Shown piece after piece: positions 1 through 64,000 of a stretch of DNA of 64,000 nt. The DNA comes from Hydrogenophaga sp. Its GTDB lineage: Bacteria; Pseudomonadota; Gammaproteobacteria; Burkholderiales; Burkholderiaceae_C. A program made the translations under genes and the position numbers. Below the pieces are notes generated by a model. The model was not told the DNA's origin. It did no database searches and saw only the letters and a program-made list of their open reading frames with translations. How positions within the stretch are numbered: the first letter of the stretch is position 1; each line of letters begins with the position of its first letter. The DNA lies in assembly GCF_030651625.1 (NCBI RefSeq), contig NZ_JAUSCF010000034.1:1-64000 (forward strand), written 5' to 3'.

Positions 1-345
1 CCGCGAGGCTCCAAGACGCTAGAGACAGTGCTCGCGGCAGAGCGGGATCGCATTCAGGCCGCCTTGCCCAGGGGCAGCCGGGTGGTGGTGCTCGACGAGC
101 GGGGCACCGCATTGTCAACACTGGCGCTGGCGCAACAACTGAAGCAATGGCAGCTCGACAGTGACGACGTGGCGCTGATCATTGGCGGTCCCGACGGGCT
201 GGATCCAGACTTCCGGGCCAGTGCGCATCAGCGCATTCGCTTGTCGGACCTGACGCTTCCCCATGCCATGGTCCGCGTGCTCCTGATCGAACAGCTCTAC
301 CGGGCCTGGTCGGTCAATGCCAATCATCCGTACCACCGAGAGTGA
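1..345 (+). CDS. rlmH: 23S rRNA (pseudouridine-1915-N3)-methyltransferase RlmH, 5' truncated
   Basis: This is the end of the gene for the SPOUT-class enzyme that methylates N3 of pseudouridine 1915 in helix 69 of 23S rRNA, acting on assembled ribosomes. The frame is open from the first base (it starts PRGSKTLET), so the GTG at 28 is internal. About 40 N-terminal residues lie outside the window, judging by the usual length of about 155. The cofactor-binding loop (LIIGGPDGL) and the characteristic end ([16 protein letters not shown]) are intact. maf follows 72 bases later on the same strand, a common Betaproteobacterial arrangement. Confidence 0.95.
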
Positions 346-417
346 ACTTTTTGACCCCTATGCTCCAGCGCCGCGCGGGTCGCTGCCCGGCGGTGAAGCG
401 CGTATCAACGCGACCCT

Positions 418-1035
418 ATGACTGATTTCATCTACCTGGCTTCCCAGAGTCCGCGGCGCTTGCAGCTGTTGGAGCAATGGGGTGTGCCGTGCAAGCTCTT
501 GCTGCCCGATGCAGACGAGGATGTTGAGGCGCTGGAAGCAGTGAAGCCTGGTGAAAAGCCCGCAGCTTACGTACAGCGCGTCACTGGCCTGAAGCTCCAG
601 GCGGCGCTGGCTCGCCTCAAGCAGCGCGGATGGCCGCCTTCGCCAGTGCTGTGTGCTGACACCACGGTGGCGCTGGGTACCCGCATTCTTGGCAAGCCTG
701 AGGACAAGGCGGATGCCATGCGCATGCTGGCCGATCTGTCTGGGCGGCGTCATCGGGTGCTGACGGCGGTGGCTGTGGGCCGACCGTCCCAGCGGGGCGA
801 CAAGGTGTGGTCGGCCTTGTCGACATCATGGGTGGCGTTTGCGCCCTTGACCCAGGGTCAGATCCGTCGTTATGTTGAAAGCGGCGAGCCCATGGGGAAG
901 GCGGGGGCGTACGCCATCCAGGGGCTGGCCGCGCTGTGGACGAGCCACATCAGTGGCAGCTATTCAGGCATCATGGGGTTACCTGCGCACGAGACAGCGC
1001 AGGTGTTGAATGCCGCCGGCGTCCTCCTGGGATGA
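418..1035 (+). CDS. maf: Maf family nucleoside triphosphate pyrophosphatase
   Basis: A cytoplasmic house-cleaning enzyme of 205 residues that hydrolyses non-canonical or excess nucleoside triphosphates (dTTP/UTP or modified bases) to monophosphate and pyrophosphate. The N-terminus carries the Maf signature LASQSPRR, in which the Ser-x-Arg contacts the phosphates. The catalytic acidic stretch CADTTVALGTRILGKPED and the motif GKAGAYAIQG later in the protein are also present. Length is normal. It probably shares a transcript with rlmH. In many relatives the ribonuclease G gene rng follows; here a convergent MFS gene follows instead. Which Maf subfamily (YhdE or YceF type) it belongs to was not settled. 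Confidence 0.93.
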   Translation: MTDFIYLASQSPRRLQLLEQWGVPCKLLLPDADEDVEALEAVKPGEKPAAYVQRVTGLKLQAALARLKQRGWPPSPVLCADTTVALGTRILGKPEDKADAMRMLADLSGRRHRVLTAVAVGRPSQRGDKVWSALSTSWVAFAPLTQGQIRRYVESGEPMGKAGAYAIQGLAALWTSHISGSYSGIMGLPAHETAQVLNAAGVLLG

Positions 1036-1133
1036 AAAACCCAAAGCCGGCCCGGCGGTGCCCCTGGATGGGACCGTTTCAGGCGTGATAGGTCTCGCGC
1101 TGCGCGGTGTAGCAATCAGGATGAACCTGTGCT

Positions 1134-1169
1134 CAAACAACATCGTGGCTTCGGCCCCGATGTTGTTTG
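1134..1169. terminator. Hairpin with UUCG tetraloop between convergent maf and MFS genes
   Basis: Arms CAAACAACATCG (1134-1145) and CGATGTTGTTTG (1158-1169) are perfectly complementary. One T/C mismatch follows, then GGC and GCC closing a TTCG loop (C-UUCG-G). No long T tract follows on either strand, but the arms are A- or T-rich at their outer ends. It lies in the 171-base gap between the 3' ends of two convergent genes, so a bidirectional terminator is the simplest reading. Confidence 0.6.
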
Positions 1170-1206
1170 CGTTTGCCCTCGCCGCCTCTGTGGCACAGCG
1201 ATCAGC

Positions 1207-2406
1207 TCACGCCTTGACCGCCAGGCTGCCATTCGGCGTTGCTGATTCGCTTCGTGACAATCGGCTGGGCCAGACCAGCAAGGCCGCCAGCAAGGCCAGC
1301 GCGATGTCCACCAGCCACAGGGTGGTGTCGCTGCCGGTGCGCTCGGCGGCCCAGCCGCCCAGCCAGATGCCGGCAAACGAACCGAGCTGGTGCACCAGCA
1401 TGACCACACCAAACAATGTGCCCAGGCGCTCCACCCCGTGCTGGCGCGCGACCAGTTGCGTGGTGGGTGGCAAGGTGGCCATATGCGTGGCCCCCATGAC
1501 CACGGCAAAGGCGGTCAGCACCAGGGGTGTGCTGGGCAGCAGCAACAGCGCGCCCACGCCCAGCGCGCGCATCAGGTACAACGCCACCAGCAAGTGCGCC
1601 GAGTCGTGGCGCTTCATGGCCAGCCCCACCGCCACGCTGCCCACGATGTTGGCGGCACCCGCCACCGCGATCCAGGTGCCGGCCAGGGAAGCGGGCAGGC
1701 CACAGCGCTCGATCACGCCGGGCATGTGCACCGCCAGAAAGCCGACGTGAAAGCCACACACGCCAAACGTGAAGCTCACGCGCCAGAAGCGCAGGTCGCG
1801 CATCACATCGCCCACCGGTTGCGACGGCCGCGCCGCAGGTTGATTCGCTGGCCGGCGAAACGGTCTGGCCAGCGGCAAGGCCACCAGACTGATCAAGGCC
1901 GTGGCGAGCAGCGCATGGACCCAGCCGGCGCTGTCCAGCAAGGCCTGCGTGGCCGGGCCCAGCAACAGCTGACCCAGCGATGCGCCCGCGCCAACGATGC
2001 CCACCGCCAGGCCCATGCGGGCCGCGGGCACGGCACGCCCCACTTCGCCCACCAGCAGACCATTGCTGCCCACGGCACTGCCGGCCGTGGCGGCGGCCAC
2101 CATCGACAGCGCGACCGCCGCAGGCACCGGCCATAGCGCGGGCACTGCCGTGGTCAGCATGAGCAGCCAGGCACCGGCCACGATCACGCGAGCAGCGCCG
2201 AAGCGGTCGGCCAGCAGGCCCACCACCGGTTGGGAAAAACCGATGGCCAGCTGACCGAGCGCCAGGGCCAGGCTCAGGCCGGTCAGGCCAATGCCCGATG
2301 CGGTATTCAAAGGCGAGACGAACAGGCCGAACGACGAGCGCGTGCCCATCACCAACCCCATGAGCAGGGCCGCGGCGAAGACCATGCGCCAGGCACGGGC
2401 GTCCAT
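1207..2406 (-). CDS. MFS transporter
   Basis: A 399-residue inner-membrane carrier of the major facilitator superfamily. About twelve hydrophobic segments are visible, in two halves separated by a basic central stretch (ARPFRRPANQPAARPSQ). The loop motif GLLADRFGAARV between helices 2 and 3 is the classic MFS signature. The N-terminal pattern GTRSSFGLFVSPL resembles carriers of the oxalate/formate and monocarboxylate type, but the substrate cannot be named. The start chosen is ATG at 2406, which shares one base with the stop of the DUF1127 gene (TGATG), suggesting coupled translation. A GTG at 2409 is the alternative. It converges on maf. Confidence 0.85.
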   Translation of the reverse strand: MDARAWRMVFAAALLMGLVMGTRSSFGLFVSPLNTASGIGLTGLSLALALGQLAIGFSQPVVGLLADRFGAARVIVAGAWLLMLTTAVPALWPVPAAVALSMVAAATAGSAVGSNGLLVGEVGRAVPAARMGLAVGIVGAGASLGQLLLGPATQALLDSAGWVHALLATALISLVALPLARPFRRPANQPAARPSQPVGDVMRDLRFWRVSFTFGVCGFHVGFLAVHMPGVIERCGLPASLAGTWIAVAGAANIVGSVAVGLAMKRHDSAHLLVALYLMRALGVGALLLLPSTPLVLTAFAVVMGATHMATLPPTTQLVARQHGVERLGTLFGVVMLVHQLGSFAGIWLGGWAAERTGSDTTLWLVDIALALLAALLVWPSRLSRSESATPNGSLAVKA

Positions 2407-2696
2407 CACCGACCGCCCTGGCGGCGAGCGCGCCGCACGCGCTCGCGCGTCATGGGTGCAAGGCCTTCGGCCTCGGCCCAGTGCGACGCGTGTTCGCTGG
2501 CCGACATGCCCAGGTCGCGCAGGGTGATGGCATCAAGCCTTTGAAAGTCCGCCGCGTCGCGCTGCAGGCGCCGGGTCCGCTGCCAGGCCTGCCACCCTTG
2601 GGTGACACGACCCAGCAGGTGCCCAATACCGTGGGGGAGAGGAGCGCGTTGGGCGGAAAGACGGTTGGTGATCGAAGGTGGGGTGTGGGTGTTCAT
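2406..2696 (-). CDS. DUF1127 (YjiS-like) small protein
   Basis: A 96-residue basic protein whose C-terminal half matches the short DUF1127 pattern: a helix followed by RLDAITLRDLGMSASE. Members are small, often Arg-rich, and in Alphaproteobacteria have been linked to RNA metabolism and phosphate or carbon starvation; a role here is unknown. The start is the ATG at 2696 (MNTHTPPS). An upstream in-frame extension would run through the hairpin at 2718-2742 and is rejected. Its stop overlaps the MFS start, so the two are probably cotranscribed. Confidence 0.75.
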   Translation of the reverse strand: MNTHTPPSITNRLSAQRAPLPHGIGHLLGRVTQGWQAWQRTRRLQRDAADFQRLDAITLRDLGMSASEHASHWAEAEGLAPMTRERVRRARRQGGR

Positions 2697-2717
2697 GGTG
2701 TTTACTTGGGGTGGGAG

Positions 2718-2742
2718 GCCCTGCTGCACCGTGCAGCAGGGC
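2718..2742 (-). terminator. Perfect 11-bp inverted repeat downstream of the EamA gene
   Basis: Arms GCCCTGCTGCA (2718-2728) and TGCAGCAGGGC (2732-2742) are separated by three bases. It lies 45 bases past the end of the EamA permease gene and 22 bases before the start of the DUF1127 gene, all on the minus strand. There is no T tract. It could end the first transcript or act as a hairpin in the leader of the second. Confidence 0.5.
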
Positions 2743-2787
2743 ATGGAACGGAAGCGGGGTGGCCGGGTGGTCGCCTGGCTGCCCGGT

Positions 2788-3714
2788 CTACAGACCGGTG
2801 CTGCGCCGCACACCCATCACTCGCAGCGCCAGACCGAACGCAGGGCGGATGGGCAGCAGACCGGTGGCCAGCGCACAGCCGAGCAGAATCGTTGCGCCAC
2901 CCAGAACCAGCTCGGCCGTGACCGGCTCACCCAGGAAGAGGTGTGCCCAGGTGGCAGCAAACGCGGGGATCAGGAAGGTCACGGTGGTCGCACTGCTGGC
3001 CCCGGCGCGCTGCACCAGCCGGAAGAAGATCGCCTTGGCGAAGCCGGTGCACAACACGGCCAGCATGCCGGCCGCGATCCAGCCAGAAGCGCTGGGGAAG
3101 ACCCCAGGCCAGGTGGCCGCCGCCGGGCCCGCGAGCAGCACCGTCGCCACCATCTGGCTGCCTGCGGCCAGGACCACGGGATTCACATCGGTCAGGTAGC
3201 GGCGCATGAGGTTGGCAGCCGTGCCGTACGAGGCAGCTGCCAGCAGGCAGGCCGCCAGGCTCCAGAAGCCGAAACCGGTGCTGCCGTCGGCGCCCCCTTG
3301 GCCCGTGACCACCAGCGCCACGCCCGCAAAGGCAATCAGAAAGCCGAGCCAGCGCCCGCCACTGGTCGCCTGCCCCAGCCAGACCATGGCCACCAGGGCG
3401 GCAAAGATCGGTGTGGTGGCATTGATCAGGCTGGTGATGGCGGCCGGCACCTGCTGGCTGGCGAAGCTCAGACAGGCGTAGGGCAGCGCGATACCTGTCA
3501 AGCCCACCGCCAGCATGGCCACGGGGTGTACCTGCAGCGCACGCCAGAGCGGGCGCCAGCCCACCAGCGGCACCAGCACCAGTGCACCCCCCGCCGCCCG
3601 AATCGCCGTGAGCACCACGGGGCCGAACTCGGGGACGGCTGAGCGCATCCAGACGAACGAGGCGCCCCAAATGGCGGCCAGCATCAACAGCCGCAAGACG
3701 TCTGGCGCGCTCAC
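2788..3714 (-). CDS. EamA/DMT family permease
   Basis: A 308-residue inner-membrane protein of the drug/metabolite transporter superfamily, with ten predicted helices formed by two EamA repeats. Visible marks are the start LLMLAAIWGASFVWMRSAV, the repeat-1 end ITSLINATTPIFAALVAMV and the equivalent repeat-2 stretch ATTVTFLIPAFAATWAHLF. Members usually export amino acids or other metabolites; no substrate can be assigned. The start chosen is GTG at 3714, preceded at a good distance by GGAGGG. A longer upstream frame exists, but it reads through a 44-base leader repeat that also precedes another gene near 61.76 kb. Confidence 0.85.
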   Translation of the reverse strand: MSAPDVLRLLMLAAIWGASFVWMRSAVPEFGPVVLTAIRAAGGALVLVPLVGWRPLWRALQVHPVAMLAVGLTGIALPYACLSFASQQVPAAITSLINATTPIFAALVAMVWLGQATSGGRWLGFLIAFAGVALVVTGQGGADGSTGFGFWSLAACLLAAASYGTAANLMRRYLTDVNPVVLAAGSQMVATVLLAGPAAATWPGVFPSASGWIAAGMLAVLCTGFAKAIFFRLVQRAGASSATTVTFLIPAFAATWAHLFLGEPVTAELVLGGATILLGCALATGLLPIRPAFGLALRVMGVRRSTGL

Positions 3715-3754
3715 GGGGCTACCCTCCGTACTGCGCACTGCAGGGCTGAGCGCC
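3711..3754 (-). repeat. 44-base dispersed leader repeat, copy 1 (ends on the GTGA start)
   Basis: Read on the minus strand, this block ends ACGGAGGGTAGCCCCGTGA and contains the ribosome binding site and start of the EamA gene. A second block at 61756-61799, also ending on a GTGA start, matches it at 39 of 44 positions. If translated, both give the same spurious stretch [13 protein letters not shown], which would mislead start calling. Confidence 0.75.
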
Positions 3755-3961
3755 ATTCTTGAAAGCATGGGCCAGCGACCAGGCGGTCCGGCATGCGGGA
3801 GGCCCCTTCGCGCGGACAAGGCCACGCGCGGGTGAGGAAGTGGTTGTGCGGGTTCATGGCGAAAAACTCCGAAGAGGGTGATGGCGCGGTGCAGCGGGAA
3901 TGGCACGCTGTGCCGCGCAGAGGCCTTCAGCGGGTGGGGCAGGCGCCCACCCGCTGCTCGG

Positions 3962-4936
3962 TCAGGCCGCCAGTGGCAAGGGCAGCTCGGGCTGTTGCGG
4001 CACCGCGTAAGTCAATGGCGCCAGGGCGTTGTGAATGCGCGCGGCCTGTGCCTCGTTGAGCATCGAAAACAGGACCTTCTGGAATCGCGGCTCCATGACG
4101 CCGGAGACGATGTATTGCCAGCGATAGGCCTTGAGCACGGTGGCTTCGATCTGCGCGGCGCGCCCGGCGTCCGACGCCATGCCGGCGATGCGACAGAAGT
4201 AGTTCGCATCGGCCTTTGCCTGGGCCTGCAGGATGCCGTCGACCGCGCCGACCAGCGCGATCAGGTCCTCCACCGCAGCGTCGCGCTCGGCCTCGCTGAG
4301 CTTGGCGTTTTCCTTGACGAGTTCGATCTCGTCCAGGATGGCGTGCTGCGACTCTTCCTTCCAGTGGAAGAGGAAAACGTCCTTCCACAGCTCGGACAGG
4401 TTGTCCTGGGGCTCGATGCTGGCGCGGTAGTGGGCCTGGGTGAACAGCTCGATGTCGAGCGTGAGGGCCAGCACCGCCCAGGTGCTCTTGGACAGCACGG
4501 CCTGAGCCACGGCATTGGCTTCGGCGGTCTGCACGTAGCCGGGCGGCATGTCGGCAGCCATCATGGTTTCAAGCCGACGGAACAGTTCCTGGTGCTTGAT
4601 CTCCTCGTCGGTCATGCGCACCAGGGCCTCCAGTGCCACCTGATCGCCCAGCCAGTGTTCGCGGCTGATCTCCAGCACCTTGGCGCCGATGAAGCGCTCC
4701 ACCAGGCCAAAGATGTAGGCGTAGGTGCGCCCCTGTACCTGGCTGAGCAGGCGCTTGTCCGCAGGGCTCAGGAAGGGCAGTTCGTTGACCAGCGACAGGC
4801 CGCTGGGCAGGAAGTTTTTCGTGTAGTCGAAGCGGCGGCCACGGATCAGGTCGCGTTCAATTTCCCAGCGCACGCGCTTGGAGACTTCGATGACCTTGGC
4901 GTAGCGATCGCTGGAGGCAGAAACTTGGGTAGACAT
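3962..4936 (-). CDS. Ferritin-like di-iron carboxylate protein
   Basis: A 324-residue, mostly helical, soluble protein. Two E-x-x-H type metal motifs (DEEIKHQELF near residue 120 and EESQHAILDEIE near residue 195), plus acidic helices carrying VERFIGAKVLE and DIELFTQAHY, fit a four-helix di-iron centre of the ferritin/ribonucleotide-reductase R2 superfamily. This suggests an O2-using oxidase, oxygenase or iron-handling protein. I do not recognise a specific characterised member. The start is ATG at 4936 behind GAGGAAA; the longer frame to 5059 lacks such a site. It is divergent from the response regulator gene at 5149, with about 210 bases between starts. Confidence 0.6.
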   Translation of the reverse strand: MSTQVSASSDRYAKVIEVSKRVRWEIERDLIRGRRFDYTKNFLPSGLSLVNELPFLSPADKRLLSQVQGRTYAYIFGLVERFIGAKVLEISREHWLGDQVALEALVRMTDEEIKHQELFRRLETMMAADMPPGYVQTAEANAVAQAVLSKSTWAVLALTLDIELFTQAHYRASIEPQDNLSELWKDVFLFHWKEESQHAILDEIELVKENAKLSEAERDAAVEDLIALVGAVDGILQAQAKADANYFCRIAGMASDAGRAAQIEATVLKAYRWQYIVSGVMEPRFQKVLFSMLNEAQAARIHNALAPLTYAVPQQPELPLPLAA

Positions 4937-5148
4937 GGTGATTTCCTCGGGGGTTGATGCCTGCAGCACCGCGCCGCAAGGCAGGCCTTCACTGTGTCGG
5001 CCCGAGGTATTGGCCATGTGGCTGTTGTCGCCCGAATGGTTGCCGTCGTGTATCGCCATTCTTCATTTGTGCTGACAAGGCGCGCCAGGTAACGGCCCTG
5101 TTGCCGTTTTGTATTCGGCCATTCCCAGTCCCTGGCGACGATGTCAAA

Positions 5149-5895
5149 ATGCGCCGCATGAACGCCCAGGCCAACCTGCTGATCGTGGACGACGATGCTT
5201 CCGTGCGCAGCATGCTCACCGAATACCTCGGCGGCCACGGCTACGCGGTGCGCCAGGCCGGTGACGGCAACAGCATGCGGCAGGCGATCGACGACGCACT
5301 GCCCGACCTGATCCTGCTCGACCTGCGCCTGCCCGGTGAAGACGGCCTGACGCTGGCGCGTTTTCTGCGCGAACGCTACGACGTGGGCATCATCATGGTC
5401 ACCGCGTCCAGCGACATCGTGGACCGCGTGGTAGGCCTGGAAATGGGCGCCGACGACTACATCGCCAAGCCCTTTGATCCGCGCGAACTGCTGGCGCGCA
5501 TCAAGAGCGTGATGCGCCGCATGCAGGCCCGCGAGTCGGCCCCGGCTGCGGCCACCCCGGAGCCCCAGACCGCCGCGGCCAATGGCCGTCAGCGCTTTGG
5601 CCGCTGCGAGATCGACATGGCCGCGCGGCGCATGTTCGACCTGGCGACCGAGGGACAGGAAGTGGCCATCACCGCCATGGAATACGACCTGATCAGGGTG
5701 TTTCTGGCCAACCCCAACCGCGTGCTCTCACGCGACCAGTTGCTGATGCACACCCGCAACCGCGAGTGGGAACCCTTCGACCGGTCGATCGACATCCGCA
5801 TCGGCCGCCTGCGGCGCAAGGTGGAAGCAGACCCCGATGCCGAGCCTCGCAGCATCCGCACCGTGCGCAACGCGGGCTACATGTACGTACCCTGA
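5149..5895 (+). CDS. OmpR-family response regulator (orphan)
   Basis: A two-domain cytoplasmic transcription factor of 248 residues. The receiver has the acidic pocket LIVDDD near the N-terminus, the phosphoacceptor Asp in ILLDLRLPGEDG, the switch residue in VTASSD and the Lys in DDYIAKPFD. The C-terminal winged helix is present (EYDLIRVFLANPNRVLSRDQ, then DIRIGRLRRKVE). Two starts are possible, ATG 5149 (MRRMNAQ) or ATG 5158; neither has a strong ribosome binding site. No sensor kinase is encoded next to it, so its partner must lie elsewhere. The divergent di-iron gene is a candidate target, by position only. Confidence 0.9.
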   Translation: MRRMNAQANLLIVDDDASVRSMLTEYLGGHGYAVRQAGDGNSMRQAIDDALPDLILLDLRLPGEDGLTLARFLRERYDVGIIMVTASSDIVDRVVGLEMGADDYIAKPFDPRELLARIKSVMRRMQARESAPAAATPEPQTAAANGRQRFGRCEIDMAARRMFDLATEGQEVAITAMEYDLIRVFLANPNRVLSRDQLLMHTRNREWEPFDRSIDIRIGRLRRKVEADPDAEPRSIRTVRNAGYMYVP

Positions 5896-5935
5896 CGGTG
5901 ACTTCAAATGACTGGGCCGTCGCAGCGCCGCTCCG

Positions 5936-6412
5936 TCACTTCATCGTTTCGCTCGGCGCCCGGCTCAGTTCGTTGTTCTGCGTGACCAGCACCTGCAGCA
6001 TGCGCATGAACTCTCCGCGCTGGCGTTCGGTCAGGGGTGCCAGGATCTGCTCCTGCGCGCGCAGCATGGCAGGAATGGTTCCGGCCAGGGCCTGATCGCC
6101 TGCGCGGGTGAGGAACAGCTGACGGGCACGCCGATCTTCGGGCGAGGTTCGGCGTTCCAGCCAGCCCCTGGCCTCCAGCCGGTCGACCACGCCGCCCGTG
6201 GTGGACGTGTCCAGCGCGATGTTGCGCGCCAGCGTGCGCTGGTCGATGCCGGGCTGGTTGCTCACCACCTGCAGTGCCGCGTACTGCACGGGGGTGATGC
6301 CGCTGTCGCCTACCGACTGCAGAAAGATGCCGACCGAAATCTGGTGCAGCCGCCGGATCGCGTGACCGGGCTGCAGGTCGATATCAACAGGCGAAGCGGT
6401 GGATTTTTTCAT
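5936..6412 (-). CDS. MarR-family transcriptional regulator
   Basis: A 158-residue dimeric winged-helix regulator. The DNA-recognition region reads GIDQRTLARNIALDTSTTGG and the wing LEARGWLERRTSPEDRRARQ, ending in the usual DRRA motif. It is divergent from the hydroxybenzoate/gentisate genes, with 129 bases between starts, and probably represses them with an aromatic acid as inducer. A MarR-type regulator (GenR) of gentisate genes is known in Comamonas. The ligand is inferred from context, not seen. Confidence 0.88.
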   Translation of the reverse strand: MKKSTASPVDIDLQPGHAIRRLHQISVGIFLQSVGDSGITPVQYAALQVVSNQPGIDQRTLARNIALDTSTTGGVVDRLEARGWLERRTSPEDRRARQLFLTRAGDQALAGTIPAMLRAQEQILAPLTERQRGEFMRMLQVLVTQNNELSRAPSETMK

Positions 6413-6448
6413 GGCGAGAAAGGGCCTGGATTTCGACCGGATTTGGCG

Positions 6449-6477
6449 TTTCCGGATATTAGCACTACACTTATAAT
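6449..6477 (+). promoter_or_regulatory. Candidate promoter for the gentisate operon
   Basis: A perfect TATAAT sits at 6472-6477, with a weak -35 (TTTCCG, 6449-6454) 17 bases upstream and the monooxygenase start 64 bases downstream. The AT-rich stretch CACTTATAATGAG is unusual for this GC-rich DNA and contains the small palindrome TTATAA. It is the likeliest place for the divergent MarR protein to bind. Confidence 0.5.
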
Positions 6478-6541
6478 GAGTATGCTGACGATTTACCTTG
6501 TCAGATGCCGATCACTCACATCCGCGCAGAGGAGACAACCC

Positions 6542-7747
6542 ATGAACGCAAGCCCTTCTGAACTTCCCGTGCTGGTGGCAGGCGGTGGCATTGGCGGCCT
6601 GGCAGCCGCGCTGGCCCTGGTGCGCCAGGGCTTCCATGTCCAGGTCTTTGAACAGGCACCCGAGATCGGCGAGATCGGTGCCGGCATCCAGCTCGGTCCC
6701 AACGCCTTTCATGCCTTCGATGCACTGGGGATTGGCGACAAGGCGCGGGGCCGCGCGGTCTACACCGACCACATGGTCATGCACGACGCGCTCGACGAGA
6801 CCCTGGTGGGCAGGATCGAAACCGGTGAGGTCTTCCGCCAGCGTTTTGGCAACCCCTACGCAGTGATCCACCGGGCCGACATCCACGGCTCGCTGCTCGA
6901 AGGCGCGGTGGAGACCGGCCGTGTCGAGTTCTTCACCAACACCCGCATCGACAAGGTCGAGCAGGACGAGGCGAACAAGACCGTGACCGCCATCGACCAG
7001 AACGGTAAGCGCTGGACCGGGCAGGCGCTGATCGGCGCCGACGGTGGCAAGTCGGCGGTGCGCGCGCAGTACGTGAACGACCCGCCGCGCGTGACCGGCC
7101 ATGTGGTCTACCGCGCGGTGGTCGAAAAGGCCGACTTCCCTGAAGACTTGCGCTGGAACGCCGCCAGTCTCTGGGCCGGCCCCAAATGCCACCTGGTGCA
7201 CTACCCGCTGCGTGGTGGTGAACAATACAACGTGGTCGTGACCTTCCACAGCCGCCAGGCAGAGCAATGGGGTGTGACGGACGGCAGCAAGGAGGAAGTG
7301 GAGAGCTACTTCCAGGGCATCTGCCCCAAAGCCCGCCAATTGATTGAACTGCCCAAGACGTGGAAGCGCTGGGCAACGGCCGACCGGGAGCCGATCGACA
7401 CCTGGGTGTTCGGCCGCGCCACCATCCTGGGCGACGCCGCGCACCCGACCACGCAGTACATGGCACAAGGTGCCTGCATGGCGATGGAAGATGCGGTCAC
7501 GCTGGGCGAGGCATTGCGTGTGAGTGGCAACGACTGGAACACTGCCCTGCCGCTGTACCAGAAAAGCCGCGTCACCCGCACCGCACGCATCGTGCTCAGT
7601 GGCCGCGAAATGGGCCGCCTGTACCACGCCGTGGGTGTGGAACGGCTGGTGCGCAACAGCCTGTGGAAAGGCCGCAGCCAGGAACGGTTCTACGATGCCA
7701 TGGAGTGGTTGTATGGCTGGAACGTCAACAACTGTCTGAGTCAATGA
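6542..7747 (+). CDS. FAD-dependent monooxygenase, probable 3-hydroxybenzoate 6-hydroxylase
   Basis: A 401-residue group A flavoprotein hydroxylase. It has the N-terminal dinucleotide fold GGGIGGLAAALAL, the DG motif LIGADGGKSAVRAQ near residue 165 and the GD motif ATILGDAAHPTTQYMAQG near residue 294. The stretch HLVHYPLRGGEQYN is typical of enzymes that para-hydroxylate 3-hydroxybenzoate to gentisate using NAD(P)H and O2. The next two genes are for gentisate cleavage, which favours this over the closely related salicylate 1-hydroxylases. The start ATG at 6542 has AGGAGA in front. An upstream extension to 6344 would cross the promoter and is rejected. Confidence 0.82.
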   Translation: MNASPSELPVLVAGGGIGGLAAALALVRQGFHVQVFEQAPEIGEIGAGIQLGPNAFHAFDALGIGDKARGRAVYTDHMVMHDALDETLVGRIETGEVFRQRFGNPYAVIHRADIHGSLLEGAVETGRVEFFTNTRIDKVEQDEANKTVTAIDQNGKRWTGQALIGADGGKSAVRAQYVNDPPRVTGHVVYRAVVEKADFPEDLRWNAASLWAGPKCHLVHYPLRGGEQYNVVVTFHSRQAEQWGVTDGSKEEVESYFQGICPKARQLIELPKTWKRWATADREPIDTWVFGRATILGDAAHPTTQYMAQGACMAMEDAVTLGEALRVSGNDWNTALPLYQKSRVTRTARIVLSGREMGRLYHAVGVERLVRNSLWKGRSQERFYDAMEWLYGWNVNNCLSQ

Positions 7748-7820
7748 CCCACCCCCGTCGCTTCGCTCCGCCCCTCAAGGGGCAACCCCAGCGGCCCGGC
7801 AAAGCCGGTTCCGCGGGGTT
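7748..7820 (+). repeat. Three-hairpin intergenic element, copy A
   Basis: It fills the spacer between the monooxygenase and gentisate dioxygenase genes. In the direction of transcription it starts CCCACCCCCG, has a small hairpin in GCTTCGC, then hairpin CCCC-TCAA-GGGG (7771-7782), then a long hairpin 7784-7820. The arms of the last are AACCCC, bulged A, GCGG and CCGC, GGGGTT, around an inner CCGGC-AAA-GCCGG. See copies B to G for the compensating changes. Confidence 0.85.
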
Positions 7821-7868
7821 CGCTTGAAAAGTCATCTCGCTCGAACCACGCCTCATTCTGGAGACACC

Positions 7869-8909
7869 ATGAACGATCTCGGAAAACTCGAAGACCTGCC
7901 GGCCGACTATGTGGCCGATCTGCGCGCGCTCAACCTGGTGCCGCTGTGGCCCAGCCTGCGTGCGGTGTTGCCCCCCAAGGTGCCCACGCGCGCAACCAGG
8001 GCCACGCATTGGCCCTACGCCTCGCTCAAGCCGTTGCTGCTCAAAGCCGGCGAGCTCACTCCGATCGAGAAGGCCGAGCGTCGCGTGCTGGTGCTGGCCA
8101 ACCCCGGCCACGGCCTGGAAAACATGAAAGCCAGCCCGGCCATGTACCTCGGAATGCAGTTGCTGCTGCCCGGCGAGTGGGCACCCAGCCACCGCCACAC
8201 CCCCAATGCGGTGCGCATGATCGTGGAAGGCGAAGGCGCCTACACCACGGTGGACGGCGAGAAATGCCCGATGAGCCGTGGCGACCTGATCCTCACGCCG
8301 ACCGGCCTGTGGCACGAACACGGCCACGACGGCACCGACCCGGTGGTCTGGCTTGACGTGCTGGACCTGCCGCTGGTCTATTACATGGAGGCCAGCTACC
8401 ACATCAACGGTGAGCGCCAGCAGGTCAAGCAGGGCAGCGGCGACCGCGCGTGGACCCGTGCCGGCGTGGCGCCCACCACCGTGTTCACCCGCAGCGACAA
8501 GCGCTACCCCATGCTGCGCTATCCCTGGGTCGACACGCGCGCCGCGCTGCTGGGCATGGCCGCCGACCAGCCCGATCTGGAATGCGTGCAGGTGACCTAC
8601 GTGAACCCCGAAACCGGCGATGACGCCGAGAACATCCTGGGCTTCTACGCCTTGATGCTCAAGCCCGGCCAGACGCTGAAGCTGCCCGCGCGCTCACCCT
8701 CGTGCGTGTTTCACGCCATCGAAGGCCGCGCCGATGTGACGGTGGAAGGCGCCGACCAGACCTTCACGCTGGCCGAGGCCGACACCTGCTGCGCACCGGG
8801 CTATTCGCTCGTGACGCTGAAGAACCGATCGGCCGACCAGCCGGCCTTCATCTTCATGGCCGACGAGTCGCCGCTGCACCGCAAGCTGGGGGTTTACGAG
8901 GTCCGTTGA
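7869..8909 (+). CDS. gtdA: Gentisate 1,2-dioxygenase
   Basis: A 346-residue two-cupin, Fe(II)-dependent ring-cleavage enzyme that converts gentisate plus O2 to maleylpyruvate in the cytoplasm. The first cupin shows the iron-ligand pattern WAPSHRHTPNAVRMIVEGEG and the later histidine in TPTGLWHEHGH. The second cupin (from about residue 250) is the degenerate copy typical of the family. Length is normal. The start at 7869 follows CTGGAGACACC. It is separated from the monooxygenase gene by copy A of the three-hairpin element and followed by copy B. Confidence 0.92.
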   Translation: MNDLGKLEDLPADYVADLRALNLVPLWPSLRAVLPPKVPTRATRATHWPYASLKPLLLKAGELTPIEKAERRVLVLANPGHGLENMKASPAMYLGMQLLLPGEWAPSHRHTPNAVRMIVEGEGAYTTVDGEKCPMSRGDLILTPTGLWHEHGHDGTDPVVWLDVLDLPLVYYMEASYHINGERQQVKQGSGDRAWTRAGVAPTTVFTRSDKRYPMLRYPWVDTRAALLGMAADQPDLECVQVTYVNPETGDDAENILGFYALMLKPGQTLKLPARSPSCVFHAIEGRADVTVEGADQTFTLAEADTCCAPGYSLVTLKNRSADQPAFIFMADESPLHRKLGVYEVR

Positions 8910-8991
8910 CCACCCCCGCGCCGCGCGTTCCGCGCGTCACCCCCTCAATGGGGCAATACCAGCGGCCCGGCAAAGCCGGTTCCGCGGTATT
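8910..8991 (+). repeat. Three-hairpin intergenic element, copy B
   Basis: It lies immediately after the dioxygenase stop. Hairpin II is CGCGCG-TTC-CGCGCG (8922-8936), hairpin I is CCCC-TCAAT-GGGG (8941-8953) and hairpin III spans 8955-8991 with arms AATACC, bulged A, GCGG and CCGC, GGTATT. Compared with copy A, both arms of hairpin III changed together, so pairing is kept. The orientation relative to transcription is the same as in copy A. Confidence 0.85.
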
Positions 8992-9037
8992 CCTGGATTG
9001 AGACACGCGCTCCGAGCACATTTTTCGAATATTCAAT

Positions 9038-9739
9038 ATGACCCAATACCTCTTCACCCCTCCCGCCGTCCAGTCGTTGCCCATCCGGGGCAAGACAGAG
9101 CGCTTTCCCATCAACCGCATCTTCTGCGTAGGCCGCAACTACCACGCGCACGCAGTGGAAATGGGCCGTCCGGTCGACAAGAGCGTCGAACAGGCGTTCT
9201 ATTTCACCAAGTCGCCCCAGACCCTGGTGGAAAGCGGCGCGACCGTGGCCTACCCGCCGCGCACCAGCAACTACCACTTCGAGATGGAACTGGTGCTGGC
9301 CATTGGAAAATCCGGCTTTCGCGTGAGCGAAGCCAGCGCCCACGAGCTGATCTATGGCTATGCAGCCGGCCTGGACATGACCCGGCGCGACCTGCAACTG
9401 GTGGCGCGCGACAAGGGCCGTCCGTGGGACACCGGCAAGGACATTGAAGAAGGTTCGGTGTGCTCCGAGATCGTGCCGATGGAAAGCGTGGTGGTGGACC
9501 ATGGCGCCATCGCGCTGGAAGTCAACGGTGCCACCAAGCAGTCGTCCGACGTGAACAAGCTGATCTGGAACATCCGCGAAATCATCGCCGACCTGTCCAC
9601 CTACTACCACCTGCAGCCCGGTGACCTGATCTACACCGGCACGCCCGAAGGTGTGGGCGCGGTGCTGCCGGGCGACAGGATCACTGGCCGCGTCGAAGGC
9701 GTGGCCGAGGTGGCGTTGCAAGTGGGCCCGGCGGAGTGA
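9038..9739 (+). CDS. Fumarylacetoacetate hydrolase family protein, probable fumarylpyruvate hydrolase
   Basis: A 233-residue hydrolase that cleaves the gentisate-derived C7 keto acid to pyruvate and fumarate (or malate). FAH-fold marks are RIFCVGRNYHAHA, the metal-binding acidic stretch NYHFEMELVLAIG, YAAGLDMTRRDLQ and the C-terminal GDLIYTGTPEGVGAV. It is third in the operon after gentisate dioxygenase. No maleylpyruvate isomerase (a glutathione-S-transferase-like protein) is encoded anywhere nearby. Either the isomerase lies elsewhere or this enzyme accepts maleylpyruvate directly. The 257 bases after it hold no gene I can support. Confidence 0.87.
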   Translation: MTQYLFTPPAVQSLPIRGKTERFPINRIFCVGRNYHAHAVEMGRPVDKSVEQAFYFTKSPQTLVESGATVAYPPRTSNYHFEMELVLAIGKSGFRVSEASAHELIYGYAAGLDMTRRDLQLVARDKGRPWDTGKDIEEGSVCSEIVPMESVVVDHGAIALEVNGATKQSSDVNKLIWNIREIIADLSTYYHLQPGDLIYTGTPEGVGAVLPGDRITGRVEGVAEVALQVGPAE

Positions 9740-9996
9740 ATGCCACCTGAGTCGGCGTCCACGGGCTGGCAACGGATGGCCTTTCTTTTCAACTCGGTGC
9801 CCTGACTCGCTGCCTGGTATGCCTCTATCTGAGGAAGCAGCACGGCACGCCGCGCCAGGCTTCCGGGCGGCCAATGGTCTTCCCGCGCTGCTCACTGCCG
9901 GCGCAATCACCTGTCGCTGCGCCCGCCAGCAGCCCCTGAAGCAGACCCCTGCTTTTTCTGCGCTACATTCCTGAAAAATTCTCAGGGGGTATCTGC

Positions 9997-10665
9997 ATGA
10001 CAACAACACACGCCTGCAGGGTCCGGGTGGGCGCGGCTTTGCTCGTGGCCGCGTTGGGCACAGGCTGCATGACCGCGGCCCACGTGGCCATGGAGGTGGA
10101 AAAGGCCTCGAACACACGCCAGCTCAACCAAAGCATCGCCGTGCTGCGCCAGCACATCACAACCCTGCAAGCCCAGGGCGACCCGCTGGGCGATTACTTT
10201 TATGCGCTGGCCAATTCGGATGGCTGGATCAGGGACGTGACCGAGCCGAAGGCCATCACCGAACTGTTCGAGCGCGCGGCGGCCAAAGGCTCGATGGACG
10301 CGAAGATTCTGCTGGCCTTGCAGGAAGCCATGGACGAGCCGGTGCCGGGCAAGCTGGACTATGGGCAAGGGCCAGGGGAGGATTTGGCACAGTGGGAGCG
10401 TGGTCTGGCGCGGTTGTTGCCCTTGGTGCAGCAGCAGTGCTATGCGCGAAGGCTGGTGGTGCAGGAGGGTAGACCTCAGGTGGCTAGCTACACCATCGCT
10501 TACAAGGTATGGCCCCGGTTCAGAAATGGCTACTACCATCACAATGCAGATGGCACACGAACGCTAGTCAAAGATGCCGAGCGCCAGAAGCTATGGGAGA
10601 ACATAGACGATCAATGCCAAAGGCCCCGTGATCAATGGCTGGACATAGTCGCCAATAAGGGGTGA
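9997..10665 (+). CDS. Putative lipoprotein, candidate immunity protein for the following lipase
   Basis: I do not recognise this family. The 222-residue product starts with a basic n-region and hydrophobic stretch (VGAALLVAALGTGCMT) ending in a lipobox-like LGTGC, which is imperfect but plausible for a lipoprotein anchored in the periplasm. The rest is predicted helical and soluble. The last third of the gene and the beginning of the next are visibly poorer in GC than their neighbours. Its stop lies three bases before the lipase start. A small exported lipoprotein directly before a lipase is the arrangement of immunity/effector pairs, so a periplasmic inhibitor is the best guess. Confidence 0.55.
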   Translation: MTTTHACRVRVGAALLVAALGTGCMTAAHVAMEVEKASNTRQLNQSIAVLRQHITTLQAQGDPLGDYFYALANSDGWIRDVTEPKAITELFERAAAKGSMDAKILLALQEAMDEPVPGKLDYGQGPGEDLAQWERGLARLLPLVQQQCYARRLVVQEGRPQVASYTIAYKVWPRFRNGYYHHNADGTRTLVKDAERQKLWENIDDQCQRPRDQWLDIVANKG

Positions 10666-10668
10666 AGC

Positions 10669-12294
10669 ATGGACACCATATTTCAGCTTGGTAGTTCAAC
10701 ACCCAATCCGCCAAATCGCCTTGATGCCCGCGTTGGCATGGCTCTGGCCTACTGGGCTTACCCACACACAAACACAGAAAAGGCTGAGAAAGTCGTGCGC
10801 TACCCGGACCCATGGGAACACGCCCAGCCCGGCAAGCACCTTCCAGCCTACTGGCCCCTCGCAGACATCGACGCCAACGGCCGTCTCAAAGCCGGAAGTC
10901 CCGAAGGCTGGAATACCCAGCACAACGCCAGCGGTAGACTGGAAAACCAGTTCAAGATCTCGATCAACGATCGAACCCACGAAATCACCTTCGACTTCAA
11001 AGGCTCCGACGCCTGGAGCAACTGGAAGTCCGACCTGGGCAACGCCGGTGCCAGCGAGTTCGCCAAGATCGAAGGCCAGGCGCAAGTGGCATTGGAAGCC
11101 TTGCAAAACGACGAGCGCTACAAAAACTACCGCTTCGCCACCACCGGGCACAGCCTGGGCGGCGGCATGGCGCAGAGCTTTGCGCTGCGCAACAACCTCG
11201 ACGCCTACGTCTACAACAGCCTGCCCATTGCTCGCGATACGTTGCGGGGCGGCTACTTCCAAAGCGTGGGCGGCGCCGACGCGGCGCTGGCCCGCTACCA
11301 GGCTTCGGGGAGGCAGGTGCACGACGTGCGCACGCCCAACGACATCGCCACCTACGCCTATGAGGGCGTGATGCAGAACCAGTACCTGAGCCGCCACACC
11401 GGCGCCGGCCCCGCCCTGCTGCCTGGCGCGTCTGTTCCGGACCTGCTCAAGACCGTGTTGATGGCCAGCAAGGTCGGCACGCTGCCCGCCACCGCGCTCA
11501 TGGGGCGCGACCACACCATGGGTGCGCTGGTGAATGCCCAGCACGGCCTGTCATTGAATTCGCAGGGCGCTTTCCGCATTCCCGAAGGCCATGGGGACTT
11601 TGCCAGCGTGCCGCCCCAGGTTCGCAAGCTGTTTGCCGAACTGAGCCATTCGCCCGTGGTGAAGGCGATCCAGACCGCCCGCCCGGACGACGTTTCACCC
11701 CATGAACGCTTCGTGATCACGCGCGAAGACGGCAGCCAGCAGCACATCGCGGTACACCAAGGTCGTGGCGACGTGGAGATCGACCACTACGACCAGGACG
11801 GCAGCCACACGCGGGTGGAGCTCAACGCGCGGCGCGGCCAGCCGGCTCGGGTCAGCGGGTTCGACGCACAGGGCCGGCCGGTGCGGGAGGAGTTGCTGGC
11901 ATTGCAGACGCCCCGGCACAACGACCCGGCGCAAAACGCCCTGCTGGACAAGGCCCTGCGCGAAACCAGCGACGCACTGGCCCGCCAGGGTCTGAGCCCG
12001 GTGCAGGTGGGCCAGGTATGTGCCGCTGCGGTGGCACACTGCACACAACACGCCCGCCACGGCCGGCCTGAGGCGTTTCTGGTCAGCGGTGACGGTGAGG
12101 TGGTGGGCGTGATGCACGAGAACCACTACCTGAGTGAAATGCCGATTGCCCCTGCCCTGGAACAAGACGCAGCGGCGCACCTGGCGCAGGCCGCCCGTTC
12201 TCAGCATGTTCAAGCCCTGCATGCGCCCATAGATGGATCGGCTGACATTGAACCTGAAATGTCCCGGTGGAACGGACGGGCGCTGCACCCCTGA
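10669..12294 (+). CDS. Lipase (class 3 type alpha/beta hydrolase) with extra C-terminal domain, candidate antibacterial effector
   Basis: A 541-residue protein without a signal peptide. The N-terminal half is a lipase fold with the nucleophile elbow GHSLGG (Ser162). Candidate catalytic partners are an Asp in VRTPNDIATYAYEG and His282 in GRDHTMGAL. A linker with DGSQQHIAVHQGRG follows. The C-terminal 120 residues (NDPAQNALLDKALRETSDAL, then EAFLVSGDGEVVGV, ending in a Gln-containing APALEQDAAAHLAQ) loosely resemble the XVIPCD secretion-signal domain of effectors from bacteria-killing type IV secretion systems. That likeness is by eye and uncertain. With no export signal, a lipoprotein partner in front and locally low GC, a contact-delivered phospholipase is plausible. 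No secretion system lies in the window. Confidence 0.65.
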   Translation: MDTIFQLGSSTPNPPNRLDARVGMALAYWAYPHTNTEKAEKVVRYPDPWEHAQPGKHLPAYWPLADIDANGRLKAGSPEGWNTQHNASGRLENQFKISINDRTHEITFDFKGSDAWSNWKSDLGNAGASEFAKIEGQAQVALEALQNDERYKNYRFATTGHSLGGGMAQSFALRNNLDAYVYNSLPIARDTLRGGYFQSVGGADAALARYQASGRQVHDVRTPNDIATYAYEGVMQNQYLSRHTGAGPALLPGASVPDLLKTVLMASKVGTLPATALMGRDHTMGALVNAQHGLSLNSQGAFRIPEGHGDFASVPPQVRKLFAELSHSPVVKAIQTARPDDVSPHERFVITREDGSQQHIAVHQGRGDVEIDHYDQDGSHTRVELNARRGQPARVSGFDAQGRPVREELLALQTPRHNDPAQNALLDKALRETSDALARQGLSPVQVGQVCAAAVAHCTQHARHGRPEAFLVSGDGEVVGVMHENHYLSEMPIAPALEQDAAAHLAQAARSQHVQALHAPIDGSADIEPEMSRWNGRALHP

Positions 12295-12344
12295 CCGGGC
12301 TCCTGCCGAAAGATCGCGAACCCGTTCAGGCAGGGGCCACAGGC

Positions 12345-12386
12345 GTTCACTGAATCCATCGACCGCTTCGGAGTGAACCGGTCGAT
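12345..12386. repeat. Interleaved inverted repeats in the lipase 3' region
   Basis: Two perfect inverted repeats overlap out of phase. GTTCACT (12345-12351) pairs with AGTGAAC (12372-12378), and ATCGACCG (12358-12365) pairs with CGGTCGAT (12379-12386). They cannot both form as simple hairpins, so either a pseudoknot or two alternative hairpins would form in RNA. It lies between convergent lipase and hemerythrin genes and may serve as a terminator for either. Confidence 0.6.
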
Positions 12387-12399
12387 ACACGCCGTGCCT

Positions 12400-12981
12400 T
12401 CAACTGGCCGGCGGCTCCAGCCCACGACGCTGCATCATGTCGGCGCTCATGGCGCGCAAGGCCTCTGCCGACAACCGGGCCTGGGCGGCCGGGTAGATCA
12501 GGCCGTCTTCATCGTCCAGGTGGTGGCGGTACAGGCCGGTGAAGTGCCCCAGCACTTCGGCCTGTGCCGGGGTGATGCCGGTCCAGCCTGCGGGGGGTGC
12601 TTCGGTGAGTGAAGCAAGCACTTCGCGCACCGCGAGCCAGGAGCGTTCCATCTCCCGATGATCGGCCTGCAGCTTCTGCACCATGGCCACCAGCACGGCG
12701 TCGCCCTGGGCCAGCAACGGTGGAAACACGTGACGCTCCTCGTCTTCGTGGTGCTGGGGTGCGGCCTGATCGAAGTAGCGCATCACGTCGCGCGCCGCCT
12801 GTGCCACGCTCTCGTCCCAGCCGTGCACCAGCAGCCGCTGCTGCAACCGCGCCAGCAGCTTGAGCATGCGCTCGACGCGCTCGTGGCAGGCGTCGAGCAT
12901 CTCGAACGGCGCTTCAAAGCCAGCGCCCGGGGCGCGGTGGCCGGGCATGCTGATTTGCGTCAGTGGGATGGAGGTGGCCAT
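12400..12981 (-). CDS. Hemerythrin-like HHE domain protein
   Basis: A 193-residue helical bundle protein expected to bind a non-heme di-iron site. Candidate ligands are in DACHERVERML, the rich stretch HHEDEERHVFPPL, DHREMERSW and YRHHLDDEDGLIYP, which together fit the H-x3-E and H-H-E pattern. Such proteins sense or scavenge O2 or NO. It is the last gene of a minus-strand group with nrdJ, nnrS, a nitroreductase and a small conserved protein, which points to a role under low oxygen or NO stress. Confidence 0.85.
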   Translation of the reverse strand: MATSIPLTQISMPGHRAPGAGFEAPFEMLDACHERVERMLKLLARLQQRLLVHGWDESVAQAARDVMRYFDQAAPQHHEDEERHVFPPLLAQGDAVLVAMVQKLQADHREMERSWLAVREVLASLTEAPPAGWTGITPAQAEVLGHFTGLYRHHLDDEDGLIYPAAQARLSAEALRAMSADMMQRRGLEPPAS

Positions 12982-13009
12982 GGCGGCGTGTCTCGGTTCT
13001 GGTCAGGTC

Positions 13010-13414
13010 TCAGTGCAGTTCCACCGCGTGGCCTTGCGCGTCGAACGGAATGCAGTTGTTCAGGTAGCCCTGGCGGATCGCTTCGACCATGGCGGTCAGG
13101 GCTTCGCCGGTTTCCTGGGCGCCGGGCGGCTGCTCAGATGTGCCCGACAGGGCGGCGGCAAACACCATGTGCCACGCTGGGCCCATGCCTTCGGCTTCTT
13201 TTTTCAACTGGGCGAACGACGCGAGTTCGTCGGGCGACTTGTCCACACACATCTGTGGCACCAGTGCGCCGCCTTCTCCGCGCTCGAAGCGTTCGCGTTC
13301 TTCGGCGGTGGCGTCGTCGGGCAGCTCGGCAGCAGCGAAAACAAACAGCAGGCGCTGCGGCGTGGGTTGGGTGCGGGCGGCCTGCAGCAGGTCGTCCAGG
13401 GTGGTGATGTTCAT
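13010..13414 (-). CDS. Conserved hypothetical protein, 134 aa
   Basis: A small acidic soluble protein with no signal or membrane segment. It has a conserved-looking core (LLFVFAAAELPDDATAEE, ALVPQMCVDKSPDELASF) and an end like NNCIPFDAQGHAVELH. I recall proteins of this type in Burkholderiales, sometimes labelled as a ribonucleotide reductase subunit, but nothing in the sequence supports an enzymatic role. It does sit four genes downstream of the true reductase gene nrdJ. The start is ATG at 13414; a longer frame to 13783 would overlap the nitroreductase gene on the same strand and is rejected. Confidence 0.7.
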   Translation of the reverse strand: MNITTLDDLLQAARTQPTPQRLLFVFAAAELPDDATAEERERFERGEGGALVPQMCVDKSPDELASFAQLKKEAEGMGPAWHMVFAAALSGTSEQPPGAQETGEALTAMVEAIRQGYLNNCIPFDAQGHAVELH

Positions 13415-13431
13415 GGATTTCCTTGTAAGGA

Positions 13432-14097
13432 TCAGAATTGAGAGGTGGGCGCATCGCCCAGTGTGCTGACAAAGTCGGCCACATCGGGTCGCACGCGTCC
13501 GGGCTTGACGGACAGCACCGTGCCGATGCTGACAAAACAGAGAGCGCGTTCGCGCTCGCGCAGACCGAACAGGCGCTTCAAACAACGGGACGACAAGGCC
13601 TTGCCGCTGGTGAGCGCCGAGCCGAACCCCAGGGCCGTGGCCATCAGCAACAGGTTCTGCACCGCGCAACCAGCCGAGACCACGCGCTCCAGCAGGTCCA
13701 CCGCCGGGTCGCCACAGGCGCCGTCCACCACCAGCAGCAGCAACCAGGGTGCGCGCTGCGCCTTCTCTCGCGCCTGTTCGCACTGGTCGGTGGTGGCGTC
13801 AGGGTCGCGCTCGATCAGTGCTTCGGCAAACACCTCACCGAGCGCAGCACGGGCCGACATGGGCACCACCACGAAGCGCCAGGGCAGCAGCTGACCGTGA
13901 TCGGGTGCGCTGGCCGCGGCTTCCAGAATGATCTGTTGCTGGGCCGCATCGGGCCCCGGTGTCCCCAGCCGTTTGGGCAGCACGGTGCGGCGCGAGCCAA
14001 TCAACTCGGCGGCGAGGGTCGCAATACCGGCGTCTGTAGCAATGTCCAAAGATGCTTCGCCCTCACGTGGCGAACGCAGAAAGGAGGTTTTCAACAT
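13432..14097 (-). CDS. Nitroreductase family protein
   Basis: A 221-residue FMN-dependent NAD(P)H oxidoreductase of the nitroreductase superfamily, related to YdjA-type members. Marks are SRRTVLPKRLGTPGPD near residue 40 for FMN phosphate binding, AASAPDHGQLLPWRFVVV and the C-terminal SAGCAVQNLLLMATALGFGS. The natural substrate is unknown. ATG 14097 is preferred; a GTG at 14103 is possible. It lies 12 bases downstream of nnrS on the same strand. Confidence 0.85.
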   Translation of the reverse strand: MLKTSFLRSPREGEASLDIATDAGIATLAAELIGSRRTVLPKRLGTPGPDAAQQQIILEAAASAPDHGQLLPWRFVVVPMSARAALGEVFAEALIERDPDATTDQCEQAREKAQRAPWLLLLVVDGACGDPAVDLLERVVSAGCAVQNLLLMATALGFGSALTSGKALSSRCLKRLFGLRERERALCFVSIGTVLSVKPGRVRPDVADFVSTLGDAPTSQF

Positions 14098-14109
14098 GGC
14101 CACAACTCC

Positions 14110-15411
14110 CTATCCAGGCCGACCGTCGCTGCGTGGGCGGCCATACCAGCCCGCCATGCGCAGGCCCCACACGGTGACCACGGTCGCCCACAGCAAGGCC
14201 GCCAGCCACATCAGTGCTGGCGGCGCTGCCTGGACCGAACCGGCAATGCGCAACACCGTGGCCAGTTGCAGGCCCCAGAACAGCGCCCACACCAGGTTGT
14301 CGGCCACCAGCGTGCGCCCGCTGTGCCCGCACGACACCCGGGTGACCATGGCCAGCAGGAGCGAGCCCAGACAACCCATGGTGAGCGCGTGCAGGGCACC
14401 CAGGCCCAGCACCGGCGTACCCTGCAAAAATGAAATCCATTGCGTGACCCCGGCCAGCACAAACGCCAGGCCCAGCCACACAAAACCCAGGTGCAGCATG
14501 GCCAGCAGCCGAACCTTCAGGCTTTGCACCAGCCCCCACACCACGCCCAGCCACAGCACCACCGCACCCGCAACCAGTTCCAGCGTGCCCAGGGTCAATC
14601 GCAGCGCCTGGCCCCAGGTGCCGTCGGGCCAGCCCAGCCACTGCCACCACACGGCCACCACCTCCATGCCCGCAGCGGCCAACAGCACCCACAACACCCA
14701 GAACGGGCGCCACGCGTGCACCATGGGCACCGCGCTGGATGTGAAAAACGGAATCATGCGGTGGGCCACCGCCACAAAGGTGGGCACGATGAATCCCCAC
14801 AGCGCCGTGAGCACGGCCACCCGCGCCAGATCGATGGCCCCCCATGTCAGCGCGCCCGCCACGAGCGTGAGGCTGGCCACGCCCAGCGCTCCCGCCAGCG
14901 CCACCAGGCGCGCGTGCACGCGGTCGCTGAGCGTGCTGGCCTGCACCAGCGCCCAGAACCGGGCCACCACCCAGGCCAGACCCATCAGAGCCAGGCCGGC
15001 ACCGGCCACCGCGATGTGTTCGCTCAGGTGAATGCCCGCGAGCCACACCAGCCAGCCTGCGGCCTGCCAGAGCAGCGGCGCCACCAGGCTGCGGGCATGC
15101 GGTGCGGCCACGCCGAGCCACTTGGGGCCGGCGGTGAACAGGAAGCCGGCAAAGAACAGCGGCAGGAAACCCCAGGTCATCACGGCCGCGTGCCCGAGCG
15201 AGGGCGACACGGCCAGTGGCAGTGCCAGCACCCCGGTGGCACGGTCCAGCAGCACCACCACCCACCAGAGCGCGGCGGTGCACAGCAGCAGCACGGCCAG
15301 TGAAAACCCGAGCCGGTGTGGCGCCAGCAACAGGTGCTGCACCCGCCAGCCCGCATCGGGCACACCGCGTTGCGGCGGCGCCCGATGAGGTGCTGGCGGG
15401 GCGGTGTTCAC
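14110..15411 (-). CDS. nnrS: NnrS family heme- and copper-containing membrane protein
   Basis: A 433-residue, twelve-helix inner-membrane protein of the NnrS family, which protects against nitric oxide and is often co-regulated with denitrification genes. Family-like features are WGFLPLFFAGFLFTAGPKWL near the N-terminus, the histidine-bearing HRMIPFFTSSAVP and LGALHALTMGCLGSLLLAM, and TRVSCGHSGRTL. The start chosen is GTG at 15411, which overlaps the stop of nrdJ (GTGA) and is preceded by GGGGAG. A start at 15444 would overlap nrdJ by 37 bases. Translational coupling to nrdJ is likely. Confidence 0.9.
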   Translation of the reverse strand: MNTAPPAPHRAPPQRGVPDAGWRVQHLLLAPHRLGFSLAVLLLCTAALWWVVVLLDRATGVLALPLAVSPSLGHAAVMTWGFLPLFFAGFLFTAGPKWLGVAAPHARSLVAPLLWQAAGWLVWLAGIHLSEHIAVAGAGLALMGLAWVVARFWALVQASTLSDRVHARLVALAGALGVASLTLVAGALTWGAIDLARVAVLTALWGFIVPTFVAVAHRMIPFFTSSAVPMVHAWRPFWVLWVLLAAAGMEVVAVWWQWLGWPDGTWGQALRLTLGTLELVAGAVVLWLGVVWGLVQSLKVRLLAMLHLGFVWLGLAFVLAGVTQWISFLQGTPVLGLGALHALTMGCLGSLLLAMVTRVSCGHSGRTLVADNLVWALFWGLQLATVLRIAGSVQAAPPALMWLAALLWATVVTVWGLRMAGWYGRPRSDGRPG

Positions 15412-17852
15412 CCACAGCTCCCCATGTGGCCGCACTGCGTGCACATGTCACAGCCGTCCTTGCGGATCATGGCGTGTGCGCCGCATTCGGGGCACTTCTT
15501 GCCGGCCATCACGGGCATCTGGTTGGCGGCACTGGCGATCACCGGCTCGGTGGTCATGGCCGCCACGGCGGCAGAGGCGCGTCGCGCCAGGATGTTCTGC
15601 AGCGCGAACGCGATGGCCGCCACTTCGGAGTCGTGCCACATGGGCACATGCGTGCCGTCAGCCTTCTGGTAGGTGCCCAGGCGCACCGGGCCCCGGTCCC
15701 AGGCGACCTTGCGCATGTCACCCAAGGCGCGCTCCAGAAAACCGCCGCGCGCAGCCAGCGAAAGCATGCGCATGGTGGAGGTGATCCACTGCTGCGATTC
15801 GCCGCTCTGGCCCACGGGCATGAAGAATTCGATGGCCCGATCCACCATGCCGCCGCCCTCGGCAGCAGGCACCGGCAGGAACGACACCACGATGTACAGC
15901 GTCTTGTGGCCTTCCTGCGTCCAGTATTCGATCTTGTCGGCCACGGCGGGCAGCGCGCCTTTGGGCCGGCTCTCGATCACGGTGCGCATCGGGTCCACCG
16001 GCGCACTGGCGGCTGCCGCGATGGCAGACGCTGCGACCGCGTCGCCGGCGGTACTGCCGGTGTCGAGCACCGACCCCAGGATGCTGTTGGGCCGGTAAGT
16101 GGCCATGCCCTTCAGGTGCGCGCGCCAGGCCTTCTGGTACAGGTCCTTGAAATCATCGAACAGGTAATCGGCGGCCACGTTCACCGTCTTGGAAATGGCG
16201 GTGTCCACGAAGGGCTGCACCGCTTCCATCATGGCGATGTGTTCGCTGGCGGTCATGGCCAGCGCGTTCACGAAGTAGTCGGGCAGTTGCTCCACATCTC
16301 CGCCGAGCTCGCGGTACAGGCGCCAGGCGTGGTCTTCCACCGCGTATTCGCTGGTGCTGCCGTCGGCCTCGCGTTTCTTGCGCCGGTACATCCACGAGAA
16401 CGGCGGCTCGATGCCGTTGGACGCGTTGTCCGCAAAGGCCAGGCTGACCGTGCCCGTGGGCGCAATGGAGAGCAGGTGGCTGTTGCGCAGACCGTGCTGG
16501 CGAATCTTTGCCTGCAGCGGCGCGGGCAGGCGGCTGGCGAAAGTGCCGGGGGCCAGGTAGCCCTCGGCCTCGAACTTGGGAAACACACCTTTTTCCTGAC
16601 CCAGCGCCACCGAAGCCTCGTAGGCCGCGTCGCGCATGCGCTCGGCGATCTTCGCCGCCATGCCACGACCGTCCTCGCGGTCGTAACGCAGGCACAGCAT
16701 GGCCAGCGCATTGCCCATGCCGGTGAAGCCCACGCCAATGCGTCGCTTGGCCGCTGATTCAGCGCGTTGCTGTTCCAGCGGCCAGAAGGTCACGTCGAGC
16801 ACGTTGTCCAGCGCACGCACCTGCAAAGCCACGGCGTTCTCGAACGCATCAAAGTCGAACGAAGGCACGCCACCAAAACCGAACGGGTTGCGGATGAAGC
16901 GCGTCAGGATGATGGGACCGAGGTCGCAGCAGCCGTAGGGCGGAAGTGGCTGCTCACCGCATGGGTTGGTCGCCGAAATGGACTCGCAGTAGCGCAGGTT
17001 GTTGTCCTGCTGGATGTGGTCGAGGAACAGGATGCCGGGTTCGGCGAAGTCGTAGGCCGACTGCATCACTGTGTTCCAGAGTTCACGCGCGGCCACCGTC
17101 TGGTAGACCCACATGCCGTCGGCGCGCTGGTAGGCCCCTTTTTCAATCAAGGGCTTGCCGGGGCGGGCCTTGTGCACCAGTTCCCAGGGCTGGTCGCTGC
17201 CCAGGGATTCCATGAAGGCATCGGGCACGCCCACCGAGACATTGAAGTTGTTCCAGCGCCCGGGCGTGCGCTTGGCGGTGATGAAGTCCATCACGTCGGG
17301 GTGGTCGATGCGCAGCACGCCCATCTGGGCACCGCGGCGCGCGCCGGCGCTCTCCACGGTGGAGCAGCTCTGGTCGAACACGTTGATGTAGCTGCATGGG
17401 CCGGAGGCCATGGAATGCGTGCCCTTGACCTCGGCACCGCGGGGGCGGATGCGCGAGAAGTCGTAGCCCACACCGCCGCCGCGCCGCATGGTTTCGGCCG
17501 CTTCGCGCAGGGCCTCGTAGATGCCCGGAAAACCTTCTTCGTCCACACCCTGGATGGCGTCGCCCACCGGCTGCACGAAGCAGTTGATGAGCGTGGCCTG
17601 AATGGCAGTGCCCGCGGCGCTCATGATGCGACCGGCCCCGATGGCGCCAGCGTGCAGGTTGTCCAGGAAGCGCTGTTCCCATTCGGCGCGGTCGGCTTCT
17701 TTTTCCACCGAGGCGAGCGCCCGCGCCACACGGCGGTACAGGTCTTCGACGCCAGATTCACCGGGTTTGAGGTATTTTTCTGCCAGCACGTCCTGGCTGA
17801 TCGGCTGTGTCTGGGTGAGGTCCTGCGGGCGCAAGGTGTTGTCTCTTTTCAT
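15408..17852 (-). CDS. nrdJ: Adenosylcobalamin-dependent (class II) ribonucleoside-diphosphate reductase
   Basis: An 814-residue enzyme that makes deoxyribonucleotides with a B12-derived radical, so it works with or without oxygen. The ten-stranded barrel motifs are present: SGRIMSAAGT-like stretch near the start, NPCGEQPLPPYGCCDLG with the catalytic Cys, and SIAPTGTVSLAFADNASNGI. The end carries a zinc-ribbon pattern CPECGAHAM then CDMCTQCGHMGSCG, which in such enzymes supplies the reducing cysteines. The start is ATG at 17852 behind AAGGA; TTG 17861 is an alternative. It heads the group nrdJ-nnrS-nitroreductase-hypothetical-hemerythrin. No nrdAB or nrdDG lies in the window. Confidence 0.95.
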   Translation of the reverse strand: MKRDNTLRPQDLTQTQPISQDVLAEKYLKPGESGVEDLYRRVARALASVEKEADRAEWEQRFLDNLHAGAIGAGRIMSAAGTAIQATLINCFVQPVGDAIQGVDEEGFPGIYEALREAAETMRRGGGVGYDFSRIRPRGAEVKGTHSMASGPCSYINVFDQSCSTVESAGARRGAQMGVLRIDHPDVMDFITAKRTPGRWNNFNVSVGVPDAFMESLGSDQPWELVHKARPGKPLIEKGAYQRADGMWVYQTVAARELWNTVMQSAYDFAEPGILFLDHIQQDNNLRYCESISATNPCGEQPLPPYGCCDLGPIILTRFIRNPFGFGGVPSFDFDAFENAVALQVRALDNVLDVTFWPLEQQRAESAAKRRIGVGFTGMGNALAMLCLRYDREDGRGMAAKIAERMRDAAYEASVALGQEKGVFPKFEAEGYLAPGTFASRLPAPLQAKIRQHGLRNSHLLSIAPTGTVSLAFADNASNGIEPPFSWMYRRKKREADGSTSEYAVEDHAWRLYRELGGDVEQLPDYFVNALAMTASEHIAMMEAVQPFVDTAISKTVNVAADYLFDDFKDLYQKAWRAHLKGMATYRPNSILGSVLDTGSTAGDAVAASAIAAAASAPVDPMRTVIESRPKGALPAVADKIEYWTQEGHKTLYIVVSFLPVPAAEGGGMVDRAIEFFMPVGQSGESQQWITSTMRMLSLAARGGFLERALGDMRKVAWDRGPVRLGTYQKADGTHVPMWHDSEVAAIAFALQNILARRASAAVAAMTTEPVIASAANQMPVMAGKKCPECGAHAMIRKDGCDMCTQCGHMGSCG

Positions 17853-17911
17853 GTGGCTCAAATCCTTGGTTCAATGGCCATGCAAAGTCGCGCGAAGTGC
17901 CTGGGTCCAGG

Positions 17912-17993
17912 GACATCGATGATCCAGCTTCGCCGGTCCAGGATGTCGACCCCCCCTCAGGGGGGTGGCGCCGAAGGCGACGCGGGGGGGGCC
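17912..17993 (-). repeat. Three-hairpin intergenic element, copy C
   Basis: It lies between the nitronate monooxygenase-like gene and nrdJ. Hairpin II is CGCC-GAA-GGCG (17970-17980), hairpin I is CCCCCC-TCA-GGGGGG (within 17951-17966), and the outer arms of hairpin III are GACATC (17912-17917) and GATGTC (17943-17948), with a diverged inner part CCAGC-TTC-GCCGG. It overlaps the last 12 codons and the stop of the upstream gene. Confidence 0.75.
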
Positions 17994-19228
17994 AACAAGC
18001 GCATCATCAGATCATGAACCGATCGGATCTGATTGCCAAACGGCAACCGACCAGCGCCCCGGAAGTAAAGGCCTTTGCCCACGTCGCCATCAAGGGCATG
18101 GCCCAGTTGCTGGTCGATACAGAACTGGCCCATTTCGGCCTGTCCGTCACGGAGCCCGCAATGCGCCAGGCAGTCAAATGCCATGTTGCAACGTTTCTTC
18201 ACATGAGCCACGGCCTTGAGCTTGGGTTCGATACGCAGGTATTTGTCCAGCCAGGGCGTGCGCACGGCGCGCGCGGGCAAGCCGGCCACGCTGATGAACT
18301 CCACCATGTCTTCGGGCGTGGCTTCGGCCAGCACGCGCTTGAAGGCCGCGTCGGCGTCGGACTCAAGGGTCACGGCAAACGCGGTGCCCAACTGCACAGC
18401 CGAAGCACCCAAGGCCTGCAGGCGCAGGATGTCTTCCCGGCAGCTGATGCCACCGGCGGCGATCAGCGGAATTTCGCGCTCGATGCCGGCGGTCTGGAAA
18501 AAGGCTTGAACCTGCGGAATCACGTTTTCGAAGTCGAATCGCGGGTCCTGCAGATCGGCCACCTTGGCGGCCCCCAGATGCCCGCCCGCCAGGCGGGGAT
18601 GCTCGATCACGATGGCATCGGGCAGGCGACCCTTCTTTTCCCATTTGCGCACCACCAGTTGCACGCCGCGCGCGTCTGACAGGATGGGAATGAGCGCGGT
18701 ATTGGGATGGTCACGGGCGATATCGGGCAGATCCAGTGGCAGGCCGGCGCCCACCACCACCGCGTCGGCGCCGCTTTCCAGTGCCTGTCGTACGTATTGT
18801 TCGTAGGCGCTGAGCGCCTTCATGACGTTCACGGCAACGGCGCCCCGCCCCTGCGCGATGGCCTTGGCGCGACGGATCTCGCGGTCGAGCGCGGTGAGGT
18901 TGGCCGCATCGATGCGCTCGCGCGCGTCGGGCTCTTTTTCCAGGTCGGCGGTGCTGGCCCAGAGATCGGGGTGCAGGCGGCGCAGATCCACTGCCGAGAC
19001 GGTCCCCAGACCGCCCAGCGAGGCCACCGCGCCGGCCAGGCCACCAGCGGATACGCCCACGCCCATGCCACCCTGGACCACCGGCAACAGCTCGCGCCCG
19101 CCCAGTCGCCAGGTTCTGAGGCCCGATGCGCTGGCCAGCCGGTGCAGCTCGGCAATCGGGGTGTCTTGATCAGGCGCCTGGGGCATCAGCAGGTCCGTCT
19201 GGGAAGAGTTGTCCATCATGTTCCACAT
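17957..19228 (-). CDS. Nitronate monooxygenase-like (NPD family) flavoprotein
   Basis: A 423-residue FMN-dependent TIM-barrel protein of the 2-nitropropane dioxygenase/nitronate monooxygenase family. Marks are the N-terminal VVQGGMGVGVSAGGLAGAVA, the flavin loops ADAVVVGAGLPLDLPD and AAGGISCREDILRLQALGAS, and AVQLGTAF. The C-terminal third has conserved cysteines (KKRCNMAFDCLAHCGLRDG), as in a longer subfamily whose substrate is not established. The last residues (LAPPASPSAPPP) are encoded by copy C of the three-hairpin element, so the natural C-terminus may have been replaced. The start ATG at 19228 has no clear ribosome binding site; ATG 19219 is an alternative. Confidence 0.8.
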   Translation of the reverse strand: MWNMMDNSSQTDLLMPQAPDQDTPIAELHRLASASGLRTWRLGGRELLPVVQGGMGVGVSAGGLAGAVASLGGLGTVSAVDLRRLHPDLWASTADLEKEPDARERIDAANLTALDREIRRAKAIAQGRGAVAVNVMKALSAYEQYVRQALESGADAVVVGAGLPLDLPDIARDHPNTALIPILSDARGVQLVVRKWEKKGRLPDAIVIEHPRLAGGHLGAAKVADLQDPRFDFENVIPQVQAFFQTAGIEREIPLIAAGGISCREDILRLQALGASAVQLGTAFAVTLESDADAAFKRVLAEATPEDMVEFISVAGLPARAVRTPWLDKYLRIEPKLKAVAHVKKRCNMAFDCLAHCGLRDGQAEMGQFCIDQQLGHALDGDVGKGLYFRGAGRLPFGNQIRSVHDLMMRLLAPPASPSAPPP

Positions 19229-19914
19229 AAGGTTGGTAGCTGTGGGAGGCTAACGAAGCGGGCGCGAACGCGCCTTGTTCTGTGTCAAACACATGGGCTT
19301 CACGGTGCTCGAGCGCGCCATGTATGCCAAGCAATGGGGTGGGTATCTCAGTTGCCGAAATCGACAGCGCCCAGGCTCCGGCAGTTGGTTGGCGTGGACC
19401 CCCACCCCAGCCCTCCTCCAGCCTGGGAGGGAGAGAAGACACGTTCGCCTGAGGGGAAGTCCGATCCCGATCCCGTGTTCGGGCCCCTTCTGCCGGTGCC
19501 GAGGAGCGCAGCAGCGGGCGGAAAAAGGGCCGTGCATGTCTGAGCTGAAGGCGAGTTTGCACGGACCTCGCCCGCTGTGAGCACCACAGGTTGCCCCGGA
19601 GCGCAGCGTAGGGGTCACCGGCAGCAGGGTCGCCTTTCTTTGGCCTACGTTTCTTTGGCGAAGCAAAGAAAGGTAGGTCGGCCGCCGGGCCGAGACCCGG
19701 CCACACCAGCTTCCGGAGTGGCATGCCCCCACGCTCCACAGCTGGCGCGGGTCGCAGCTCCCCGAGGGGGCTGACCTTGCTTTGGGCGACCCTGCGCTGC
19801 GGTCGACCAATGCGCGGAGAGACCCCTCACCCAAACCCTCTCCCCAAAGGGGCGAGGGAGTGAAGGCACGCTCTCCGACGGAGGTCGCACCCAGCGCCGG
19901 GGGGGAGTGCTCCA
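19229..19914. repeat. 686-base intergenic region rich in repeats, no supported gene
   Basis: It separates the parvulin gene from the nitronate monooxygenase-like gene. Contents: hairpin CCCTCC/GGAGGG near 19409-19430; a segment at 19633-19673 with CCTTTCTTTG and CAAAGAAAGG arms plus an inner second copy of TTTCTTTG, so two hairpins compete; and CCCTC-x-CCCC-AAA-GGGG-x-GAGGG near 19835-19857. Frames open through it on both strands, but their products are Pro/Arg/Ser-rich and look like translated repeats. Parts resemble dispersed repeats I associate with Comamonadaceae genomes. Confidence 0.6.
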
Positions 19915-20748
19915 CTACTGCACCAACGGCGTGCTCGCCCCTTCAATGTCCACGCCTTCAACAACTGCCTCCCCCACCAGCAACTGCATGTACTGGCGCA
20001 AGGCCGTGCTGCGCGACTGCAGCGCCAGCTGCGCACGGATGCGGTCCTGAAGTTCTTCGAACGATGGCAGCGTGCCCTTGCGCCGACCCAGCACCTCGAT
20101 GATGTGCAAGCCATGGCGCGTGTGGACGAGTCGGGGATGTACACCCATGCCCCATCTGGAATCGGTCTGGTAGAACAGCTCGTTGGCCAGTTCGGGCGCG
20201 CAGTCTTCAGGCGTGAGCCAGCCCAGATCGCCGCCATCCTGGCTGGACGGACAATTGGAGAGCTCCGTGGCCAGCTGCTCGAAACGTCCGACTGGTACAT
20301 CCTTGCGCGAGAGTTCGAGCAGGGCAGTCTCTGCACGCTGCGAAAGTGCGTGCACGTTCACACCCGGTGTCACTGCGAACAGGATGTGGCGCACATGCAG
20401 CGCCTGTCCGACGATCCAGCGGCTCTTGTGGGCATCAAAGTGCCTGCGGCATTCCGCTTCGTCTGGCTCAGGCGACACCACCGCCTCGTCCAGCATACTT
20501 TCAATGACGGCCCGTTGTGTTTCATCCAGTTCGGGCGCCACCAAGCCGGTGTGGCGCGGGAACAGGCCGGCCTTCACCGCCTGCTGGCGCAGCAGTTCGG
20601 TGTGGGCCCGCTCCAGCAGGGTGCCGGCATCGAGCGGTTCACCGGGTTCGTGCAGGGCAATGCCGTTGATGGTGGCGACCTGGGGCTGGGCGGCGCCTGC
20701 GCAGGCGCAGTTGCCGCTGCCACAGCCGACGGTGGTTGCTGCGTTCAT
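19915..20748 (-). CDS. Parvulin-type peptidyl-prolyl cis-trans isomerase, nar-operon linked
   Basis: A 277-residue PpiC/rotamase protein. The parvulin core runs from about residue 125 (QALHVRHILFAV) through LSNCPSSQDGGDLGWL to the C-terminal HTRHGLHIIEVLGRR. No cleavable signal is seen; the N-terminus has a Cys cluster (GCGSGNCACAG), suggesting metal or heme binding or disulfide chemistry. It follows narI by 16 bases on the same strand and is probably the last gene of the nar operon, where it may assist folding of the nitrate reductase. The start is ATG at 20748. Confidence 0.9.
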   Translation of the reverse strand: MNAATTVGCGSGNCACAGAAQPQVATINGIALHEPGEPLDAGTLLERAHTELLRQQAVKAGLFPRHTGLVAPELDETQRAVIESMLDEAVVSPEPDEAECRRHFDAHKSRWIVGQALHVRHILFAVTPGVNVHALSQRAETALLELSRKDVPVGRFEQLATELSNCPSSQDGGDLGWLTPEDCAPELANELFYQTDSRWGMGVHPRLVHTRHGLHIIEVLGRRKGTLPSFEELQDRIRAQLALQSRSTALRQYMQLLVGEAVVEGVDIEGASTPLVQ

Positions 20749-20764
20749 GTGGCTTTCCTTGGGT

Positions 20765-21493
20765 TCATCGTGGTGCGTGGGACTTGGGGTCTGACCGGGT
20801 GGCTGGCAAGCCAAGCTTGCGGCTGCGCACCACCTGGTAAGGCCGGAAGAAGTAGGCCAGCGTGCCGAAGCCGCTCCACACATGCACCAGTCTCGAGAAC
20901 GGGAACAGCAGGAAGATGGTCATGCCCAGCACCAGGTGCACTTTGTACGGCCACTCCAGCATCACCAGACCAGCCGCGTCGGGACGGAAAGTGACGATGC
21001 GCTGCGCCCAGTCGGCCAGCACCAGCATGGCACTGCCATCGGTATGTGCGTACGAATATGGCAGCGTGATCAGCCCCAGCACCAGTTGCACCCACAGAAT
21101 GACCAGGATGAACAAGTCGGTGCGGTGGCTGGTGAGGCGGATGCGCGGATCAAAGATGCGTCGGTGCAGCAACAGCGACAGCCCCACGAAACAGATCAGA
21201 CCAGCGGTGCCGCCCGCATAGATGGCCAGCCGCTGCTTGACCGACGCACTCATGAACCCTTCGTAGAAAAAGTGTGGCGTGAGCAAGCCCACCGCGTGGC
21301 CGAAGAACAGGAACAGGATGCCGATGTGGAACAGGTTGCTGCCCCAGCGAAGCTGCCCCTTTCGCAGCAGCTGCGACGAGTCGCTTTTCCACGTGTACTG
21401 ATCGCGGTCGAACCGCGCCAGGCTGCCCATCAGGAACACAGACAGGCACACATACGGGTAGACGTTGAAGAAGAAGTTGTGCAGCGTGTTCAT
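20765..21493 (-). CDS. narI: Respiratory nitrate reductase gamma subunit (cytochrome b)
   Basis: A 242-residue inner-membrane subunit with five helices that carries two b hemes and passes electrons from quinol to NarH. The axial histidines are visible in FHIGILFLFFGHAVGL (helix 2) and in VHLVLGMTIFLLFPFSRLVH (helix 5). The start at 21493 overlaps the narJ stop by four bases (ATGA). Length matches the family. Confidence 0.97.
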   Translation of the reverse strand: MNTLHNFFFNVYPYVCLSVFLMGSLARFDRDQYTWKSDSSQLLRKGQLRWGSNLFHIGILFLFFGHAVGLLTPHFFYEGFMSASVKQRLAIYAGGTAGLICFVGLSLLLHRRIFDPRIRLTSHRTDLFILVILWVQLVLGLITLPYSYAHTDGSAMLVLADWAQRIVTFRPDAAGLVMLEWPYKVHLVLGMTIFLLFPFSRLVHVWSGFGTLAYFFRPYQVVRSRKLGLPATRSDPKSHAPR

Positions 21494-22206
21494 GCCTGCG
21501 CTCCTGTGGAGGTGGGGGTGGAAGATGCGTGGGATGAGGGGCGGACGAACCGGATGGGTTGCGGCGCGCCGGGTTTGGCCTGGCCTTCGGTGGAACAACC
21601 ACCGAACACCGCCGGCTCGGCCCAGCTTTCGTCGATTTCGGGCTCCGGGGCCACGGCCACCGCTTCGGCTTTTTCACCAGCCAGTTCCAGCACGGCGGCG
21701 AGCACGCTGGCATAAGGGCTTTGCCGACCGAGCAGCGCGCTGAAGATCACGCGCACGATGTGTGCGATCTCGCCCAGAAACTCTCGCGCCTGGGGAGGCG
21801 GCTGGGTGGAAGCGAATTCCAGCACCACCGAGAGGTGGTCCGGCAGTTCGGCAGGGCCGAGGTACAGCCCACCTTTTTCGTAGGTCTGGATCAGGTCGAT
21901 CATCGCCGGGCCGCGGTCGCGCGAGTCGCCGTGCACATGCTCGAACAAATGCAGCGCGGTGCGCCGGCCGCGGTCGAACAGCTCGACGTAGTCGGACTCC
22001 ACGTCCAGCGCTGGCCGCGTGCCCAGTTGTTTGAGCAACGCATCCAGCTCGGTCAGCCGCGCAGCAGGCAACGCCGCTTCGGCCTGCAAGGCCTGCTGCA
22101 TCTCGCCGGTGTGGGCACGGAATTCGGAATCGGGGTACCGCAGCAGGTGCGCCAGCACGCGCAGCGTGAGGCGAGCCTGTGGGGGTGAAGCAGAAAACAG
22201 ATTCAT
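21490..22206 (-). CDS. narJ: Nitrate reductase molybdenum cofactor assembly chaperone
   Basis: A 238-residue cytoplasmic chaperone of the TorD/DmsD/NarJ family that holds the NarGH apoenzyme until the cofactor is loaded and the complex docks on NarI. Family motifs are LAHLLRYPDSEF near the start, VELFDRGRRTALHLFEHVHG and GGLYLGPAELPDHLSVVLE. The C-terminal 50 residues are low-complexity (Pro/Glu/Ser). It is not part of the mature enzyme. It is separated from narH by copy D of the three-hairpin element. Confidence 0.96.
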   Translation of the reverse strand: MNLFSASPPQARLTLRVLAHLLRYPDSEFRAHTGEMQQALQAEAALPAARLTELDALLKQLGTRPALDVESDYVELFDRGRRTALHLFEHVHGDSRDRGPAMIDLIQTYEKGGLYLGPAELPDHLSVVLEFASTQPPPQAREFLGEIAHIVRVIFSALLGRQSPYASVLAAVLELAGEKAEAVAVAPEPEIDESWAEPAVFGGCSTEGQAKPGAPQPIRFVRPSSHASSTPTSTGAQA

Positions 22207-22260
22207 GACATCAAATCCTTCAATCGATCAACGGGGCGCTGGCTCGCCTGGGTTCCTGTC

Positions 22261-22340
22261 CAGAAACGCCGCGGAACCGGCTTTCCCGGGCCGCCAGCGT
22301 TGCCCCCTTGGGGGTCGCGCGAAGCGCGGCGGGGGTGGGC
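22261..22340 (-). repeat. Three-hairpin intergenic element, copy D
   Basis: It lies between narH and narJ. Arms of hairpin III in the transcribed direction are AACGCT, bulge, GCGG and CCGC, GGCGTT (22265-22301); the T/G pair is a wobble in the mRNA but would be a C/A mismatch on the other strand. Hairpin I is CCCCC-TT-GGGGG (22303-22314) and hairpin II is CGCGC-GAA-GCGCG (22316-22328). Confidence 0.85.
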
Positions 22341-22344
22341 CATC

Positions 22345-23877
22345 TCATGCCCCCAGCTTGATGGGGATGGTTCGCTTCTTCTCGCTGCCGAACAGGCTGG
22401 TTTCGGTCTCGCCTTCAGAACAACCGTTGCCGAACGTGAAGCCACAACCACCCTTGACGTTGAACGTGTTCTCGGCGTACTCGCGATGCGTGGTGGGAAT
22501 CACGAAGCGGTCTTCGTAGTTGGCGATCGCCATGTAGCGGTACATCTCCTCCACCTCGCGGGAACTCATGCCCACCTGGTCAAGCACGTCCTGATTGATC
22601 AATCCGTCCACGTGTTTGGTGCGCTGGTAAGCACGCATGGCCAGCATGCGTTCCAGTGCGCGCACCACGGGCCCGGTGTCGCCCGCAGTGAGCAGGTTGG
22701 CCAGGTACTTCACCGGAATGCGCAGCTGCGACACGTCGGGAATCTCGCCGTTGCTGCCCAGCATGCCGGCGTTGGCCACTGCGGTGATGGGCGACAGAGG
22801 CGGCACGTACCAGACCATGGGCAGGGTGCGGTATTCGGGGTGCAGCGGCAGCGCCACTTTCCATTCCACTGCCATCTTGTAGACCGGGCTCTGACGGGCC
22901 GCGGCCATCCAGGCGTCAGGGATGCCGTCGATGCGCGCCTGCTCGATCACCTTGGGGTCGTTCGGGTCCAGGAACAGGTCGAGCTGGGCCTGGTACAAGT
23001 CGATCTCATTGGGTGTGCTGGCGGCTTCCAGGATGCGGTCGGCGTCGTACAGCAGAACACCGAGGTAGCGGATACGACCCACGCAGGTCTCCGAGCACAC
23101 CGTGGGCTGCCCGGCTTCAATGCGCGGATAGCAGAAGATGCACTTCTCGGCCTTGCCGCTTTTCCAGTTGTAGTAGATCTTCTTGTAGGGGCAGCCGCTC
23201 ACGCACATGCGCCAGCCGCGGCACTTGTCCTGGTCGATCAGCACGATGCCGTCTTCCTCGCGCTTGTAGATCGAGCCCGATGGACACGAGGCCACACACG
23301 CCGGGTTCAGGCAGTGCTCGCACAGGCGCGGCAGGTACATCATGAAGGTGTTTTCGAACTGACCCATCATGTCTTTCTGGGTCTGCTCGAAACCGTCGAG
23401 GTTCGCGTCCTTGCTGCGTTTGGCAAATTCACCTCCCAGGATCTCTTCCCAGTTCGGCCCCCACTCGATTTTTTCCATGCGCTTGCCGGTGATGAGCGAA
23501 CGCGGACGCGCGGTGGGCGCGTGTTTCATCTCGGGCGCTGACTGGAGGTGGTCGTAGTCGAAAGTGAAGGGCTCGTAGTAGTCGTCGATCTGCGGCAGGT
23601 TGGGGTTGCTGAAGATCTTCATCAGCAGCGACCACTTGCCACCCTGCTTGGGCACGATGGAACCATCGGCCTTGCGGATCCAGCCACCGTTCCACTTGTC
23701 CTGGTTTTCCCACTCCTTGGGGTAGCCGATGCCGGGCTTGGTTTCCACGTTGTTGAACCAGGCATATTCGACACCGGGACGGCTGGTCCAGACGTTCTTG
23801 CAGGTGACCGAACAGGTGTGGCAGCCGATGCACTTGTCCAGGTTGAGCACCATGCCGATTTGTGCGCGTATTTTCAT
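22345..23877 (-). CDS. narH: Respiratory nitrate reductase beta subunit (iron-sulfur)
   Basis: A 510-residue cytoplasmic-side electron-transfer subunit with four Fe-S clusters linking NarI heme to NarG. The first Cys group is CIGCHTCSVTCKNVW near residue 17; later groups are CEHCLNPACVASCPSG, CRGWRMCVSGCPYKK, and CIFCYP with CSETCVGRIRYLG. The Trp in CRGWRMC marks the [3Fe-4S] cluster site, as in other NarH. Length is typical. Spacers on both sides hold copies of the three-hairpin element. Confidence 0.98.
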   Translation of the reverse strand: MKIRAQIGMVLNLDKCIGCHTCSVTCKNVWTSRPGVEYAWFNNVETKPGIGYPKEWENQDKWNGGWIRKADGSIVPKQGGKWSLLMKIFSNPNLPQIDDYYEPFTFDYDHLQSAPEMKHAPTARPRSLITGKRMEKIEWGPNWEEILGGEFAKRSKDANLDGFEQTQKDMMGQFENTFMMYLPRLCEHCLNPACVASCPSGSIYKREEDGIVLIDQDKCRGWRMCVSGCPYKKIYYNWKSGKAEKCIFCYPRIEAGQPTVCSETCVGRIRYLGVLLYDADRILEAASTPNEIDLYQAQLDLFLDPNDPKVIEQARIDGIPDAWMAAARQSPVYKMAVEWKVALPLHPEYRTLPMVWYVPPLSPITAVANAGMLGSNGEIPDVSQLRIPVKYLANLLTAGDTGPVVRALERMLAMRAYQRTKHVDGLINQDVLDQVGMSSREVEEMYRYMAIANYEDRFVIPTTHREYAENTFNVKGGCGFTFGNGCSEGETETSLFGSEKKRTIPIKLGA

Positions 23878-23928
23878 GATGTGTTGTCCTTGTTCAGCCG
23901 ACGGTCCGGTGCGAAGGGTTTGATCCAG

Positions 23929-24030
23929 TGAACACCGTGGAACCGCCCTTCGACAAGCTCAGGACGGGCCACTGGTGTTGCCCCCTTGAGGGGGTGACGC
24001 GCTGCAAGCGCAGCGCAGGGGTGGGCAACA
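23929..24030 (-). repeat. Three-hairpin intergenic element, copy E (with loop insertion)
   Basis: It lies between narG and narH. Arms of hairpin III in the transcribed direction are AACACC, bulged A, GTGG and CCAC, GGTGTT (23931-23979). The loop contains an extra block, TCCTGAGCTTGTCGAA, bounded by complementary CCCG/CGGG. Hairpin I is CCCCC-TTGA-GGGGG (23981-23994) and hairpin II is GCGCTGC/GCAGCGC (23999-24016). Confidence 0.85.
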
Positions 24031-24033
24031 AGC

Positions 24034-27000
24034 TCATGGGTTCTCGCCTTCGGACTGGTAGGCGCGGATGAGGTGATCGTCCGCCGGGGTGTCGAGCCAG
24101 TCGACCTTGTCCATCTTGCGCACCACCACGAATTCGTCGCGGTTGGTGCCGATGGTTCCGTAGTAGTTGAAGCCGTAGCTGAGCTGCGCGTAGCCGCCGA
24201 TCATGTGGGTGGGCTTGAGCACGATGCGGGTCACCGAGTTGTGGATGCCGCCGCGCACGCCGGTGATCTCGCTGCCGGGGGTGTTGATGATCTTTTCCTG
24301 CGAGTGGTACATCATCACCATGCCGGGGTTCACGCGCTGGCTCACCACTGCGCGGGCCGATACGGCGCCGTTGATGTTGAACAGCTCGACCCAGTCGTTG
24401 TCTTCAATGTCCGCTGCCTTGGCGTCTTCCTCGCTCAGCCACACCACGGTGCCACCGCGGTTGAGCGTGAGCATCATCAGGTTGTCGCTGTAGGTGGAGT
24501 GGATGCCCCACTTCTGGTGCGGCGTGATGAAGTTCAGCTGGATCTCTTTGTTGCCATTGGGCTTGATGTTGTGGATGCCCTCGGTGGTCTTGAGGTCCAC
24601 CGGCGGGCGGTAGCTGCCAAAGCCCTCGCCGAAAGCGATCATCCAGGGGTGGTCCTGGTAGAACTGCTGGCGGCCGGTGAGCGTGCGCCACGGGATGTAT
24701 TCGTGCACGTTGGTGTAGCCGGCGTTGTAGCTCACCGTCTCAGACTCGATGCCGCTCCAGGTGGGCGAGCTGATGATCTTGCGCGGTTGCGCCTGAATGT
24801 CGCGGAAGCGGATCTTTTCGTCCTCGCGGTACAGGGCCAGGTGGGTGTGGTCGCGACCGGTCTGCTTGCCCAGCGCTTCCCAGGCCTTCACGGCCACGTG
24901 GCCATTCGTCTCGGGTGCCAGCTGCAGGATCACTTCGCAGGCGTCGATGTCGGTGACGATGCGCGGCATGCCTTGCGACACGCCCTCGTCCAGCGTCTTG
25001 CCGTTGAGCTGACCCAGCTGTTCCACCTCGGTGCCGGTCTTCCAGCCGATACCCTTGCCGCCGTTGCCCAGCTTGTCGAGCAGTGGGCCCAGGGCGGTGA
25101 AGCGTTTGAAGGTGTTGGGATAATCGCGTTCCACCACGGTGATCTGCGGCGCGGTCTTGCCAGGGATCAGTTCGCAGTGGCCCTTCTTCCATTCCTTCAC
25201 TTCAAACGCCTGCGCCATTTCACCGGGGGTGTCGTGCATGATGGGCGTGAGCACCACCTCTTTTTCCACACCCAGGTGGCCCACGCAGACCTCGCTGAAG
25301 GTCTTGGCGAAACCCTTGTAGATCTCCCAGTCAGATCTGGATTCCCACACCGGGTCCACCGCTGCGCTCAGCGGGTGGATGAAGGGGTGCATGTCGCTGG
25401 TGTTGAGATCGTTCTTCTCGTACCAGCTGGCGGTGGGCAGCACGATGTCTGAATACAGACAGGTGGTGCTCATGCGGAAGTCGAGCGTGACCAGCAGGTC
25501 CAGCTTGCCCTGGGGGGCATTGGCGTGCCACTTGACTTCGGCCGGCTTGGCGTCGTCCTTGCCCAGGTCTTTGCCCTGCACGCCGTTTTCGGTGCCCAAC
25601 AAGTGCTTGCAGAAATACTCGTGGCCCTTGCCACTGGAGCCCAGCAGGTTGGAGCGCCACACGAACATGTTGCGTGGCCAGTTCTGCGGCGCGTCCGGGT
25701 CTTCGCAGCTCATCTCCAGCGTGCCGTCCTTGAGGGCCTTGACCGCATAGTCCCTGGGGTCCATGCCGGCGGCGGTGGCATCGCGCACCACCTGCATCGG
25801 GTTGGTCTTGAGCTGTGGCGCGCTGGGCAACCAGCCCATGCGTTCGGCGCGCACGTTGAAGTCGATCATGCTGCCGCTGAAGGCGGCCTTGTCGGCTTCG
25901 CTGAGGGTGGGCGAGACGATCTCTTCCATGCCGAGCTTTTCGTAGCGCCACTGGTCGGTGTGGGCGTAGAAGAAGCTGGTGCTGTTCTGCTGGCGCGGCG
26001 GACGCACCCAGTCGGTGGCAAAGGCCAGCGGCACCCAGCCGGTTTGCGGGCGCAGCTTTTCCTGACCCACGTAATGCGCCCAGCCACCACCGCTCTGGCC
26101 AATGCAGCCGCACATCATCAGCAGGTTGATGACGCCGCGGTAGTTCATGTCGGCGTGGTACCAGTGGTTCATGGCCGCGCCGATGATCACCATCGATTTG
26201 CCATGCGTCTTGTCGGCGTTGTCGGCAAACTGGCGCGCCACGGTGATGACCTGCTCGCGCGGCACGCCGGTGATGCTCTCCTGCCAGGCGGGGGTGTAAG
26301 CGGCGTTGTCGTTGAAGTCCTTGGCGCCTGAGCCCAGCCCCCGGTCGATGCCGTACTGCGCCACCTGCAGGTCGAACACGGTGGCGACCATGGCGTAGCG
26401 CTCGTCGCCGGCCTTGCCCAGGCGCAGACGCACCGCCGGCACCCTGGCGTGGTTGATGGCGCCGTTCTGCGCGTTGGCGGTGAAGTGCGGCGTGGCGTTG
26501 CCACCGAAGTAGGGGAAGCCCACGTCCACCACCTGGTGGTCCTGCTCACCGTCTTCGATGACCGAGAGCTTGAGTTTCACGTCGGTGTTGCCGCGTGCCT
26601 CCTTGGCTTCGAGGTTCCACTTGCCTTCGTCTTCGCGGCCTGCTTCGCCCCAGCGGAACCCGATGGAACCATTGGGCAGCACCGCCTTGCCCTCGGTATC
26701 GAACGCCACCGTCTTCCATTCGGGGTTGCTCTTCTGGCCCAGCTGACCGTTGAAGTCGCTGGCGCGCAGGTAGCGGTCGGGCACCATGCTCACCGTGCCG
26801 TCGGGCAGGGTGTGTTCCTTCAACATCACCAGCAGCGGCAGGTCGGTGTAGCGACGCGCGTAGTCGTCAAAGTAGCTGGACCGCGCTTTGCCGCCATCGG
26901 GGAAGTAAAACTCCTTCAGCGCCACGTGTCCCATGGCCATGGCCAGTGCAGCATCGGTACCCTGCTTGGGGTGCATCCAGATGTCGGACAGCTTGGCCAC

Positions 27001-27861
27001 TTCCGAATAGTCGGGCGTGACCGCCACGGTCTTGCAACCCTTGTAGCGCACCTCGGTGAAGAAGTGGGCGTCTGGCGTGCGGGTCTGGGGCACGTTGGAA
27101 CCCCAGGCGATGATGAAGCTGCTGTTGTACCAGTCGGCGGACTCGGGCACATCGGTCTGCTCGCCCCACACCTGCGGGCTGGCCGGGGGCAGGTCGCAGT
27201 ACCAGTCGTAGAAGCTCATGCACACGCCGCCAATCAGGGAAAGGTAGCGCGAGCCAGCGGCATAACTCACCATGCTCATGGCGGGAATGGGCGAGAAGCC
27301 GATGATGCGGTCGGGCCCATGCTGCTTGATGGTGTAGACGTTGGCTGCAGCGATCAGCTGGTTGACCTCGTCCCAGGAACTGCGCACAAAGCCCCCCATG
27401 CCACGCACCTGCTGGTAATCGCGGCGGGCGTCGGCGTCTTGCTGAATGAGGGCCCAGGCGTCCACCGGGCTCTTGCTCACCTTCAGTGCGGCACGCCAGC
27501 GCTCCAGCAGGCGCCCGCGCACCATGGGGTACTTCACGCGGTTGGCGGAATACAGGTACCAGCTGTAGGAAGCGCCCCGCGCGCAGCCACGCGGCTCGTG
27601 GTTGGGCATGTCCCAGCGGGTGCGGGGGTAGTCGGTCTGCTGGGTTTCCCAGGTGACGATGCCGCCCTTCACGTAGATCTTCCAGCTGCAGCTGCCGGTG
27701 CAGTTCACGCCGTGCGTGCTGCGCACGATCTTGTCGTGCGCCCAGCGGTTGCGGTAGCCGTCTTCCCAGGTGCGGTCTTCGTTGGTGGTGAGACCGTGGT
27801 TGCCCGAGAAGGCTTCCTTGGGCAGGCTGAAGTGGGTGAGTCGGTCGAGGAAATGGCTCAT
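24034..27861 (-). CDS. narG: Respiratory nitrate reductase alpha subunit (molybdenum)
   Basis: The 1275-residue catalytic subunit that reduces nitrate to nitrite at a Mo-bis-MGD centre on the cytoplasmic face. The FS0 cluster motif HGVNCTGSCSWKIYVKGG lies near residue 50. NHEPRGCARGASYSWYLYSA and the segment WYNSSFIIAWGSNVPQTRTP, with the region holding the Mo-ligand Asp, match the family. TDYPRTRWDMPN near residue 80 is equally typical. Length is normal. It is part of the minus-strand operon narK2-narG-narH-narJ-narI. There is no twin-arginine leader beyond the vestigial N-terminus typical of NarG. Confidence 0.98.
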   Translation of the reverse strand: MSHFLDRLTHFSLPKEAFSGNHGLTTNEDRTWEDGYRNRWAHDKIVRSTHGVNCTGSCSWKIYVKGGIVTWETQQTDYPRTRWDMPNHEPRGCARGASYSWYLYSANRVKYPMVRGRLLERWRAALKVSKSPVDAWALIQQDADARRDYQQVRGMGGFVRSSWDEVNQLIAAANVYTIKQHGPDRIIGFSPIPAMSMVSYAAGSRYLSLIGGVCMSFYDWYCDLPPASPQVWGEQTDVPESADWYNSSFIIAWGSNVPQTRTPDAHFFTEVRYKGCKTVAVTPDYSEVAKLSDIWMHPKQGTDAALAMAMGHVALKEFYFPDGGKARSSYFDDYARRYTDLPLLVMLKEHTLPDGTVSMVPDRYLRASDFNGQLGQKSNPEWKTVAFDTEGKAVLPNGSIGFRWGEAGREDEGKWNLEAKEARGNTDVKLKLSVIEDGEQDHQVVDVGFPYFGGNATPHFTANAQNGAINHARVPAVRLRLGKAGDERYAMVATVFDLQVAQYGIDRGLGSGAKDFNDNAAYTPAWQESITGVPREQVITVARQFADNADKTHGKSMVIIGAAMNHWYHADMNYRGVINLLMMCGCIGQSGGGWAHYVGQEKLRPQTGWVPLAFATDWVRPPRQQNSTSFFYAHTDQWRYEKLGMEEIVSPTLSEADKAAFSGSMIDFNVRAERMGWLPSAPQLKTNPMQVVRDATAAGMDPRDYAVKALKDGTLEMSCEDPDAPQNWPRNMFVWRSNLLGSSGKGHEYFCKHLLGTENGVQGKDLGKDDAKPAEVKWHANAPQGKLDLLVTLDFRMSTTCLYSDIVLPTASWYEKNDLNTSDMHPFIHPLSAAVDPVWESRSDWEIYKGFAKTFSEVCVGHLGVEKEVVLTPIMHDTPGEMAQAFEVKEWKKGHCELIPGKTAPQITVVERDYPNTFKRFTALGPLLDKLGNGGKGIGWKTGTEVEQLGQLNGKTLDEGVSQGMPRIVTDIDACEVILQLAPETNGHVAVKAWEALGKQTGRDHTHLALYREDEKIRFRDIQAQPRKIISSPTWSGIESETVSYNAGYTNVHEYIPWRTLTGRQQFYQDHPWMIAFGEGFGSYRPPVDLKTTEGIHNIKPNGNKEIQLNFITPHQKWGIHSTYSDNLMMLTLNRGGTVVWLSEEDAKAADIEDNDWVELFNINGAVSARAVVSQRVNPGMVMMYHSQEKIINTPGSEITGVRGGIHNSVTRIVLKPTHMIGGYAQLSYGFNYYGTIGTNRDEFVVVRKMDKVDWLDTPADDHLIRAYQSEGENP

Positions 27862-27945
27862 GTGGGGTCTCCGGAGATTGGGCGACGTTTCATGTCAGTG
27901 AGGCGTGGCGAAGGATCAGGTCGGCATCGATGGAAGGGATGTGGG

Positions 27946-28043
27946 TCCAGGGACACCGAGGAGCCGCCCTTCGACAAGCTCAGGACGGGCCTCTGGTGTC
28001 GCCCCACTCCCAGGGGGGTGGCGCCGAAGGCGACGCGGGGGGT
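27946..28043 (-). repeat. Three-hairpin intergenic element, copy F (with loop insertion)
   Basis: It lies between narK2 and narG. Arms of hairpin III in the transcribed direction are GACACC, bulged A, GAGG and CCTC, GGTGTC (27952-28000), again with compensating changes relative to copy E. The loop has the same TCCTGAGCTTGTCGAA insertion. Hairpin II is CGCC-GAA-GGCG (28022-28032), as in copy C; hairpin I is weaker. Confidence 0.82.
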
Positions 28044-28053
28044 AGTCATCCAC

Positions 28054-29730
28054 CTATGGGTTCTTGATTTCGGAACCAGCGCGCAGGTAGAACCACCAGT
28101 TCAGCACCAGGCACACCGCGTAGAAGATGGCGAAGCCATACATGGCGTATTCGGGTGTGCCGGCCTTGATCTGCTGTCCGATCACCACCGGTGCGATGAA
28201 GGAGCCGTAGGCGCCAATGGCCGAAGTCCAGCCCAGCACGGGGCCGGCTTGCTGGCGGTCAAAGATGACGCCGATGGTGCGGAAGGTGGACCCGTTGCCA
28301 ATGCCGCTGGCGGCAAACAGCACGATGAACAACACCATGAAGATCAGGAAATAGTCTTCCGGCGTGGCCGACTTGTAGGCCAGCAGCATCACGTAGCCCA
28401 CCGCAGCAGAAGCGAACACCATCACGGCCGAGATCACCTGGGTCACGATGGAGCCGCCGAGCTTGTCGGAGATCCAGCCGCCCAGGGGACGGATCAGTGC
28501 GCCCACCAGAGGGCCGATCCAGGCGTAGGTCAGTGCTGAGGGTGCGTTCGGGTTCTTCAGCGTGTGGGTCATCAGGCCCGTGGCCGGATCGATCACGTGC
28601 TGAAAACCGAAGATCACGGTGATGGACAACGGCAGCGCCATCGAGAAGCCGATGAAGGAGCCGAAGGTCACCACGTACAGCGCGGTCATCGACCAGGTGT
28701 GCTTGTTGCTGAAGATGGCGTACTGCTTGCCGATGTTGGCCTTCATCTCACCGAAGGCCGCCAGCTTCATCACCACCACGGTCACCACCACGATCAGCGG
28801 CAATGCCACCCACATGTTGAGCAGGCCCAGGCCGGTGGGCGCAGGCAGATAGAGGTACAGGCCAATCAAGCCGATGACGCTGGTGAGCACCCACAGGTAA
28901 ATGATCTTGCCGAAAGCGGCCAGGGTGCCGCCGTAGTTGGGCGACAGGGGCATCAGGTTGTTCATGCCGAACCACGCGGCGATGACCAGCGGCACCAGAA
29001 TGGCCGCCCAGATGAAGCCGGCGTTCTGGATCCAGGTTTCGGTGCCGGCGGTGATCTTGCCCAGAATCCAGCCCGAGTCCTTGATCAGCGTCATCGACTC
29101 ACCCGCGAAGGTACCGAACACCGCGGCCGTCATGGCCAGGGGAATCAGCACCTGCATGGTGGTCACGCCGAAGTTGCCCAGGCCGGCGTTCATGCCCAGC
29201 GCCATGCCTTGCTGGTTCTTGGGGTAGAAGCCGGTGATGTTGGACATGGAGCAGGCGAAGTTGCCGCCGCCAATGCCCGAGAGAAATGCGCAGAGCTGGA
29301 ACACCCACAGCGGGGTGGACTTGTCTTGCAGTGCGAAGCCGGTGATCACCGCCGGAATGATCAGCAGCGCACTGGTCAGGAAGATGGTGTTGCGCCCGCC
29401 AGAGAGCCGGATGAAGAACGAGGCCGGGATGCGGAATGTCGCCCCCATGAGACCGGCGATGGCGGTGAGCGTGAAGAGCTCGGCCGGTGCAAACGGGAAG
29501 CCCAGGTTGAGCATCTGCACGGTGATGATGCCCCACATCAACCAGACGGCGAAGCCGACCAGCAGGTTGGGAATGGAGATCCAGAGGTTGCGGGTGGCAA
29601 TGGCTTTGCCCTTGGCAGCCCAGAAGGTGGCATCTTCAGGTCGCCAGTCGACGATATCGGCGCCCGAATAGGTCTGGATTTGCGCGCTGGCCGCACCAGC
29701 TGGTGTGGGGCGCGTGTTCGTGGTGCTCAT
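28054..29730 (-). CDS. narK2: Nitrate/nitrite antiporter NarK2-type MFS transporter
   Basis: A 558-residue inner-membrane transporter of the nitrate/nitrite porter family. It has a cytoplasmic N-terminal segment ending in RPEDATFWAAKGKAIATRNL and the two glycine-rich nitrate signatures, seen as GIGGGNFACSMSNITGFYPK and AASGIGNGSTFRTIGVIFD. The pattern and length are those of type 2 NarK, which mainly exchange nitrate for nitrite. It lies directly upstream of narG on the same strand and has its own leader of 260 bases, because narK1 is closed off by a terminator. Confidence 0.93.
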   Translation of the reverse strand: MSTTNTRPTPAGAASAQIQTYSGADIVDWRPEDATFWAAKGKAIATRNLWISIPNLLVGFAVWLMWGIITVQMLNLGFPFAPAELFTLTAIAGLMGATFRIPASFFIRLSGGRNTIFLTSALLIIPAVITGFALQDKSTPLWVFQLCAFLSGIGGGNFACSMSNITGFYPKNQQGMALGMNAGLGNFGVTTMQVLIPLAMTAAVFGTFAGESMTLIKDSGWILGKITAGTETWIQNAGFIWAAILVPLVIAAWFGMNNLMPLSPNYGGTLAAFGKIIYLWVLTSVIGLIGLYLYLPAPTGLGLLNMWVALPLIVVVTVVVMKLAAFGEMKANIGKQYAIFSNKHTWSMTALYVVTFGSFIGFSMALPLSITVIFGFQHVIDPATGLMTHTLKNPNAPSALTYAWIGPLVGALIRPLGGWISDKLGGSIVTQVISAVMVFASAAVGYVMLLAYKSATPEDYFLIFMVLFIVLFAASGIGNGSTFRTIGVIFDRQQAGPVLGWTSAIGAYGSFIAPVVIGQQIKAGTPEYAMYGFAIFYAVCLVLNWWFYLRAGSEIKNP

Positions 29731-29988
29731 GACAGGGACTCCTGTGGGGGAAAAAGTGCCTTCGCCAGACGATGGTCACTGGTTGTGCAGCAATGGGTTT
29801 TTGTGCTGCAACCAGCGTGTGCGGCGCCTGACGTGGTGTGACCATGACTGTGCGTCGGCCCAGCCCGGGCGAACATCCCTCTGAGGGACGCAATGGCACA
29901 TCTGAAAGACCGATGGCCCCACACCTGGTCATCGTTCAAAAGGACTACGCGCCTTTGCAGCAGGAATGGCCGCTGTTCAACGTGCAAA
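29731..29988 (-). promoter_or_regulatory. narK2 upstream region
   Basis: About 260 bases between the narK1 terminator and the narK2 start, which must hold the promoter for narK2-narGHJI if the terminator is efficient. The ribosome binding site is CAGGAG. An interrupted inverted repeat, GGTTGTGCAGCA (29781-29792) against TGCTGCAACC (29804-29813), with a two-base bulge, is the clearest structure. The best FNR-like match (29923-29936) has three or more mismatches, and I found no convincing NarL heptamer by eye. Confidence 0.45.
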
Positions 29989-30017
29989 GAAAAAGGCCGT
30001 GATGATCACGGCCTTTT
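29989..30017 (-). terminator. Rho-independent terminator of narK1
   Basis: A perfect 12-bp stem, AAAAGGCCGTGA (29991-30002) and TCACGGCCTTTT (30006-30017), with a three-base loop. On the minus strand it is followed by TTTTTCTTT. It lies 20 bases past the narK1 stop, so it is a classic intrinsic terminator separating narK1 from narK2. Confidence 0.92.
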
Positions 30018-30036
30018 GAGAGCGTTGACAAGGCGA

Positions 30037-31686
30037 TCAGACTTGCTTGGGTGCCAGACCATCCTGCCGCGCACGCGCCAGGATGGCACGCAGGTCATCC
30101 AGGTCTTTGAAGCGCGCGGTGAGCGTCAAGCCTTCGCCCTTTTCAGCCAGCTCCACCCGGCCGCTGCCGGCGAACAGGCGAGCGATCTCCGCTTCCGTAT
30201 CGCGCTTCTGCTGGACCTCCTGGGCAATCGCGTGGTCCACCGACGAGATGATGTATTCGTCGCCGAATCCGCCCTCTGGCTCCTTCAGCCAGGCCACGCA
30301 GACCACCCAGCTCAGGAAGGCGCCGCCGGCAATCACGAAGAAGAACTGCGACGGCGTGACGTACATGAACAGGAACAGGTAGAACACCGCACCCACGTTG
30401 CCGTAGGCTCCGGCCATGCCCGAAATCTGGCCGGTGAGGCGGCGCTTGATGGACGGGATGATGCCGAAGGTGGCGCCTTCGGCGCCTTGCACAAAGAACG
30501 AGCACCCGATGGTGATGGCCACGGCGATGATCAGCGGCCAGTTGCTGTTGAGCATGCCCATGAGCGCAAAGCCGATGGCAATGCCCAGCATGTAGGACAG
30601 CATCACAAAGCGCCGGTTACCGAAGCGGTCCGACACCAGGCCGCCCATGGGCCGCGCAAACAGGTTCACAAAAGCAAAGGAAGCTGCGATCAGGCCAGCC
30701 ATGGCCGCCGACAGGCCCCAGGTCTCTTCAAAGAACATGGGCAGCATCGACACCACCGCCAGTTCGGCACCGAAGTTGGCGAAGTAGGTGGTGTTGAGGG
30801 CCGCGACCGACTTGAACGGATAGCGGTCGTCCTTGGGTACGCCCTTTTTCAGGATGGGCAGATTGACCCGCAACACCTGCACCAGCTGATACACGATGAC
30901 AAACCCGATGGACGCGTAGCAGATCCAGGCGGTGATGTCGTCGATGAAGCCGGTGTTCTGCACGCGCCACACCAGGATGGCCAGGATGCCGATCATGGGC
31001 AGGGTGAAGAGCAGCAGCAGGATCAGGTCGCGGTAGCTTGACACCTCCAGCGCAGCCGCCTTGCGGGGCTTTTTGTGGGTGTCCTTGGTGGGTCCGTCGG
31101 TGATGGCGAACCAGTAGAAGACGCCGTAGAGACCCATGAACACACCTGAGGTGGCCACAGCCCAGCGCCAGCCGTCGTCGCCGCCGAACATGGTGAGCGC
31201 GATGGTGGGCAAGGTCATGGCCGCGGCAGCCGAACCGAAGTTGCCCCACCCAGCGTAGAAGCCTTCCGCGAAGCCGATGTCGCGCGGCTTGAACCACAGC
31301 GCCGTCATGTGGATACCGACAACAAAACTCGCGCCCACCGAACTCAGCACCAGGCGCGAAATGAACAGCTGTTCCTTGGAGGTACCAAAGGCAAAGAACA
31401 GCGTGGGCACCGCCATGGTGACCATCAGCACCGAGAACACGCGGCGGGGACCAAAACGGTCCAGCGCCATGCCCACCAGGATGCGGGCCGGGATGGTGAG
31501 CGCCACGTTGGCAATGGCAAAGAGCCGCAGGTCGTCCCGGGTCAGCCAGTTGGCCGACTTGAGAATGGACGACGCCAGCGGCGCCATGTTGAACCAGACG
31601 TAGAAGCAGATGAAGAACGCGATCCAGGTGAGGTGGAGCGCCTTGATTTCCCGGTTCCTGAACCGGAAGATGTCACTGACTTGCAT
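30037..31686 (-). CDS. narK1: Nitrate transporter NarK1-type MFS protein
   Basis: A 549-residue inner-membrane carrier resembling type 1 NarK, usually proton/nitrate symporters. Twelve helices are visible, starting HLTWIAFFICFYVWFNMAPL, with MFS loop GMALDRFGPRRVF and the glycine-rich motif YAGWGNFGSAAAAM. The C-terminal 70 residues after the last helix are soluble, acidic and lysine-rich (DHAIAQEVQQKRDTEAEIAR), longer than in many homologues. The start ATG at 31686 lies 32 bases after the uspA stop, so the two are probably cotranscribed. Confidence 0.92.
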   Translation of the reverse strand: MQVSDIFRFRNREIKALHLTWIAFFICFYVWFNMAPLASSILKSANWLTRDDLRLFAIANVALTIPARILVGMALDRFGPRRVFSVLMVTMAVPTLFFAFGTSKEQLFISRLVLSSVGASFVVGIHMTALWFKPRDIGFAEGFYAGWGNFGSAAAAMTLPTIALTMFGGDDGWRWAVATSGVFMGLYGVFYWFAITDGPTKDTHKKPRKAAALEVSSYRDLILLLLFTLPMIGILAILVWRVQNTGFIDDITAWICYASIGFVIVYQLVQVLRVNLPILKKGVPKDDRYPFKSVAALNTTYFANFGAELAVVSMLPMFFEETWGLSAAMAGLIAASFAFVNLFARPMGGLVSDRFGNRRFVMLSYMLGIAIGFALMGMLNSNWPLIIAVAITIGCSFFVQGAEGATFGIIPSIKRRLTGQISGMAGAYGNVGAVFYLFLFMYVTPSQFFFVIAGGAFLSWVVCVAWLKEPEGGFGDEYIISSVDHAIAQEVQQKRDTEAEIARLFAGSGRVELAEKGEGLTLTARFKDLDDLRAILARARQDGLAPKQV

Positions 31687-31718
31687 GATGAAACCTCGTT
31701 ATTCCAGAGCTTGACCGC

Positions 31719-32183
31719 TCACTCGCCATGGGTGGGGACGATGAGCAGCGGACACATGACGCGGCGCGCCAGAAAGGCACTGACCGAGCCGAATGTCATG
31801 TGGTCAAACTCCTCCACGAGGGCATCGAGCCTGCGGGTGATGAAGTTGCCGTCAGGCTTGTAGGAATGGCGCGCCAGCACCAGCACATCGGGCCGACGCT
31901 CTTCGGTTGCGCGCAGGATCATCTTGCGGGCGTCGCCTTCGGCGAACAACACCTTGGCCGGGAATCCGGCCGCAGACAGTTCGGCAGCGGCCGCTTCGGC
32001 CCCGGCTTTCTGCTCCCGGTACTGCGCTTCGAACATTTCGTCGCCCGCGCTGGTGGTGCTGCCGGGCTCCTCGATGACGGAGATGAGGGTGACGGTGGGC
32101 AGTTCGTGGGCAAAGATCCGCTTCACGGTGTCCAGGGCGATTCGCGCATTGCGGGAATGGTCGTAAGCCAGCATGACTTCCAT
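31719..32183 (-). CDS. Universal stress protein (UspA family)
   Basis: A 154-residue cytoplasmic protein with the Usp alpha/beta fold. The N-terminus MEVMLAYDHSRNARIAL, the middle VLVLARHSYKPDGN and the end MTFGSVSAFLARRVMCPLLIVP are typical. The usual ATP-binding G-x2-G-x9-G motif is not clearly present, so it is probably a non-ATP-binding member. The start ATG at 32183 is preceded by CTGGAG. Placement between narL and narK1 suggests expression with nitrate respiration under energy limitation. Confidence 0.88.
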   Translation of the reverse strand: MEVMLAYDHSRNARIALDTVKRIFAHELPTVTLISVIEEPGSTTSAGDEMFEAQYREQKAGAEAAAAELSAAGFPAKVLFAEGDARKMILRATEERRPDVLVLARHSYKPDGNFITRRLDALVEEFDHMTFGSVSAFLARRVMCPLLIVPTHGE

Positions 32184-32487
32184 TTTTTTTCTCCAGTTGA
32201 TCCGGTCGACAAGCCTGTGTCGAAACCCGACCACACCCACGAGGGCGAGGCCTGCCGGCAGACGACACAGGGTCTGCGAACAATGGCCCTATACGGACCA
32301 GGGTGACCCGGCAACTGTGCGAGGTTCAGCGCTGAATGAACATCCTTCTTTGGCACGCGGCCACAATCCAGATGGACGATGGCGGTCTGGCGGCTGTGCG
32401 CCGAAGGAACTATTGAGGCGGAGGTGGGCTGTGCTGACCCGGACGCTCACAGCCCGCGTGTGGCAGCGTGCACTGCGTCTGCTGGCG
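32184..32487 (-). promoter_or_regulatory. 304-base gap upstream of uspA-narK1
   Basis: No gene is supported here. It should carry the uspA-narK1 promoter. A perfect 12-bp palindrome TTCAGCGCTGAA (32325-32336) lies inside a larger GTTCA...TGAAC repeat (32324-32341). On the minus strand TTGCCG followed by TATAGG with a 15-base spacer is a weak promoter candidate. I found no good TTGAT-N4-ATCAA site by eye. Confidence 0.4.
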
Positions 32488-33207
32488 TCAGGCGCGCAGG
32501 TCCTGCCGTACGGCGAACACCGCCGCCTGCACGCGCGAGGTGAGGTTGAGCTTGCGCAGGATGTGCTGCACGTGGATCTTGACCGTGGTCTCGGCAATAT
32601 CGAGTTCGCGCGCGATCAGCTTGTTGCTGTCGCCACGCGCAATCAGCGCGAGGATCTCGCGTTCACGGGCCGACAACTGCGCCATTCCGTCCGCCTTGCC
32701 CAGGCCTGGTTCCTCAAGAGGGGCCGGTGCCGTGTTGGGCACCTCACCCGCAGCGGCCGGCGCCGAGTGGGTGCGAAATGCCTTGAACAGCTTGGCCATC
32801 ATCTCGGGACTGATCACCGACTCGCCATCGAGCACTTTGACGATGGCATCACCGAGCTGATCGGACTCCACGGTCTTGAGCAGGTAGCCGTCGGCGCCCG
32901 CTTGCAGGGCGGCAGCGAGGTCGTCCTCGTTTTCACTCACGGTGAGCATGAGGATGCGCATGCTGGGCACGGCTTCCTTCAGCCCGCGGATCGCGTCCAC
33001 ACCACGCACGCCAGGGAGGTGGTTGTCGAGCAGGGTCACGTCGGGGCGGTGTTGCTCCACACTGCGCAGAGCCTCGCCGGCATCTGCGGCTTCTGCCACC
33101 ACTTCAAAACGATCGTCCTGCAACAGGAGGGCGCGCAAACCGCGCCGGAACAGGGTGTGATCGTCGACCAGCAACAGCTGAATGCGGGCCGGGTTGGACT
33201 GCGTCAT
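32488..33207 (-). CDS. narL: Nitrate/nitrite response regulator NarL
   Basis: A 239-residue LuxR/NarL-class transcription factor. The receiver shows LLLVDDHTLFRRGLRAL, phosphoacceptor Asp in VTLLDNHLPGVRG and Lys in YLLKTVESDQLG. The C-terminal helix-turn-helix has QLSAREREILALIARGDSNK and ETTVKIHVQHILRKL. A linker of about 40 residues contains Ala/Pro-rich sequence. It overlaps narX by four bases and is coupled to it. It presumably activates the nar genes downstream when nitrate is present. Confidence 0.95.
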   Translation of the reverse strand: MTQSNPARIQLLLVDDHTLFRRGLRALLLQDDRFEVVAEAADAGEALRSVEQHRPDVTLLDNHLPGVRGVDAIRGLKEAVPSMRILMLTVSENEDDLAAALQAGADGYLLKTVESDQLGDAIVKVLDGESVISPEMMAKLFKAFRTHSAPAAAGEVPNTAPAPLEEPGLGKADGMAQLSAREREILALIARGDSNKLIARELDIAETTVKIHVQHILRKLNLTSRVQAAVFAVRQDLRA

Positions 33208-35156
33208 AGGGAGGTCTGCGCTCGGTTATCGGCAAAAGCAGGCGCGGCGGCCGGCAGGTCAAGGCCCACTGTGCCCACACCATTGGCGGTCACCGGGTAG
33301 GGGGGAAGGGTCAGGGTCACGGCAGTGCCCTGGCCAGGGGCGGACACCACCTTGACGTGAGCGCCAATGCGCTCGGCACGTTCTCGCATGATCTTCATGC
33401 CCACATGGGTCGGTCCGTGCGCATGCGACACGTCGAAGCCCGTGCCATTGTCGCGCACGGTGAAGCGCCAGCGCGCACTCTTCACCACCTCCAGGCTGAC
33501 GTGGGTGGCTCCGGCGTGTTTGCGCACATTGGACAGGGCTTCCTGCAGCACATGAAGCACCTGTACCTGCACGTCGGGTGGCAAGGGCAGGCCCTGTCCG
33601 TCCACCTCAAGGCGCGTGGGCAGGCCTGTCTGATGCTGGAATTTCTGCAGTGTCTCCTGCAGTGCGGCCTCGATGTCGTCGGTGTTGGTGCGGGTGCGAA
33701 AGTTCATCAGCAACTCGCGCACGTCATTGATGCTCTCGCGCAGGCCCACGTCCAGCTCGTCGAGCGTGGTCTGCACCAGCGCTGGCTGGTCTTTCTGGAC
33801 CGCCGAGCGAAGCAGCTGCACCTGAATCTTGAGAAAGGCCAGCGACTGGGCAATGGAGTCGTGCAGCTCGCGGGCAATCAGGGCACGCTCTTCGCCCACC
33901 GCAGCCTCGCGTTCCAGCGCTGCCGCGCGCAGGCCCTCCAGGGCACTGGCCAGGTGGCTGGCCAGGGCGTCCAGCAACTCGGTCTCGTCGGCGTTGAGGG
34001 CAATTTCGCCGCGAAAGAAGAGATCAATCTCGCCAATCAGCCGCTGCTGCAGGCGCACCGGTACGCTCACCACATTCTGGTAGCCCACCTTGGCGCAGTG
34101 GCGCATGGGAGCGGCATCGTGACTGTGGATGGGGATCACACGCGTGCGCGCATCAGATTGCAGGTTGCCGCAGGCACAGGCCCCAGCGAGCAGGCTGCGT
34201 TCCTCCTCCTGCATCTCCAGAGGGAAACAGTCGGACGCCAGCATCAGGTAGCGTTGATTGGCTTCGTCGGACCATCGTACCGCCACTGCATCGGCCTTCA
34301 TGACCTTTCGCACGCGCTGCGAGAAGCCGCGTGAAAGCTCTTCGATATTGTTGGCGCTGGCCAGGAATGCACTCACTTCGTACAGGGCCTCCAGCCGCGC
34401 CCGCTGGGCTTCAATGCGCCGCGTCTTGCGTTCCACCTGACTTTCCAGACCTTCGTACATGGATTGCAGGGTGGCGGCCATTCGGTTGAACCCGGCTGCC
34501 ACCTGACCAAATTCGTCATGGGTGTTCACCGCCACCCGCACCGAAAACTCACCCGCTTCCAGCTGTCGCTGGCCCTGTCGCATATTGGCCAGCGGGTTGA
34601 TCACAAAGCGGTAGCCGCTGTAGAGCATGACCAACGCGCCACCAATGGCCAATGCCATCATGAGGTACTGAAACAGATTGAGGACGGCGGTCAGCCCGGA
34701 AATTTCCTTTTCTATGGTGCGCACGAAGCGTTCGATGGCTTCCACGAAAACGCCCACTTCCTGCTGAGAGGTCTCGTGCGTGGCGCCGCTTTGCAGCCAG
34801 CGACTGCGCTGAACCTGCCACAGCGATTCCACCACTGCAAAATCGCGGCTGATGTTGACGTCCCAGGGCACAGACAGCGGCCGACTCGGGTCCCCCTTGC
34901 GCAGCAACGCCAGGCTTTCATCGAACTGGCCCACCAGGGCCGCCACCTCGGCAGGGGGCAACGGCGCCTGCACGGCGCTGTGCAGGCGCCAGGTCTGCAT
35001 GCGCAGTCGGCCGGCTTCGTTCACGGCGGCCGCGCCGCCTTCCAGCTGCCATGTCAGCCACAGCGTGAGGCCAATGGAAGCCAGCGCCACCACGAGCAGG
35101 CCCGCACCAATGCGCATCAGCTTGGTCGAGAGCGACGGTGTGGATGACATCAACAT
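33204..35156 (-). CDS. narX: Nitrate/nitrite sensor histidine kinase NarX
   Basis: A 650-residue inner-membrane sensor. It has a first helix at about residue 17, then the periplasmic nitrate-binding P-box EAGRLRMQTWRLHSAVQ, a second helix near residue 165, HAMP, a GAF-like central module with the cysteines in LAGACACGNLQ, the histidine motif ALIARELHDSIAQSLAFLKI and the ATPase motifs ALSNVRKHAGA and DNGTGFD. The central Cys cluster is a known feature of NarX. The start ATG at 35156 has no strong ribosome binding site; ATG 35150 is possible. It forms a unit with narL. Confidence 0.95.
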   Translation of the reverse strand: MLMSSTPSLSTKLMRIGAGLLVVALASIGLTLWLTWQLEGGAAAVNEAGRLRMQTWRLHSAVQAPLPPAEVAALVGQFDESLALLRKGDPSRPLSVPWDVNISRDFAVVESLWQVQRSRWLQSGATHETSQQEVGVFVEAIERFVRTIEKEISGLTAVLNLFQYLMMALAIGGALVMLYSGYRFVINPLANMRQGQRQLEAGEFSVRVAVNTHDEFGQVAAGFNRMAATLQSMYEGLESQVERKTRRIEAQRARLEALYEVSAFLASANNIEELSRGFSQRVRKVMKADAVAVRWSDEANQRYLMLASDCFPLEMQEEERSLLAGACACGNLQSDARTRVIPIHSHDAAPMRHCAKVGYQNVVSVPVRLQQRLIGEIDLFFRGEIALNADETELLDALASHLASALEGLRAAALEREAAVGEERALIARELHDSIAQSLAFLKIQVQLLRSAVQKDQPALVQTTLDELDVGLRESINDVRELLMNFRTRTNTDDIEAALQETLQKFQHQTGLPTRLEVDGQGLPLPPDVQVQVLHVLQEALSNVRKHAGATHVSLEVVKSARWRFTVRDNGTGFDVSHAHGPTHVGMKIMRERAERIGAHVKVVSAPGQGTAVTLTLPPYPVTANGVGTVGLDLPAAAPAFADNRAQTSL

Positions 35157-35292
35157 AGGGTAACGGTGATCAGAAATCCCGCCTATCGGTCAAACGGGTG
35201 AGAGCCGCCCTGTGACCAGTACGTCTTCTGGCCATACAGCGCAACCCGCACAAGGCGCGACGGGCCAATGTCAGAAATGAGGCGAGTCGCTC

Positions 35293-35622
35293 TCACGGCC
35301 GCAACACGATCGTCACGAGCACGCTCGCGTCTTCGACGCCCATGAGAGCGTGGGGCTCGCCTCCGTGCAGAAACAGCAATTGCCCCGCTTGCAGACGCTG
35401 CGTGCCTGTGGGGGTTTCAAAGTCGATCGAACCTTCCAGGCACTGCACGGTGATTTCGCCGGGCACTGCGTGCATGGGCATGGTTCGCCCTACGGGCAAC
35501 ACGAGGCGGATCACTTCGAGCTGTTCGGACTTGAACAGCGCGACCGACTGGCTGCTGACCGCGTCGCCTCCGGTGGCGTGCAGGTTGGCGATCTCACCCG
35601 ATTGCAGGTGGTTCAGTGCCAT
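35293..35622 (-). CDS. Small cupin-domain protein
   Basis: A 109-residue single-cupin protein. The barrel motifs are GRTMPMHAVPGEITVQCLEG and LQAGQLLFLHGGEPHALMGV, so the metal-binding histidines are partly kept (MHAVPGE and PHAL). Function is unknown; such small cupins bind small ligands or metals. It lies upstream of narX on the same strand, with a 136-base spacer. The start is ATG at 35622 with AAGGAAAAC in front. Confidence 0.85.
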   Translation of the reverse strand: MALNHLQSGEIANLHATGGDAVSSQSVALFKSEQLEVIRLVLPVGRTMPMHAVPGEITVQCLEGSIDFETPTGTQRLQAGQLLFLHGGEPHALMGVEDASVLVTIVLRP

Positions 35623-35745
35623 GGTGTTTTCCTTGTTCTGAATGACTGGCGAGTGGGTCTTGTGACAGGGTAGCTTCAAAGTTCAGATGATCAAGTGCCT
35701 GGGCGCCGATTCATCAAGAACGCCTGTGGAGGGGCCACGAAGCAA

Positions 35746-35771
35746 TGCAATGGTTGCTGTCGCCCATTGCA
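35746..35771 (-). repeat. Inverted repeat downstream of nsrR
   Basis: TGCAATGG (35746-35753) and CCATTGCA (35764-35771) form an 8-bp stem with a ten-base loop, 100 bases past the nsrR stop and upstream of the cupin gene. A second small hairpin, CCCGC-GTTT-GCGGG (35786-35799), is next to it. Neither has a T tract. The pair may end the nsrR transcript. Confidence 0.4.
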
Positions 35772-35871
35772 ATCAGCATCAGGATCCCGCGTTTGCGGGT
35801 CGAAAGTTGTGACCGTTCGTTCGGGCAAGGTGGTTTTTCCTCAGCTGCATCATCATGCCCTTTCCGCTTTG

Positions 35872-36336
35872 TCACGATGGCAGCCCGATCGTCATCAACA
35901 CCCGTTGCCCCTTTCCACTGCGCACCTGCTGGGGCTCGACCAGATCGGCAAGGGTCACGCCGTCCAGCACCGCCAGGTAGCTCGCCAGCGCCGTGTGCAA
36001 CACGCCTTTGAGGTGGCAACGCCCATCGATGCGGCAGGTGTTGCTTTCCGCATCGAAGCACTCCACCAGCGTGAAGTCGGTTTCGGACTGGCGCACCACG
36101 TCACCGAGCCGGATCTCGGCCGCCGGCCGCAGCAGGCGCAAACCACCGCCACGCCCCCGGGTGGTTTCCAGCCAACCCTGGTCTGACAGCGCCACCACGA
36201 TCTTGGTCAGGTGGCTGCGGGAGATACCGTGCGCTTCCGCGATCTCGGTGATGGTCACCGGCTGCTCGCGCCGGACGTGCACCGCGCAGAACATCAGGAC
36301 CCGCAGGCTGTAGTCGGTCCAGTGGGTCAGGCGCAA
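35872..36336 (-). CDS. nsrR: Rrf2-family NO-sensing repressor NsrR
   Basis: A 154-residue Fe-S-cluster regulator. The helix-turn-helix (TITEIAEAHGISRSHLTKIV) and wing (TTRGRGGGLRLLRP) match Rrf2 proteins. Three cysteines in VECFDAESNTCRIDGRCHLK, spaced C-x7-C-x5-C, are the cluster ligands and fit Betaproteobacterial NsrR rather than IscR. It is divergent from the iron-cluster repair gene, with 108 bases between starts, and likely represses that gene until NO destroys the cluster. Confidence 0.93.
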   Translation of the reverse strand: MRLTHWTDYSLRVLMFCAVHVRREQPVTITEIAEAHGISRSHLTKIVVALSDQGWLETTRGRGGGLRLLRPAAEIRLGDVVRQSETDFTLVECFDAESNTCRIDGRCHLKGVLHTALASYLAVLDGVTLADLVEPQQVRSGKGQRVLMTIGLPS

Positions 36337-36378
36337 AACACATCCTCCAACAGAACGATGGCCGTCTGGATGGTGAAA

Positions 36379-36431
36379 ATATTCATCTTGCGTGGATTTT
36401 ATAGGCTAATATATTCATTCCATATGAATCT
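36379..36431. promoter_or_regulatory. Candidate NsrR operator and promoter of the repair gene
   Basis: ATTCAT-TCCAT-ATGAAT (36413-36429) is a perfect inverted repeat in a very AT-rich stretch. The half-site ATATTCAT also occurs 32 bases upstream (36379-36386), about three helical turns away. The spacing and divergent location suit a repressor site for NsrR. The ribosome binding site AAGGATC of the repair gene follows at once, so bound repressor would block its transcription start. Confidence 0.6.
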
Positions 36432-36444
36432 ATAAGGATCTTTC

Positions 36445-37143
36445 ATGAATGCTGTGCTTGAAACCCTCGCTCCGAACCGCGCTCGACAGGCCATTGGCCA
36501 GATCGCCGTCGAACTGCCGGGCGCAACCGCCGTGTTCCGCCGCCACAAGCTCGACTTCTGCTGCGGCGGTCAGATCCCGCTCCAGGAGGCCTGCGAAGCC
36601 AAGCAGCTGTCTGTCGACACGGTGCTGGCCGAGCTGGAGGGCCTGCAACGGGTCGACGTCGACGTGGCGCAGCAGCCTGCGCCTGAGGTGATTGACCACA
36701 TCTTGCAGCGCTACCACGCGGTGCATCGCGAACAACTGCCCGAACTCATCCGCATGGCGCGACGCGTGGAAGCCGTCCACCGCGACAGTCCCGACGTTCC
36801 CGCCGGCCTGGCCGCGCACCTGGAGGCCATGGAGGCTGAATTGCTCGACCACATGGACAAGGAAGAGAACATCCTGTTCCCGCTGCTGCGAGCAGGGGGC
36901 CTTGGCATGGCTCACAACCCCATCGCGGTCATGCGCCACGAACACATCAGCCATGGGGAACAACTGGAGCGCCTGATGGCGCTGGCCCACAACACCCAAC
37001 CGCCTTCAGGTGCCTGCAACACCTGGCGCGCGCTGTACGCCGGCATTGCCCAACTTTCTGACGACTTGATCAACCACATTCACCTGGAGAACAACCTGCT
37101 GTTTCCGCAGTTTGAACCCCGGGCTGCAGCCTGCTGCCCCTGA
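36445..37143 (+). CDS. ytfE: Iron-sulfur cluster repair di-iron protein (RIC/YtfE/ScdA)
   Basis: A 232-residue protein that repairs Fe-S clusters damaged by NO or oxidants. The N-terminal ScdA domain has the motif LDFCCGG. The hemerythrin-like domain supplies His/Glu ligands in YHAVHREQLPELI, HLEAMEAELLDHMDKEE, RHEHISHGEQLERL and LINHIHLENNLLFPQF. It ends in an unusual CCP. Divergent from nsrR, it is a typical member of that regulon. A FNR-type box lies 38 bases past its stop. Confidence 0.95.
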   Translation: MNAVLETLAPNRARQAIGQIAVELPGATAVFRRHKLDFCCGGQIPLQEACEAKQLSVDTVLAELEGLQRVDVDVAQQPAPEVIDHILQRYHAVHREQLPELIRMARRVEAVHRDSPDVPAGLAAHLEAMEAELLDHMDKEENILFPLLRAGGLGMAHNPIAVMRHEHISHGEQLERLMALAHNTQPPSGACNTWRALYAGIAQLSDDLINHIHLENNLLFPQFEPRAAACCP

Positions 37144-37180
37144 TAGCAGGCCGGTGGCGCGCAATCCAGTCATGCGCAAA

Positions 37181-37194
37181 TTGACCTGGGTCAA
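37181..37194 (+). promoter_or_regulatory. FNR/ANR-type binding site
   Basis: TTGACCTGGGTCAA has arms TTGACC and GGTCAA with two central bases and fits the FNR/DNR core TTGAY-N4-RTCAA. It is in the spacer between the repair gene and the hemolysin III gene. If it activates from about -41, transcription would begin near 37229, giving a 136-base leader before the next start. Confidence 0.7.
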
Positions 37195-37364
37195 CGTTGG
37201 GGGGCCAGCCCGCTGCTGTCTTCGTGCCCGCGTGACCAATGGGTGATGGCGCGACCGAAAACCCGCTTCCCTCCCCATTGCCCTCAACACGACTGGTTTG
37301 ACCCCTTCCGTCGCCCCTTTGCGGCACCACGCCGTACACGCAGCACAGGCCGCGGTCTGAAGCC

Positions 37365-37982
37365 ATGGTCGTCGGAGAGCGTTTCAACAGCATCAGCCAC
37401 CTCGTGGGAGCGGTGCTGGCAGTGGCTGGCTCCGCTGTGCTCATCGTCAGCGCGTCGCTGCGCGGCGATCCCTGGCGCATCGTGGGTTTCAGTGTCTACG
37501 GTGCCATGCTGGTGGCGCTCTACATCGCGTCCACGCTGTATCACGCGCTGGGCGGCAGGGCCAAGATCGTGTTTCAGAAGCTGGACCATTGCAGCATCTA
37601 CCTGCTGATCGCGGGCAGCTACACACCGTTTGCACTGATTTCACTGCAAGGCCCCTGGGGCTGGTGGCTGTTGGGGGCGGTCTGGTCGCTGGCCGTACTC
37701 GGTATCGCGCAGGAGATCTGGCTCGCGCGCGGTGCGCGGGTGCTGTCGCTCGTGATCTATGTGCTCATGGGCTGGCTGGCGCTGGTGGCGGTGGTGCCGT
37801 TGTGGGAAGCGTTGGGCCCGGATGGCTTTGCGTGGCTGGCCGCCGGCGGTGTCCTCTACACCCTGGGCATCGCCTTCTACGCCACCGATCACAAGCTGCG
37901 CCATGGTCACGGCATCTGGCACCTGTTCGTGCTCGCCGGCAGCATTTGCCACTTCTTCACCCTGCTGCTGTACGTGGCCTGA
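37365..37982 (+). CDS. Hemolysin III (TrhA/PAQR-like) family membrane protein
   Basis: A 205-residue protein with seven predicted helices. The family pattern is clear: GERFNSISHLVGAVLAV at the N-terminus, STLYHAL in helix 2, KLDHCSIYLLIAGSYTPFAL and the C-terminal HGIWHLFVLAGSICHFFTLL. The conserved His and Asp of this superfamily probably bind a metal and act in membrane lipid chemistry. It is preceded by a FNR-like box, so it may be induced at low oxygen. Confidence 0.92.
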   Translation: MVVGERFNSISHLVGAVLAVAGSAVLIVSASLRGDPWRIVGFSVYGAMLVALYIASTLYHALGGRAKIVFQKLDHCSIYLLIAGSYTPFALISLQGPWGWWLLGAVWSLAVLGIAQEIWLARGARVLSLVIYVLMGWLALVAVVPLWEALGPDGFAWLAAGGVLYTLGIAFYATDHKLRHGHGIWHLFVLAGSICHFFTLLLYVA

Positions 37983-38214
37983 ACTTTGGAGCCTGCGCGG
38001 CACCCGGCGCTGGTGGACTGGCCCTCCCGGGCGCAAGCGATTGACCGGTCGGTGACTGTCGGTCCAGTGTTTCCCGCACACGAAGGTACCGGTACGGTTG
38101 AGCCGCACGCGGGTTGGGGTGGTCCGGCCCCTCCGTGATGAAGCATGCTCCCAAGCCCCGCACTTGAGCCTTGTCGCACAATCCCTTTGACAAAGACACA
38201 ATGCCTTATCTCTC

Positions 38215-38622
38215 ATGCAGGCCACAACCATCGCCACGCTTTACCCCGCCCTGCTGCATGCGCATATCGCGCTGGTGGTGCTGAGCGTGGGATTGTTTGC
38301 AATGCGCTGGGTGGGCGTGCTGGCCGGCGGGCACTGGCCCATGCAGCGCCGCACGCGCGTGGTGAGCATGGTGTTCGACACCGCCCTGCTGTGCGCCGGC
38401 GTCACGCTTTGGTGGTTGCTCCAGCTGCACCCTTTGCAGCAGCCCTGGCTGGGAACCAAGCTGGCGCTGCTGGTGATGTACATCGTGCTGGGCACGTTCG
38501 CCCTCAAACGCGCGCGCCGCTGGGTGGGCAAGCTGGTGTTCGGTCTGCTCGCACTTGCGGTGGTGGCACACATGGTTGCCATTGCACAAACCCGCAATCC
38601 TGTGGGGTGGCTGAGCCCATGA
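38215..38622 (+). CDS. SirB2-family membrane protein
   Basis: A 135-residue protein with four hydrophobic segments, beginning LYPALLHAHIALVVLSVGLF and containing WLGTKLALLVMYIVLGTFAL, which fits the SirB family. Histidines HAHIAL and VAHMVAIAQ could bind heme, but biochemical function is unknown. It overlaps the next gene by four bases (ATGA). Confidence 0.8.
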   Translation: MQATTIATLYPALLHAHIALVVLSVGLFAMRWVGVLAGGHWPMQRRTRVVSMVFDTALLCAGVTLWWLLQLHPLQQPWLGTKLALLVMYIVLGTFALKRARRWVGKLVFGLLALAVVAHMVAIAQTRNPVGWLSP

Positions 38623-39068
38623 GCCCACCTGCCGCACCAGAACCGGCGCCCGTTCCTGCACAAGGGACACGGCTGCACACATCTCGCACGGTGCGCTGGC
38701 TGCTGTGGCTTGCAGGCACGCTGTCGCTGGCACTGGGACTGATCGGCGTGGTACTGCCTGGCCTGCCCACCACGCCCTTCATCCTGCTCAGCGCGGCCTG
38801 CTACGCCAGGGCATCGCCCCGCCTGTACCACTGGCTCACCCACCACCGATTCCTGGGCCCCATGGTGCGCGACTGGGAGCAGCACCACAACCTCACGCGG
38901 CGCACGAAGACGGTGGCACAGGTGTCGATGGTGCTGATGGTGAGCCTCTCGGCCTGGGGCTTGCGCGAGCGCCCGTTGTTGCTGGCGGTGGTGCTGGTGG
39001 CTGCCGCAGTGGGTGTCTGGGTGGTGGCGCGCATTCCGACACGCCCTGCCCCATCCGGTGAAGGCTGA
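38619..39068 (+). CDS. YbaN (DUF454) family membrane protein
   Basis: A 149-residue protein with a Pro/Ala-rich start and two or three hydrophobic segments. The signature GLIGVVLPGLPTTPFILLSA followed by CYARASPRLYHWL is diagnostic of DUF454/YbaN. The function is not known. It is translationally coupled to the SirB2-like gene. Confidence 0.88.
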   Translation: MSPPAAPEPAPVPAQGTRLHTSRTVRWLLWLAGTLSLALGLIGVVLPGLPTTPFILLSAACYARASPRLYHWLTHHRFLGPMVRDWEQHHNLTRRTKTVAQVSMVLMVSLSAWGLRERPLLLAVVLVAAAVGVWVVARIPTRPAPSGEG

Positions 39069-39173
39069 AGGCGCCCTTTGGCATGACCATAAGGTGCGCT
39101 TAATGTGCACCGCCCAAGATGACGTTCATGCACTCGCCATCTGTCCCGGCGAATGCGCCCAGGAGCGTCTTTC

Positions 39174-39836
39174 ATGCAAACAGCACCGTGGCTCAATTCC
39201 GTTCTTTCTGCTACCTCCCAGCGGCTATTGCCCCCGCCCAGAAGGCTGAACGTCCACCCCGCTGATGACCCCCGTCGGCCTGAAGTCGAAGCGTTCATCC
39301 AGCGTGTTTTTTCCGCGCGCTTCGATGCCCAGGTCCAGCAATTTGCGCCCGTACTGGTGAGCCTGAGCGACCCCCTGAGCGGACGCATCCTGACGGCCGC
39401 TGGCTACCGCGCAGCGGGTGAGGCGCCGCTTTTTCTGGAAACGTATCTCGGCGACCCGGTCGAGCGCCTGCTCTCAGGCATCTGTGGTCGCAGCATTGAT
39501 CGGGCAGGCATCGTGGAAGTGGGTCACCTGGCCGCCGAGCAGGCAGGCGAAGGCCGCAGGTTGATCCTTCTGCTGGGCCAGCACCTGGCCGATGAAGGTG
39601 TGCAATGGGTGGTGAGCACGCTCACCGAGCCCCTGCGACAGCTTTTCGCGCGCATCGGCATCACGCCTCTGGCCCTGGGGCGTGCCAACCCCGACCGGCT
39701 GGGCACCGCTGCCGCTGCGGCGTGGGGAAGCTACTACGAACACGAACCGATCGTGCTGGCCGGGCAGCTGCCGCAGGCATTGAAGCGCCTGGCGCGTCGC
39801 GAATCCCGCCAACGCCTCAGTGCAGGGGTAGCATGA
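39174..39836 (+). CDS. Thermostable hemolysin family protein (GNAT-like)
   Basis: A 220-residue soluble protein. It resembles the thermostable hemolysin family, which has an acetyltransferase-like fold, through EAFIQRVFSARFDAQVQQF, LFLETYLGDPVERLL and VEVGHLAAEQAGEGRRLILL. No signal peptide is seen, so a secreted toxin role is doubtful; an acyl or acetyl transfer step is more likely. It is first in a tightly packed operon with an AMP ligase, a di-iron oxidase and an SDR, and its stop overlaps the ligase start (ATGA). Confidence 0.75.
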   Translation: MQTAPWLNSVLSATSQRLLPPPRRLNVHPADDPRRPEVEAFIQRVFSARFDAQVQQFAPVLVSLSDPLSGRILTAAGYRAAGEAPLFLETYLGDPVERLLSGICGRSIDRAGIVEVGHLAAEQAGEGRRLILLLGQHLADEGVQWVVSTLTEPLRQLFARIGITPLALGRANPDRLGTAAAAAWGSYYEHEPIVLAGQLPQALKRLARRESRQRLSAGVA

Positions 39837-41293
39837 ACCACGCACCGTCATCCGCTGCACTGTGCACCCCGGACGGGGTCATCACCCGCGTCGAACTCGA
39901 CACCATGGTCCAGGCGCTGGCCCTCCAGTTGGCGGCCGAAGGCACTCGCGTTCTGGCCACCTGGCTCGACAACGGGCCGGCCTGGATCGTCGCCGATCTG
40001 GCGGCGGCCAACGGCGGGCTGGTTCACGTGCCGCTGCCTGTGTTCTTCACACCGACGCAGGTCGGTCACGCCCTGCAGGCAGCGGGTGTGGACACACTGC
40101 TGGCTGCCAACGGCATGCCCATCCCATGGCCCGGCGCATCGGTCCAGCCCATTCAGCTCGCGGGGTCCGCACTCACGTTGCACCGCCGCGACGTGGAGCC
40201 AGTGCGTCTGCCGCTCCACACCGGGAAGATCACCTTCACCTCTGGGACCACAGGTACACCCAAGGGTGTGTGTCTTTCGAACACGGCCATGCAGCAGGTG
40301 GCAGCAGGGCTGGCCGAAGCGCTGGCACCGCTGGCCATCGAGCGCCATCTGTGCGCGCTGCCCCTGCCCGTCTTGCTGGAGAACATCGCGGGCGTGCTGG
40401 CGCCGCTGTCACAAGGGGCAGCGTGCACCGTGCTGCCGCTGGAACAGGTGGGCCTGAGCGGATCGTCCCGATTCGACCCGGCCCGGCTGCAGGCTGCCGT
40501 ACTGGCTCATCAGCCGCACAGCATGATCCTGTTGCCCCAGATGCTGCGCGCCTGGACGCTGTGGTTGCAGCACACGCACCAGCGCGCACCGGCCTCGTTG
40601 CGCATGGTGGCCGTCGGCGGCGCGGCGGTGGGCGCGGCGACGCTGCTGGCCGCCCGAGCGGTGGGCATTCCCGCGTTTGAAGGCTACGGGCTGTCAGAAG
40701 GTGCGTCGGTGCAAACGCTCAACCTGCCCGGTGCCGACCGGCCAGGCAGTGCAGGGCGCCCGTTGCCGCACAGCCGCGTGCGCGTCAACGCCCAGGGCGA
40801 ACTGGAGATCGCCGGCAGTCTGATGACGGGCTACCTCGGCGCCCCCGAGGCCGTCCCGGCGTGGTGGCCCACCGGCGACCTCGGCCACATCGACAGCGAC
40901 GGATTCGTCCATGTCATGGGGCGCAGCAAGCACGTACTCATCACGTCCTTCGGCCGCAACGTGTCGCCTGAATGGGTTGAAACCACGCTGTGCTCGCAGG
41001 CCGGTGTGGCCCAGGCCGTGGTGTTCGGCGACGCACAACCCGCCTTGAGCGCGGTGCTTTGGCCCCTCACGTCCGAGGTCACCGAAGCACAGTTGCAGGC
41101 CGCAGTCGACGCAGCCAACCAGGCTCTGCCGGACTACGCCCGCGTGGTCCGCTGGGTCCGCGCACGCGCCGCGTTCCAGCCCGGCACCGGCCTGAGCACC
41201 GCCAACGGGCGGCCGCAGCGCAGCGCCATCGAGACCCTGCACGCCGATGCCCTCTTTGAAACAACCGTCGACACAACCGCTGCCGTCGCCTGA
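39833..41293 (+). CDS. AMP-dependent acyl ligase/synthetase with Arg at the A10 position
   Basis: A 486-residue adenylate-forming enzyme that should activate a carboxylic acid, probably fatty or aromatic, as an acyl-AMP. The core motifs are TSGTTGTPKG (residues 136-145), FEGYGLSEGA, WWPTGDLGHID and GRSKHVLITSFGRNVSPEW. The A10 motif reads NGRPQR (458-463), so the usual catalytic lysine is Arg460. It is shorter than classical long-chain acyl-CoA synthetases. The start is ATG at 39833 rather than the longer frame at 39605, which overlaps the previous gene. The substrate is unknown. Confidence 0.85.
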   Translation: MNHAPSSAALCTPDGVITRVELDTMVQALALQLAAEGTRVLATWLDNGPAWIVADLAAANGGLVHVPLPVFFTPTQVGHALQAAGVDTLLAANGMPIPWPGASVQPIQLAGSALTLHRRDVEPVRLPLHTGKITFTSGTTGTPKGVCLSNTAMQQVAAGLAEALAPLAIERHLCALPLPVLLENIAGVLAPLSQGAACTVLPLEQVGLSGSSRFDPARLQAAVLAHQPHSMILLPQMLRAWTLWLQHTHQRAPASLRMVAVGGAAVGAATLLAARAVGIPAFEGYGLSEGASVQTLNLPGADRPGSAGRPLPHSRVRVNAQGELEIAGSLMTGYLGAPEAVPAWWPTGDLGHIDSDGFVHVMGRSKHVLITSFGRNVSPEWVETTLCSQAGVAQAVVFGDAQPALSAVLWPLTSEVTEAQLQAAVDAANQALPDYARVVRWVRARAAFQPGTGLSTANGRPQRSAIETLHADALFETTVDTTAAVA

Positions 41294-41313
41294 AAACCCG
41301 CCAAGGAATGACC

Positions 41314-42003
41314 ATGAGTTTCCACCAACGTTTGATCCGCGAGACCGAGTCCGATCGCCGAGCCATGCTCGGTGCCCCCATCATTCAGGGATGCCTGAAC
41401 GGCGCGGTGTCGCTGCCAAGCTACCTCGCCTTCCTCACCGAGGCCTACCACCACGTGCACCACACGGTGCCCCTGCTCAAGGCCTGCAAGGCCGCCCTGC
41501 CGGCGCACCATGCCTGGCTTGAAGGCGCCATGGACGAATACATCGAAGAAGAGCAAGGGCACGACAAATGGATTCTTGACGACATCCGCGCCTGCGGCAG
41601 CGACACGGAGGCGGTGCGCAATGGTCGCCCTGCACACGCCACCGAGGTGATGGTGGCCTGCGCCTACGACACCATCGCGCGCCGCAATCCGCTGGGTTTC
41701 TTCGGCATGGTGCATGTGCTCGAAGGCACCAGCGTGGCGCTCGCCCTGCTCGCCGCAGACCAGATCCAGCACGCGCTGCAATTGCCCGATGCGGCTTTCA
41801 GCTACCTGCGCTCGCACGGCACGCTCGACCAGGAACACACGGCCCACTTCGCGCTGCTGATGGACCAGATCCACGATCCGCAGGACCAGGCCGACATCGT
41901 GCACGGCGCGCGCAGCTTCTACCGCCTCTACGGAGACGTGTTCCGTGGTCTGCCCCTGCCGGCCGTGTCGCCCCAGCAGCAGCTGGCTGGAGCCACCGCA
42001 TGA
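41314..42003 (+). CDS. Heme-oxygenase-like di-iron oxidase (HDO, TenA/CADD-like)
   Basis: A 229-residue helical protein often mis-named a TenA regulator. All six expected iron ligands of the HDO superfamily can be placed: Glu43 and His50 (E-x6-H), Glu137 in VHVLEGTS, and His168, Asp172, His175 (H-x3-D-x2-H). This is the pattern of CADD and UndA-type oxidases that cleave or hydroxylate small amine or fatty acid substrates with O2. The start at 41314 is preferred because AAGGA lies at the right distance; ATG 41308 is too close. It overlaps the SDR gene by four bases. Confidence 0.83.
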   Translation: MSFHQRLIRETESDRRAMLGAPIIQGCLNGAVSLPSYLAFLTEAYHHVHHTVPLLKACKAALPAHHAWLEGAMDEYIEEEQGHDKWILDDIRACGSDTEAVRNGRPAHATEVMVACAYDTIARRNPLGFFGMVHVLEGTSVALALLAADQIQHALQLPDAAFSYLRSHGTLDQEHTAHFALLMDQIHDPQDQADIVHGARSFYRLYGDVFRGLPLPAVSPQQQLAGATA

Positions 42004-42836
42004 AGCCCGCCAACGCCCGCGTGCTGCTCACCGGGGCCACTGGCGGCATCGGCCAGGCCACGGCACGCGCGTTGCTGCGGGAAGGTGCCTCGCTGCTGCT
42101 GGTGGGCCGGTCTGAAGGCGCACTGGACGAGTTGTCGCGCCAACTCACGGCCGCCGGGGCCTCAGCCTCTCGCGTCCGATGGATTGCAGCCGACCTCACG
42201 CTGGCTCAGGACGTGCAGCGGCTGGTCAACGAAGCGGCGCGGCTGGACTGCAACGCGGTCATACATGGTGCCGGCCTGCCGGCGTTTGGTGCCTTGCAGA
42301 CGCTGCCCGCGGCCGACATCCGCAGCGTCCTGCAAACCAATCTGGAGGTGCCGGTGTTGCTCACCCAGGCGCTGCTCCCCCGTCTCCTGACGCTGCCCCA
42401 AGCGCAGATTGTCTGTGTGGGGTCGGCGCTGGGTCGCATGGGCCTGCCCGGTTTCAGTGTCTACAGCGCCAGCAAATTCGGCCTGCTCGGATTTGCCGAA
42501 GCCCTGCGTCGCGAGCTCGCCGACACCACCGTGCGGGTGCAGTACATCGGCCCGCGCAGTACCCGCACCCGCTTCAACGCGCCCGCTGTCACGGCCTACA
42601 ACCGGGCCACCGGCACCGCCGAAGACACACCCGAATCCGTCGCCCGTGCCATCGTGCAACTGCTCACCGACGGCGCCGCCGAGCGCTTCCTGGGTTTTCC
42701 GGAAAAGCTGGCGGTACGCCTCAATGCGCTGGCGCCCGCCTGGTTCGACCGGGTGTTCCGAAAGCACACAGCCCATCTTCACAACAGCCAGAACCCCAAC
42801 CCCGCCGTGCCATCCACCCCGGTGGCGCGTCATTGA
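42000..42836 (+). CDS. Short-chain dehydrogenase/reductase
   Basis: A 278-residue NAD(P)-dependent oxidoreductase of the classical SDR type. The cofactor motif TGATGGIGQA (residues 11-20), catalytic Ser in CVGSALGRMG and YSASK are intact. The C-terminal 60 residues are longer than in minimal SDRs and contain RFLGFPEKLAVRLNALAPAW, as in DltE-like or membrane-associated members. It probably reduces an aldehyde or ketone made by the previous two enzymes. Confidence 0.88.
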   Translation: MKPANARVLLTGATGGIGQATARALLREGASLLLVGRSEGALDELSRQLTAAGASASRVRWIAADLTLAQDVQRLVNEAARLDCNAVIHGAGLPAFGALQTLPAADIRSVLQTNLEVPVLLTQALLPRLLTLPQAQIVCVGSALGRMGLPGFSVYSASKFGLLGFAEALRRELADTTVRVQYIGPRSTRTRFNAPAVTAYNRATGTAEDTPESVARAIVQLLTDGAAERFLGFPEKLAVRLNALAPAWFDRVFRKHTAHLHNSQNPNPAVPSTPVARH

Positions 42837-42864
42837 CCCATCTTGACCGCAAAGGAGTTTCACC

Positions 42865-43551
42865 ATGTCATCCATTCGATCGCATTCACTTTCCTTGCCC
42901 ATTGCTCCACGCCGTCAATGGATGGCCGCGTTCATGGGCGCCACCCTGATGCTGCTCGCGCCCTTGTCGCACGCTGCACCGGTGGACGACGCGGTGCAGG
43001 AACTCCAGCAAGGCTGGGAATCCGTGCGCTACCAGACCCCACCCAGCGAACGCGAAAAGCGCTTCGAAGCACTGGCCACCCGTGCCCACGAACTGAGCAC
43101 GACGCATCAGGGCCGGGCCGAACCGCTGATCTGGGAGGGCATCATCGTCAGCTCCCTGGCCGGCGAAAAGGGCGGCCTGGGTGCGCTGCCCCTGGTGAAG
43201 CAAGCCAAGGGCCTGTATGAAGCGGCACTGAGCATCGACCCCAAGGCGCTGGACGGCTCTGCCTACAACAGCCTGGGGGTGCTGTACTACAAGGTGCCAG
43301 GCTGGCCCGTGGGTTTCGGCAACAAGGCCAAGGCAGACGAACTGCTGCACCAGGCGCTGGCCATCAACCCCAATGGCATCGATCCCAACTTCTTCTATGC
43401 CGAGTACCTGATCGAGACCAAGCGGCCCAGCGAAGCGGTGGTCTACCTGGAACGTGCGCTGAAGGCACCGGACCGACCAGGCCGCACGCTGGCCGACACC
43501 GGTCGCCGTGAAGAGGCTCGTCAGTTGTTGGAGAAAGCCAAGAGCTTCTAG
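42865..43551 (+). CDS. Exported TPR-repeat protein
   Basis: A 228-residue protein with a signal peptide (basic start, hydrophobic FMGATLMLLAPLSHA, cleavage after SHA). After it come two or three TPR-like helices, including LYEAALSIDPKALDGSAYN and LLHQALAINPNGIDPNFFYA. It is probably periplasmic and serves as a binding partner. It lies 28 bases after the SDR and is likely the last gene of the operon. It is convergent with pgk. Confidence 0.82.
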   Translation: MSSIRSHSLSLPIAPRRQWMAAFMGATLMLLAPLSHAAPVDDAVQELQQGWESVRYQTPPSEREKRFEALATRAHELSTTHQGRAEPLIWEGIIVSSLAGEKGGLGALPLVKQAKGLYEAALSIDPKALDGSAYNSLGVLYYKVPGWPVGFGNKAKADELLHQALAINPNGIDPNFFYAEYLIETKRPSEAVVYLERALKAPDRPGRTLADTGRREEARQLLEKAKSF

Positions 43552-43584
43552 AGCCAGCTGTGGGTGGCGCCGGACCCCACCCCA

Positions 43585-43603
43585 CTTCCCCCAGAGGGGG
43601 AAG
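43585..43603 (+). terminator. Hairpin after the TPR gene
   Basis: CTTCCCCC-AGA-GGGGGAAG, a perfect 8-bp stem 34 bases past the stop of the plus-strand operon. There is no T tract. A nearly identical hairpin in the opposite orientation lies 50 bases further on, so each convergent gene has its own copy. Confidence 0.6.
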
Positions 43604-43650
43604 GCGTCAATCGGGGAGGGAGCCGATGTGCGGGCTCCCGGGCTGGCCCC

Positions 43651-43665
43651 TCCCCCTCTGGGGGA
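43651..43665 (-). terminator. Hairpin after pgk
   Basis: Read on the minus strand, TCCCCC-AGA-GGGGGA with an upstream C-rich CCCCATCCCAGCCT. It lies 33 bases past the pgk stop and mirrors the hairpin at 43585-43603, including the C-rich lead-in, relative to its own transcript. Confidence 0.55.
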
Positions 43666-43697
43666 AGGCTGGGATGGGGGCGCTCCCCGCCCAAGTC

Positions 43698-44891
43698 TCA
43701 GCCAGCGCGCCGCGCCAGCACCTCAAACGCCGGCAACGTCTTGCCTTCCAGCACTTCCAGGAACGCACCACCCCCGGTGGATATGTAACCCACGTCTTTC
43801 TCGATGCCGTACTTGGCAATGGCAGCCAGCGTGTCGCCACCGCCGGCGATGGAGAAGGCGCTGCTGTCGGCAATGGCTTGTGCGATCACCTTGGTGCCGT
43901 TCTCGAACGCCTCAAACTCAAAGACCCCCACCGGGCCGTTCCACACGATGGTGCCGGCCTGCTTGAGCTGCGCGGCCAGTCTGGCTGCCGTCTCGGGGCC
44001 GATGTCCAGAATCAGGTCGTCCTCGTCCACTTCGGTGGCCTTCTTGACCGTGGCCGGTGCATCGGCCGCAAAGGCCTTGGCGGTCACCACGTCGGTGGGG
44101 ATCGGCACCTCGGCGCCGCGTGCCTTCATGGCTTCGATCACGGCCTTGGCTTCACCCACCAGGTCGGCCTCGGCCAGGCTCTTGCCGATCTTCAGGCCCG
44201 CCGCGAGCATGAAGGTGTTGGCAATACCGCCACCCACAATCAGTCCGTCCACATTCTTCGCCAGCGCCTGCAGGATGGTGAGCTTGGTGCTGACCTTGCT
44301 GCCCGCGACGATCGCCAGCAGCGGGCGCTTCGGATTGGCCAGCGCCTTGCCGATGGCGTCCATCTCTGCCGCCAGCAGTGGGCCGGCGCAGGCGATGGGG
44401 GCGGTCTCGGCGATGCCGTAGGTGGTGCCTTCTGCGCGGTGCGCGGTGCCGAAGGCGTCGTGCACGAAGATGTCGCAGAGTTTGCCGAGCTTGGCGGCGA
44501 GTTCGGGGCTGTTCTTCTTCTCGCCCACATTGACACGGCAGTTTTCCAGCAGCACCACTTCGCCGGGAGCGACCGAGAACTCCCCATCAATCCAGTTCGA
44601 GACCAGCCGCACCGAGCGGTTCATGAGCTGGCCCAGGCGCGCGGCAATGGGCGCCAGCGAATCTTCGGGCTTGAACTGGCCTTCGGTGGGGCGGCCCAGG
44701 TGGCTGGTCACCATGACCGCTGCCCCCGCATCCAGCGCCATCTGGATGGCTGGAATGGAAGCGCGGATGCGCGTGTCTTCGGTGATCTCGCCCGCATCGT
44801 TCTGCGGCACGTTGAGGTCGGCCCTGATGAAGACGCGCTGGCCACTGACGCGGCCGCTGGAACAGAGATCAGAGAATCGGATGAATTGCAT
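43698..44891 (-). CDS. pgk: Phosphoglycerate kinase
   Basis: The 397-residue glycolytic and gluconeogenic enzyme that transfers phosphate between 1,3-bisphosphoglycerate and ADP. N-domain substrate motifs include [21 protein letters not shown] and VVLLENCRV. The C-domain nucleotide motifs are [21 protein letters not shown] and [12 protein letters not shown]. Length is standard. The start is ATG at 44891. The 296 bases upstream hold no gene I can support. No other glycolytic gene is adjacent. Confidence 0.98.
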
Positions 44892-45187
44892 GGGGTGCCT
44901 TGAGCGGGCAGCGGTGCTGCGGGAATGCGGGAGTGCGGGCGTGAAACGCGCAACGCAAATTGTAGGCAATGCCACGCGCGCAATTCCACCACAGGGTCCT
45001 GCCGCCCCTTCAGGCCTCAAATCGATGCTTCAGGCATGGGCGCGCCTGAACAGGAAACGCCGCGCAAGATCCAGCCTGCAGAGGCTGCCCTCTGTTCAGA
45101 CCAAACCCCTGACCAGCGACCACCCTTCCTCGCATCGACCAGGCCTTGCAATGCACATGCGAGCACGGTCCCTGTCCCGCCCGCCGG

Positions 45188-45352
45188 TCAGACCACACTG
45201 ATCACGAAGTCGGTCTTGCCCACCGAGCATTCGGGACAGCGCCAGTCTTCCGGCACGTCGGCCCAGCGCGTGCCGGGTGGGATGCCGTCTTCGGGCCGGC
45301 CGACGGCCTCGTCGTAGAAAAAGCCGCAGACCACGCAGAGATAGCAGTTCAT
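45188..45352 (-). CDS. Rubredoxin
   Basis: A 54-residue iron protein with the two CxxC clusters [10 protein letters not shown] and [13 protein letters not shown] that bind a single Fe. It is a small electron carrier. The intervening segment [20 protein letters not shown] is typical of rubredoxin. The start is ATG at 45352; a longer frame to 45448 overlaps the cytochrome b gene and has no supporting features. Its redox partner is not apparent here. Confidence 0.95.
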
Positions 45353-45422
45353 GAAGGATGCCTTTGGTATCGGGTTTGGAAGGAGGTGGGGATGGAGAAT
45401 CGGAAGCAGTCGAATCTCTCGG

Positions 45423-46211
45423 TCAATCGTCGTCCCCGTCTTGACCACCTCCTCGGCTGTCGCCCGTCGCGAGGCTGCTCAGCGCCTGGGCTGAAACCAG
45501 CCCCTTGGGCGACTGCTGCCACTCCCAGGCGCCGTAGGCCAGCACCGCGATCAGCAGCAAAGCCGCCAGCCAGCCTCGGTTGTGCTGCACCAGGTTCGGC
45601 CCCGGGCCTTCAACCCGACCATTCAGCATGGGCAGCGCCAGGTTCTTGCGCCGCAACAGGCTCAAGGCCGCGATCAGGGCCAGGTGCGCCAGTACCACGA
45701 ACAGGAAGGCTTCGCCGAAAAATTCGTGCAGTTCCTCGAGCCAGTCGCCACCCAGCACGTCGCCCCAGTCGTTGTAGGTGCCGTAGCCGCTGAGGGTGAG
45801 CGGCACCACCAGCAACAGCAGGGCCACCACGGCCAGCGCCATCAGCAGGTTTTGACCCTGCCGCCAGTTGATGCCCGCCACCGAGCCCGAAGACACAGCC
45901 GCGCGCACCGAGCGCAGCCAAACTGGTGCGGCGCCGAGCTTGCGCCACAGCAGACCCAGCCCCGCCTGGCGCGGGCCGAACAGGCCATAGAGCACCCGAA
46001 ACGCCAGCAGACCCGCCATGGTGTAGCCCAGCGTGACGTGCAGCAACCGCCAGTGCTCGCCATCGGCAGTGACATAGGCACCCAGAAAACTCAGGGCGAA
46101 CAGCCAGTGGAACATGCGTGTGGGCGCATCGGTGACTAGGCGGCCCGGTGCGGCGGCCGCGACCGCACCAGGCTGGCCTGAAGCGGTATTGAAGGTGGGG
46201 TTGTCTTGCAT
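45423..46211 (-). CDS. Cytochrome b561-type membrane subunit of the SHP/DHC cluster
   Basis: A 262-residue membrane protein with four helices of the Ni/Fe-hydrogenase or cytochrome b561 type. Heme-ligand candidates are His in [25 protein letters not shown] and [20 protein letters not shown]. The C-terminal tail is acidic. Downstream of diheme cytochrome and SHP genes on the same strand, it probably passes quinol electrons to them. Confidence 0.85.
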
Positions 46212-46216
46212 GATCA

Positions 46217-46296
46217 GGCCTCCTGCCGAGCCGCCTCAGAGGCCGCTTGCGCCCCTTTGGGGGGAAGTGATGACACGACGTGTCGAACGTGGGGGT
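46217..46296 (-). repeat. Three-hairpin intergenic element, copy G
   Basis: It lies between the diheme cytochrome c and cytochrome b genes. Outer arms of hairpin III are GGCCTC (46217-46222) and GAGGCC (46239-46244), hairpin I is CCCC-TTT-GGGG (46252-46262) and hairpin II is GACAC-GAC-GTGTC (46272-46284). The sequence of each hairpin differs from copies A to F, but the order, pairing and orientation are kept. Confidence 0.72.
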
Positions 46297-46315
46297 ACAT
46301 GGTTTGCTTCGTTGT

Positions 46316-46831
46316 TCAGTCGTTCCAGGCCCGGCGCGAGCGGGCGTCAAGCCCGGCCGGGAACTTCAGGTTGTCGTCGTCGTAGTCACCCTTGTCCGCG
46401 CCAGGGTGGCAAGCCACGCAGTTGGCAGCACTCTTCACGCTGGCCAGCTTCCAGACGGACGACGCAATGTCGTCGTGCTTGCGTTCGAACCAGGCCGAGC
46501 GGGTGATGCGGTCCTCGGGCGGTGCTTCGGCCACGCGCTTGTAGGTTCCAGCGTTGGCCACCAGCCAGGTGGTCAGTTGCTGCACGGTGGCGGCATCGAG
46601 TGAGGCGTCGGTGCCAAAGTGCTTGTCGAGCCCGGTCATGATGCGTTGCCATGAACGGGCGGGCAACATGCCGGGGGCGTAGCCGGTGTGGCAGGCGGCG
46701 CACTCCTGTGTGTAGGCCTGAGGCACCTTGAGCGGCATCACGCGGCCACCGTCGGCGTGTACGGACGGCAGCGCAGCCAGGCACAGGCCAGCGGCAAGGA
46801 GCAGGGATGGTATGGAGCGATGCTTGGTCAT
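46316..46831 (-). CDS. Diheme cytochrome c (DHC type)
   Basis: A 171-residue exported protein. The signal peptide ends near LPSVHADGG. It has two CxxCH heme sites, ECAACHTGYAPGMLP near residue 43 and NCVACHPGADKG near residue 137. The layout fits the diheme cytochrome that hands electrons to SHP in Rhodobacter and Shewanella. The start ATG at 46831 follows GGAGAACC. Confidence 0.92.
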   Translation of the reverse strand: MTKHRSIPSLLLAAGLCLAALPSVHADGGRVMPLKVPQAYTQECAACHTGYAPGMLPARSWQRIMTGLDKHFGTDASLDAATVQQLTTWLVANAGTYKRVAEAPPEDRITRSAWFERKHDDIASSVWKLASVKSAANCVACHPGADKGDYDDDNLKFPAGLDARSRRAWND

Positions 46832-46862
46832 GGGGTTCTCCAGAGTTCGTGCCGGCGGGCGA

Positions 46863-47282
46863 TCATTTGAGGCTGTTCAGGTAGGCCAGCACGTCGGCCT
46901 TTTCACTGGCGCTGCATTCGCGGCTGAGCACGTCGTTGCAGTTGCGGCGGAACCACTTGTCCACCTTGGCCGTGTCGGTGAAGGCCTTGGGGTTGAAGGC
47001 CGGCGCGAGTGGCGCGATCACCTTGCCGGTGTTGGCGTGTTTGCCCTGGGTGGTCGGGGGCGTGCCGTGACAAGAAGCGCAGGACCACTCGCCGCCCTGG
47101 CGCTTATTGAAAAAGACCTCACCTTTGGCGGCGTTGCCGGGGGCGCCGGCCTGCGCACTCCAGTGCTGCAGCTGATCGGCGGGCGAGGTATCGGCGGCCT
47201 GGGTGACGGGGGACAACAGGGCGCTGGCCAGGGCGATGGCGGTGAGGCCGGCGCGGAGGCGGCAGGGACGGATCGGGTTCAT
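46863..47282 (-). CDS. shp: SHP-type monoheme cytochrome c (DUF1924)
   Basis: A 139-residue exported protein with signal peptide cleavage near VTQAADT. It has a single heme site SCASCHGTPP and two further cysteines in RRNCNDVLSRECSASE. SHP (sphaeroides heme protein) has an Asn as sixth heme ligand and binds oxygen or NO. The neighbours (DHC and cytochrome b genes) are the known SHP gene set. Its start is divergent from the PepSY gene. Confidence 0.9.
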   Translation of the reverse strand: MNPIRPCRLRAGLTAIALASALLSPVTQAADTSPADQLQHWSAQAGAPGNAAKGEVFFNKRQGGEWSCASCHGTPPTTQGKHANTGKVIAPLAPAFNPKAFTDTAKVDKWFRRNCNDVLSRECSASEKADVLAYLNSLK

Positions 47283-47373
47283 GGTGTGGGGCTTTCCGAA
47301 GTGGCAGGTGGATCGGGGGTATCGATAGACTGCATGGTCGCGCGGGCCGCTTGAATACCACCTGAAGGCGGTG

Positions 47374-47389
47374 TTCATCTGCCATTCAG
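47374..47389. promoter_or_regulatory. Direct repeat between shp and the PepSY gene
   Basis: TTCAT-N6-TTCAG, a direct repeat with an 11-base period and upstream inverted CTGAA, sits in the 130-base spacer between the divergent shp and PepSY genes. The period matches tandem sites of OmpR-type regulators, and such a regulator is encoded 400 bases away. This is a by-eye candidate. Confidence 0.4.
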
Positions 47390-47412
47390 AATCCGGGCCC
47401 GACAATGTCGGC

Positions 47413-47784
47413 ATGCACTTGAACCCCGCCGCTCTGCGCACCCGCCGCTTCATGGCCTGCGGCCTGGCCGTGGCTGCGCTGTGGGCCAGTCATCCGGGCG
47501 CCTGGGCGCGCGACGGGGACGACCACGAACGCGCGCGGCAAGCGGTGCAGGCCGGGCAGGTGCTGCCCTTGCGCACGGTGCTGGAGCGGCTGGAGCGCGA
47601 ACACCCGGGCCAGGTGCTGGAGGTTGATCTGGAGCGCGAAGGCGAGCACTGGCTCTATGAAATCAAATTGCTGCAACCGGGTGGGCGGCTGCTCAAGCTC
47701 CAGCTCGACGCCCGGACCGCCGACGTGCTGCGCAGCAAGGGCCGCGATCACAATCGCAGTGGCGACCGCAAATCGACCCGCTGA
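47413..47784 (+). CDS. PepSY-domain protein, periplasmic
   Basis: A 123-residue protein with a signal peptide (RTRRFMACGLAVAALWASHPG, ending near AWARD) and one PepSY domain (QVLPLRTVLERLEREHPGQV, then YEIKLLQPGGRLLKLQLD). The C-terminus is basic. PepSY proteins next to two-component genes often modulate the sensor in the periplasm. The start chosen is ATG at 47413; an upstream frame to 47371 is not needed. Confidence 0.85.
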   Translation: MHLNPAALRTRRFMACGLAVAALWASHPGAWARDGDDHERARQAVQAGQVLPLRTVLERLEREHPGQVLEVDLEREGEHWLYEIKLLQPGGRLLKLQLDARTADVLRSKGRDHNRSGDRKSTR

Positions 47785-47804
47785 ATCCATTCCCCTTCCA
47801 TTCC

Positions 47805-48479
47805 ATGCGCATCCTGCTGGTTGAAGACGAGCCCACCCTGCGCGCGCAACTGCGCGCGGGCCTGGTGGAGGCAGGCTACGTGGTGGACGAGGCCGAAAAC
47901 GGGCGCGAAGCGCATTTCATGGGCGACACGCAGGCGTTTGACGCGGTGGTGCTTGACCTTGGGCTGCCGGTGCTCGATGGCCTGTCGGTGCTCAAGCGCT
48001 GGCGCGACGGAGGCCGCGCCATGCCGGTGCTGATCCTCACCGCGCGCGACAGCTGGCACGAGAAGGTGGCCGGCATTGACGCCGGCGCCGACGACTACCT
48101 GACGAAACCCTTCCATCTGGAAGAACTGCTGGCGCGCCTGCGCGCGCTGATCCGTCGCGCCAGCGGGCAGGCCTCGCCGGTGCTGCAGTGTGGAAAGCTG
48201 GCGCTGGACACGCGCAGCGGCCGTGTCACGAACGACGGCCAGCCCGTGACCCTGACCAGCCATGAGTACAAGGTGCTGGCCTACCTGATGCACCGGCCAG
48301 GCTCGGTGGTCTCGCGCACCGAACTGATCGAACACATCTACGCCCAGGACTTCGATCGCGACTCCAACACCATCGAGGTGTTCGTGGGCCGGCTGCGCAA
48401 GAAGCTGCCCCAGGCCTGCATCGAGACCGTGCGCGGGCTGGGCTACCGGCTGGTCCCGCCCCCAACCTCGCCACAATGA
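47805..48479 (+). CDS. OmpR-family response regulator of the SHP/PepSY locus
   Basis: A 224-residue regulator. The receiver has ILLVEDEPTLRAQL, phosphoacceptor in VVLDLGLPVLDG and DDYLTKPFHLEE. The winged helix has HEYKVLAYLMHRPGSVVSR and FVGRLRKKL. It is 20 bases after the PepSY gene and overlaps the kinase gene by four bases (ATGA). It likely controls the divergent shp-dhc-cytochrome b genes. Confidence 0.93.
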   Translation: MRILLVEDEPTLRAQLRAGLVEAGYVVDEAENGREAHFMGDTQAFDAVVLDLGLPVLDGLSVLKRWRDGGRAMPVLILTARDSWHEKVAGIDAGADDYLTKPFHLEELLARLRALIRRASGQASPVLQCGKLALDTRSGRVTNDGQPVTLTSHEYKVLAYLMHRPGSVVSRTELIEHIYAQDFDRDSNTIEVFVGRLRKKLPQACIETVRGLGYRLVPPPTSPQ

Positions 48480-49873
48480 CGCGCATGCGCTGGACCCGCT
48501 CCCTGCGTTTTCGCCTGCTTGCAGCCACGCTGGTGGCGCTGGCGCTGGCGCTGTTGCTCGCCGGCTGGGCGCTGGCAGGCCTGTTCCGCCAGCACGTGAT
48601 GCGTCAGTTCGAAACCAGCCTGACCCAGCAGCTTGACCAGTTGACCGCGCGGCTGGAATTTGACGCCACCGGGCAACCGCTGATCGACCCGCAGGGCTTG
48701 TCGGACCCTCGGTGGCAGAAGCCGTATTCGGGGCTTTACTGGCAGATCGATCAGATAAGCGCCGACGGTCAGGCGCGCAGCAGCGTGCTGCGCTCGCGCT
48801 CGCTGTGGGACACCCGGCTGGAACTGCACCCCGACGATCTGGCCGACGGCGCACTGCATGCGCACGAAGGCACGGGGCCGCAGGGCTCGGCGGTGCTGAT
48901 GCTGGAGCGCACGGTGCGCCCGGACGAACAGCCCGAGGTGCGCTGGCGGCTGGTGGTCGCAGCCAACACCCAGGACAGCCTGCTGGCCGTGGCGCGCTTC
49001 AACGGCGTGCTCGCCATGTCGTTGCTGGTGCTGGGGCTGCTGCTGGTGCTGGCCGCGTTGGCTCAGGTGGCGGTGGGTCTGTCGCCGCTGCGCAACCTGC
49101 AGCGAGCGCTGGCCCGGGTGCGCGAGGGACAGGCGGCGCGGCTGCAGGGCCAGTTTCCGGCCGAGGTACAGCCGCTGATCGACGATTTCAATGGTGTGCT
49201 GGAGCGCAACGCCGAAGTGGTGGCGCGCGCACGCACCCAGGCCGGCAATCTGGCGCACGCCATCAAGACCCCGCTGGCGGTGCTGGGGCAAGCCGCCACG
49301 CAGTCGCTTCAGACCAGCCTGGGCGACCCGGCGCTGGCACGGCTGGTGCAGGAACAGGTGGCCACCGCACGCCGCCACATCGACTGGCACCTCGCGCGCT
49401 CACGCGCTGCGGCCGCACAAAACCTGCCCGGTCTGCGCACACCGTTGGCCCCGGTGGCCGCCGGTCTGGCTCGCGTGATGCAACGGGTGTACGCCGCGCG
49501 CGCGCTGCAGATCGATGTCACGGGAGTGCCGGAAGCACTTGCCTTCGCGGGCGAAGAGCAGGACCTGCAGGAAATGCTGGGCAACCTGCTCGACAACGCC
49601 TGCAAGTGGGCGCGCACCACGGTGCGGGTCAGTGCCAAAGTCAATGAAGACGAGCTGTGCGTGGAAGTGGAAGACGATGGACCGGGCCTCGACGAAGCCG
49701 CGCGCGACGCGGTGCTCGCGCGTGGTGTGCGCATGGACGAAGCCGTGCCCGGCTCCGGCCTGGGCCTGGCCATCGTCAACGAGCTCGCGCAACTCTACGG
49801 TGGCCGGCTGCAGCTGTGCAGCTCCTCACTGGACGGGCTGAGGGCGACACTCACCCTGCCGAAGACGGCTTGA
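48476..49873 (+). CDS. Sensor histidine kinase of the SHP/PepSY locus
   Basis: A 465-residue kinase with two membrane helices (residues about 13-35 and 175-200), a 140-residue periplasmic domain between them, a HAMP-like linker, the histidine motif GNLAHAIKTPLAVLG, the N-box NLLDNACKWA and G-boxes VEDDGPGLDE and GSGLGLAIVNE. The His is preceded by Ala-His-Ala-Ile-Lys rather than the common His-Glu-Leu, as in PhoQ-like sensors. Its 3' end overlaps the eptA 3' end by 23 bases on opposite strands. Confidence 0.93.
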   Translation: MTRMRWTRSLRFRLLAATLVALALALLLAGWALAGLFRQHVMRQFETSLTQQLDQLTARLEFDATGQPLIDPQGLSDPRWQKPYSGLYWQIDQISADGQARSSVLRSRSLWDTRLELHPDDLADGALHAHEGTGPQGSAVLMLERTVRPDEQPEVRWRLVVAANTQDSLLAVARFNGVLAMSLLVLGLLLVLAALAQVAVGLSPLRNLQRALARVREGQAARLQGQFPAEVQPLIDDFNGVLERNAEVVARARTQAGNLAHAIKTPLAVLGQAATQSLQTSLGDPALARLVQEQVATARRHIDWHLARSRAAAAQNLPGLRTPLAPVAAGLARVMQRVYAARALQIDVTGVPEALAFAGEEQDLQEMLGNLLDNACKWARTTVRVSAKVNEDELCVEVEDDGPGLDEAARDAVLARGVRMDEAVPGSGLGLAIVNELAQLYGGRLQLCSSSLDGLRATLTLPKTA

Positions 49874-51626
49874 ACCCAGCGGCCTGAACGCGCTGTGTCG
49901 CGCACGGCGCCATGGCGTCCAGACCGGGTTGGTAGGCATTGGTGTTCACGTCCATCAGTCCCAGCACCGAATGGAAAAAGTGGTCGTGCGAGATCGGGGT
50001 ATGCACACGCGCACGCAAGCAAGGCATGGCAACACCCGTGCGCTGCTGCAGCCCTGGGGAGAGCCAGGTCACCATGGGCACATGGGTCTGTTGGGCAGGG
50101 GCCAGCGCATAAGGAACACCATGCAGGTACAGACCCCGCTCACCCAGCGACTCGCCATGGTCCGACACGTAGATCAGACCGCTGTCGTGCGTGCCCTGCA
50201 CGCTCTTTTTCTCCACCCAGTGCAGCACCTGATCCAGAAACTGGTCGGTGTAGGCGATCGAGTTGTCGTAGGCGTTGTCAAGCTGCTCGGACGTACAGTC
50301 GCTGAGGGTGGTGCTGGCGCATTCGGGCTGAAAGCGTTTCCGGGCCTGCGGCGCTCGCCGGAAATACGCGGGGCCGTGACTGCCCATCTGGTGCAGCACG
50401 ACCACCGCGCCCCGTTGCAGCCGCTGCGGGTCCAGCGCGGCCAGGCGATCGTCGAGCCCTGCGAGCAGGGCCTCGTCGAAACAATCGCTGCCTTCACACA
50501 GGCTGGCCCCTGGAACTGGCATCGGTGCATCGCGGGTGCTGGCGTGGGGCACCCGGTCACACACCCCCTTGCAGCCGGACTGGTTGTCCAGCCACAACAC
50601 CGCCAGACCGGCGCGCTGCAACACATCGAGCAGATTTTCGCGGTCCGGTTCGGCGTTGCCGCCCGTTCCGCGCGTGAGCGGCGAAAACAGGCAGGGCACC
50701 GAAACCAGGGTGTTGGTGCCGCAGGAAGACACCTGGTCAAAATTCAACAAGTCCCCTGCATCGCGCCAACGGGTCAGCAAGGGCGTGGTGTCACGCCCAT
50801 AGCCATTGAGGCCAAATCGGTCAGCCCGCGCCGTCTCGCCCACGACGAGCACCAGCAATGGAGGACGGGTCTGCTGGAAGTAGCTGGCACCCAGGCGGGC
50901 GTCCTCCCCCACCGGTTGCAAAGCGCGAATTTTCCTGGGGCCTTGTTCAGCCGCCACCACGCCCGCGGCGTAGACCGCATTGAGCGGGCTCACCATGTAG
51001 CGAAGGGACTTGTCGTTGCGCATCAGCGTGGCCAGGCCCTGGTAGCTGACCAGCACCACAACCAGCGCCAGCAGCAAGCCAAGCGCAGCCCCGCCCACAT
51101 TTCGCGCCAGCTGCGGCCCGGCAGGGCGGTAGGTCAGGGGCCTGCGCCAGAGCCACCACAACGGTGGCGCCGCCAGAAAACCCAAGCTGATGGCCAGAGA
51201 GGGGGAGAGCAGGTCGCGCACTTCGCGCACGTCGGTGTGAAGGGCGTTGGCCAGCATCGTCGGGTCGATCACCACACCGTACTGCCACATGTAGTGGGCA
51301 CTGAACGCCGTGATGATCAACATCACGCTGGCCAGCGGGCGCAACAGCCGTGGCCAGTTCAACAGGCAAAGCAGGGTGGCCGTGATGCCTGCGATCAGCA
51401 GTGCCAGCCCCAGGATGCTGCCCACCCGTTGCCCCAGCGACTGATCCAGTGCAAACAGCCGCTGCCACAGCGGCAGGTTGCCCGGACCTGCCATCCACCC
51501 GGTCATCCACCAGACCATGGTCCACGCCGATCGAGGCCCAGGGTCAGGGACTGATCGGCGAGCACGAAACGGCGTTGCGAGAACACCAGGCCACCAGCGC
51601 GCGGTGGCTGAAAGAAGCGACGACAT
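49851..51626 (-). CDS. eptA: Lipid A phosphoethanolamine transferase (EptA type)
   Basis: A 591-residue inner-membrane enzyme with five helices and a periplasmic sulfatase-fold domain that moves phosphoethanolamine from phosphatidylethanolamine to lipid A, lowering binding of polymyxin. Marks are LVVGETARADRFGLNGYGRD with the metal-site Glu, the nucleophile threonine in CGTNTLVSVPCLFSPL, HQMGSHGPAYFRR and YVSDHGESLGERGLYLHG. The start ATG at 51626 follows GGAGGTGGGTGTC. It lies downstream of the PmrAB-like genes on the same strand, with a gap of 137 bases. Confidence 0.94.
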   Translation of the reverse strand: MSSLLSATARWWPGVLATPFRARRSVPDPGPRSAWTMVWWMTGWMAGPGNLPLWQRLFALDQSLGQRVGSILGLALLIAGITATLLCLLNWPRLLRPLASVMLIITAFSAHYMWQYGVVIDPTMLANALHTDVREVRDLLSPSLAISLGFLAAPPLWWLWRRPLTYRPAGPQLARNVGGAALGLLLALVVVLVSYQGLATLMRNDKSLRYMVSPLNAVYAAGVVAAEQGPRKIRALQPVGEDARLGASYFQQTRPPLLVLVVGETARADRFGLNGYGRDTTPLLTRWRDAGDLLNFDQVSSCGTNTLVSVPCLFSPLTRGTGGNAEPDRENLLDVLQRAGLAVLWLDNQSGCKGVCDRVPHASTRDAPMPVPGASLCEGSDCFDEALLAGLDDRLAALDPQRLQRGAVVVLHQMGSHGPAYFRRAPQARKRFQPECASTTLSDCTSEQLDNAYDNSIAYTDQFLDQVLHWVEKKSVQGTHDSGLIYVSDHGESLGERGLYLHGVPYALAPAQQTHVPMVTWLSPGLQQRTGVAMPCLRARVHTPISHDHFFHSVLGLMDVNTNAYQPGLDAMAPCATQRVQAAGFKPSSAG

Positions 51627-51694
51627 GACACCCACCTCCAAGCCAGCACTTGCTGGCCGGGCCAGTGTCCAGAATTCAAGTTAAACGAGCCTTA

Positions 51695-51706
51695 TCTCGA
51701 TCGAGA
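51695..51706. promoter_or_regulatory. 12-bp palindrome upstream of eptA
   Basis: TCTCGATCGAGA, a perfect palindrome in the eptA leader, 68 bases before the start. The region also has TTTAACTTGAA on the minus strand, only loosely like a PmrA box. Function is unproven. Confidence 0.35.
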
Positions 51707-51763
51707 CAACAGCGATTTCAAGCGAAGACCTTTTCGCGGACCGCCTCCAGGCGGCCAGTTCGC

Positions 51764-53125
51764 TCAAAGGGCATCGACACGCACATCCCATCGCAATGTG
51801 AATCGGGTGGTCATGGGCGAAACTGCGCCATCGCGTTCCAGCACGGCGCCCATCTGCTCCGCGATGCGCTCGACCAGCCTCAGCCCCAACCCCAGACCTG
51901 CGGCTGGTGACGCGACAAGGGGCGCAGCACCAGGGCGCTGGCCATCGTCACTGACCGAAACCCCCATCGCATCATCGTCTTGCCAGACCACCACTTCCAC
52001 CTGGGTGCCGGGCGGGGTGTGTCTGAGCGCATTCTCGATCAGGTTGCGCAACGCGAGCTCCAGCAGCAAGGCAGATGCATGTATCTTCACCGCATTTTCA
52101 GGCTGTACAAGGGAAAGCTCCTGCCTGCTTTCATGCGCCTGCTGGGCATGTGCAGCAATGAGCGACGCCGCAAGCACACCGAGATCCACAGGCTCGACAA
52201 CGTGAAGAGGCTCTGCGGTCGCCAGGCGATGGGCGCGCGCAAGATCGAGCAGCTGCGACAGAATCCGGCCAGCACGCAGAGCCTCCTGCTCCAGCTGACC
52301 CAGCCTTTCGGGCGTCGCTTCCCGTCGGGCCGCACGCGCCTGCAATGCAATCGCTGCCAGAGGCGTGCGCATCTCGTGTGCCACATCCGAAGCGAACTCG
52401 CGTTCGCGTTGTGCGCGCGTCTGCAAGGTGTCGACCAGGGTGTTGATGGCCGCCACCGTGCTGGAGAACTCACGAAACCGGTGTTGCGTGTCGAGCCGCT
52501 GGCCAGCGAAGCCGTCGAGCGCCGCCACTTCGCTGGAAAGCCGGTCCAGCGGACGCAGGCCACGCCGTATCGCCCACCACAGCATCAGCGCCACCAGAGG
52601 CAGCACCAGCAAGGCGGGACGAGCCACGTGTTCGGCCACGTCCCGGCCCAGGTCGTAACGCCGGGCCATGTCCATCAGCACCGCCACGCGACGCGCGCCG
52701 TCGGCGGTTTCACCCACGTACATGCGCCAATCGACAGCCCCGGCCGGACCCTGGTGGGTCACGGTGAACAAACCCGGCGCGGGCGTCTGCCCCAGACCCA
52801 GTCCAGGCCACAGCCCATGGGTGTCGGTGACCAGGCGTTGACCCTCCCACTGCAACACCGCCAGCTCCAGCACGTAGGCCTGGGTGGGTGGCAGGTTCAA
52901 GGGAACCATCGCCGGCGGGCTCACGCCCTGTGCGGTGTGCAACCAGAGGCGCGTGGCGGCCACCAACTGCCCGTCGGTGATTTCGCCGGCTTCGTGGTGA
53001 CCGGTGTACCAGGCCACCGAAATCAGGGTCAGCCAAACCACGAGCAATGCGCCGAGCGCCCAGAGCCACAGATGGCGCCAAAGGGGTGGCTGCAGCAACC
53101 GGGCTCGGGACCCTGGCACATCCAT
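51764..53125 (-). CDS. Sensor histidine kinase, PmrB/QseC type
   Basis: A 453-residue kinase with two helices (about residues 17-40 and 165-185) around a periplasmic domain of roughly 120 residues. The histidine motif is FASDVAHEMRTPLAAIALQ, with N-box NLIENALRHTPPG and G-box GLGLGLRLVERI. It overlaps the response regulator stop by one base (TGATG). The context with eptA suggests a sensor of cationic peptides, metal or pH, though the periplasmic ligand motif cannot be read. Confidence 0.9.
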   Translation of the reverse strand: MDVPGSRARLLQPPLWRHLWLWALGALLVVWLTLISVAWYTGHHEAGEITDGQLVAATRLWLHTAQGVSPPAMVPLNLPPTQAYVLELAVLQWEGQRLVTDTHGLWPGLGLGQTPAPGLFTVTHQGPAGAVDWRMYVGETADGARRVAVLMDMARRYDLGRDVAEHVARPALLVLPLVALMLWWAIRRGLRPLDRLSSEVAALDGFAGQRLDTQHRFREFSSTVAAINTLVDTLQTRAQREREFASDVAHEMRTPLAAIALQARAARREATPERLGQLEQEALRAGRILSQLLDLARAHRLATAEPLHVVEPVDLGVLAASLIAAHAQQAHESRQELSLVQPENAVKIHASALLLELALRNLIENALRHTPPGTQVEVVVWQDDDAMGVSVSDDGQRPGAAPLVASPAAGLGLGLRLVERIAEQMGAVLERDGAVSPMTTRFTLRWDVRVDAL

Positions 53126-53853
53126 CAGCGCGCGCGGGTGGAAGTACCCCCCGTCCCGTCATCGTCGCGTGGCACGAAATAGCCCACACCCCTTACCGTC
53201 TTGATCAGCGATTCACCCAGCTTTCGACGCAGGTGGTGCACATGCACTTCAATCGCGTTGCTCTCCACCGTTTCACCAAAGCCATACAAGGCAGACTCGA
53301 GCCGTGACCTGGACAGCACCTGTGGGCGAGCCTGCAACAAGGTGAGCAGCAATGCAAATTCCTTGCCTCCCAGCGTGACGTATTCACCTGCGAGTTGAAC
53401 CGTGTGTGCGGCGGGATCGAGCACAAGGTCACCATGCTCGATCACCGGTTTGCTTCTTCCACTGGCCCGCCGCAGCATGGCGCGCAAACGCGCGAGCAAT
53501 TCGTTGGCATCGAACGGCTTGACGATGTAGTCGTCCGCCCCGCTGTCAAGGCCGCTGATACGGTCACTCACACCATCACGCGCCGTCATGATCAACACCG
53601 GCATGTCTCTGTGGGGCAGTGCGTCGCGCCCCCCAGAGGGTTCGCGCCGGTGTCGCAGTCGGGCGAGCAGGTCCAGGCCGTCGCCATCGGGCAGGCCCAG
53701 GTCGAGCAGCATGACATCGAACGGCTCCACCGATAGCATCGCCCAGGCAGCGTCCAGCGTCTGACACACGTCCACCGCATAACCGCCCTGGCGCAGCGAA
53801 GCGGTCAGGCCGCTGCCGATGCCGGGATCGTCTTCAACCACAAGTGCGCGCAT
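53125..53853 (-). CDS. Response regulator, PmrA/QseB type
   Basis: A 242-residue OmpR-family regulator. The receiver has LVVEDDPGIGSGL, phosphoacceptor Asp in MLLDLGLPDGDG and DDYIVKPFDANE. The winged-helix domain has EFALLLTLLQARPQVLSR and HHLRRKLGESLIKTVRGVGY. An insertion of about a dozen residues (EPSGGRDALPHRD) lies between helix 3 and strand 4 of the receiver; most members lack it. It begins 39 bases below the -10 element of a promoter with a PmrA-type box. Confidence 0.92.
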   Translation of the reverse strand: MRALVVEDDPGIGSGLTASLRQGGYAVDVCQTLDAAWAMLSVEPFDVMLLDLGLPDGDGLDLLARLRHRREPSGGRDALPHRDMPVLIMTARDGVSDRISGLDSGADDYIVKPFDANELLARLRAMLRRASGRSKPVIEHGDLVLDPAAHTVQLAGEYVTLGGKEFALLLTLLQARPQVLSRSRLESALYGFGETVESNAIEVHVHHLRRKLGESLIKTVRGVGYFVPRDDDGTGGTSTRAR

Positions 53854-53891
53854 GTCAGCGAAGGGCTCGACGCCCCTGTAAAAAGGAAATC

Positions 53892-53923
53892 ATTATCCAA
53901 AGCGCGCTTAAGCATCCCTTAAA
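53892..53923 (-). promoter_or_regulatory. PmrA-type box overlapping promoter of the regulator-kinase genes
   Basis: CTTAAG-CATCC-CTTAAA (53907-53923) matches the YTTAAK-N5-YTTAAK pattern of PmrA. On the minus strand it is followed 9 bases later by GATAAT (53897-53892), a good -10. So the box covers the -35 of the regulator gene and could drive autoregulation. It is also 25 bases upstream of the divergent PAP2 gene. Confidence 0.7.
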
Positions 53924-53947
53924 GCGGCCCAGCGATGATGGAGCATC

Positions 53948-54694
53948 ATGCATGTTCCTGTCCACAATCCTGCTTGCGCGTCGGCTCTCTCGCCAAAACC
54001 TCGTCTGCTGCACGCCTGGGTTGCACTTCTTTTGCTGACCCTGTGGTGGGACGCCACAGGTGCCGACCTCACCGTCATGCAGGCCATTGGCCAACCCGAC
54101 GGATTTCCCTGGCGCCACCAGTGGCTGCTGGAGTCGGTGTTGCACGACGGGCTTCGCCAGGTGGCGTTCGGTCTTTTCGCATTGATCGGGCTCTGGGCAC
54201 TCTGGCCTACCCGCCAGGACAAGGGAATGCAGTGGCGAGTGGGGCGACGCGAGCGGGTGGTGGTACTCATGCTGGTGGTGCTTTCTCTGCTGGCCGTGAA
54301 CATGGTGAAGTCCGTCAGCCGCACCAGTTGCCCCTGGGAGCTGCAGATGTTCGGCGGCAATGCCAGCTATGTGTCCCACTGGAACCTCTGGGTCGGGGAT
54401 GGTGGCGGTGGCCGCTGCTTCCCCGGCGGCCACGCATCCAGCGCCTTCGCCTTCTTTGCGCTCTGCCTGCCCTGGCTGGCGCCGCCAGACGCCTCGACCA
54501 GGCCAGTGCGGCTGGGCTGGGGCATGCTCGCCACTGTCTTGCTGATGGGCCTGGTGGCGGGCGCCGCACAAACGCTGCGCGGTGCGCACCACCCCAGCCA
54601 CACGTTGTGGACGCTGCTGATCTGCGGTGGCGTCAGCCTGGCGGGCTGGTATGCGGCGAGACCCCGGCTGACAGCGAGCAGGGTTCAACCCTGA
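53948..54694 (+). CDS. PAP2-family phosphatase (LpxE/LpxT-like)
   Basis: A 248-residue inner-membrane phosphatase with about six helices. The three PAP2 motifs are K-S-V-S-R-T-S-C-P-W (from residue 120), CFPGGHASSAF and TLRGAHHPSHTLW. It may dephosphorylate lipid A or undecaprenyl pyrophosphate. It is divergent from the regulator gene, with the PmrA-type box between, and its end overlaps the epimerase end by 10 bases on opposite strands. The hydrophobic start (LLHAWVALLLLTLWW) is the first helix rather than a signal. Confidence 0.85.
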   Translation: MHVPVHNPACASALSPKPRLLHAWVALLLLTLWWDATGADLTVMQAIGQPDGFPWRHQWLLESVLHDGLRQVAFGLFALIGLWALWPTRQDKGMQWRVGRRERVVVLMLVVLSLLAVNMVKSVSRTSCPWELQMFGGNASYVSHWNLWVGDGGGGRCFPGGHASSAFAFFALCLPWLAPPDASTRPVRLGWGMLATVLLMGLVAGAAQTLRGAHHPSHTLWTLLICGGVSLAGWYAARPRLTASRVQP

Positions 54695-55698
54695 AAGTCA
54701 GCACCGTAGTAACTGCGATACCAATCCACGAAGCGCTGCACACCAAGCTGCAAATCGGTGTTGGGGCGAATGCCAAAGCCCTTTTCCAGCGCCGTGGTAT
54801 CGGCCCAGGTTTCCGGCACATCGCCTTGCTGCATGGGCATGAAGCGCTTGATGGCCTCAATGCCCGTGGCTTTTTCAATACAGCCGATGAAGTCCAGCAG
54901 GCTCACCGGCGCGCTGTTGCCCACATTCAGCACGCGGTGCGGCACCTCGCCTGCGCCAGCCACCAGCGGCACGGCCATGACCTTGACCACCGCGTCAACA
55001 ACGTCGTCCACATACGTGAAGTCGCGGCGCATCTGGCCGTTGTTGTAGACATCGATCGGCTGGTGCGCCAGGATGGCACGCACGAACTTGAAAATCGCCA
55101 TGTCGGGTCGGCCCCAGGGGCCGTACACCGTGAACAGCCGCAATGCCGTGGCCGGGATCTGATAGAGGTGGCTGTAGCTGTAGGCCATCAGCTCGTTGGC
55201 CTTCTTGCTCGCGGCATACAGGGAGATCGGGCGATCGGTGACCTGGTCTTCGCGCAGTGGCATCTGGTTCGATGCGCCATAGATTGAGCTCGACGAGGCG
55301 TAGACCAGATGCGGCACGGCGCTGTGACGGCAGCCTTCGAGCACGGTGAGCATCCCAGCCAGGTTGCTGTCCAGGTAGGCCATGGGGTGGTCCACCGAGT
55401 GACGCACACCGGCCTGGCCCGCCAGATGCACGACGCGCTCGAAACGGTGCATGGCAAACAGTCGGGCAATGGCGTCGCGGTCGGCAATGTCCAGCGCATG
55501 GAACACGAAGCCCGACTGGGCCTGCAACTGCCGCAGGCGGGCCTGCTTGAGGCTGGGTTCGTAGTAGGCGTTCAGATTGTCCAGGCCGTGCACCTGCAGC
55601 CCCAGACCCAGCAGGCGCTGGCTCAGGTGAAAACCGATGAAACCGGCTGCGCCGGTAACGAGCACAGGTCCTGCGGCTTGGGAGATCAAAGTGTTCAT
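54685..55698 (-). CDS. UDP-glucuronate 4-epimerase-like NAD-dependent epimerase
   Basis: A 337-residue SDR-family epimerase. The Rossmann motif is TGAAGFIGFHLS (near residue 15), catalytic YASSSSIYG and the Y-x3-K in LYAASKKANE. LFTVYGPWGRPDMAIFKF is characteristic of UDP-glucuronate 4-epimerases, which give UDP-galacturonate. It is last of four overlapping genes with two glycosyltransferases and a VTT protein. Its likely product would be the sugar those enzymes attach to lipid A. Confidence 0.88.
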   Translation of the reverse strand: MNTLISQAAGPVLVTGAAGFIGFHLSQRLLGLGLQVHGLDNLNAYYEPSLKQARLRQLQAQSGFVFHALDIADRDAIARLFAMHRFERVVHLAGQAGVRHSVDHPMAYLDSNLAGMLTVLEGCRHSAVPHLVYASSSSIYGASNQMPLREDQVTDRPISLYAASKKANELMAYSYSHLYQIPATALRLFTVYGPWGRPDMAIFKFVRAILAHQPIDVYNNGQMRRDFTYVDDVVDAVVKVMAVPLVAGAGEVPHRVLNVGNSAPVSLLDFIGCIEKATGIEAIKRFMPMQQGDVPETWADTTALEKGFGIRPNTDLQLGVQRFVDWYRSYYGADFQG

Positions 55699-57476
55699 GG
55701 CAGGACCCCGTGCGTCACCGGGCGGTAAACAAAACGCTCGGCCTTGATGGGGCTGCCGCACACTGGCGTGAGGGTTTCGGACCCCAGCAGTACCCATTCA
55801 CGGCGATGTGCCCTGCCCAGCGAGACGGCGCGGGAGACGTCGAAACAGCTCAACTCAGCGCCTGTGGGCACGAGCAGGAATCGTCGGGGCGCCTCTCGCA
55901 TCCAGATCCAGGCGTTTTTCTCCTGCTCGGCCAATGGTGCCAGATAGCTGAAATGGGTCAGTGGCCTTTGGGCAAAGAGCAGAAACTGCTCCTTGAAATA
56001 GAGCAGGCCCAATTCGGCACTGCCGGGCAACCGCTGCTCAACTTCCTCCATCTGGCGTTGCGGTGTGCGGTACGGGTCCGCCAATGGCCAGACCAGCAGG
56101 GAGACAAACAGCCAGACCGCCAGGTTGCTGGCCGCGAGTCGAACGAACAGATCGGCCCGGCGCAACCACACCAGCAAGACCAGCCATGCCAGCCCAAGAC
56201 CGATCAGCGGATACGCCACAGCGCCGAGCAGTTCGCTGTGGTCCTGGAGCCGTGATGGCAGGCGCTGCGGCTCAAGCAGCACCGCCAGGCCCAAGCCGGC
56301 GATCAGCACGGCCAGCGCCATCAGCAGCCACTGCAAGACGGTTCCAATCTTCAACGCCAGCGCGCGTTCTCGAACCTGCGCCCACAGCACCGCCACCACC
56401 AGCGACAACATCGGCAGCGCTGGGAGGATGTAGACCTCACGCTTGCCCGAGCTGAGCGAGAAGAACAGCAGCACCAGCCCCACCCAGGCCAGCAGCACAC
56501 GCAGTTTCGGGTCCTCCCGGAGCAGGCCCACCAACGGCCTCCAGAACACCAGCAGCAGGACCGGCAGCGGGAACCACACGGTCGGAATGGCCTGGGTGAA
56601 GAAGTAGTGCCAGGGCTTGACGTGATGCCAGGCATTCACGAAGCGCTCACCGGTCTGACGAAACAGCAGGTCATTGCGGTAGGCCACCATCGCCTCGGTG
56701 CCGCCGTTGTGCACCTGCCAGAGCATCGGCCCCAGCCAGAGAGCGATCACCGCCAGCATCACCGGCAGACCGAGCAGCAAGCGCCAGTTCCAACACGCAC
56801 CGGGGGACCGGCTTTTCGGGCCCGCGGGTGCGGTCCCCCCTTCAGCGGGCAGGTGCGGAGCGGCGCAGGGGAAATCCTTTCTCCACAGAGCCAGCGGCAA
56901 CATCATCAGCAGGGGCAGGAAGCCGACGCCTTTCGTCATGATGCCCAGGCCCATGGCCACCCAGCTGACGTAGTACCAGCGCCAGTGCGGCCCGGTCAGG
57001 AAATGGCGAAGCAGGCCATAACAGCCCAGCGTGATCCAGAACGCGACCAGCGCATCCATCTGCGCGGCCTTGCCTTGCAACAGAAACTGCGGCGTGAAGG
57101 CCAGCACCAGCACGGCGAGGAGGGCAGTCTGTGCATTCCACAAGCGCCGGCCGAGGTCGTACACCAGCCACAGGGTGCCGATCGCGGCCAGCGCGCTGGG
57201 TAGCAGGAACGACAGCTTGAGGTTGCCAAGCAACCCGTAGAACAGGGCGCTGAGCCAGATGAATACCGGCGGCTTGTCCGGGTAATACTCGCCGCCCCGG
57301 GTAGGAAACAGCCACTGCCCGGTCTCCACCATCTCGCGGGCGATCTGGGCAAAGCGGGGCTCGTCTGCCGGCCAGGGAAAACGCAGGCCGATGCCGGCCA
57401 GCAGCACCACGGCCATGGCCACCAACCAGAACAGCGTCTGGCGACGAATCGATGCGTCAGAAGTCGTGGTGGTCAT
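55695..57476 (-). CDS. ArnT-like glycosyltransferase (GT83)
   Basis: A 593-residue membrane glycosyltransferase with about twelve helices. The N-terminal WPADEPRFAQIAREMVETG carries the Asp-Glu typical of ArnT/PMT catalytic loops, followed by GGEYYPDKPPVFIWLSALF. Such enzymes transfer a sugar from polyprenyl phosphate to lipid A in the periplasm. A low-complexity loop (LPAEGGTAPAGPKSRSPG) lies near residue 225. Overlaps: four bases with the epimerase, 20 bases with the VTT gene. No arnA/B/D genes are nearby, so aminoarabinose is unlikely; galacturonate is a better guess. Confidence 0.86.
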   Translation of the reverse strand: MTTTTSDASIRRQTLFWLVAMAVVLLAGIGLRFPWPADEPRFAQIAREMVETGQWLFPTRGGEYYPDKPPVFIWLSALFYGLLGNLKLSFLLPSALAAIGTLWLVYDLGRRLWNAQTALLAVLVLAFTPQFLLQGKAAQMDALVAFWITLGCYGLLRHFLTGPHWRWYYVSWVAMGLGIMTKGVGFLPLLMMLPLALWRKDFPCAAPHLPAEGGTAPAGPKSRSPGACWNWRLLLGLPVMLAVIALWLGPMLWQVHNGGTEAMVAYRNDLLFRQTGERFVNAWHHVKPWHYFFTQAIPTVWFPLPVLLLVFWRPLVGLLREDPKLRVLLAWVGLVLLFFSLSSGKREVYILPALPMLSLVVAVLWAQVRERALALKIGTVLQWLLMALAVLIAGLGLAVLLEPQRLPSRLQDHSELLGAVAYPLIGLGLAWLVLLVWLRRADLFVRLAASNLAVWLFVSLLVWPLADPYRTPQRQMEEVEQRLPGSAELGLLYFKEQFLLFAQRPLTHFSYLAPLAEQEKNAWIWMREAPRRFLLVPTGAELSCFDVSRAVSLGRAHRREWVLLGSETLTPVCGSPIKAERFVYRPVTHGVLP

Positions 57477-58197
57477 GGGACGGGTTCTTCGTCGAGCCGG
57501 TGGCGCCACCCATAGGCGGCGCGAGGTTGGCTTTGAACTGTTTCAGCCGTTGTTTGAAACCGTGGTGGTACAGATACCAAGCCAGCAGGCTGGAACCGAT
57601 CAGCAGGGCAAAACTCATCCATATCTTCGAGCTGTCCTGCAAAGCCACACCGCGCCCGGCATAACTGAACAGCAAGGACTGCGGAAGGTAGCCCACGAGG
57701 CTGCCCAGGAACACCCCGCGCAGGCTCAGACCGGCAAGTGCAGCGGCCACATTGGTCGCCAGATTGCTGCCCACCGGCATGAGCCGGATGACGCAGATCC
57801 ACAACCAGGTGTCTTCGGCCAGCACCCGCCGCAGGAGCTCGATCCGGTGAGCGTGACGCTGGCGCACCCAGTCCATGCCCATCACGCGCACCACCCCGAT
57901 GGTCAGCAGCGCTCCGAATCCGGTGAGCAGGGCACTGACGACCCCACCCACAAAACCACCGAGCAAATAGCCGCAACTGAAGGCCAGCACCTGGCGCGGT
58001 CCACCCACAGCCGTGTAGAGAATGCCCCCCAACGCGAACACCGGCCAGGCCAGGCCCCAGTGCTGTCGGAACAGACTGCGCAGCAGGTCTTCTTCGGTGA
58101 ATGATCCCCACCAGCCGTAGTGCAGGGAGACGAAAGCCAGCATCAGCACAGCCGTCAGCCCCAGCGGCTTGACGAACAGACTGGCGCTAGATTTCAC
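57457..58197 (-). CDS. VTT/TVP38 (DedA-like) membrane protein
   Basis: A 246-residue protein with about six helices. The VTT core is seen in LAFSCGYLLGGFVGGVVSAL, LMPVGSNLATNVAAALAGL and GSLVGYLPQSLLFSYAGRG. Family members move lipids, and DedA relatives have been linked to undecaprenyl-phosphate recycling and polymyxin resistance. It is between two polyprenyl-phosphate-dependent glycosyltransferase genes and overlaps both, so a flippase role for the lipid-linked sugar is plausible. Confidence 0.85.
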   Translation of the reverse strand: MKSSASLFVKPLGLTAVLMLAFVSLHYGWWGSFTEEDLLRSLFRQHWGLAWPVFALGGILYTAVGGPRQVLAFSCGYLLGGFVGGVVSALLTGFGALLTIGVVRVMGMDWVRQRHAHRIELLRRVLAEDTWLWICVIRLMPVGSNLATNVAAALAGLSLRGVFLGSLVGYLPQSLLFSYAGRGVALQDSSKIWMSFALLIGSSLLAWYLYHHGFKQRLKQFKANLAPPMGGATGSTKNPSHDHHDF

Positions 58198-58978
58198 CGA
58201 TGATTTCCACCTGAGCGATCACGGGCTGCTTGCTGCGCCGGGTCAGCCAGCGCACGCCGATCATGTCGACGATACCCACCCACACACGGTTCCAGGCGGT
58301 GTACTTCGAAACCCCCGCCGTGCGGTGGCGGTGGTTCACCGGCACCACCGCGATACGGCCACCCAGGCGGCGCACCAGTGCGGGAATGTAGCGGTGCATG
58401 TGGTCAAAGTAGGGCAACCTCAGCCAGGTCTCGCGCGGAATCAGCTTGAGACCGCAGCCCGTGTCGGGCACGCCATCGTCCAGAATCCGTCGACGCACGG
58501 CGTTGGCGATCCTGGACTGGATTTTTTTCCATTCGGTGTCCATTCGCTTGTGGCGAAAGCCCGCGATACAGAAATGCACGCCACCCGCCTCCATTGCCTG
58601 TGCCTGCCGCAACAGGGCTGGTATGTCCGCAGGATCGTTCTGGCCGTCGCCGTCGATGGTGACCAGATAACGCCCCCGAGCATGTCGGGCTGCAGTGGAC
58701 AGCGCGGTGCTTTGGCCCACGCTGACCTGGTGCCGGATCAGCTGGGCGGGGGCACCAAGGGCGGTGCAGCACTGAACAAACTCAGCCGCCGTGACATCGC
58801 CACTGCCATCGTCCACCAGCACGATTTCGAAACTGCACAACGGCCGCAATGCGCTATCGACCTCACCCACGAGCTGGCCGATATTGCCAGCCTCGTCCTT
58901 GGCCGGAATCAATACGGAAACCAGGGGGTTCGCGCTCGACCGCACAAAAAGACTCACAACCGGGCTGGCGTCTGACAT
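58187..58978 (-). CDS. Family 2 glycosyltransferase (ArnC/FlmF-like polyprenyl-phosphate sugar synthase)
   Basis: A 263-residue GT2 protein. The fold begins VSVLIPAKDEAGNIGQLV, with nucleotide motif VLVDDGSGD and acceptor-site GRYLVTIDGDGQNDPADIP. The C-terminal HRTAGVSKYTAWNRVWVGIV is typical of enzymes that transfer a sugar to polyprenyl phosphate. The membrane helices of ArnC are absent or reduced, so it may be a soluble or peripheral type. The start ATG at 58978 has GGTGA at good distance; ATG 58993 is an alternative. It is first in the operon. Confidence 0.86.
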   Translation of the reverse strand: MSDASPVVSLFVRSSANPLVSVLIPAKDEAGNIGQLVGEVDSALRPLCSFEIVLVDDGSGDVTAAEFVQCCTALGAPAQLIRHQVSVGQSTALSTAARHARGRYLVTIDGDGQNDPADIPALLRQAQAMEAGGVHFCIAGFRHKRMDTEWKKIQSRIANAVRRRILDDGVPDTGCGLKLIPRETWLRLPYFDHMHRYIPALVRRLGGRIAVVPVNHRHRTAGVSKYTAWNRVWVGIVDMIGVRWLTRRSKQPVIAQVEIIGEI

Positions 58979-59147
58979 CTTGTGGATCACCATTCACGAA
59001 CAAAGAAACCTTGCGCAGCTCAGCAACGGAGAGGCAAGAGAGCAAACCCCGACAACCTCTGACTGTCGTTGGGAATTCTTATGTGTTCCTTAAGAAAAGT
59101 GAACCAACACCTGCCGTTTATTTCTCGAACGGATTTTAAGGCTCGTG

Positions 59148-59483
59148 CTACCAACCCAGACCGACCTTCAGAGGCAGGTACACCGCCATGCCCGCCACGA
59201 TGGTGCCGAGCACGCCCCGGCGCCAGGCGAACCAGGACAGGCCCGCCGCCACCGCAAACAGGCGCGCGTCCTGCCAGGTCTGAATCAGTTCGCCCTGAGA
59301 CATCACCACCTCCGGCACCACCACCGCCGACAAGGCCGCGATCGGCGCATACTGCAGGCCGCGCTGTGCCCAATGCGGCAGCGTCCAGGGTTTGTCGGAC
59401 AGGAAAAAGAAACCCCGCGTGATGACGGTGACCGCGCCCAGCGCGACGATGGTGAGCAGGGTCCAGGGGTCGAGATCAAACAT
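59148..59483 (-). CDS. azlD: AzlD-family small permease subunit
   Basis: A 111-residue inner-membrane protein with four helices; the start TLLTIVALGAVTVITRGFFF and GLQYAPIAALSAVVVPEVVM are typical of the branched-chain amino acid exporter small subunit. It overlaps azlC by eight bases. Start ATG at 59483. Confidence 0.92.
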   Translation of the reverse strand: MFDLDPWTLLTIVALGAVTVITRGFFFLSDKPWTLPHWAQRGLQYAPIAALSAVVVPEVVMSQGELIQTWQDARLFAVAAGLSWFAWRRGVLGTIVAGMAVYLPLKVGLGW

Positions 59484-60219
59484 GGTGTGGACCAGCCCCG
59501 GGGCGGTGGGGGCGCATCTTGTCGAGCACCAGGCAGATGGCCACCGCGCTGGCAATGGCCACCAATATGTTGAGCTTCAGGGGCAACGCCCAGGCCGCCA
59601 CGGCTGCAGCTCCCGCCACCCCGGCCGAGACCACGCGCAGCTTGGACGTGGCCAGCGACGCCAGCACGCCCAGCAAAGCCAGAATGCCAGCAAAGCCCAG
59701 CCCCCACTCGGTGGGAATGGCGTTGGCCAGAGCGATGCCCACCAGGCTCATGCCCATCCACGACAGGTAGTTCACCGCACAGTTGCCCGCCAGATACGCT
59801 TGCTGCTGCGCCAGCTCGGTGGCCGTGTGGCCCGGCCTGGGAAAGCGCCGAGAAAAAAACACATAGCTCAAATCGCCTGTGACGTAACCCGTGGCCACTC
59901 GCTGAAAACGCGGCAAGTGCATCAAGTACGGCCTCAAATGGGCCGAAAACACCACAAACCGCAAATTCACACAAAAGGCCGCTGCCAGGATCACCCACAG
60001 CGGTGCCCCGGCCGCGATCATGGGCACCGCGGCCAGTTGGGCACTGCCGGCGTAGACGATCAGCGTCATCAGCACCGCTTCCAGCACCGACAAGCCCGAC
60101 TTCACCATGGCCACGCCGGTCATCAGACCCCAGGCGGCAATGCCCATCGCCACCGACGCCTGGTCGCGCACGCCCTCCCAGAACTCGGGATGACCGCGAT
60201 GCACGGGGAGGTAAAACAT
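59476..60219 (-). CDS. azlC: AzlC-family permease subunit
   Basis: A 247-residue inner-membrane protein and large subunit of the AzlCD exporter for branched-chain amino acids or analogues. Motifs include LMTLIVYAGSAQLAAVPMIA, FCVNLRFVVFSAHLRPYL and DLSYVFFSRRF. The start ATG at 60219 shares a base with the fmt stop (TGATG). Confidence 0.93.
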   Translation of the reverse strand: MFYLPVHRGHPEFWEGVRDQASVAMGIAAWGLMTGVAMVKSGLSVLEAVLMTLIVYAGSAQLAAVPMIAAGAPLWVILAAAFCVNLRFVVFSAHLRPYLMHLPRFQRVATGYVTGDLSYVFFSRRFPRPGHTATELAQQQAYLAGNCAVNYLSWMGMSLVGIALANAIPTEWGLGFAGILALLGVLASLATSKLRVVSAGVAGAAAVAAWALPLKLNILVAIASAVAICLVLDKMRPHRPGAGPHHV

Positions 60220-61220
60220 CAATTCGCCGGCGCGTGCGCGGCGGAACCACTCAGCACTTGACCAGGTACCAGCGAAAAACCCCGCAGGAAATCGCCCACT
60301 GGCAGGCGTTTGCCACCGGCGCGCTGCAACGCAGTCAGCACCAGCGTGCCATCGCCCGTCTGCACCCGGATGCCGTCTTCTCCCACCGCGAGCACCGTAC
60401 CGGGTGCGCATGCGGCGGCACCGGGTTCAACCCGGACCGACCAGAGCTTGACGGACTCTGGGCCCACCGAGAAGCTGGCGCCCGGGAACGGATCAAAGGC
60501 CCTCACGCGCCGGGCCAGTTCAGCGGCCGGCTGGCGCCAGTCCATGATGGCCTCGGCCTTTTCGATCTTGTGGGCGTATGTGACACCGTCGACGGGTTGT
60601 GCGACCGGCCGTAAGCCGCCGCAGGCCGCCAGTTCGAGCGCCTCCACGATCATCCGACCGCCCAGGTCGGCCAGGCGATCGTGCAAGCCGGCGGTGGTTT
60701 CTTCGGCGCCGATGGTCAGGCGCTCGGTCAGCAGCATGTCGCCGGTGTCCAGCCCGGCATTCATCTGCATGATGGTCACACCGGTCTCGGCATCACCGGC
60801 TTCAATGGCCCGGTGGATCGGCGCCGCGCCCCGCCAGCGCGGGAGCAGCGAGGCGTGGATGTTGAGACAACCCAGTTTCTTGTGCTTCCCGGTGCCGGTC
60901 ATCACATCCAGCACCCACTGCGGCAGGATGAGGCCGTAGGCGGCCACGACCATCGCTTGCGCTTGAGCGGCCTCGATCATCTGACGAGCCGCCGCCGCGT
61001 CTTCCGGGTACTTGCCGTCCAGGCGCAGGCTGCGCGGTTGCGCCACCGGAATGTGGTGCTCCAGTGCAAACTGCTTGACCGGCGATGCCTGCAGCTTCAT
61101 GCCCCTGCCTGCGGGGCGGTCGGGCTGGCTGAGCACCAGAGACACCTCGAAGCCCGCAGCGTGCAGACGCTGCAAGGCCACGCTGGCGAACACCGGCGTG
61201 CCGGCAAAGATGATTTTCAT
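60219..61220 (-). CDS. fmt: Methionyl-tRNA formyltransferase
   Basis: A 333-residue enzyme that formylates initiator Met-tRNA using 10-formyltetrahydrofolate. Visible are the folate and catalytic motifs [31 protein letters not shown], the catalytic Asn/His in [20 protein letters not shown] and [10 protein letters not shown]. The C-terminal OB domain contains FDPFPGASF. It sits near def, as in many bacteria. Confidence 0.98.
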
Positions 61221-61261
61221 GGGTTGCAGTACCGGGCCGCACTGGGTGCGCCCGCCAGTCG

Positions 61262-61759
61262 TCAGAATCGGTTGCCCACGTCGTCCAGCAGCGGCTCGTC
61301 GGTGTAGACCACCCGACGCACCGTGCCCTGGGCATCAATATAGATATGCGCCAGTCTGGCGAGCGAAAAGGGCTCCAGGTACCGGTAGGTCCAGACGCCA
61401 CCCTCAAAACGGGCCACACGTTCTACCACCGCCGGCTGCCCGAACTGGCGCAGCACGTCTTCCCGGGTCCATCGGTCCACCTGGATGCGCTGCAGCCACT
61501 CGATGTCCAGCACCTGATCCACCCGGGCCAGGCGCCCCTGGGCATCCAGATCCAGATTGAAGACCTGCTGACCGGATGGCTGGCGCGAATACTGGAGCCG
61601 CGTGCCATCGGGCAAGGGGTGGACCGCCGTGGGGCGGCCCAGGCGCTGTTCGATCTCGGCGCGCGACGTGCCGGGCGAGACGGTTTCGGGCATGCTGCCG
61701 CAAGCGGCCAACACCAAGGCCAGAGCGGTGGCACCGAGCGCCCGCGTGATCCTGCTCAC
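61262..61759 (-). CDS. Putative BamE-like lipoprotein
   Basis: A 165-residue lipoprotein. Signal peptide and lipobox are seen in [15 protein letters not shown] with Cys20. The rest has two similar halves, [14 protein letters not shown] and [14 protein letters not shown], the repeated pattern of SmpA/OmlA-type modules. The start is GTG at 61759, at the end of a 44-base leader repeat with GGAGGG; a longer frame to 61903 would read through the repeat and overlap def. Function is not established; an outer-membrane assembly factor is a guess. Confidence 0.78.
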
Positions 61760-61799
61760 CGGGCTACCCTCCGTGCTACGCACTGCGGGGCTGGGCGCC
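61756..61799 (-). repeat. 44-base dispersed leader repeat, copy 2 (ends on the GTGA start)
   Basis: Second copy of the leader block found at 3711-3754. Read on the minus strand it ends ACGGAGGGTAGCCCGGTGA and supplies the ribosome binding site and start of the lipoprotein gene. It sits in the 61-base spacer between def and the lipoprotein gene. Confidence 0.75.
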
Positions 61800-61820
61800 T
61801 TCGGAGCGGCCGGGCGGCGC

Positions 61821-62342
61821 TCATGCCCGCACCGCCTCTCGCTGGGCCTTGACCAGCTTGCTCTTGATGCGGTTGCGCTTGAGCGGCGACAGGTATTCCA
61901 CAAACACCTTGCCGATCAGGTGGTCCATTTCATGCTGGATGCACACCGCCAGCATGCCCTCGGCTTCGATCACCCGCGAATGTCCTTCACCATCGAGCGC
62001 TCTCACCCGCACCGCCAGCGAGCGCTCGACCCCGTCGTAGATGCCTGGCACTGAAAGACAGCCCTCTTCACCTTTGCGTTTTTCCGGGCTGGCCCATTCG
62101 ATCTCGGGATTGATCAGCACCATCGGCTGATTGCGCTCTTCGCTCACGTCGATCACGATCAGACGTTCGTGAACATCCACCTGTGTGGCAGCCAGGCCGA
62201 TGCCGCTGGCGTCGTACATCGTGGCCAGCATGCGGGGAATCAGCGCCCGGATGCGCTCGTCGACCTGCGCCACCGGACGTGCCACGGTGTGCAGGCGCGG
62301 GTCGGGATAACAAAGAATGGGCAGCAATTCAGCAGAGGTCAT
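61821..62342 (-). CDS. def: Peptide deformylase
   Basis: A 173-residue metalloenzyme that removes the N-formyl group from new proteins. All three motifs are present: [15 protein letters not shown] and HEMDHL, giving Cys and two His metal ligands plus the catalytic Glu. The start is ATG at 62342; a frame from 62360 is possible but less likely. Confidence 0.97.
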
Positions 62343-62631
62343 GATCGAAAACAGCGACACGCGAGAGACAACGTCTGGCCAGGAGGCCCATTTTGGGGCA
62401 AGCGTCCCAGCACCTATTCGTGGTGGCTCAGAGACGCACTTGCGCGTTTGTCGGTATTTTCGCTACTTTTGGCGGATGCCGCTGCGCCTCTCCTGCATAA
62501 ACATTGCCTAATCAAAGCCTTGCGCGCAAAATCAAATGCGAATTATCAAGACCAAAGCGCTGTCACGAACAGGCTCCCTGTCCCGTCCGGGGTGGGCCCT
62601 GCCGGGAGCGTGCATGCCCCAGGGGCCCTAC

Positions 62632-63891
62632 ATGCCATTGAAGATCCGTTCGAACGCCTCCTTCTCCATGTCCCACGGACTGCGCCCCCTGGCGTGTGCC
62701 ACCGCGCTGCTGGCTGCAACGCTGGCCTCCGGTGTTGGCGCACAAAACTTCCCCATCACCCCAGGTCAGCGGGCCACCGCCACCCAGGTGGCCCAGGCGG
62801 GTGTGCCCCTGTCCGAACTGGCACCCAATGCCCCCGACAGCTACACGGTCAAGCGGGGCGACACGCTCTGGGCCATTTCCGGCATGTATCTCAGGAGCCC
62901 CTGGCGCTGGCCCGAACTGTGGGGCATGAACCTGGACGACATCCGCAACCCTCACCTGATTTTCCCCGGTCAGGTGCTGTTCCTTGACACCAGCGACGGC
63001 ACTGCCCGCCTGAGTACGCGCCGGCCCGGCGATGGCAGCACGCCCACGGTGCGCGTTTCCCCCCGCGTTCGCTCGGAAAGCCTGTCGGACTCGGCCATTC
63101 CACCGATCTCGCTCCAGGCCATCGAGTCGTTTCTGGCCGAGCCCATCATCGTGGACGAAGGCACCTTTTCGCGCGCACCACGCATTGTCTCGGCCACCGA
63201 CAGCCGGGTGCTGATGAGCATGGGCGACCGGGCCTATGCCCGCGCCCTGTACGGCAGCAGCGAAGGCGGCGACGCCGAACCCCTGAGCATTGGCGAAGGC
63301 AAACCGCGCGATTTCCGCGTGTTCCGCAACGCCACGCCACTGAAAGACCCGACCACCGGCGAAGTGCTGGGCTACGAAGCACAGTACGTTGGCAAGGCCT
63401 ACCTGGTGCGTGAAGAAACCCGCAGGGTACCTGCGCCAGTGCCCGGCAAAGAAGGCGCCGTAGCAGGGGCCGAAATCGTTCCGGCCACCATCGACATCGT
63501 GCAGGCCAAGGAAGAAGTGCGCATCGGCGACCGCCTGCTGCCCGAACCACCTCGCGAACTGCCCAACTACGTACCGAGTGCACCCTCAGCCACCCTCACA
63601 GGCCAGATCGTCTCGGTGTACGGCAATGCGGTGACCTTCGCCGGCCAGAACCAGGTCGTGGCCATCAACCGTGGCATCGAGCATGGGGTTGAGCGCGGTC
63701 ACGTGCTCGCCCTGCAAAAAGATGCACAGACCATCATCGACAAGACCGACCGTGCGCGCACCCAGATCCGCCTGCCGGGTGAGCGCAACGGTCTCATGAT
63801 GGTGTTCCGCACCTTCGACAAGGTGTCGTACGCACTGGTGCTGCAGATCACCGACGGGGTCAAGGTCGGCGACAGCTTCGTGAACCCCTGA
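62632..63891 (+). CDS. LysM-domain exported protein
   Basis: A 419-residue protein. The signal peptide is in LACATALLAATLASGVGAQN. One LysM domain at about residue 70 (YTVKRGDTLWAISGMYLRSP, ending NPHLIFPGQVLFL) binds peptidoglycan. The C-terminal 250 residues are of unknown fold, with ITDGVKVGDSFVNP at the end. The gene between def/fmt and dprA is usually of this type in Betaproteobacteria. Start ATG at 62632 has AGGGGC upstream; ATG 62668 is an alternative. It is divergent from def. Confidence 0.9.
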   Translation: MPLKIRSNASFSMSHGLRPLACATALLAATLASGVGAQNFPITPGQRATATQVAQAGVPLSELAPNAPDSYTVKRGDTLWAISGMYLRSPWRWPELWGMNLDDIRNPHLIFPGQVLFLDTSDGTARLSTRRPGDGSTPTVRVSPRVRSESLSDSAIPPISLQAIESFLAEPIIVDEGTFSRAPRIVSATDSRVLMSMGDRAYARALYGSSEGGDAEPLSIGEGKPRDFRVFRNATPLKDPTTGEVLGYEAQYVGKAYLVREETRRVPAPVPGKEGAVAGAEIVPATIDIVQAKEEVRIGDRLLPEPPRELPNYVPSAPSATLTGQIVSVYGNAVTFAGQNQVVAINRGIEHGVERGHVLALQKDAQTIIDKTDRARTQIRLPGERNGLMMVFRTFDKVSYALVLQITDGVKVGDSFVNP

Positions 63892-63904
63892 CCCTGACCC
63901 GCGA

Positions 63905-64000
63905 ATGAATTGGGAGGAGCTGGCCGCGTGGCTGCGGCTGTCGCTCACACCCGGCGTGGGCAACGATTCGGCGCGCAAGCTGCTGGCGGCCTTTGGCCTG
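63905..64000 (+). CDS. dprA: DNA processing protein DprA, 3' truncated by window edge
   Basis: The first 32 codons of dprA, whose product protects incoming single-stranded DNA and loads RecA during transformation. The start MNWEELAAWLRLSLTPGVGN is typical of DprA N-termini, as is the position after def and the LysM gene. The rest lies beyond the window, so no domain beyond the N-terminal SAM-like region can be assessed. Confidence 0.85.
   Translation, partial: MNWEELAAWLRLSLTPGVGNDSARKLLAAFGL

Follow-up and report, generated by a model that had tools for sequence, protein, structure and literature searches.

A composite palindromic repeat, mostly sense-oriented behind stop codons, in Hydrogenophaga and related Comamonadaceae

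Three-hairpin copies in the nar region and elsewhere in the window

The window, which is the whole 64-kb stretch of Hydrogenophaga DNA analysed here, contains a series of nar genes in which three consecutive junctions are occupied by copies of a three-hairpin repeat: copy F lies 3' of an MFS transporter gene (narK2 in the preliminary description), copy E 3' of narG and copy D 3' of narH (Table 1). This placement had been described before, as had the hairpins and the arms of the third one, H3; both stand, and the covariance model R1 recovers copies A, B, D, E and F and, marginally, copy C. Copies A to F represent one repeat with a C-rich leader, two hairpins built from C/G runs (H1 and H2) and a bulged H3, the arms of which differ among the copies but remain complementary. 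Copies A and B begin at the base next to the upstream stop codon, which in the case of copy B belongs to a gene for a cupin-domain protein, and copy D is located directly 3' of the narH stop. The stop codon called for the gene upstream of copy C falls inside the element, within H2, and in copy E a CTGAGCTTGTCGAAG tip takes the place of the H3 inner hairpin. Copy G is found 3' of a dihaem cytochrome c gene (Pfam) and is not matched by R1; its fold and a type II scan assign it to a sister type II, which shares the leader-H1-H2-H3 layout, but has a different H3 core. All seven copies were said to have the same orientation, and each is indeed sense to both called flanking genes. The type II scan also gave a probable eighth copy, which was absent from the original list.

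Table 1. Copies of the repeat in the window
Copy	Positions	Strand	Parts	Upstream stop	Match with model R1
A	7748..7822	+	leader 7748-7756; H1 ~7757-7768; H2 7771-7782; H3 7784-7820 (AACCCC/GGGGTT)	7747	7771-7825, 66.6 bits
B	8910..8992	+	H1 8922-8936; H2 8940-8953; H3 8955-8991 (AATACC/GGTATT)		8940-8996, 78.5 bits
C	17912..17991	-	H3 17912-17947; H2 17950-17965; H1 ~17968-17983	17957-17959	17907-17964, weak, E=0.0096 (edge)
D, narH/narJ	22265..22341	-	H3 22265-22301 (AACGCT/GGCGTT); H2 22303-22314; H1 22316-22328; leader to 22341	22345	22260-22314, 60.2 bits
E, narG/narH	23931..24028	-	H3 23931-23979; H2 23981-23994; H1 23998-24017; leader to 24028	24034	23926-23994, 56.5 bits
F, narK2/narG	27952..28044	-	H3 27952-28000 (CTGAG tip); H2 28002-28018; H1 ~28020-28036; leader to 28044	28054	27947-28015, 46.8 bits
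G, type II	46217..46297	-	H3 46217-46244 (GGCCTC/GAGGCC); H2 ~46252-46264; H1 ~46270-46284		no match
Probable eighth copy, type II	~19725-19807	+	antisense to called neighbours

Architecture, copy number and taxonomic range

The element, which belongs to the Comamonadaceae group, is a palindromic repeat of composite build and about 80 to 115 bp long. The stop codon is followed by the C-rich, G-poor leader, which adjoins it, then by H1, H2 and H3 and by a conserved CTGGA tail. Without an imposed structure, RNAalifold returned 3 bp for H1, 6 bp for H2 and 15 bp for H3 from 26 full-length copies of the same genome, and the bulge and internal loop are kept across genera.

The core pattern has 222 matches genome-wide at up to three mismatches, compared to none for the reversed pattern; together with covariation far above that of shuffled alignments, this led us to reject a chance origin. 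R1, which was built on 72 of 124 candidates (all 49 from this genome and 23 of 75 from relatives), identified 113 copies in 1.26 Mb of the Hydrogenophaga genome, and genomic context was examined for about 30% of the genome. In one run of the element analysis, 100 of 118 loci were taken in. Tens to hundreds of copies are found in many genomes of the Comamonadaceae group, which includes many soil and water bacteria. With R1, the element was detected in 35 of 36 genus genomes, including this one, and in none of 24 genomes of other families of the order. With copy E as the query, blastn against plasmids yielded a single partial match, from Variovorax, and one contig of a viral collection carries the exact core. 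The element also occurs as tandem copies and as remnants (for example, by eye, at loci L298 and L303), and neighbouring copies less than 250 bp apart have the same orientation in 12 cases and the opposite orientation in two. That the repeat is dispersed, polymorphic in its insertions and also present as remnants and in tandem had not been considered in the preliminary description.

Position and orientation relative to genes

Genes were called with our own codon-usage script rather than a standard caller. Only four of the 113 model matches lie inside called genes, and 108 lie in called spacers, of which 75 are co-directional, 27 convergent and six divergent; the called spacers of at least 60 nt comprise 434 co-directional, 91 convergent and 148 divergent ones. 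All 75 copies in co-directional spacers are sense and none is antisense, and the estimated start of the element (start of H2 minus 28 nt) is at most 15 nt from the stop codon in 59 of them. For 20 of the 27 copies in convergent spacers, the closer stop is that of the gene read in the sense direction. The element prefers a sense-oriented position right behind a stop codon and is rare in divergent spacers. Among the matches listed for relatives, many of them from Variovorax and all selected by an exact core, 69 co-directional copies are sense and nine antisense. The earlier claim of a non-random orientation therefore holds in the part of this genome examined and in relatives.

Presence and absence at orthologous junctions

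The window holds six copies, compared to 5.7 expected from the genome average, so the nar region is not special. By script and by eye, type I was found at narH/narJ in three of 29 same-genus relatives and likewise at narG/narH in three of 29, and the script found none at the nar junctions of 29 relatives from other genera. Copies are variably present or absent at orthologous junctions within the genus. As most relatives lack the element at these sites, the nar copies look like recent insertions and not like conserved nar regulators. At the junction of copy A, absence is weaker evidence because the upstream context seems to differ in many relatives. By eye, orthologs at this junction carry the same H3 arms with other H1-H2 modules, and at the junction of copy E the same H3 arms with a different tip.

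For genome G114, 16 of 20 distinct syntenic junctions were counted as having neither type I nor type II, and three, judged by eye, have type II where type I is found here. Two of these three belong to a set of 14 intergenic type II copies chosen by eye from the results of a scan that covered 1112 called genes of G114; the expectation is about 0.25, and the probability of two or more is 0.027. The loose type II pattern also matched antisense type I, and the quoted type II counts are therefore by-eye picks. The type I pattern was too loose in G114, where it gave 61 matches, 52 of them within genes and the remainder including three sense and two antisense ones in co-directional spacers.

Covariation and the level of selection

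In 72 rows, preselected for having a stretch that resembles H2 and a core close to the consensus, both-side changes amount to 159, compared to 36.1 after shuffling, and none of 500 shuffles reaches this value; the number of pairs with a both-side change is 11 compared to 8.4, which is reached by 14 of 500 shuffles. The covariation reported for a handful of copies thus persists when many are aligned. It had been taken as a sign of selection on RNA structure, and this second step is less secure. In model-fitted alignments, which lean towards standard pairs, G-U exceeds A-C by 64 to 47 in H3 (p = 0.13), by 66 to 42 in H2 (p = 0.03) and by 130 to 89 in both together (p = 0.007), whereas an anchored count made without the model gives 34 to 31 (p = 0.80). 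The T/G wobble of copy D, to which the preliminary description had pointed, is real, but it is at most part of this weak trend. Model-fitted H3 cells are Watson-Crick in 92% of cases in this genome and in 96% in relatives. There are 49 distinct arm pairs in 79 copies of one genome, which indicates much diversification. From the original interpretation, orientation and covariation remain; the nar genes are incidental, the RNA level is not secured and the dispersed nature of the repeat was overlooked.

Comparison with known elements

Integron attC sites are bulged hairpins with free arm sequences, which lie behind a stop codon in a fixed orientation. The element resembles them in all of these respects; however, no conserved attC core is apparent at its arms. 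C. taiwanensis is presumably a Cupriavidus and a member of the same order. It is listed in section 6 of a paper on REP and BIME sequences (PMC3733652), and the words burkholderia, acidovorax, comamonad, delftia and variovorax are absent from the main text of that paper. The same source describes these sequences, with their GTAG- and CGTC-tagged super-families, as high-copy extragenic palindromes with varied stems, REPs being located mostly in unidirectional and convergent spacers near the 3' end of the upstream ORF. The element is REP-like in its high copy number, its extragenic location and its nearness to gene 3' ends; unlike REPs and BIMEs, it has three hairpins, of which H3 is the largest, and is strongly oriented relative to the upstream gene. 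A tagged REP is a palindrome of 20-50 nt beside an unpaired GTAG or CGTC. Exact GTAG, CGTC and TGTC are found in none of 87 copies in the 6 nt outside H3 (3' side reverse-complemented), and GGAG is found in two, so a tagged REP was rejected. No RAYT gene flanked by the element, such as a REP-RAYT system would have, was found, and a BIME was rejected because neighbouring copies do not alternate in orientation. REPs at most 15 nt from the stop codon lower translation in E. coli, as stated in PMC12306157 with reference to its reference 17. The element likewise has stable hairpins that begin just behind the stop codon; however, it differs in sequence and taxon.

Rfam models gave no gathering match in the window and, at E<=10, four matches between 22200 and 24100, all inside narH; a known Rfam family was rejected on this basis. 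The candidate RNA Burkholderiales-1 is given as one table line without an Rfam number in PMC2864571; its likeness to the element is one of taxon, by name only. The core in four 16-mer forms did not occur in the full texts searched. The earlier statement that no named element fits agrees with the lack of an Rfam match and with the titles and opening abstract lines of the freely accessible literature searched, none of which names such an element.

Possible function and origin

REP and BIME hairpins are held to act passively as 3' hairpins that block RNases and separate cistrons. We lean towards a similar role here, namely that of a family-specific mobile, REP-like composite repeat whose copies would serve as passive 3'-UTR hairpins for the upstream gene. 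The element would spread as a non-autonomous mobile repeat and, upon insertion into a short operon spacer, would become the 3' UTR of the upstream gene, where its hairpins could block 3'-to-5' RNases and set the upstream cistron apart from the next one. The transcribed element would probably stabilise or insulate the upstream message, and the stability and translation ratio of neighbouring cistrons might be altered without transcription being stopped. The sense bias could reflect a role of the RNA; alternatively, the reverse orientation could be costly, the transcript then containing two G-runs rather than one. The nearness to the stop codon may be due only to the shortness of the spacers and to the requirement that the next ribosome-binding site stay intact. 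Against this reading, the excess of G-U over A-C that a sense RNA predicts is weak, nine of 78 co-directional copies among the matches listed for relatives are antisense, and the Y1 transposase, the candidate mobilising enzyme examined, is not supported as a partner (see below).

Alternatively, a REP-like element could act at the DNA level and be read by a single-stranded-DNA transposase or a nucleoid protein, with the RNA as a by-product and the bias arising from the purging of harmful orientations, which is possible although we doubt it. The equal anchored counts of G-U and A-C and the insertion polymorphism are consistent with this, as are the conserved bulge and internal loop, features also of TnpA-REP substrates as described in PMC8266576. 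A Y1 transposase, encoded in 58 of 67 genomes of the genus and as a single copy in 56 of these, would fit as well; however, the Y1 genes are not flanked by the element, no GTAG or CGTC lies within 6 nt of the H3 arms, neighbouring copies are arranged head-to-tail unlike those of BIMEs, G-U exceeds A-C in the model-fitted counts, and the 75:0 bias would require a separate cause. The Y1 transposase is also present in genomes with no or one copy (G329, G332 and G350) and was not found in G318, which is 99% complete and has 26 copies. The core had no match in 9 kb around the Y1 gene of this genome, and 11 of the 12 Y1 loci examined, each roughly 2-3 kb long, had none either, with one weak match in L318; a partnership with this transposase is thus not supported.

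It is doubtful that the covariation arose without selection, through template switching in quasi-palindromes or exchange of whole hairpins that kept the arms complementary. The scarcity of intermediates among the H3 cells would fit such a process, as would the shared H3 arms at the junctions of copies A and E; however, it leaves the orientation unexplained and sits uneasily with the many distinct arm pairs in one genome. The presence of type II in G114 at junctions that have type I here raises the rather unlikely option that both types are interchangeable sense-oriented 3'-UTR modules in Comamonadaceae, either as a mobile element that targets the end of translated messages, in which case the direction of transcription would fix its orientation, or as an RNA module that selection has favoured time and again at the same ends of genes.

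A transcription terminator at gene ends, of the Rho type via the C-rich leader or acting through hairpin pausing, appears less probable still. Its location immediately after stop codons and in convergent spacers would suit this, as would the C-rich, G-poor leader beside the stop, but three copies lie within the single nar operon, which argues against efficient termination. Orthologous spacers without the element are often operon-like, many measuring 1-60 nt, and G114 has ordinary hairpin and T-run terminators at two such junctions (by eye). An intrinsic terminator was rejected, as no T-run directly follows H3 in the 26 aligned copies checked out of 36 listed. In copy B, a run of five T is located farther downstream and does not adjoin H3. 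Finally, of the attenuation or processing suggested earlier, a nar-specific form that would fix NarK2:NarG:NarH:NarJ ratios is very improbable and was rejected despite the three consecutive nar junctions, since the copy density of the window is average, the element follows genes throughout the genome and the nar junctions of most relatives lack it.

If the element acts as RNA, members of a large family of environmental bacteria would share one 3'-UTR module across hundreds of messages, a module without an Rfam match here or a name in the literature searched. Close species that differ in having it would then provide natural experiments on operon stoichiometry. If it acts as DNA, it would be a repeat with an orientation bias that we did not find described for ordinary REPs. 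Covariation among dispersed repeats need not imply a riboregulator of the adjoining genes.

The tip of H3

In copies E and F, the tip of H3 is made up of a CTGAGC-N2-GTCGAAG palindrome that also occurs elsewhere in the genome. The CTGAGC tip is present in only six of 87 copies and was rejected as a key to the family. In contrast to the three-hairpin element, standalone copies of the palindrome lack H1-H2-H3, and some of them are arranged in facing pairs; the tip seems to have entered H3 by exchange.

Architecture and pairing of the type I repeat

The window encodes NarG, NarH, NarJ and an MFS transporter 5' of narG (Pfam), and copies D, E and F of the type I repeat lie at the narH/narJ, narG/narH and MFS transporter gene (narK2)/narG junctions. 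The folds of copies A, B, D, E and F match the three hairpins of the preliminary description. RNAalifold analysis of 26 full-length copies yielded H1 with 3 bp, H2 with 6 bp and H3 with 15 bp. H3 comprises a variable outer stem of 6 bp, one unpaired base, which is A in 41 and T in 27 of the 79 copies counted, a stem of 4 bp, an internal loop (C/TT) and, at its tip, the conserved CCGGC-AAA-GCCGG. Conservation among 77 copies extends from the C-rich leader that follows the stop codon to beyond a CTGGA motif, fading at about 25 nt 3' of H3. Copy C contains the called stop codon of a nitronate monooxygenase-like gene, and its insertion may have altered the C-terminus of the encoded protein.

The covariation of the hairpin arms claimed earlier is borne out by 159 both-side changes in H2 and H3 of 72 selected sequences, compared to 36.1 after shuffling; standard pairs account for 94.9% versus 83.2%, and the true structure outperforms slid versions on each measure. 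Hairpin pairing is maintained, whether in RNA or in DNA. The T/G wobble described for copy D is indeed present. In model-fitted alignments, which favour standard pairs, G-U exceeded A-C by 130:89 for H2 and H3 combined (p 0.007), with 64:47 in H3 (own genome 47:29, relatives 17:18; p 0.13) and 66:42 in H2 (own genome 25:24, relatives 41:18; p 0.03). Core-anchored counting without the model gave 34:31 (own genome 22:15, relatives 12:16).

Abundance, position and orientation

With up to 3 mismatches, the H3 core matched 222 times in 4.27 Mb of the own genome and the reversed control 0 times. The type I covariance model R1 found 113 copies in 1.26 Mb, i.e., about 8.9 per 100 kb, and the six copies in the window compare to 5.7 expected. 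Copies also occur in tandem, head-to-tail with a spacing of 84-129 bp and including one triplet, at the tabulated sites and others.

All 75 R1 matches in co-directional spacers are in sense orientation; the remaining matches are located in convergent (27) or divergent (6) spacers, within called genes (4) or at an edge (1). With the start estimated as the H2 start minus 28 nt, 59 of the 75 co-directional and 15 of the 27 convergent copies begin at most 15 nt from the stop codon, and 3 of the 27 convergent copies end at most 15 nt from the antisense stop. All three stop codons occur 5' of type I, with TGA being rarer in genes that the repeat trails closely (47/74) than in other called genes of the own genome (865/1048, p 0.0002). 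Among 126 exact-core copies at 118 loci of relatives, 69 co-directional copies are sense and 9 antisense, and the others are convergent (24), divergent (4), within genes (2) or at locus edges (18). The open frames surrounding these 9 suggest genuine antisense placement; sense orientation is therefore a strong bias, and exceptions are absent solely from the own genome's type I sample.

Taxonomic spread and occupancy of orthologous junctions

A search pattern for the repeat is matched in 66 of 67 Hydrogenophaga genomes (own included), with 0 to 300 matches per genome, the lowest numbers being at control level. R1 matched in 35 of 36 genus genomes (own included) and in 0 of 24 genomes from other families of the same order. 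Within the family, 99 of 120 genomes bear the core, some of which, e.g., G007, G016 and G036, do not exceed their own reversed control. In a phylum sample of 200 genomes, those outside the family gave at most 7 core matches each, with controls reaching 11. Carriers among the matches listed are Variovorax, Acidovorax, Polaromonas, Ramlibacter, Pseudacidovorax, Xenophilus, Rhodoferax and Hydrogenophaga, as well as MAGs named Rubrivivax and Roseateles.

At 29 nar loci of other genera, automated detection found no type I at narG/narH or narH/narJ, and type II at narG/narH of L238 and L244; an H1-H2-like stretch was seen by eye at narH/narJ of L234. Among 29 same-genus loci, type I is present at narH/narJ in L259 and L266 by automated detection and in L284 by eye; at narG/narH, where 4 of the 29 loci (L273, L275, L277, L278) have no narG end visible upstream, type I occurs in L266 and L276 (automated) and, by eye, L263, and type II in L269. 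The copy A junction carries type I in L290, L291, L296, L297 (automated) and, by eye, L306, plus a remnant in L303. For copy B, automated detection placed type I at the corresponding junction of L287, L288, L291, L300, L301, L302, L304 and L306, and L298 holds a remnant. Automatically detected copies are sense, except for one antisense type II call at L297, which is taken for a cross-match with type I, as in the type II scan. At narG/narH, copy E and the L266 and L276 copies have flanks and arms in common and different H3 tips, which suggests that tips are exchanged.

In the relative G114 (1.2 Mb, 102 entries tried), 21 entries, or 20 distinct junctions, are syntenic with element-bearing junctions of the own genome: 1 carries type I, 3 type II and 16 neither, 2 of the latter with terminator-like hairpins. 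The median spacer is 25 nt in G114 versus 167 nt in the own genome for 16 co-directional entries without flagged hairpin, two of which represent a single type II junction. The copy C junction has neither type and a 1139-base gap in G114, and the 58-base spacer syntenic to copy F contains CCGCCCCCGCGCGTTCCCGCACCCCCCGC, which may be left over from leader and H1.

Proposed mode of action

Direct observations for type I comprise repetition, placement, bias, pairing and presence or absence at the same junctions. The repeat would have been gained at junctions through insertion and be transcribed with the upstream cistron as its 3' UTR, where it could shield the upstream message from 3' decay and loosen coupling to the next cistron. 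Lowered translation would be a ready alternative outcome for copies this near the stop codon, by analogy with E. coli, for which one report (PMC12306157) describes this effect for REP hairpins at most 15 nt from the stop. Strong termination by the nar copies is unlikely, since they sit within an operon.

Type II and relation to known systems

Copy G represents type II, a second repeat with the leader CCCCCACGCTC, H1, H2 (CCCCCCGAGGGGG) and a different H3 around TTGGGGCGGCCCGGCGG. By eye, G114 has 8 co-directional copies, all of them sense, plus 5 convergent, 1 divergent and 1 within a gene, and the own sample has 5 sense and 2 antisense copies. One of the latter two is the probable additional window copy, antisense to its called neighbours and with a degenerate H2.

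Coordinates of individual features (C18, C34 and C36 belong to the own genome)
Feature	Sequence	Position	Strand	Source
Probable type II copy, absent from the preliminary description	window	19725-19807	+	type II scan
Stop codon within copy C	window	17957-17959		
Tandem type I copies	C34	246897-247183		
Tandem type I copies	C18	234163-234336		
Facing palindrome pair	C18	320563/320602		
Facing palindrome pair	C36	102765/102850		
Y1_Tnp gene	C34	30239-30523		

Type I has no GTAG or CGTC tag, no BIME-like alternation among copies, no flanking Y1 transposase, no U-tract directly 3' of H3 and no Rfam match. Novelty is claimed only relative to Rfam and the literature searched, since Burkholderiales-1, a table entry in PMC2864571, might be identical to or overlap with the repeat. 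A Y1_Tnp (IS200/RAYT-like) gene, possibly domesticated, is found in 58 of 67 genus genomes, as a single copy in 56 of the 58, and occurs also in genus genomes without type I. A separate palindrome, CCGTTCG..CTGAGCCTGTCGAAG, forms facing pairs in the own genome that resemble a REP dimer. Among 87 type I copies, 6, with E and F among them, appear to have acquired its tip in place of the inner hairpin of H3.
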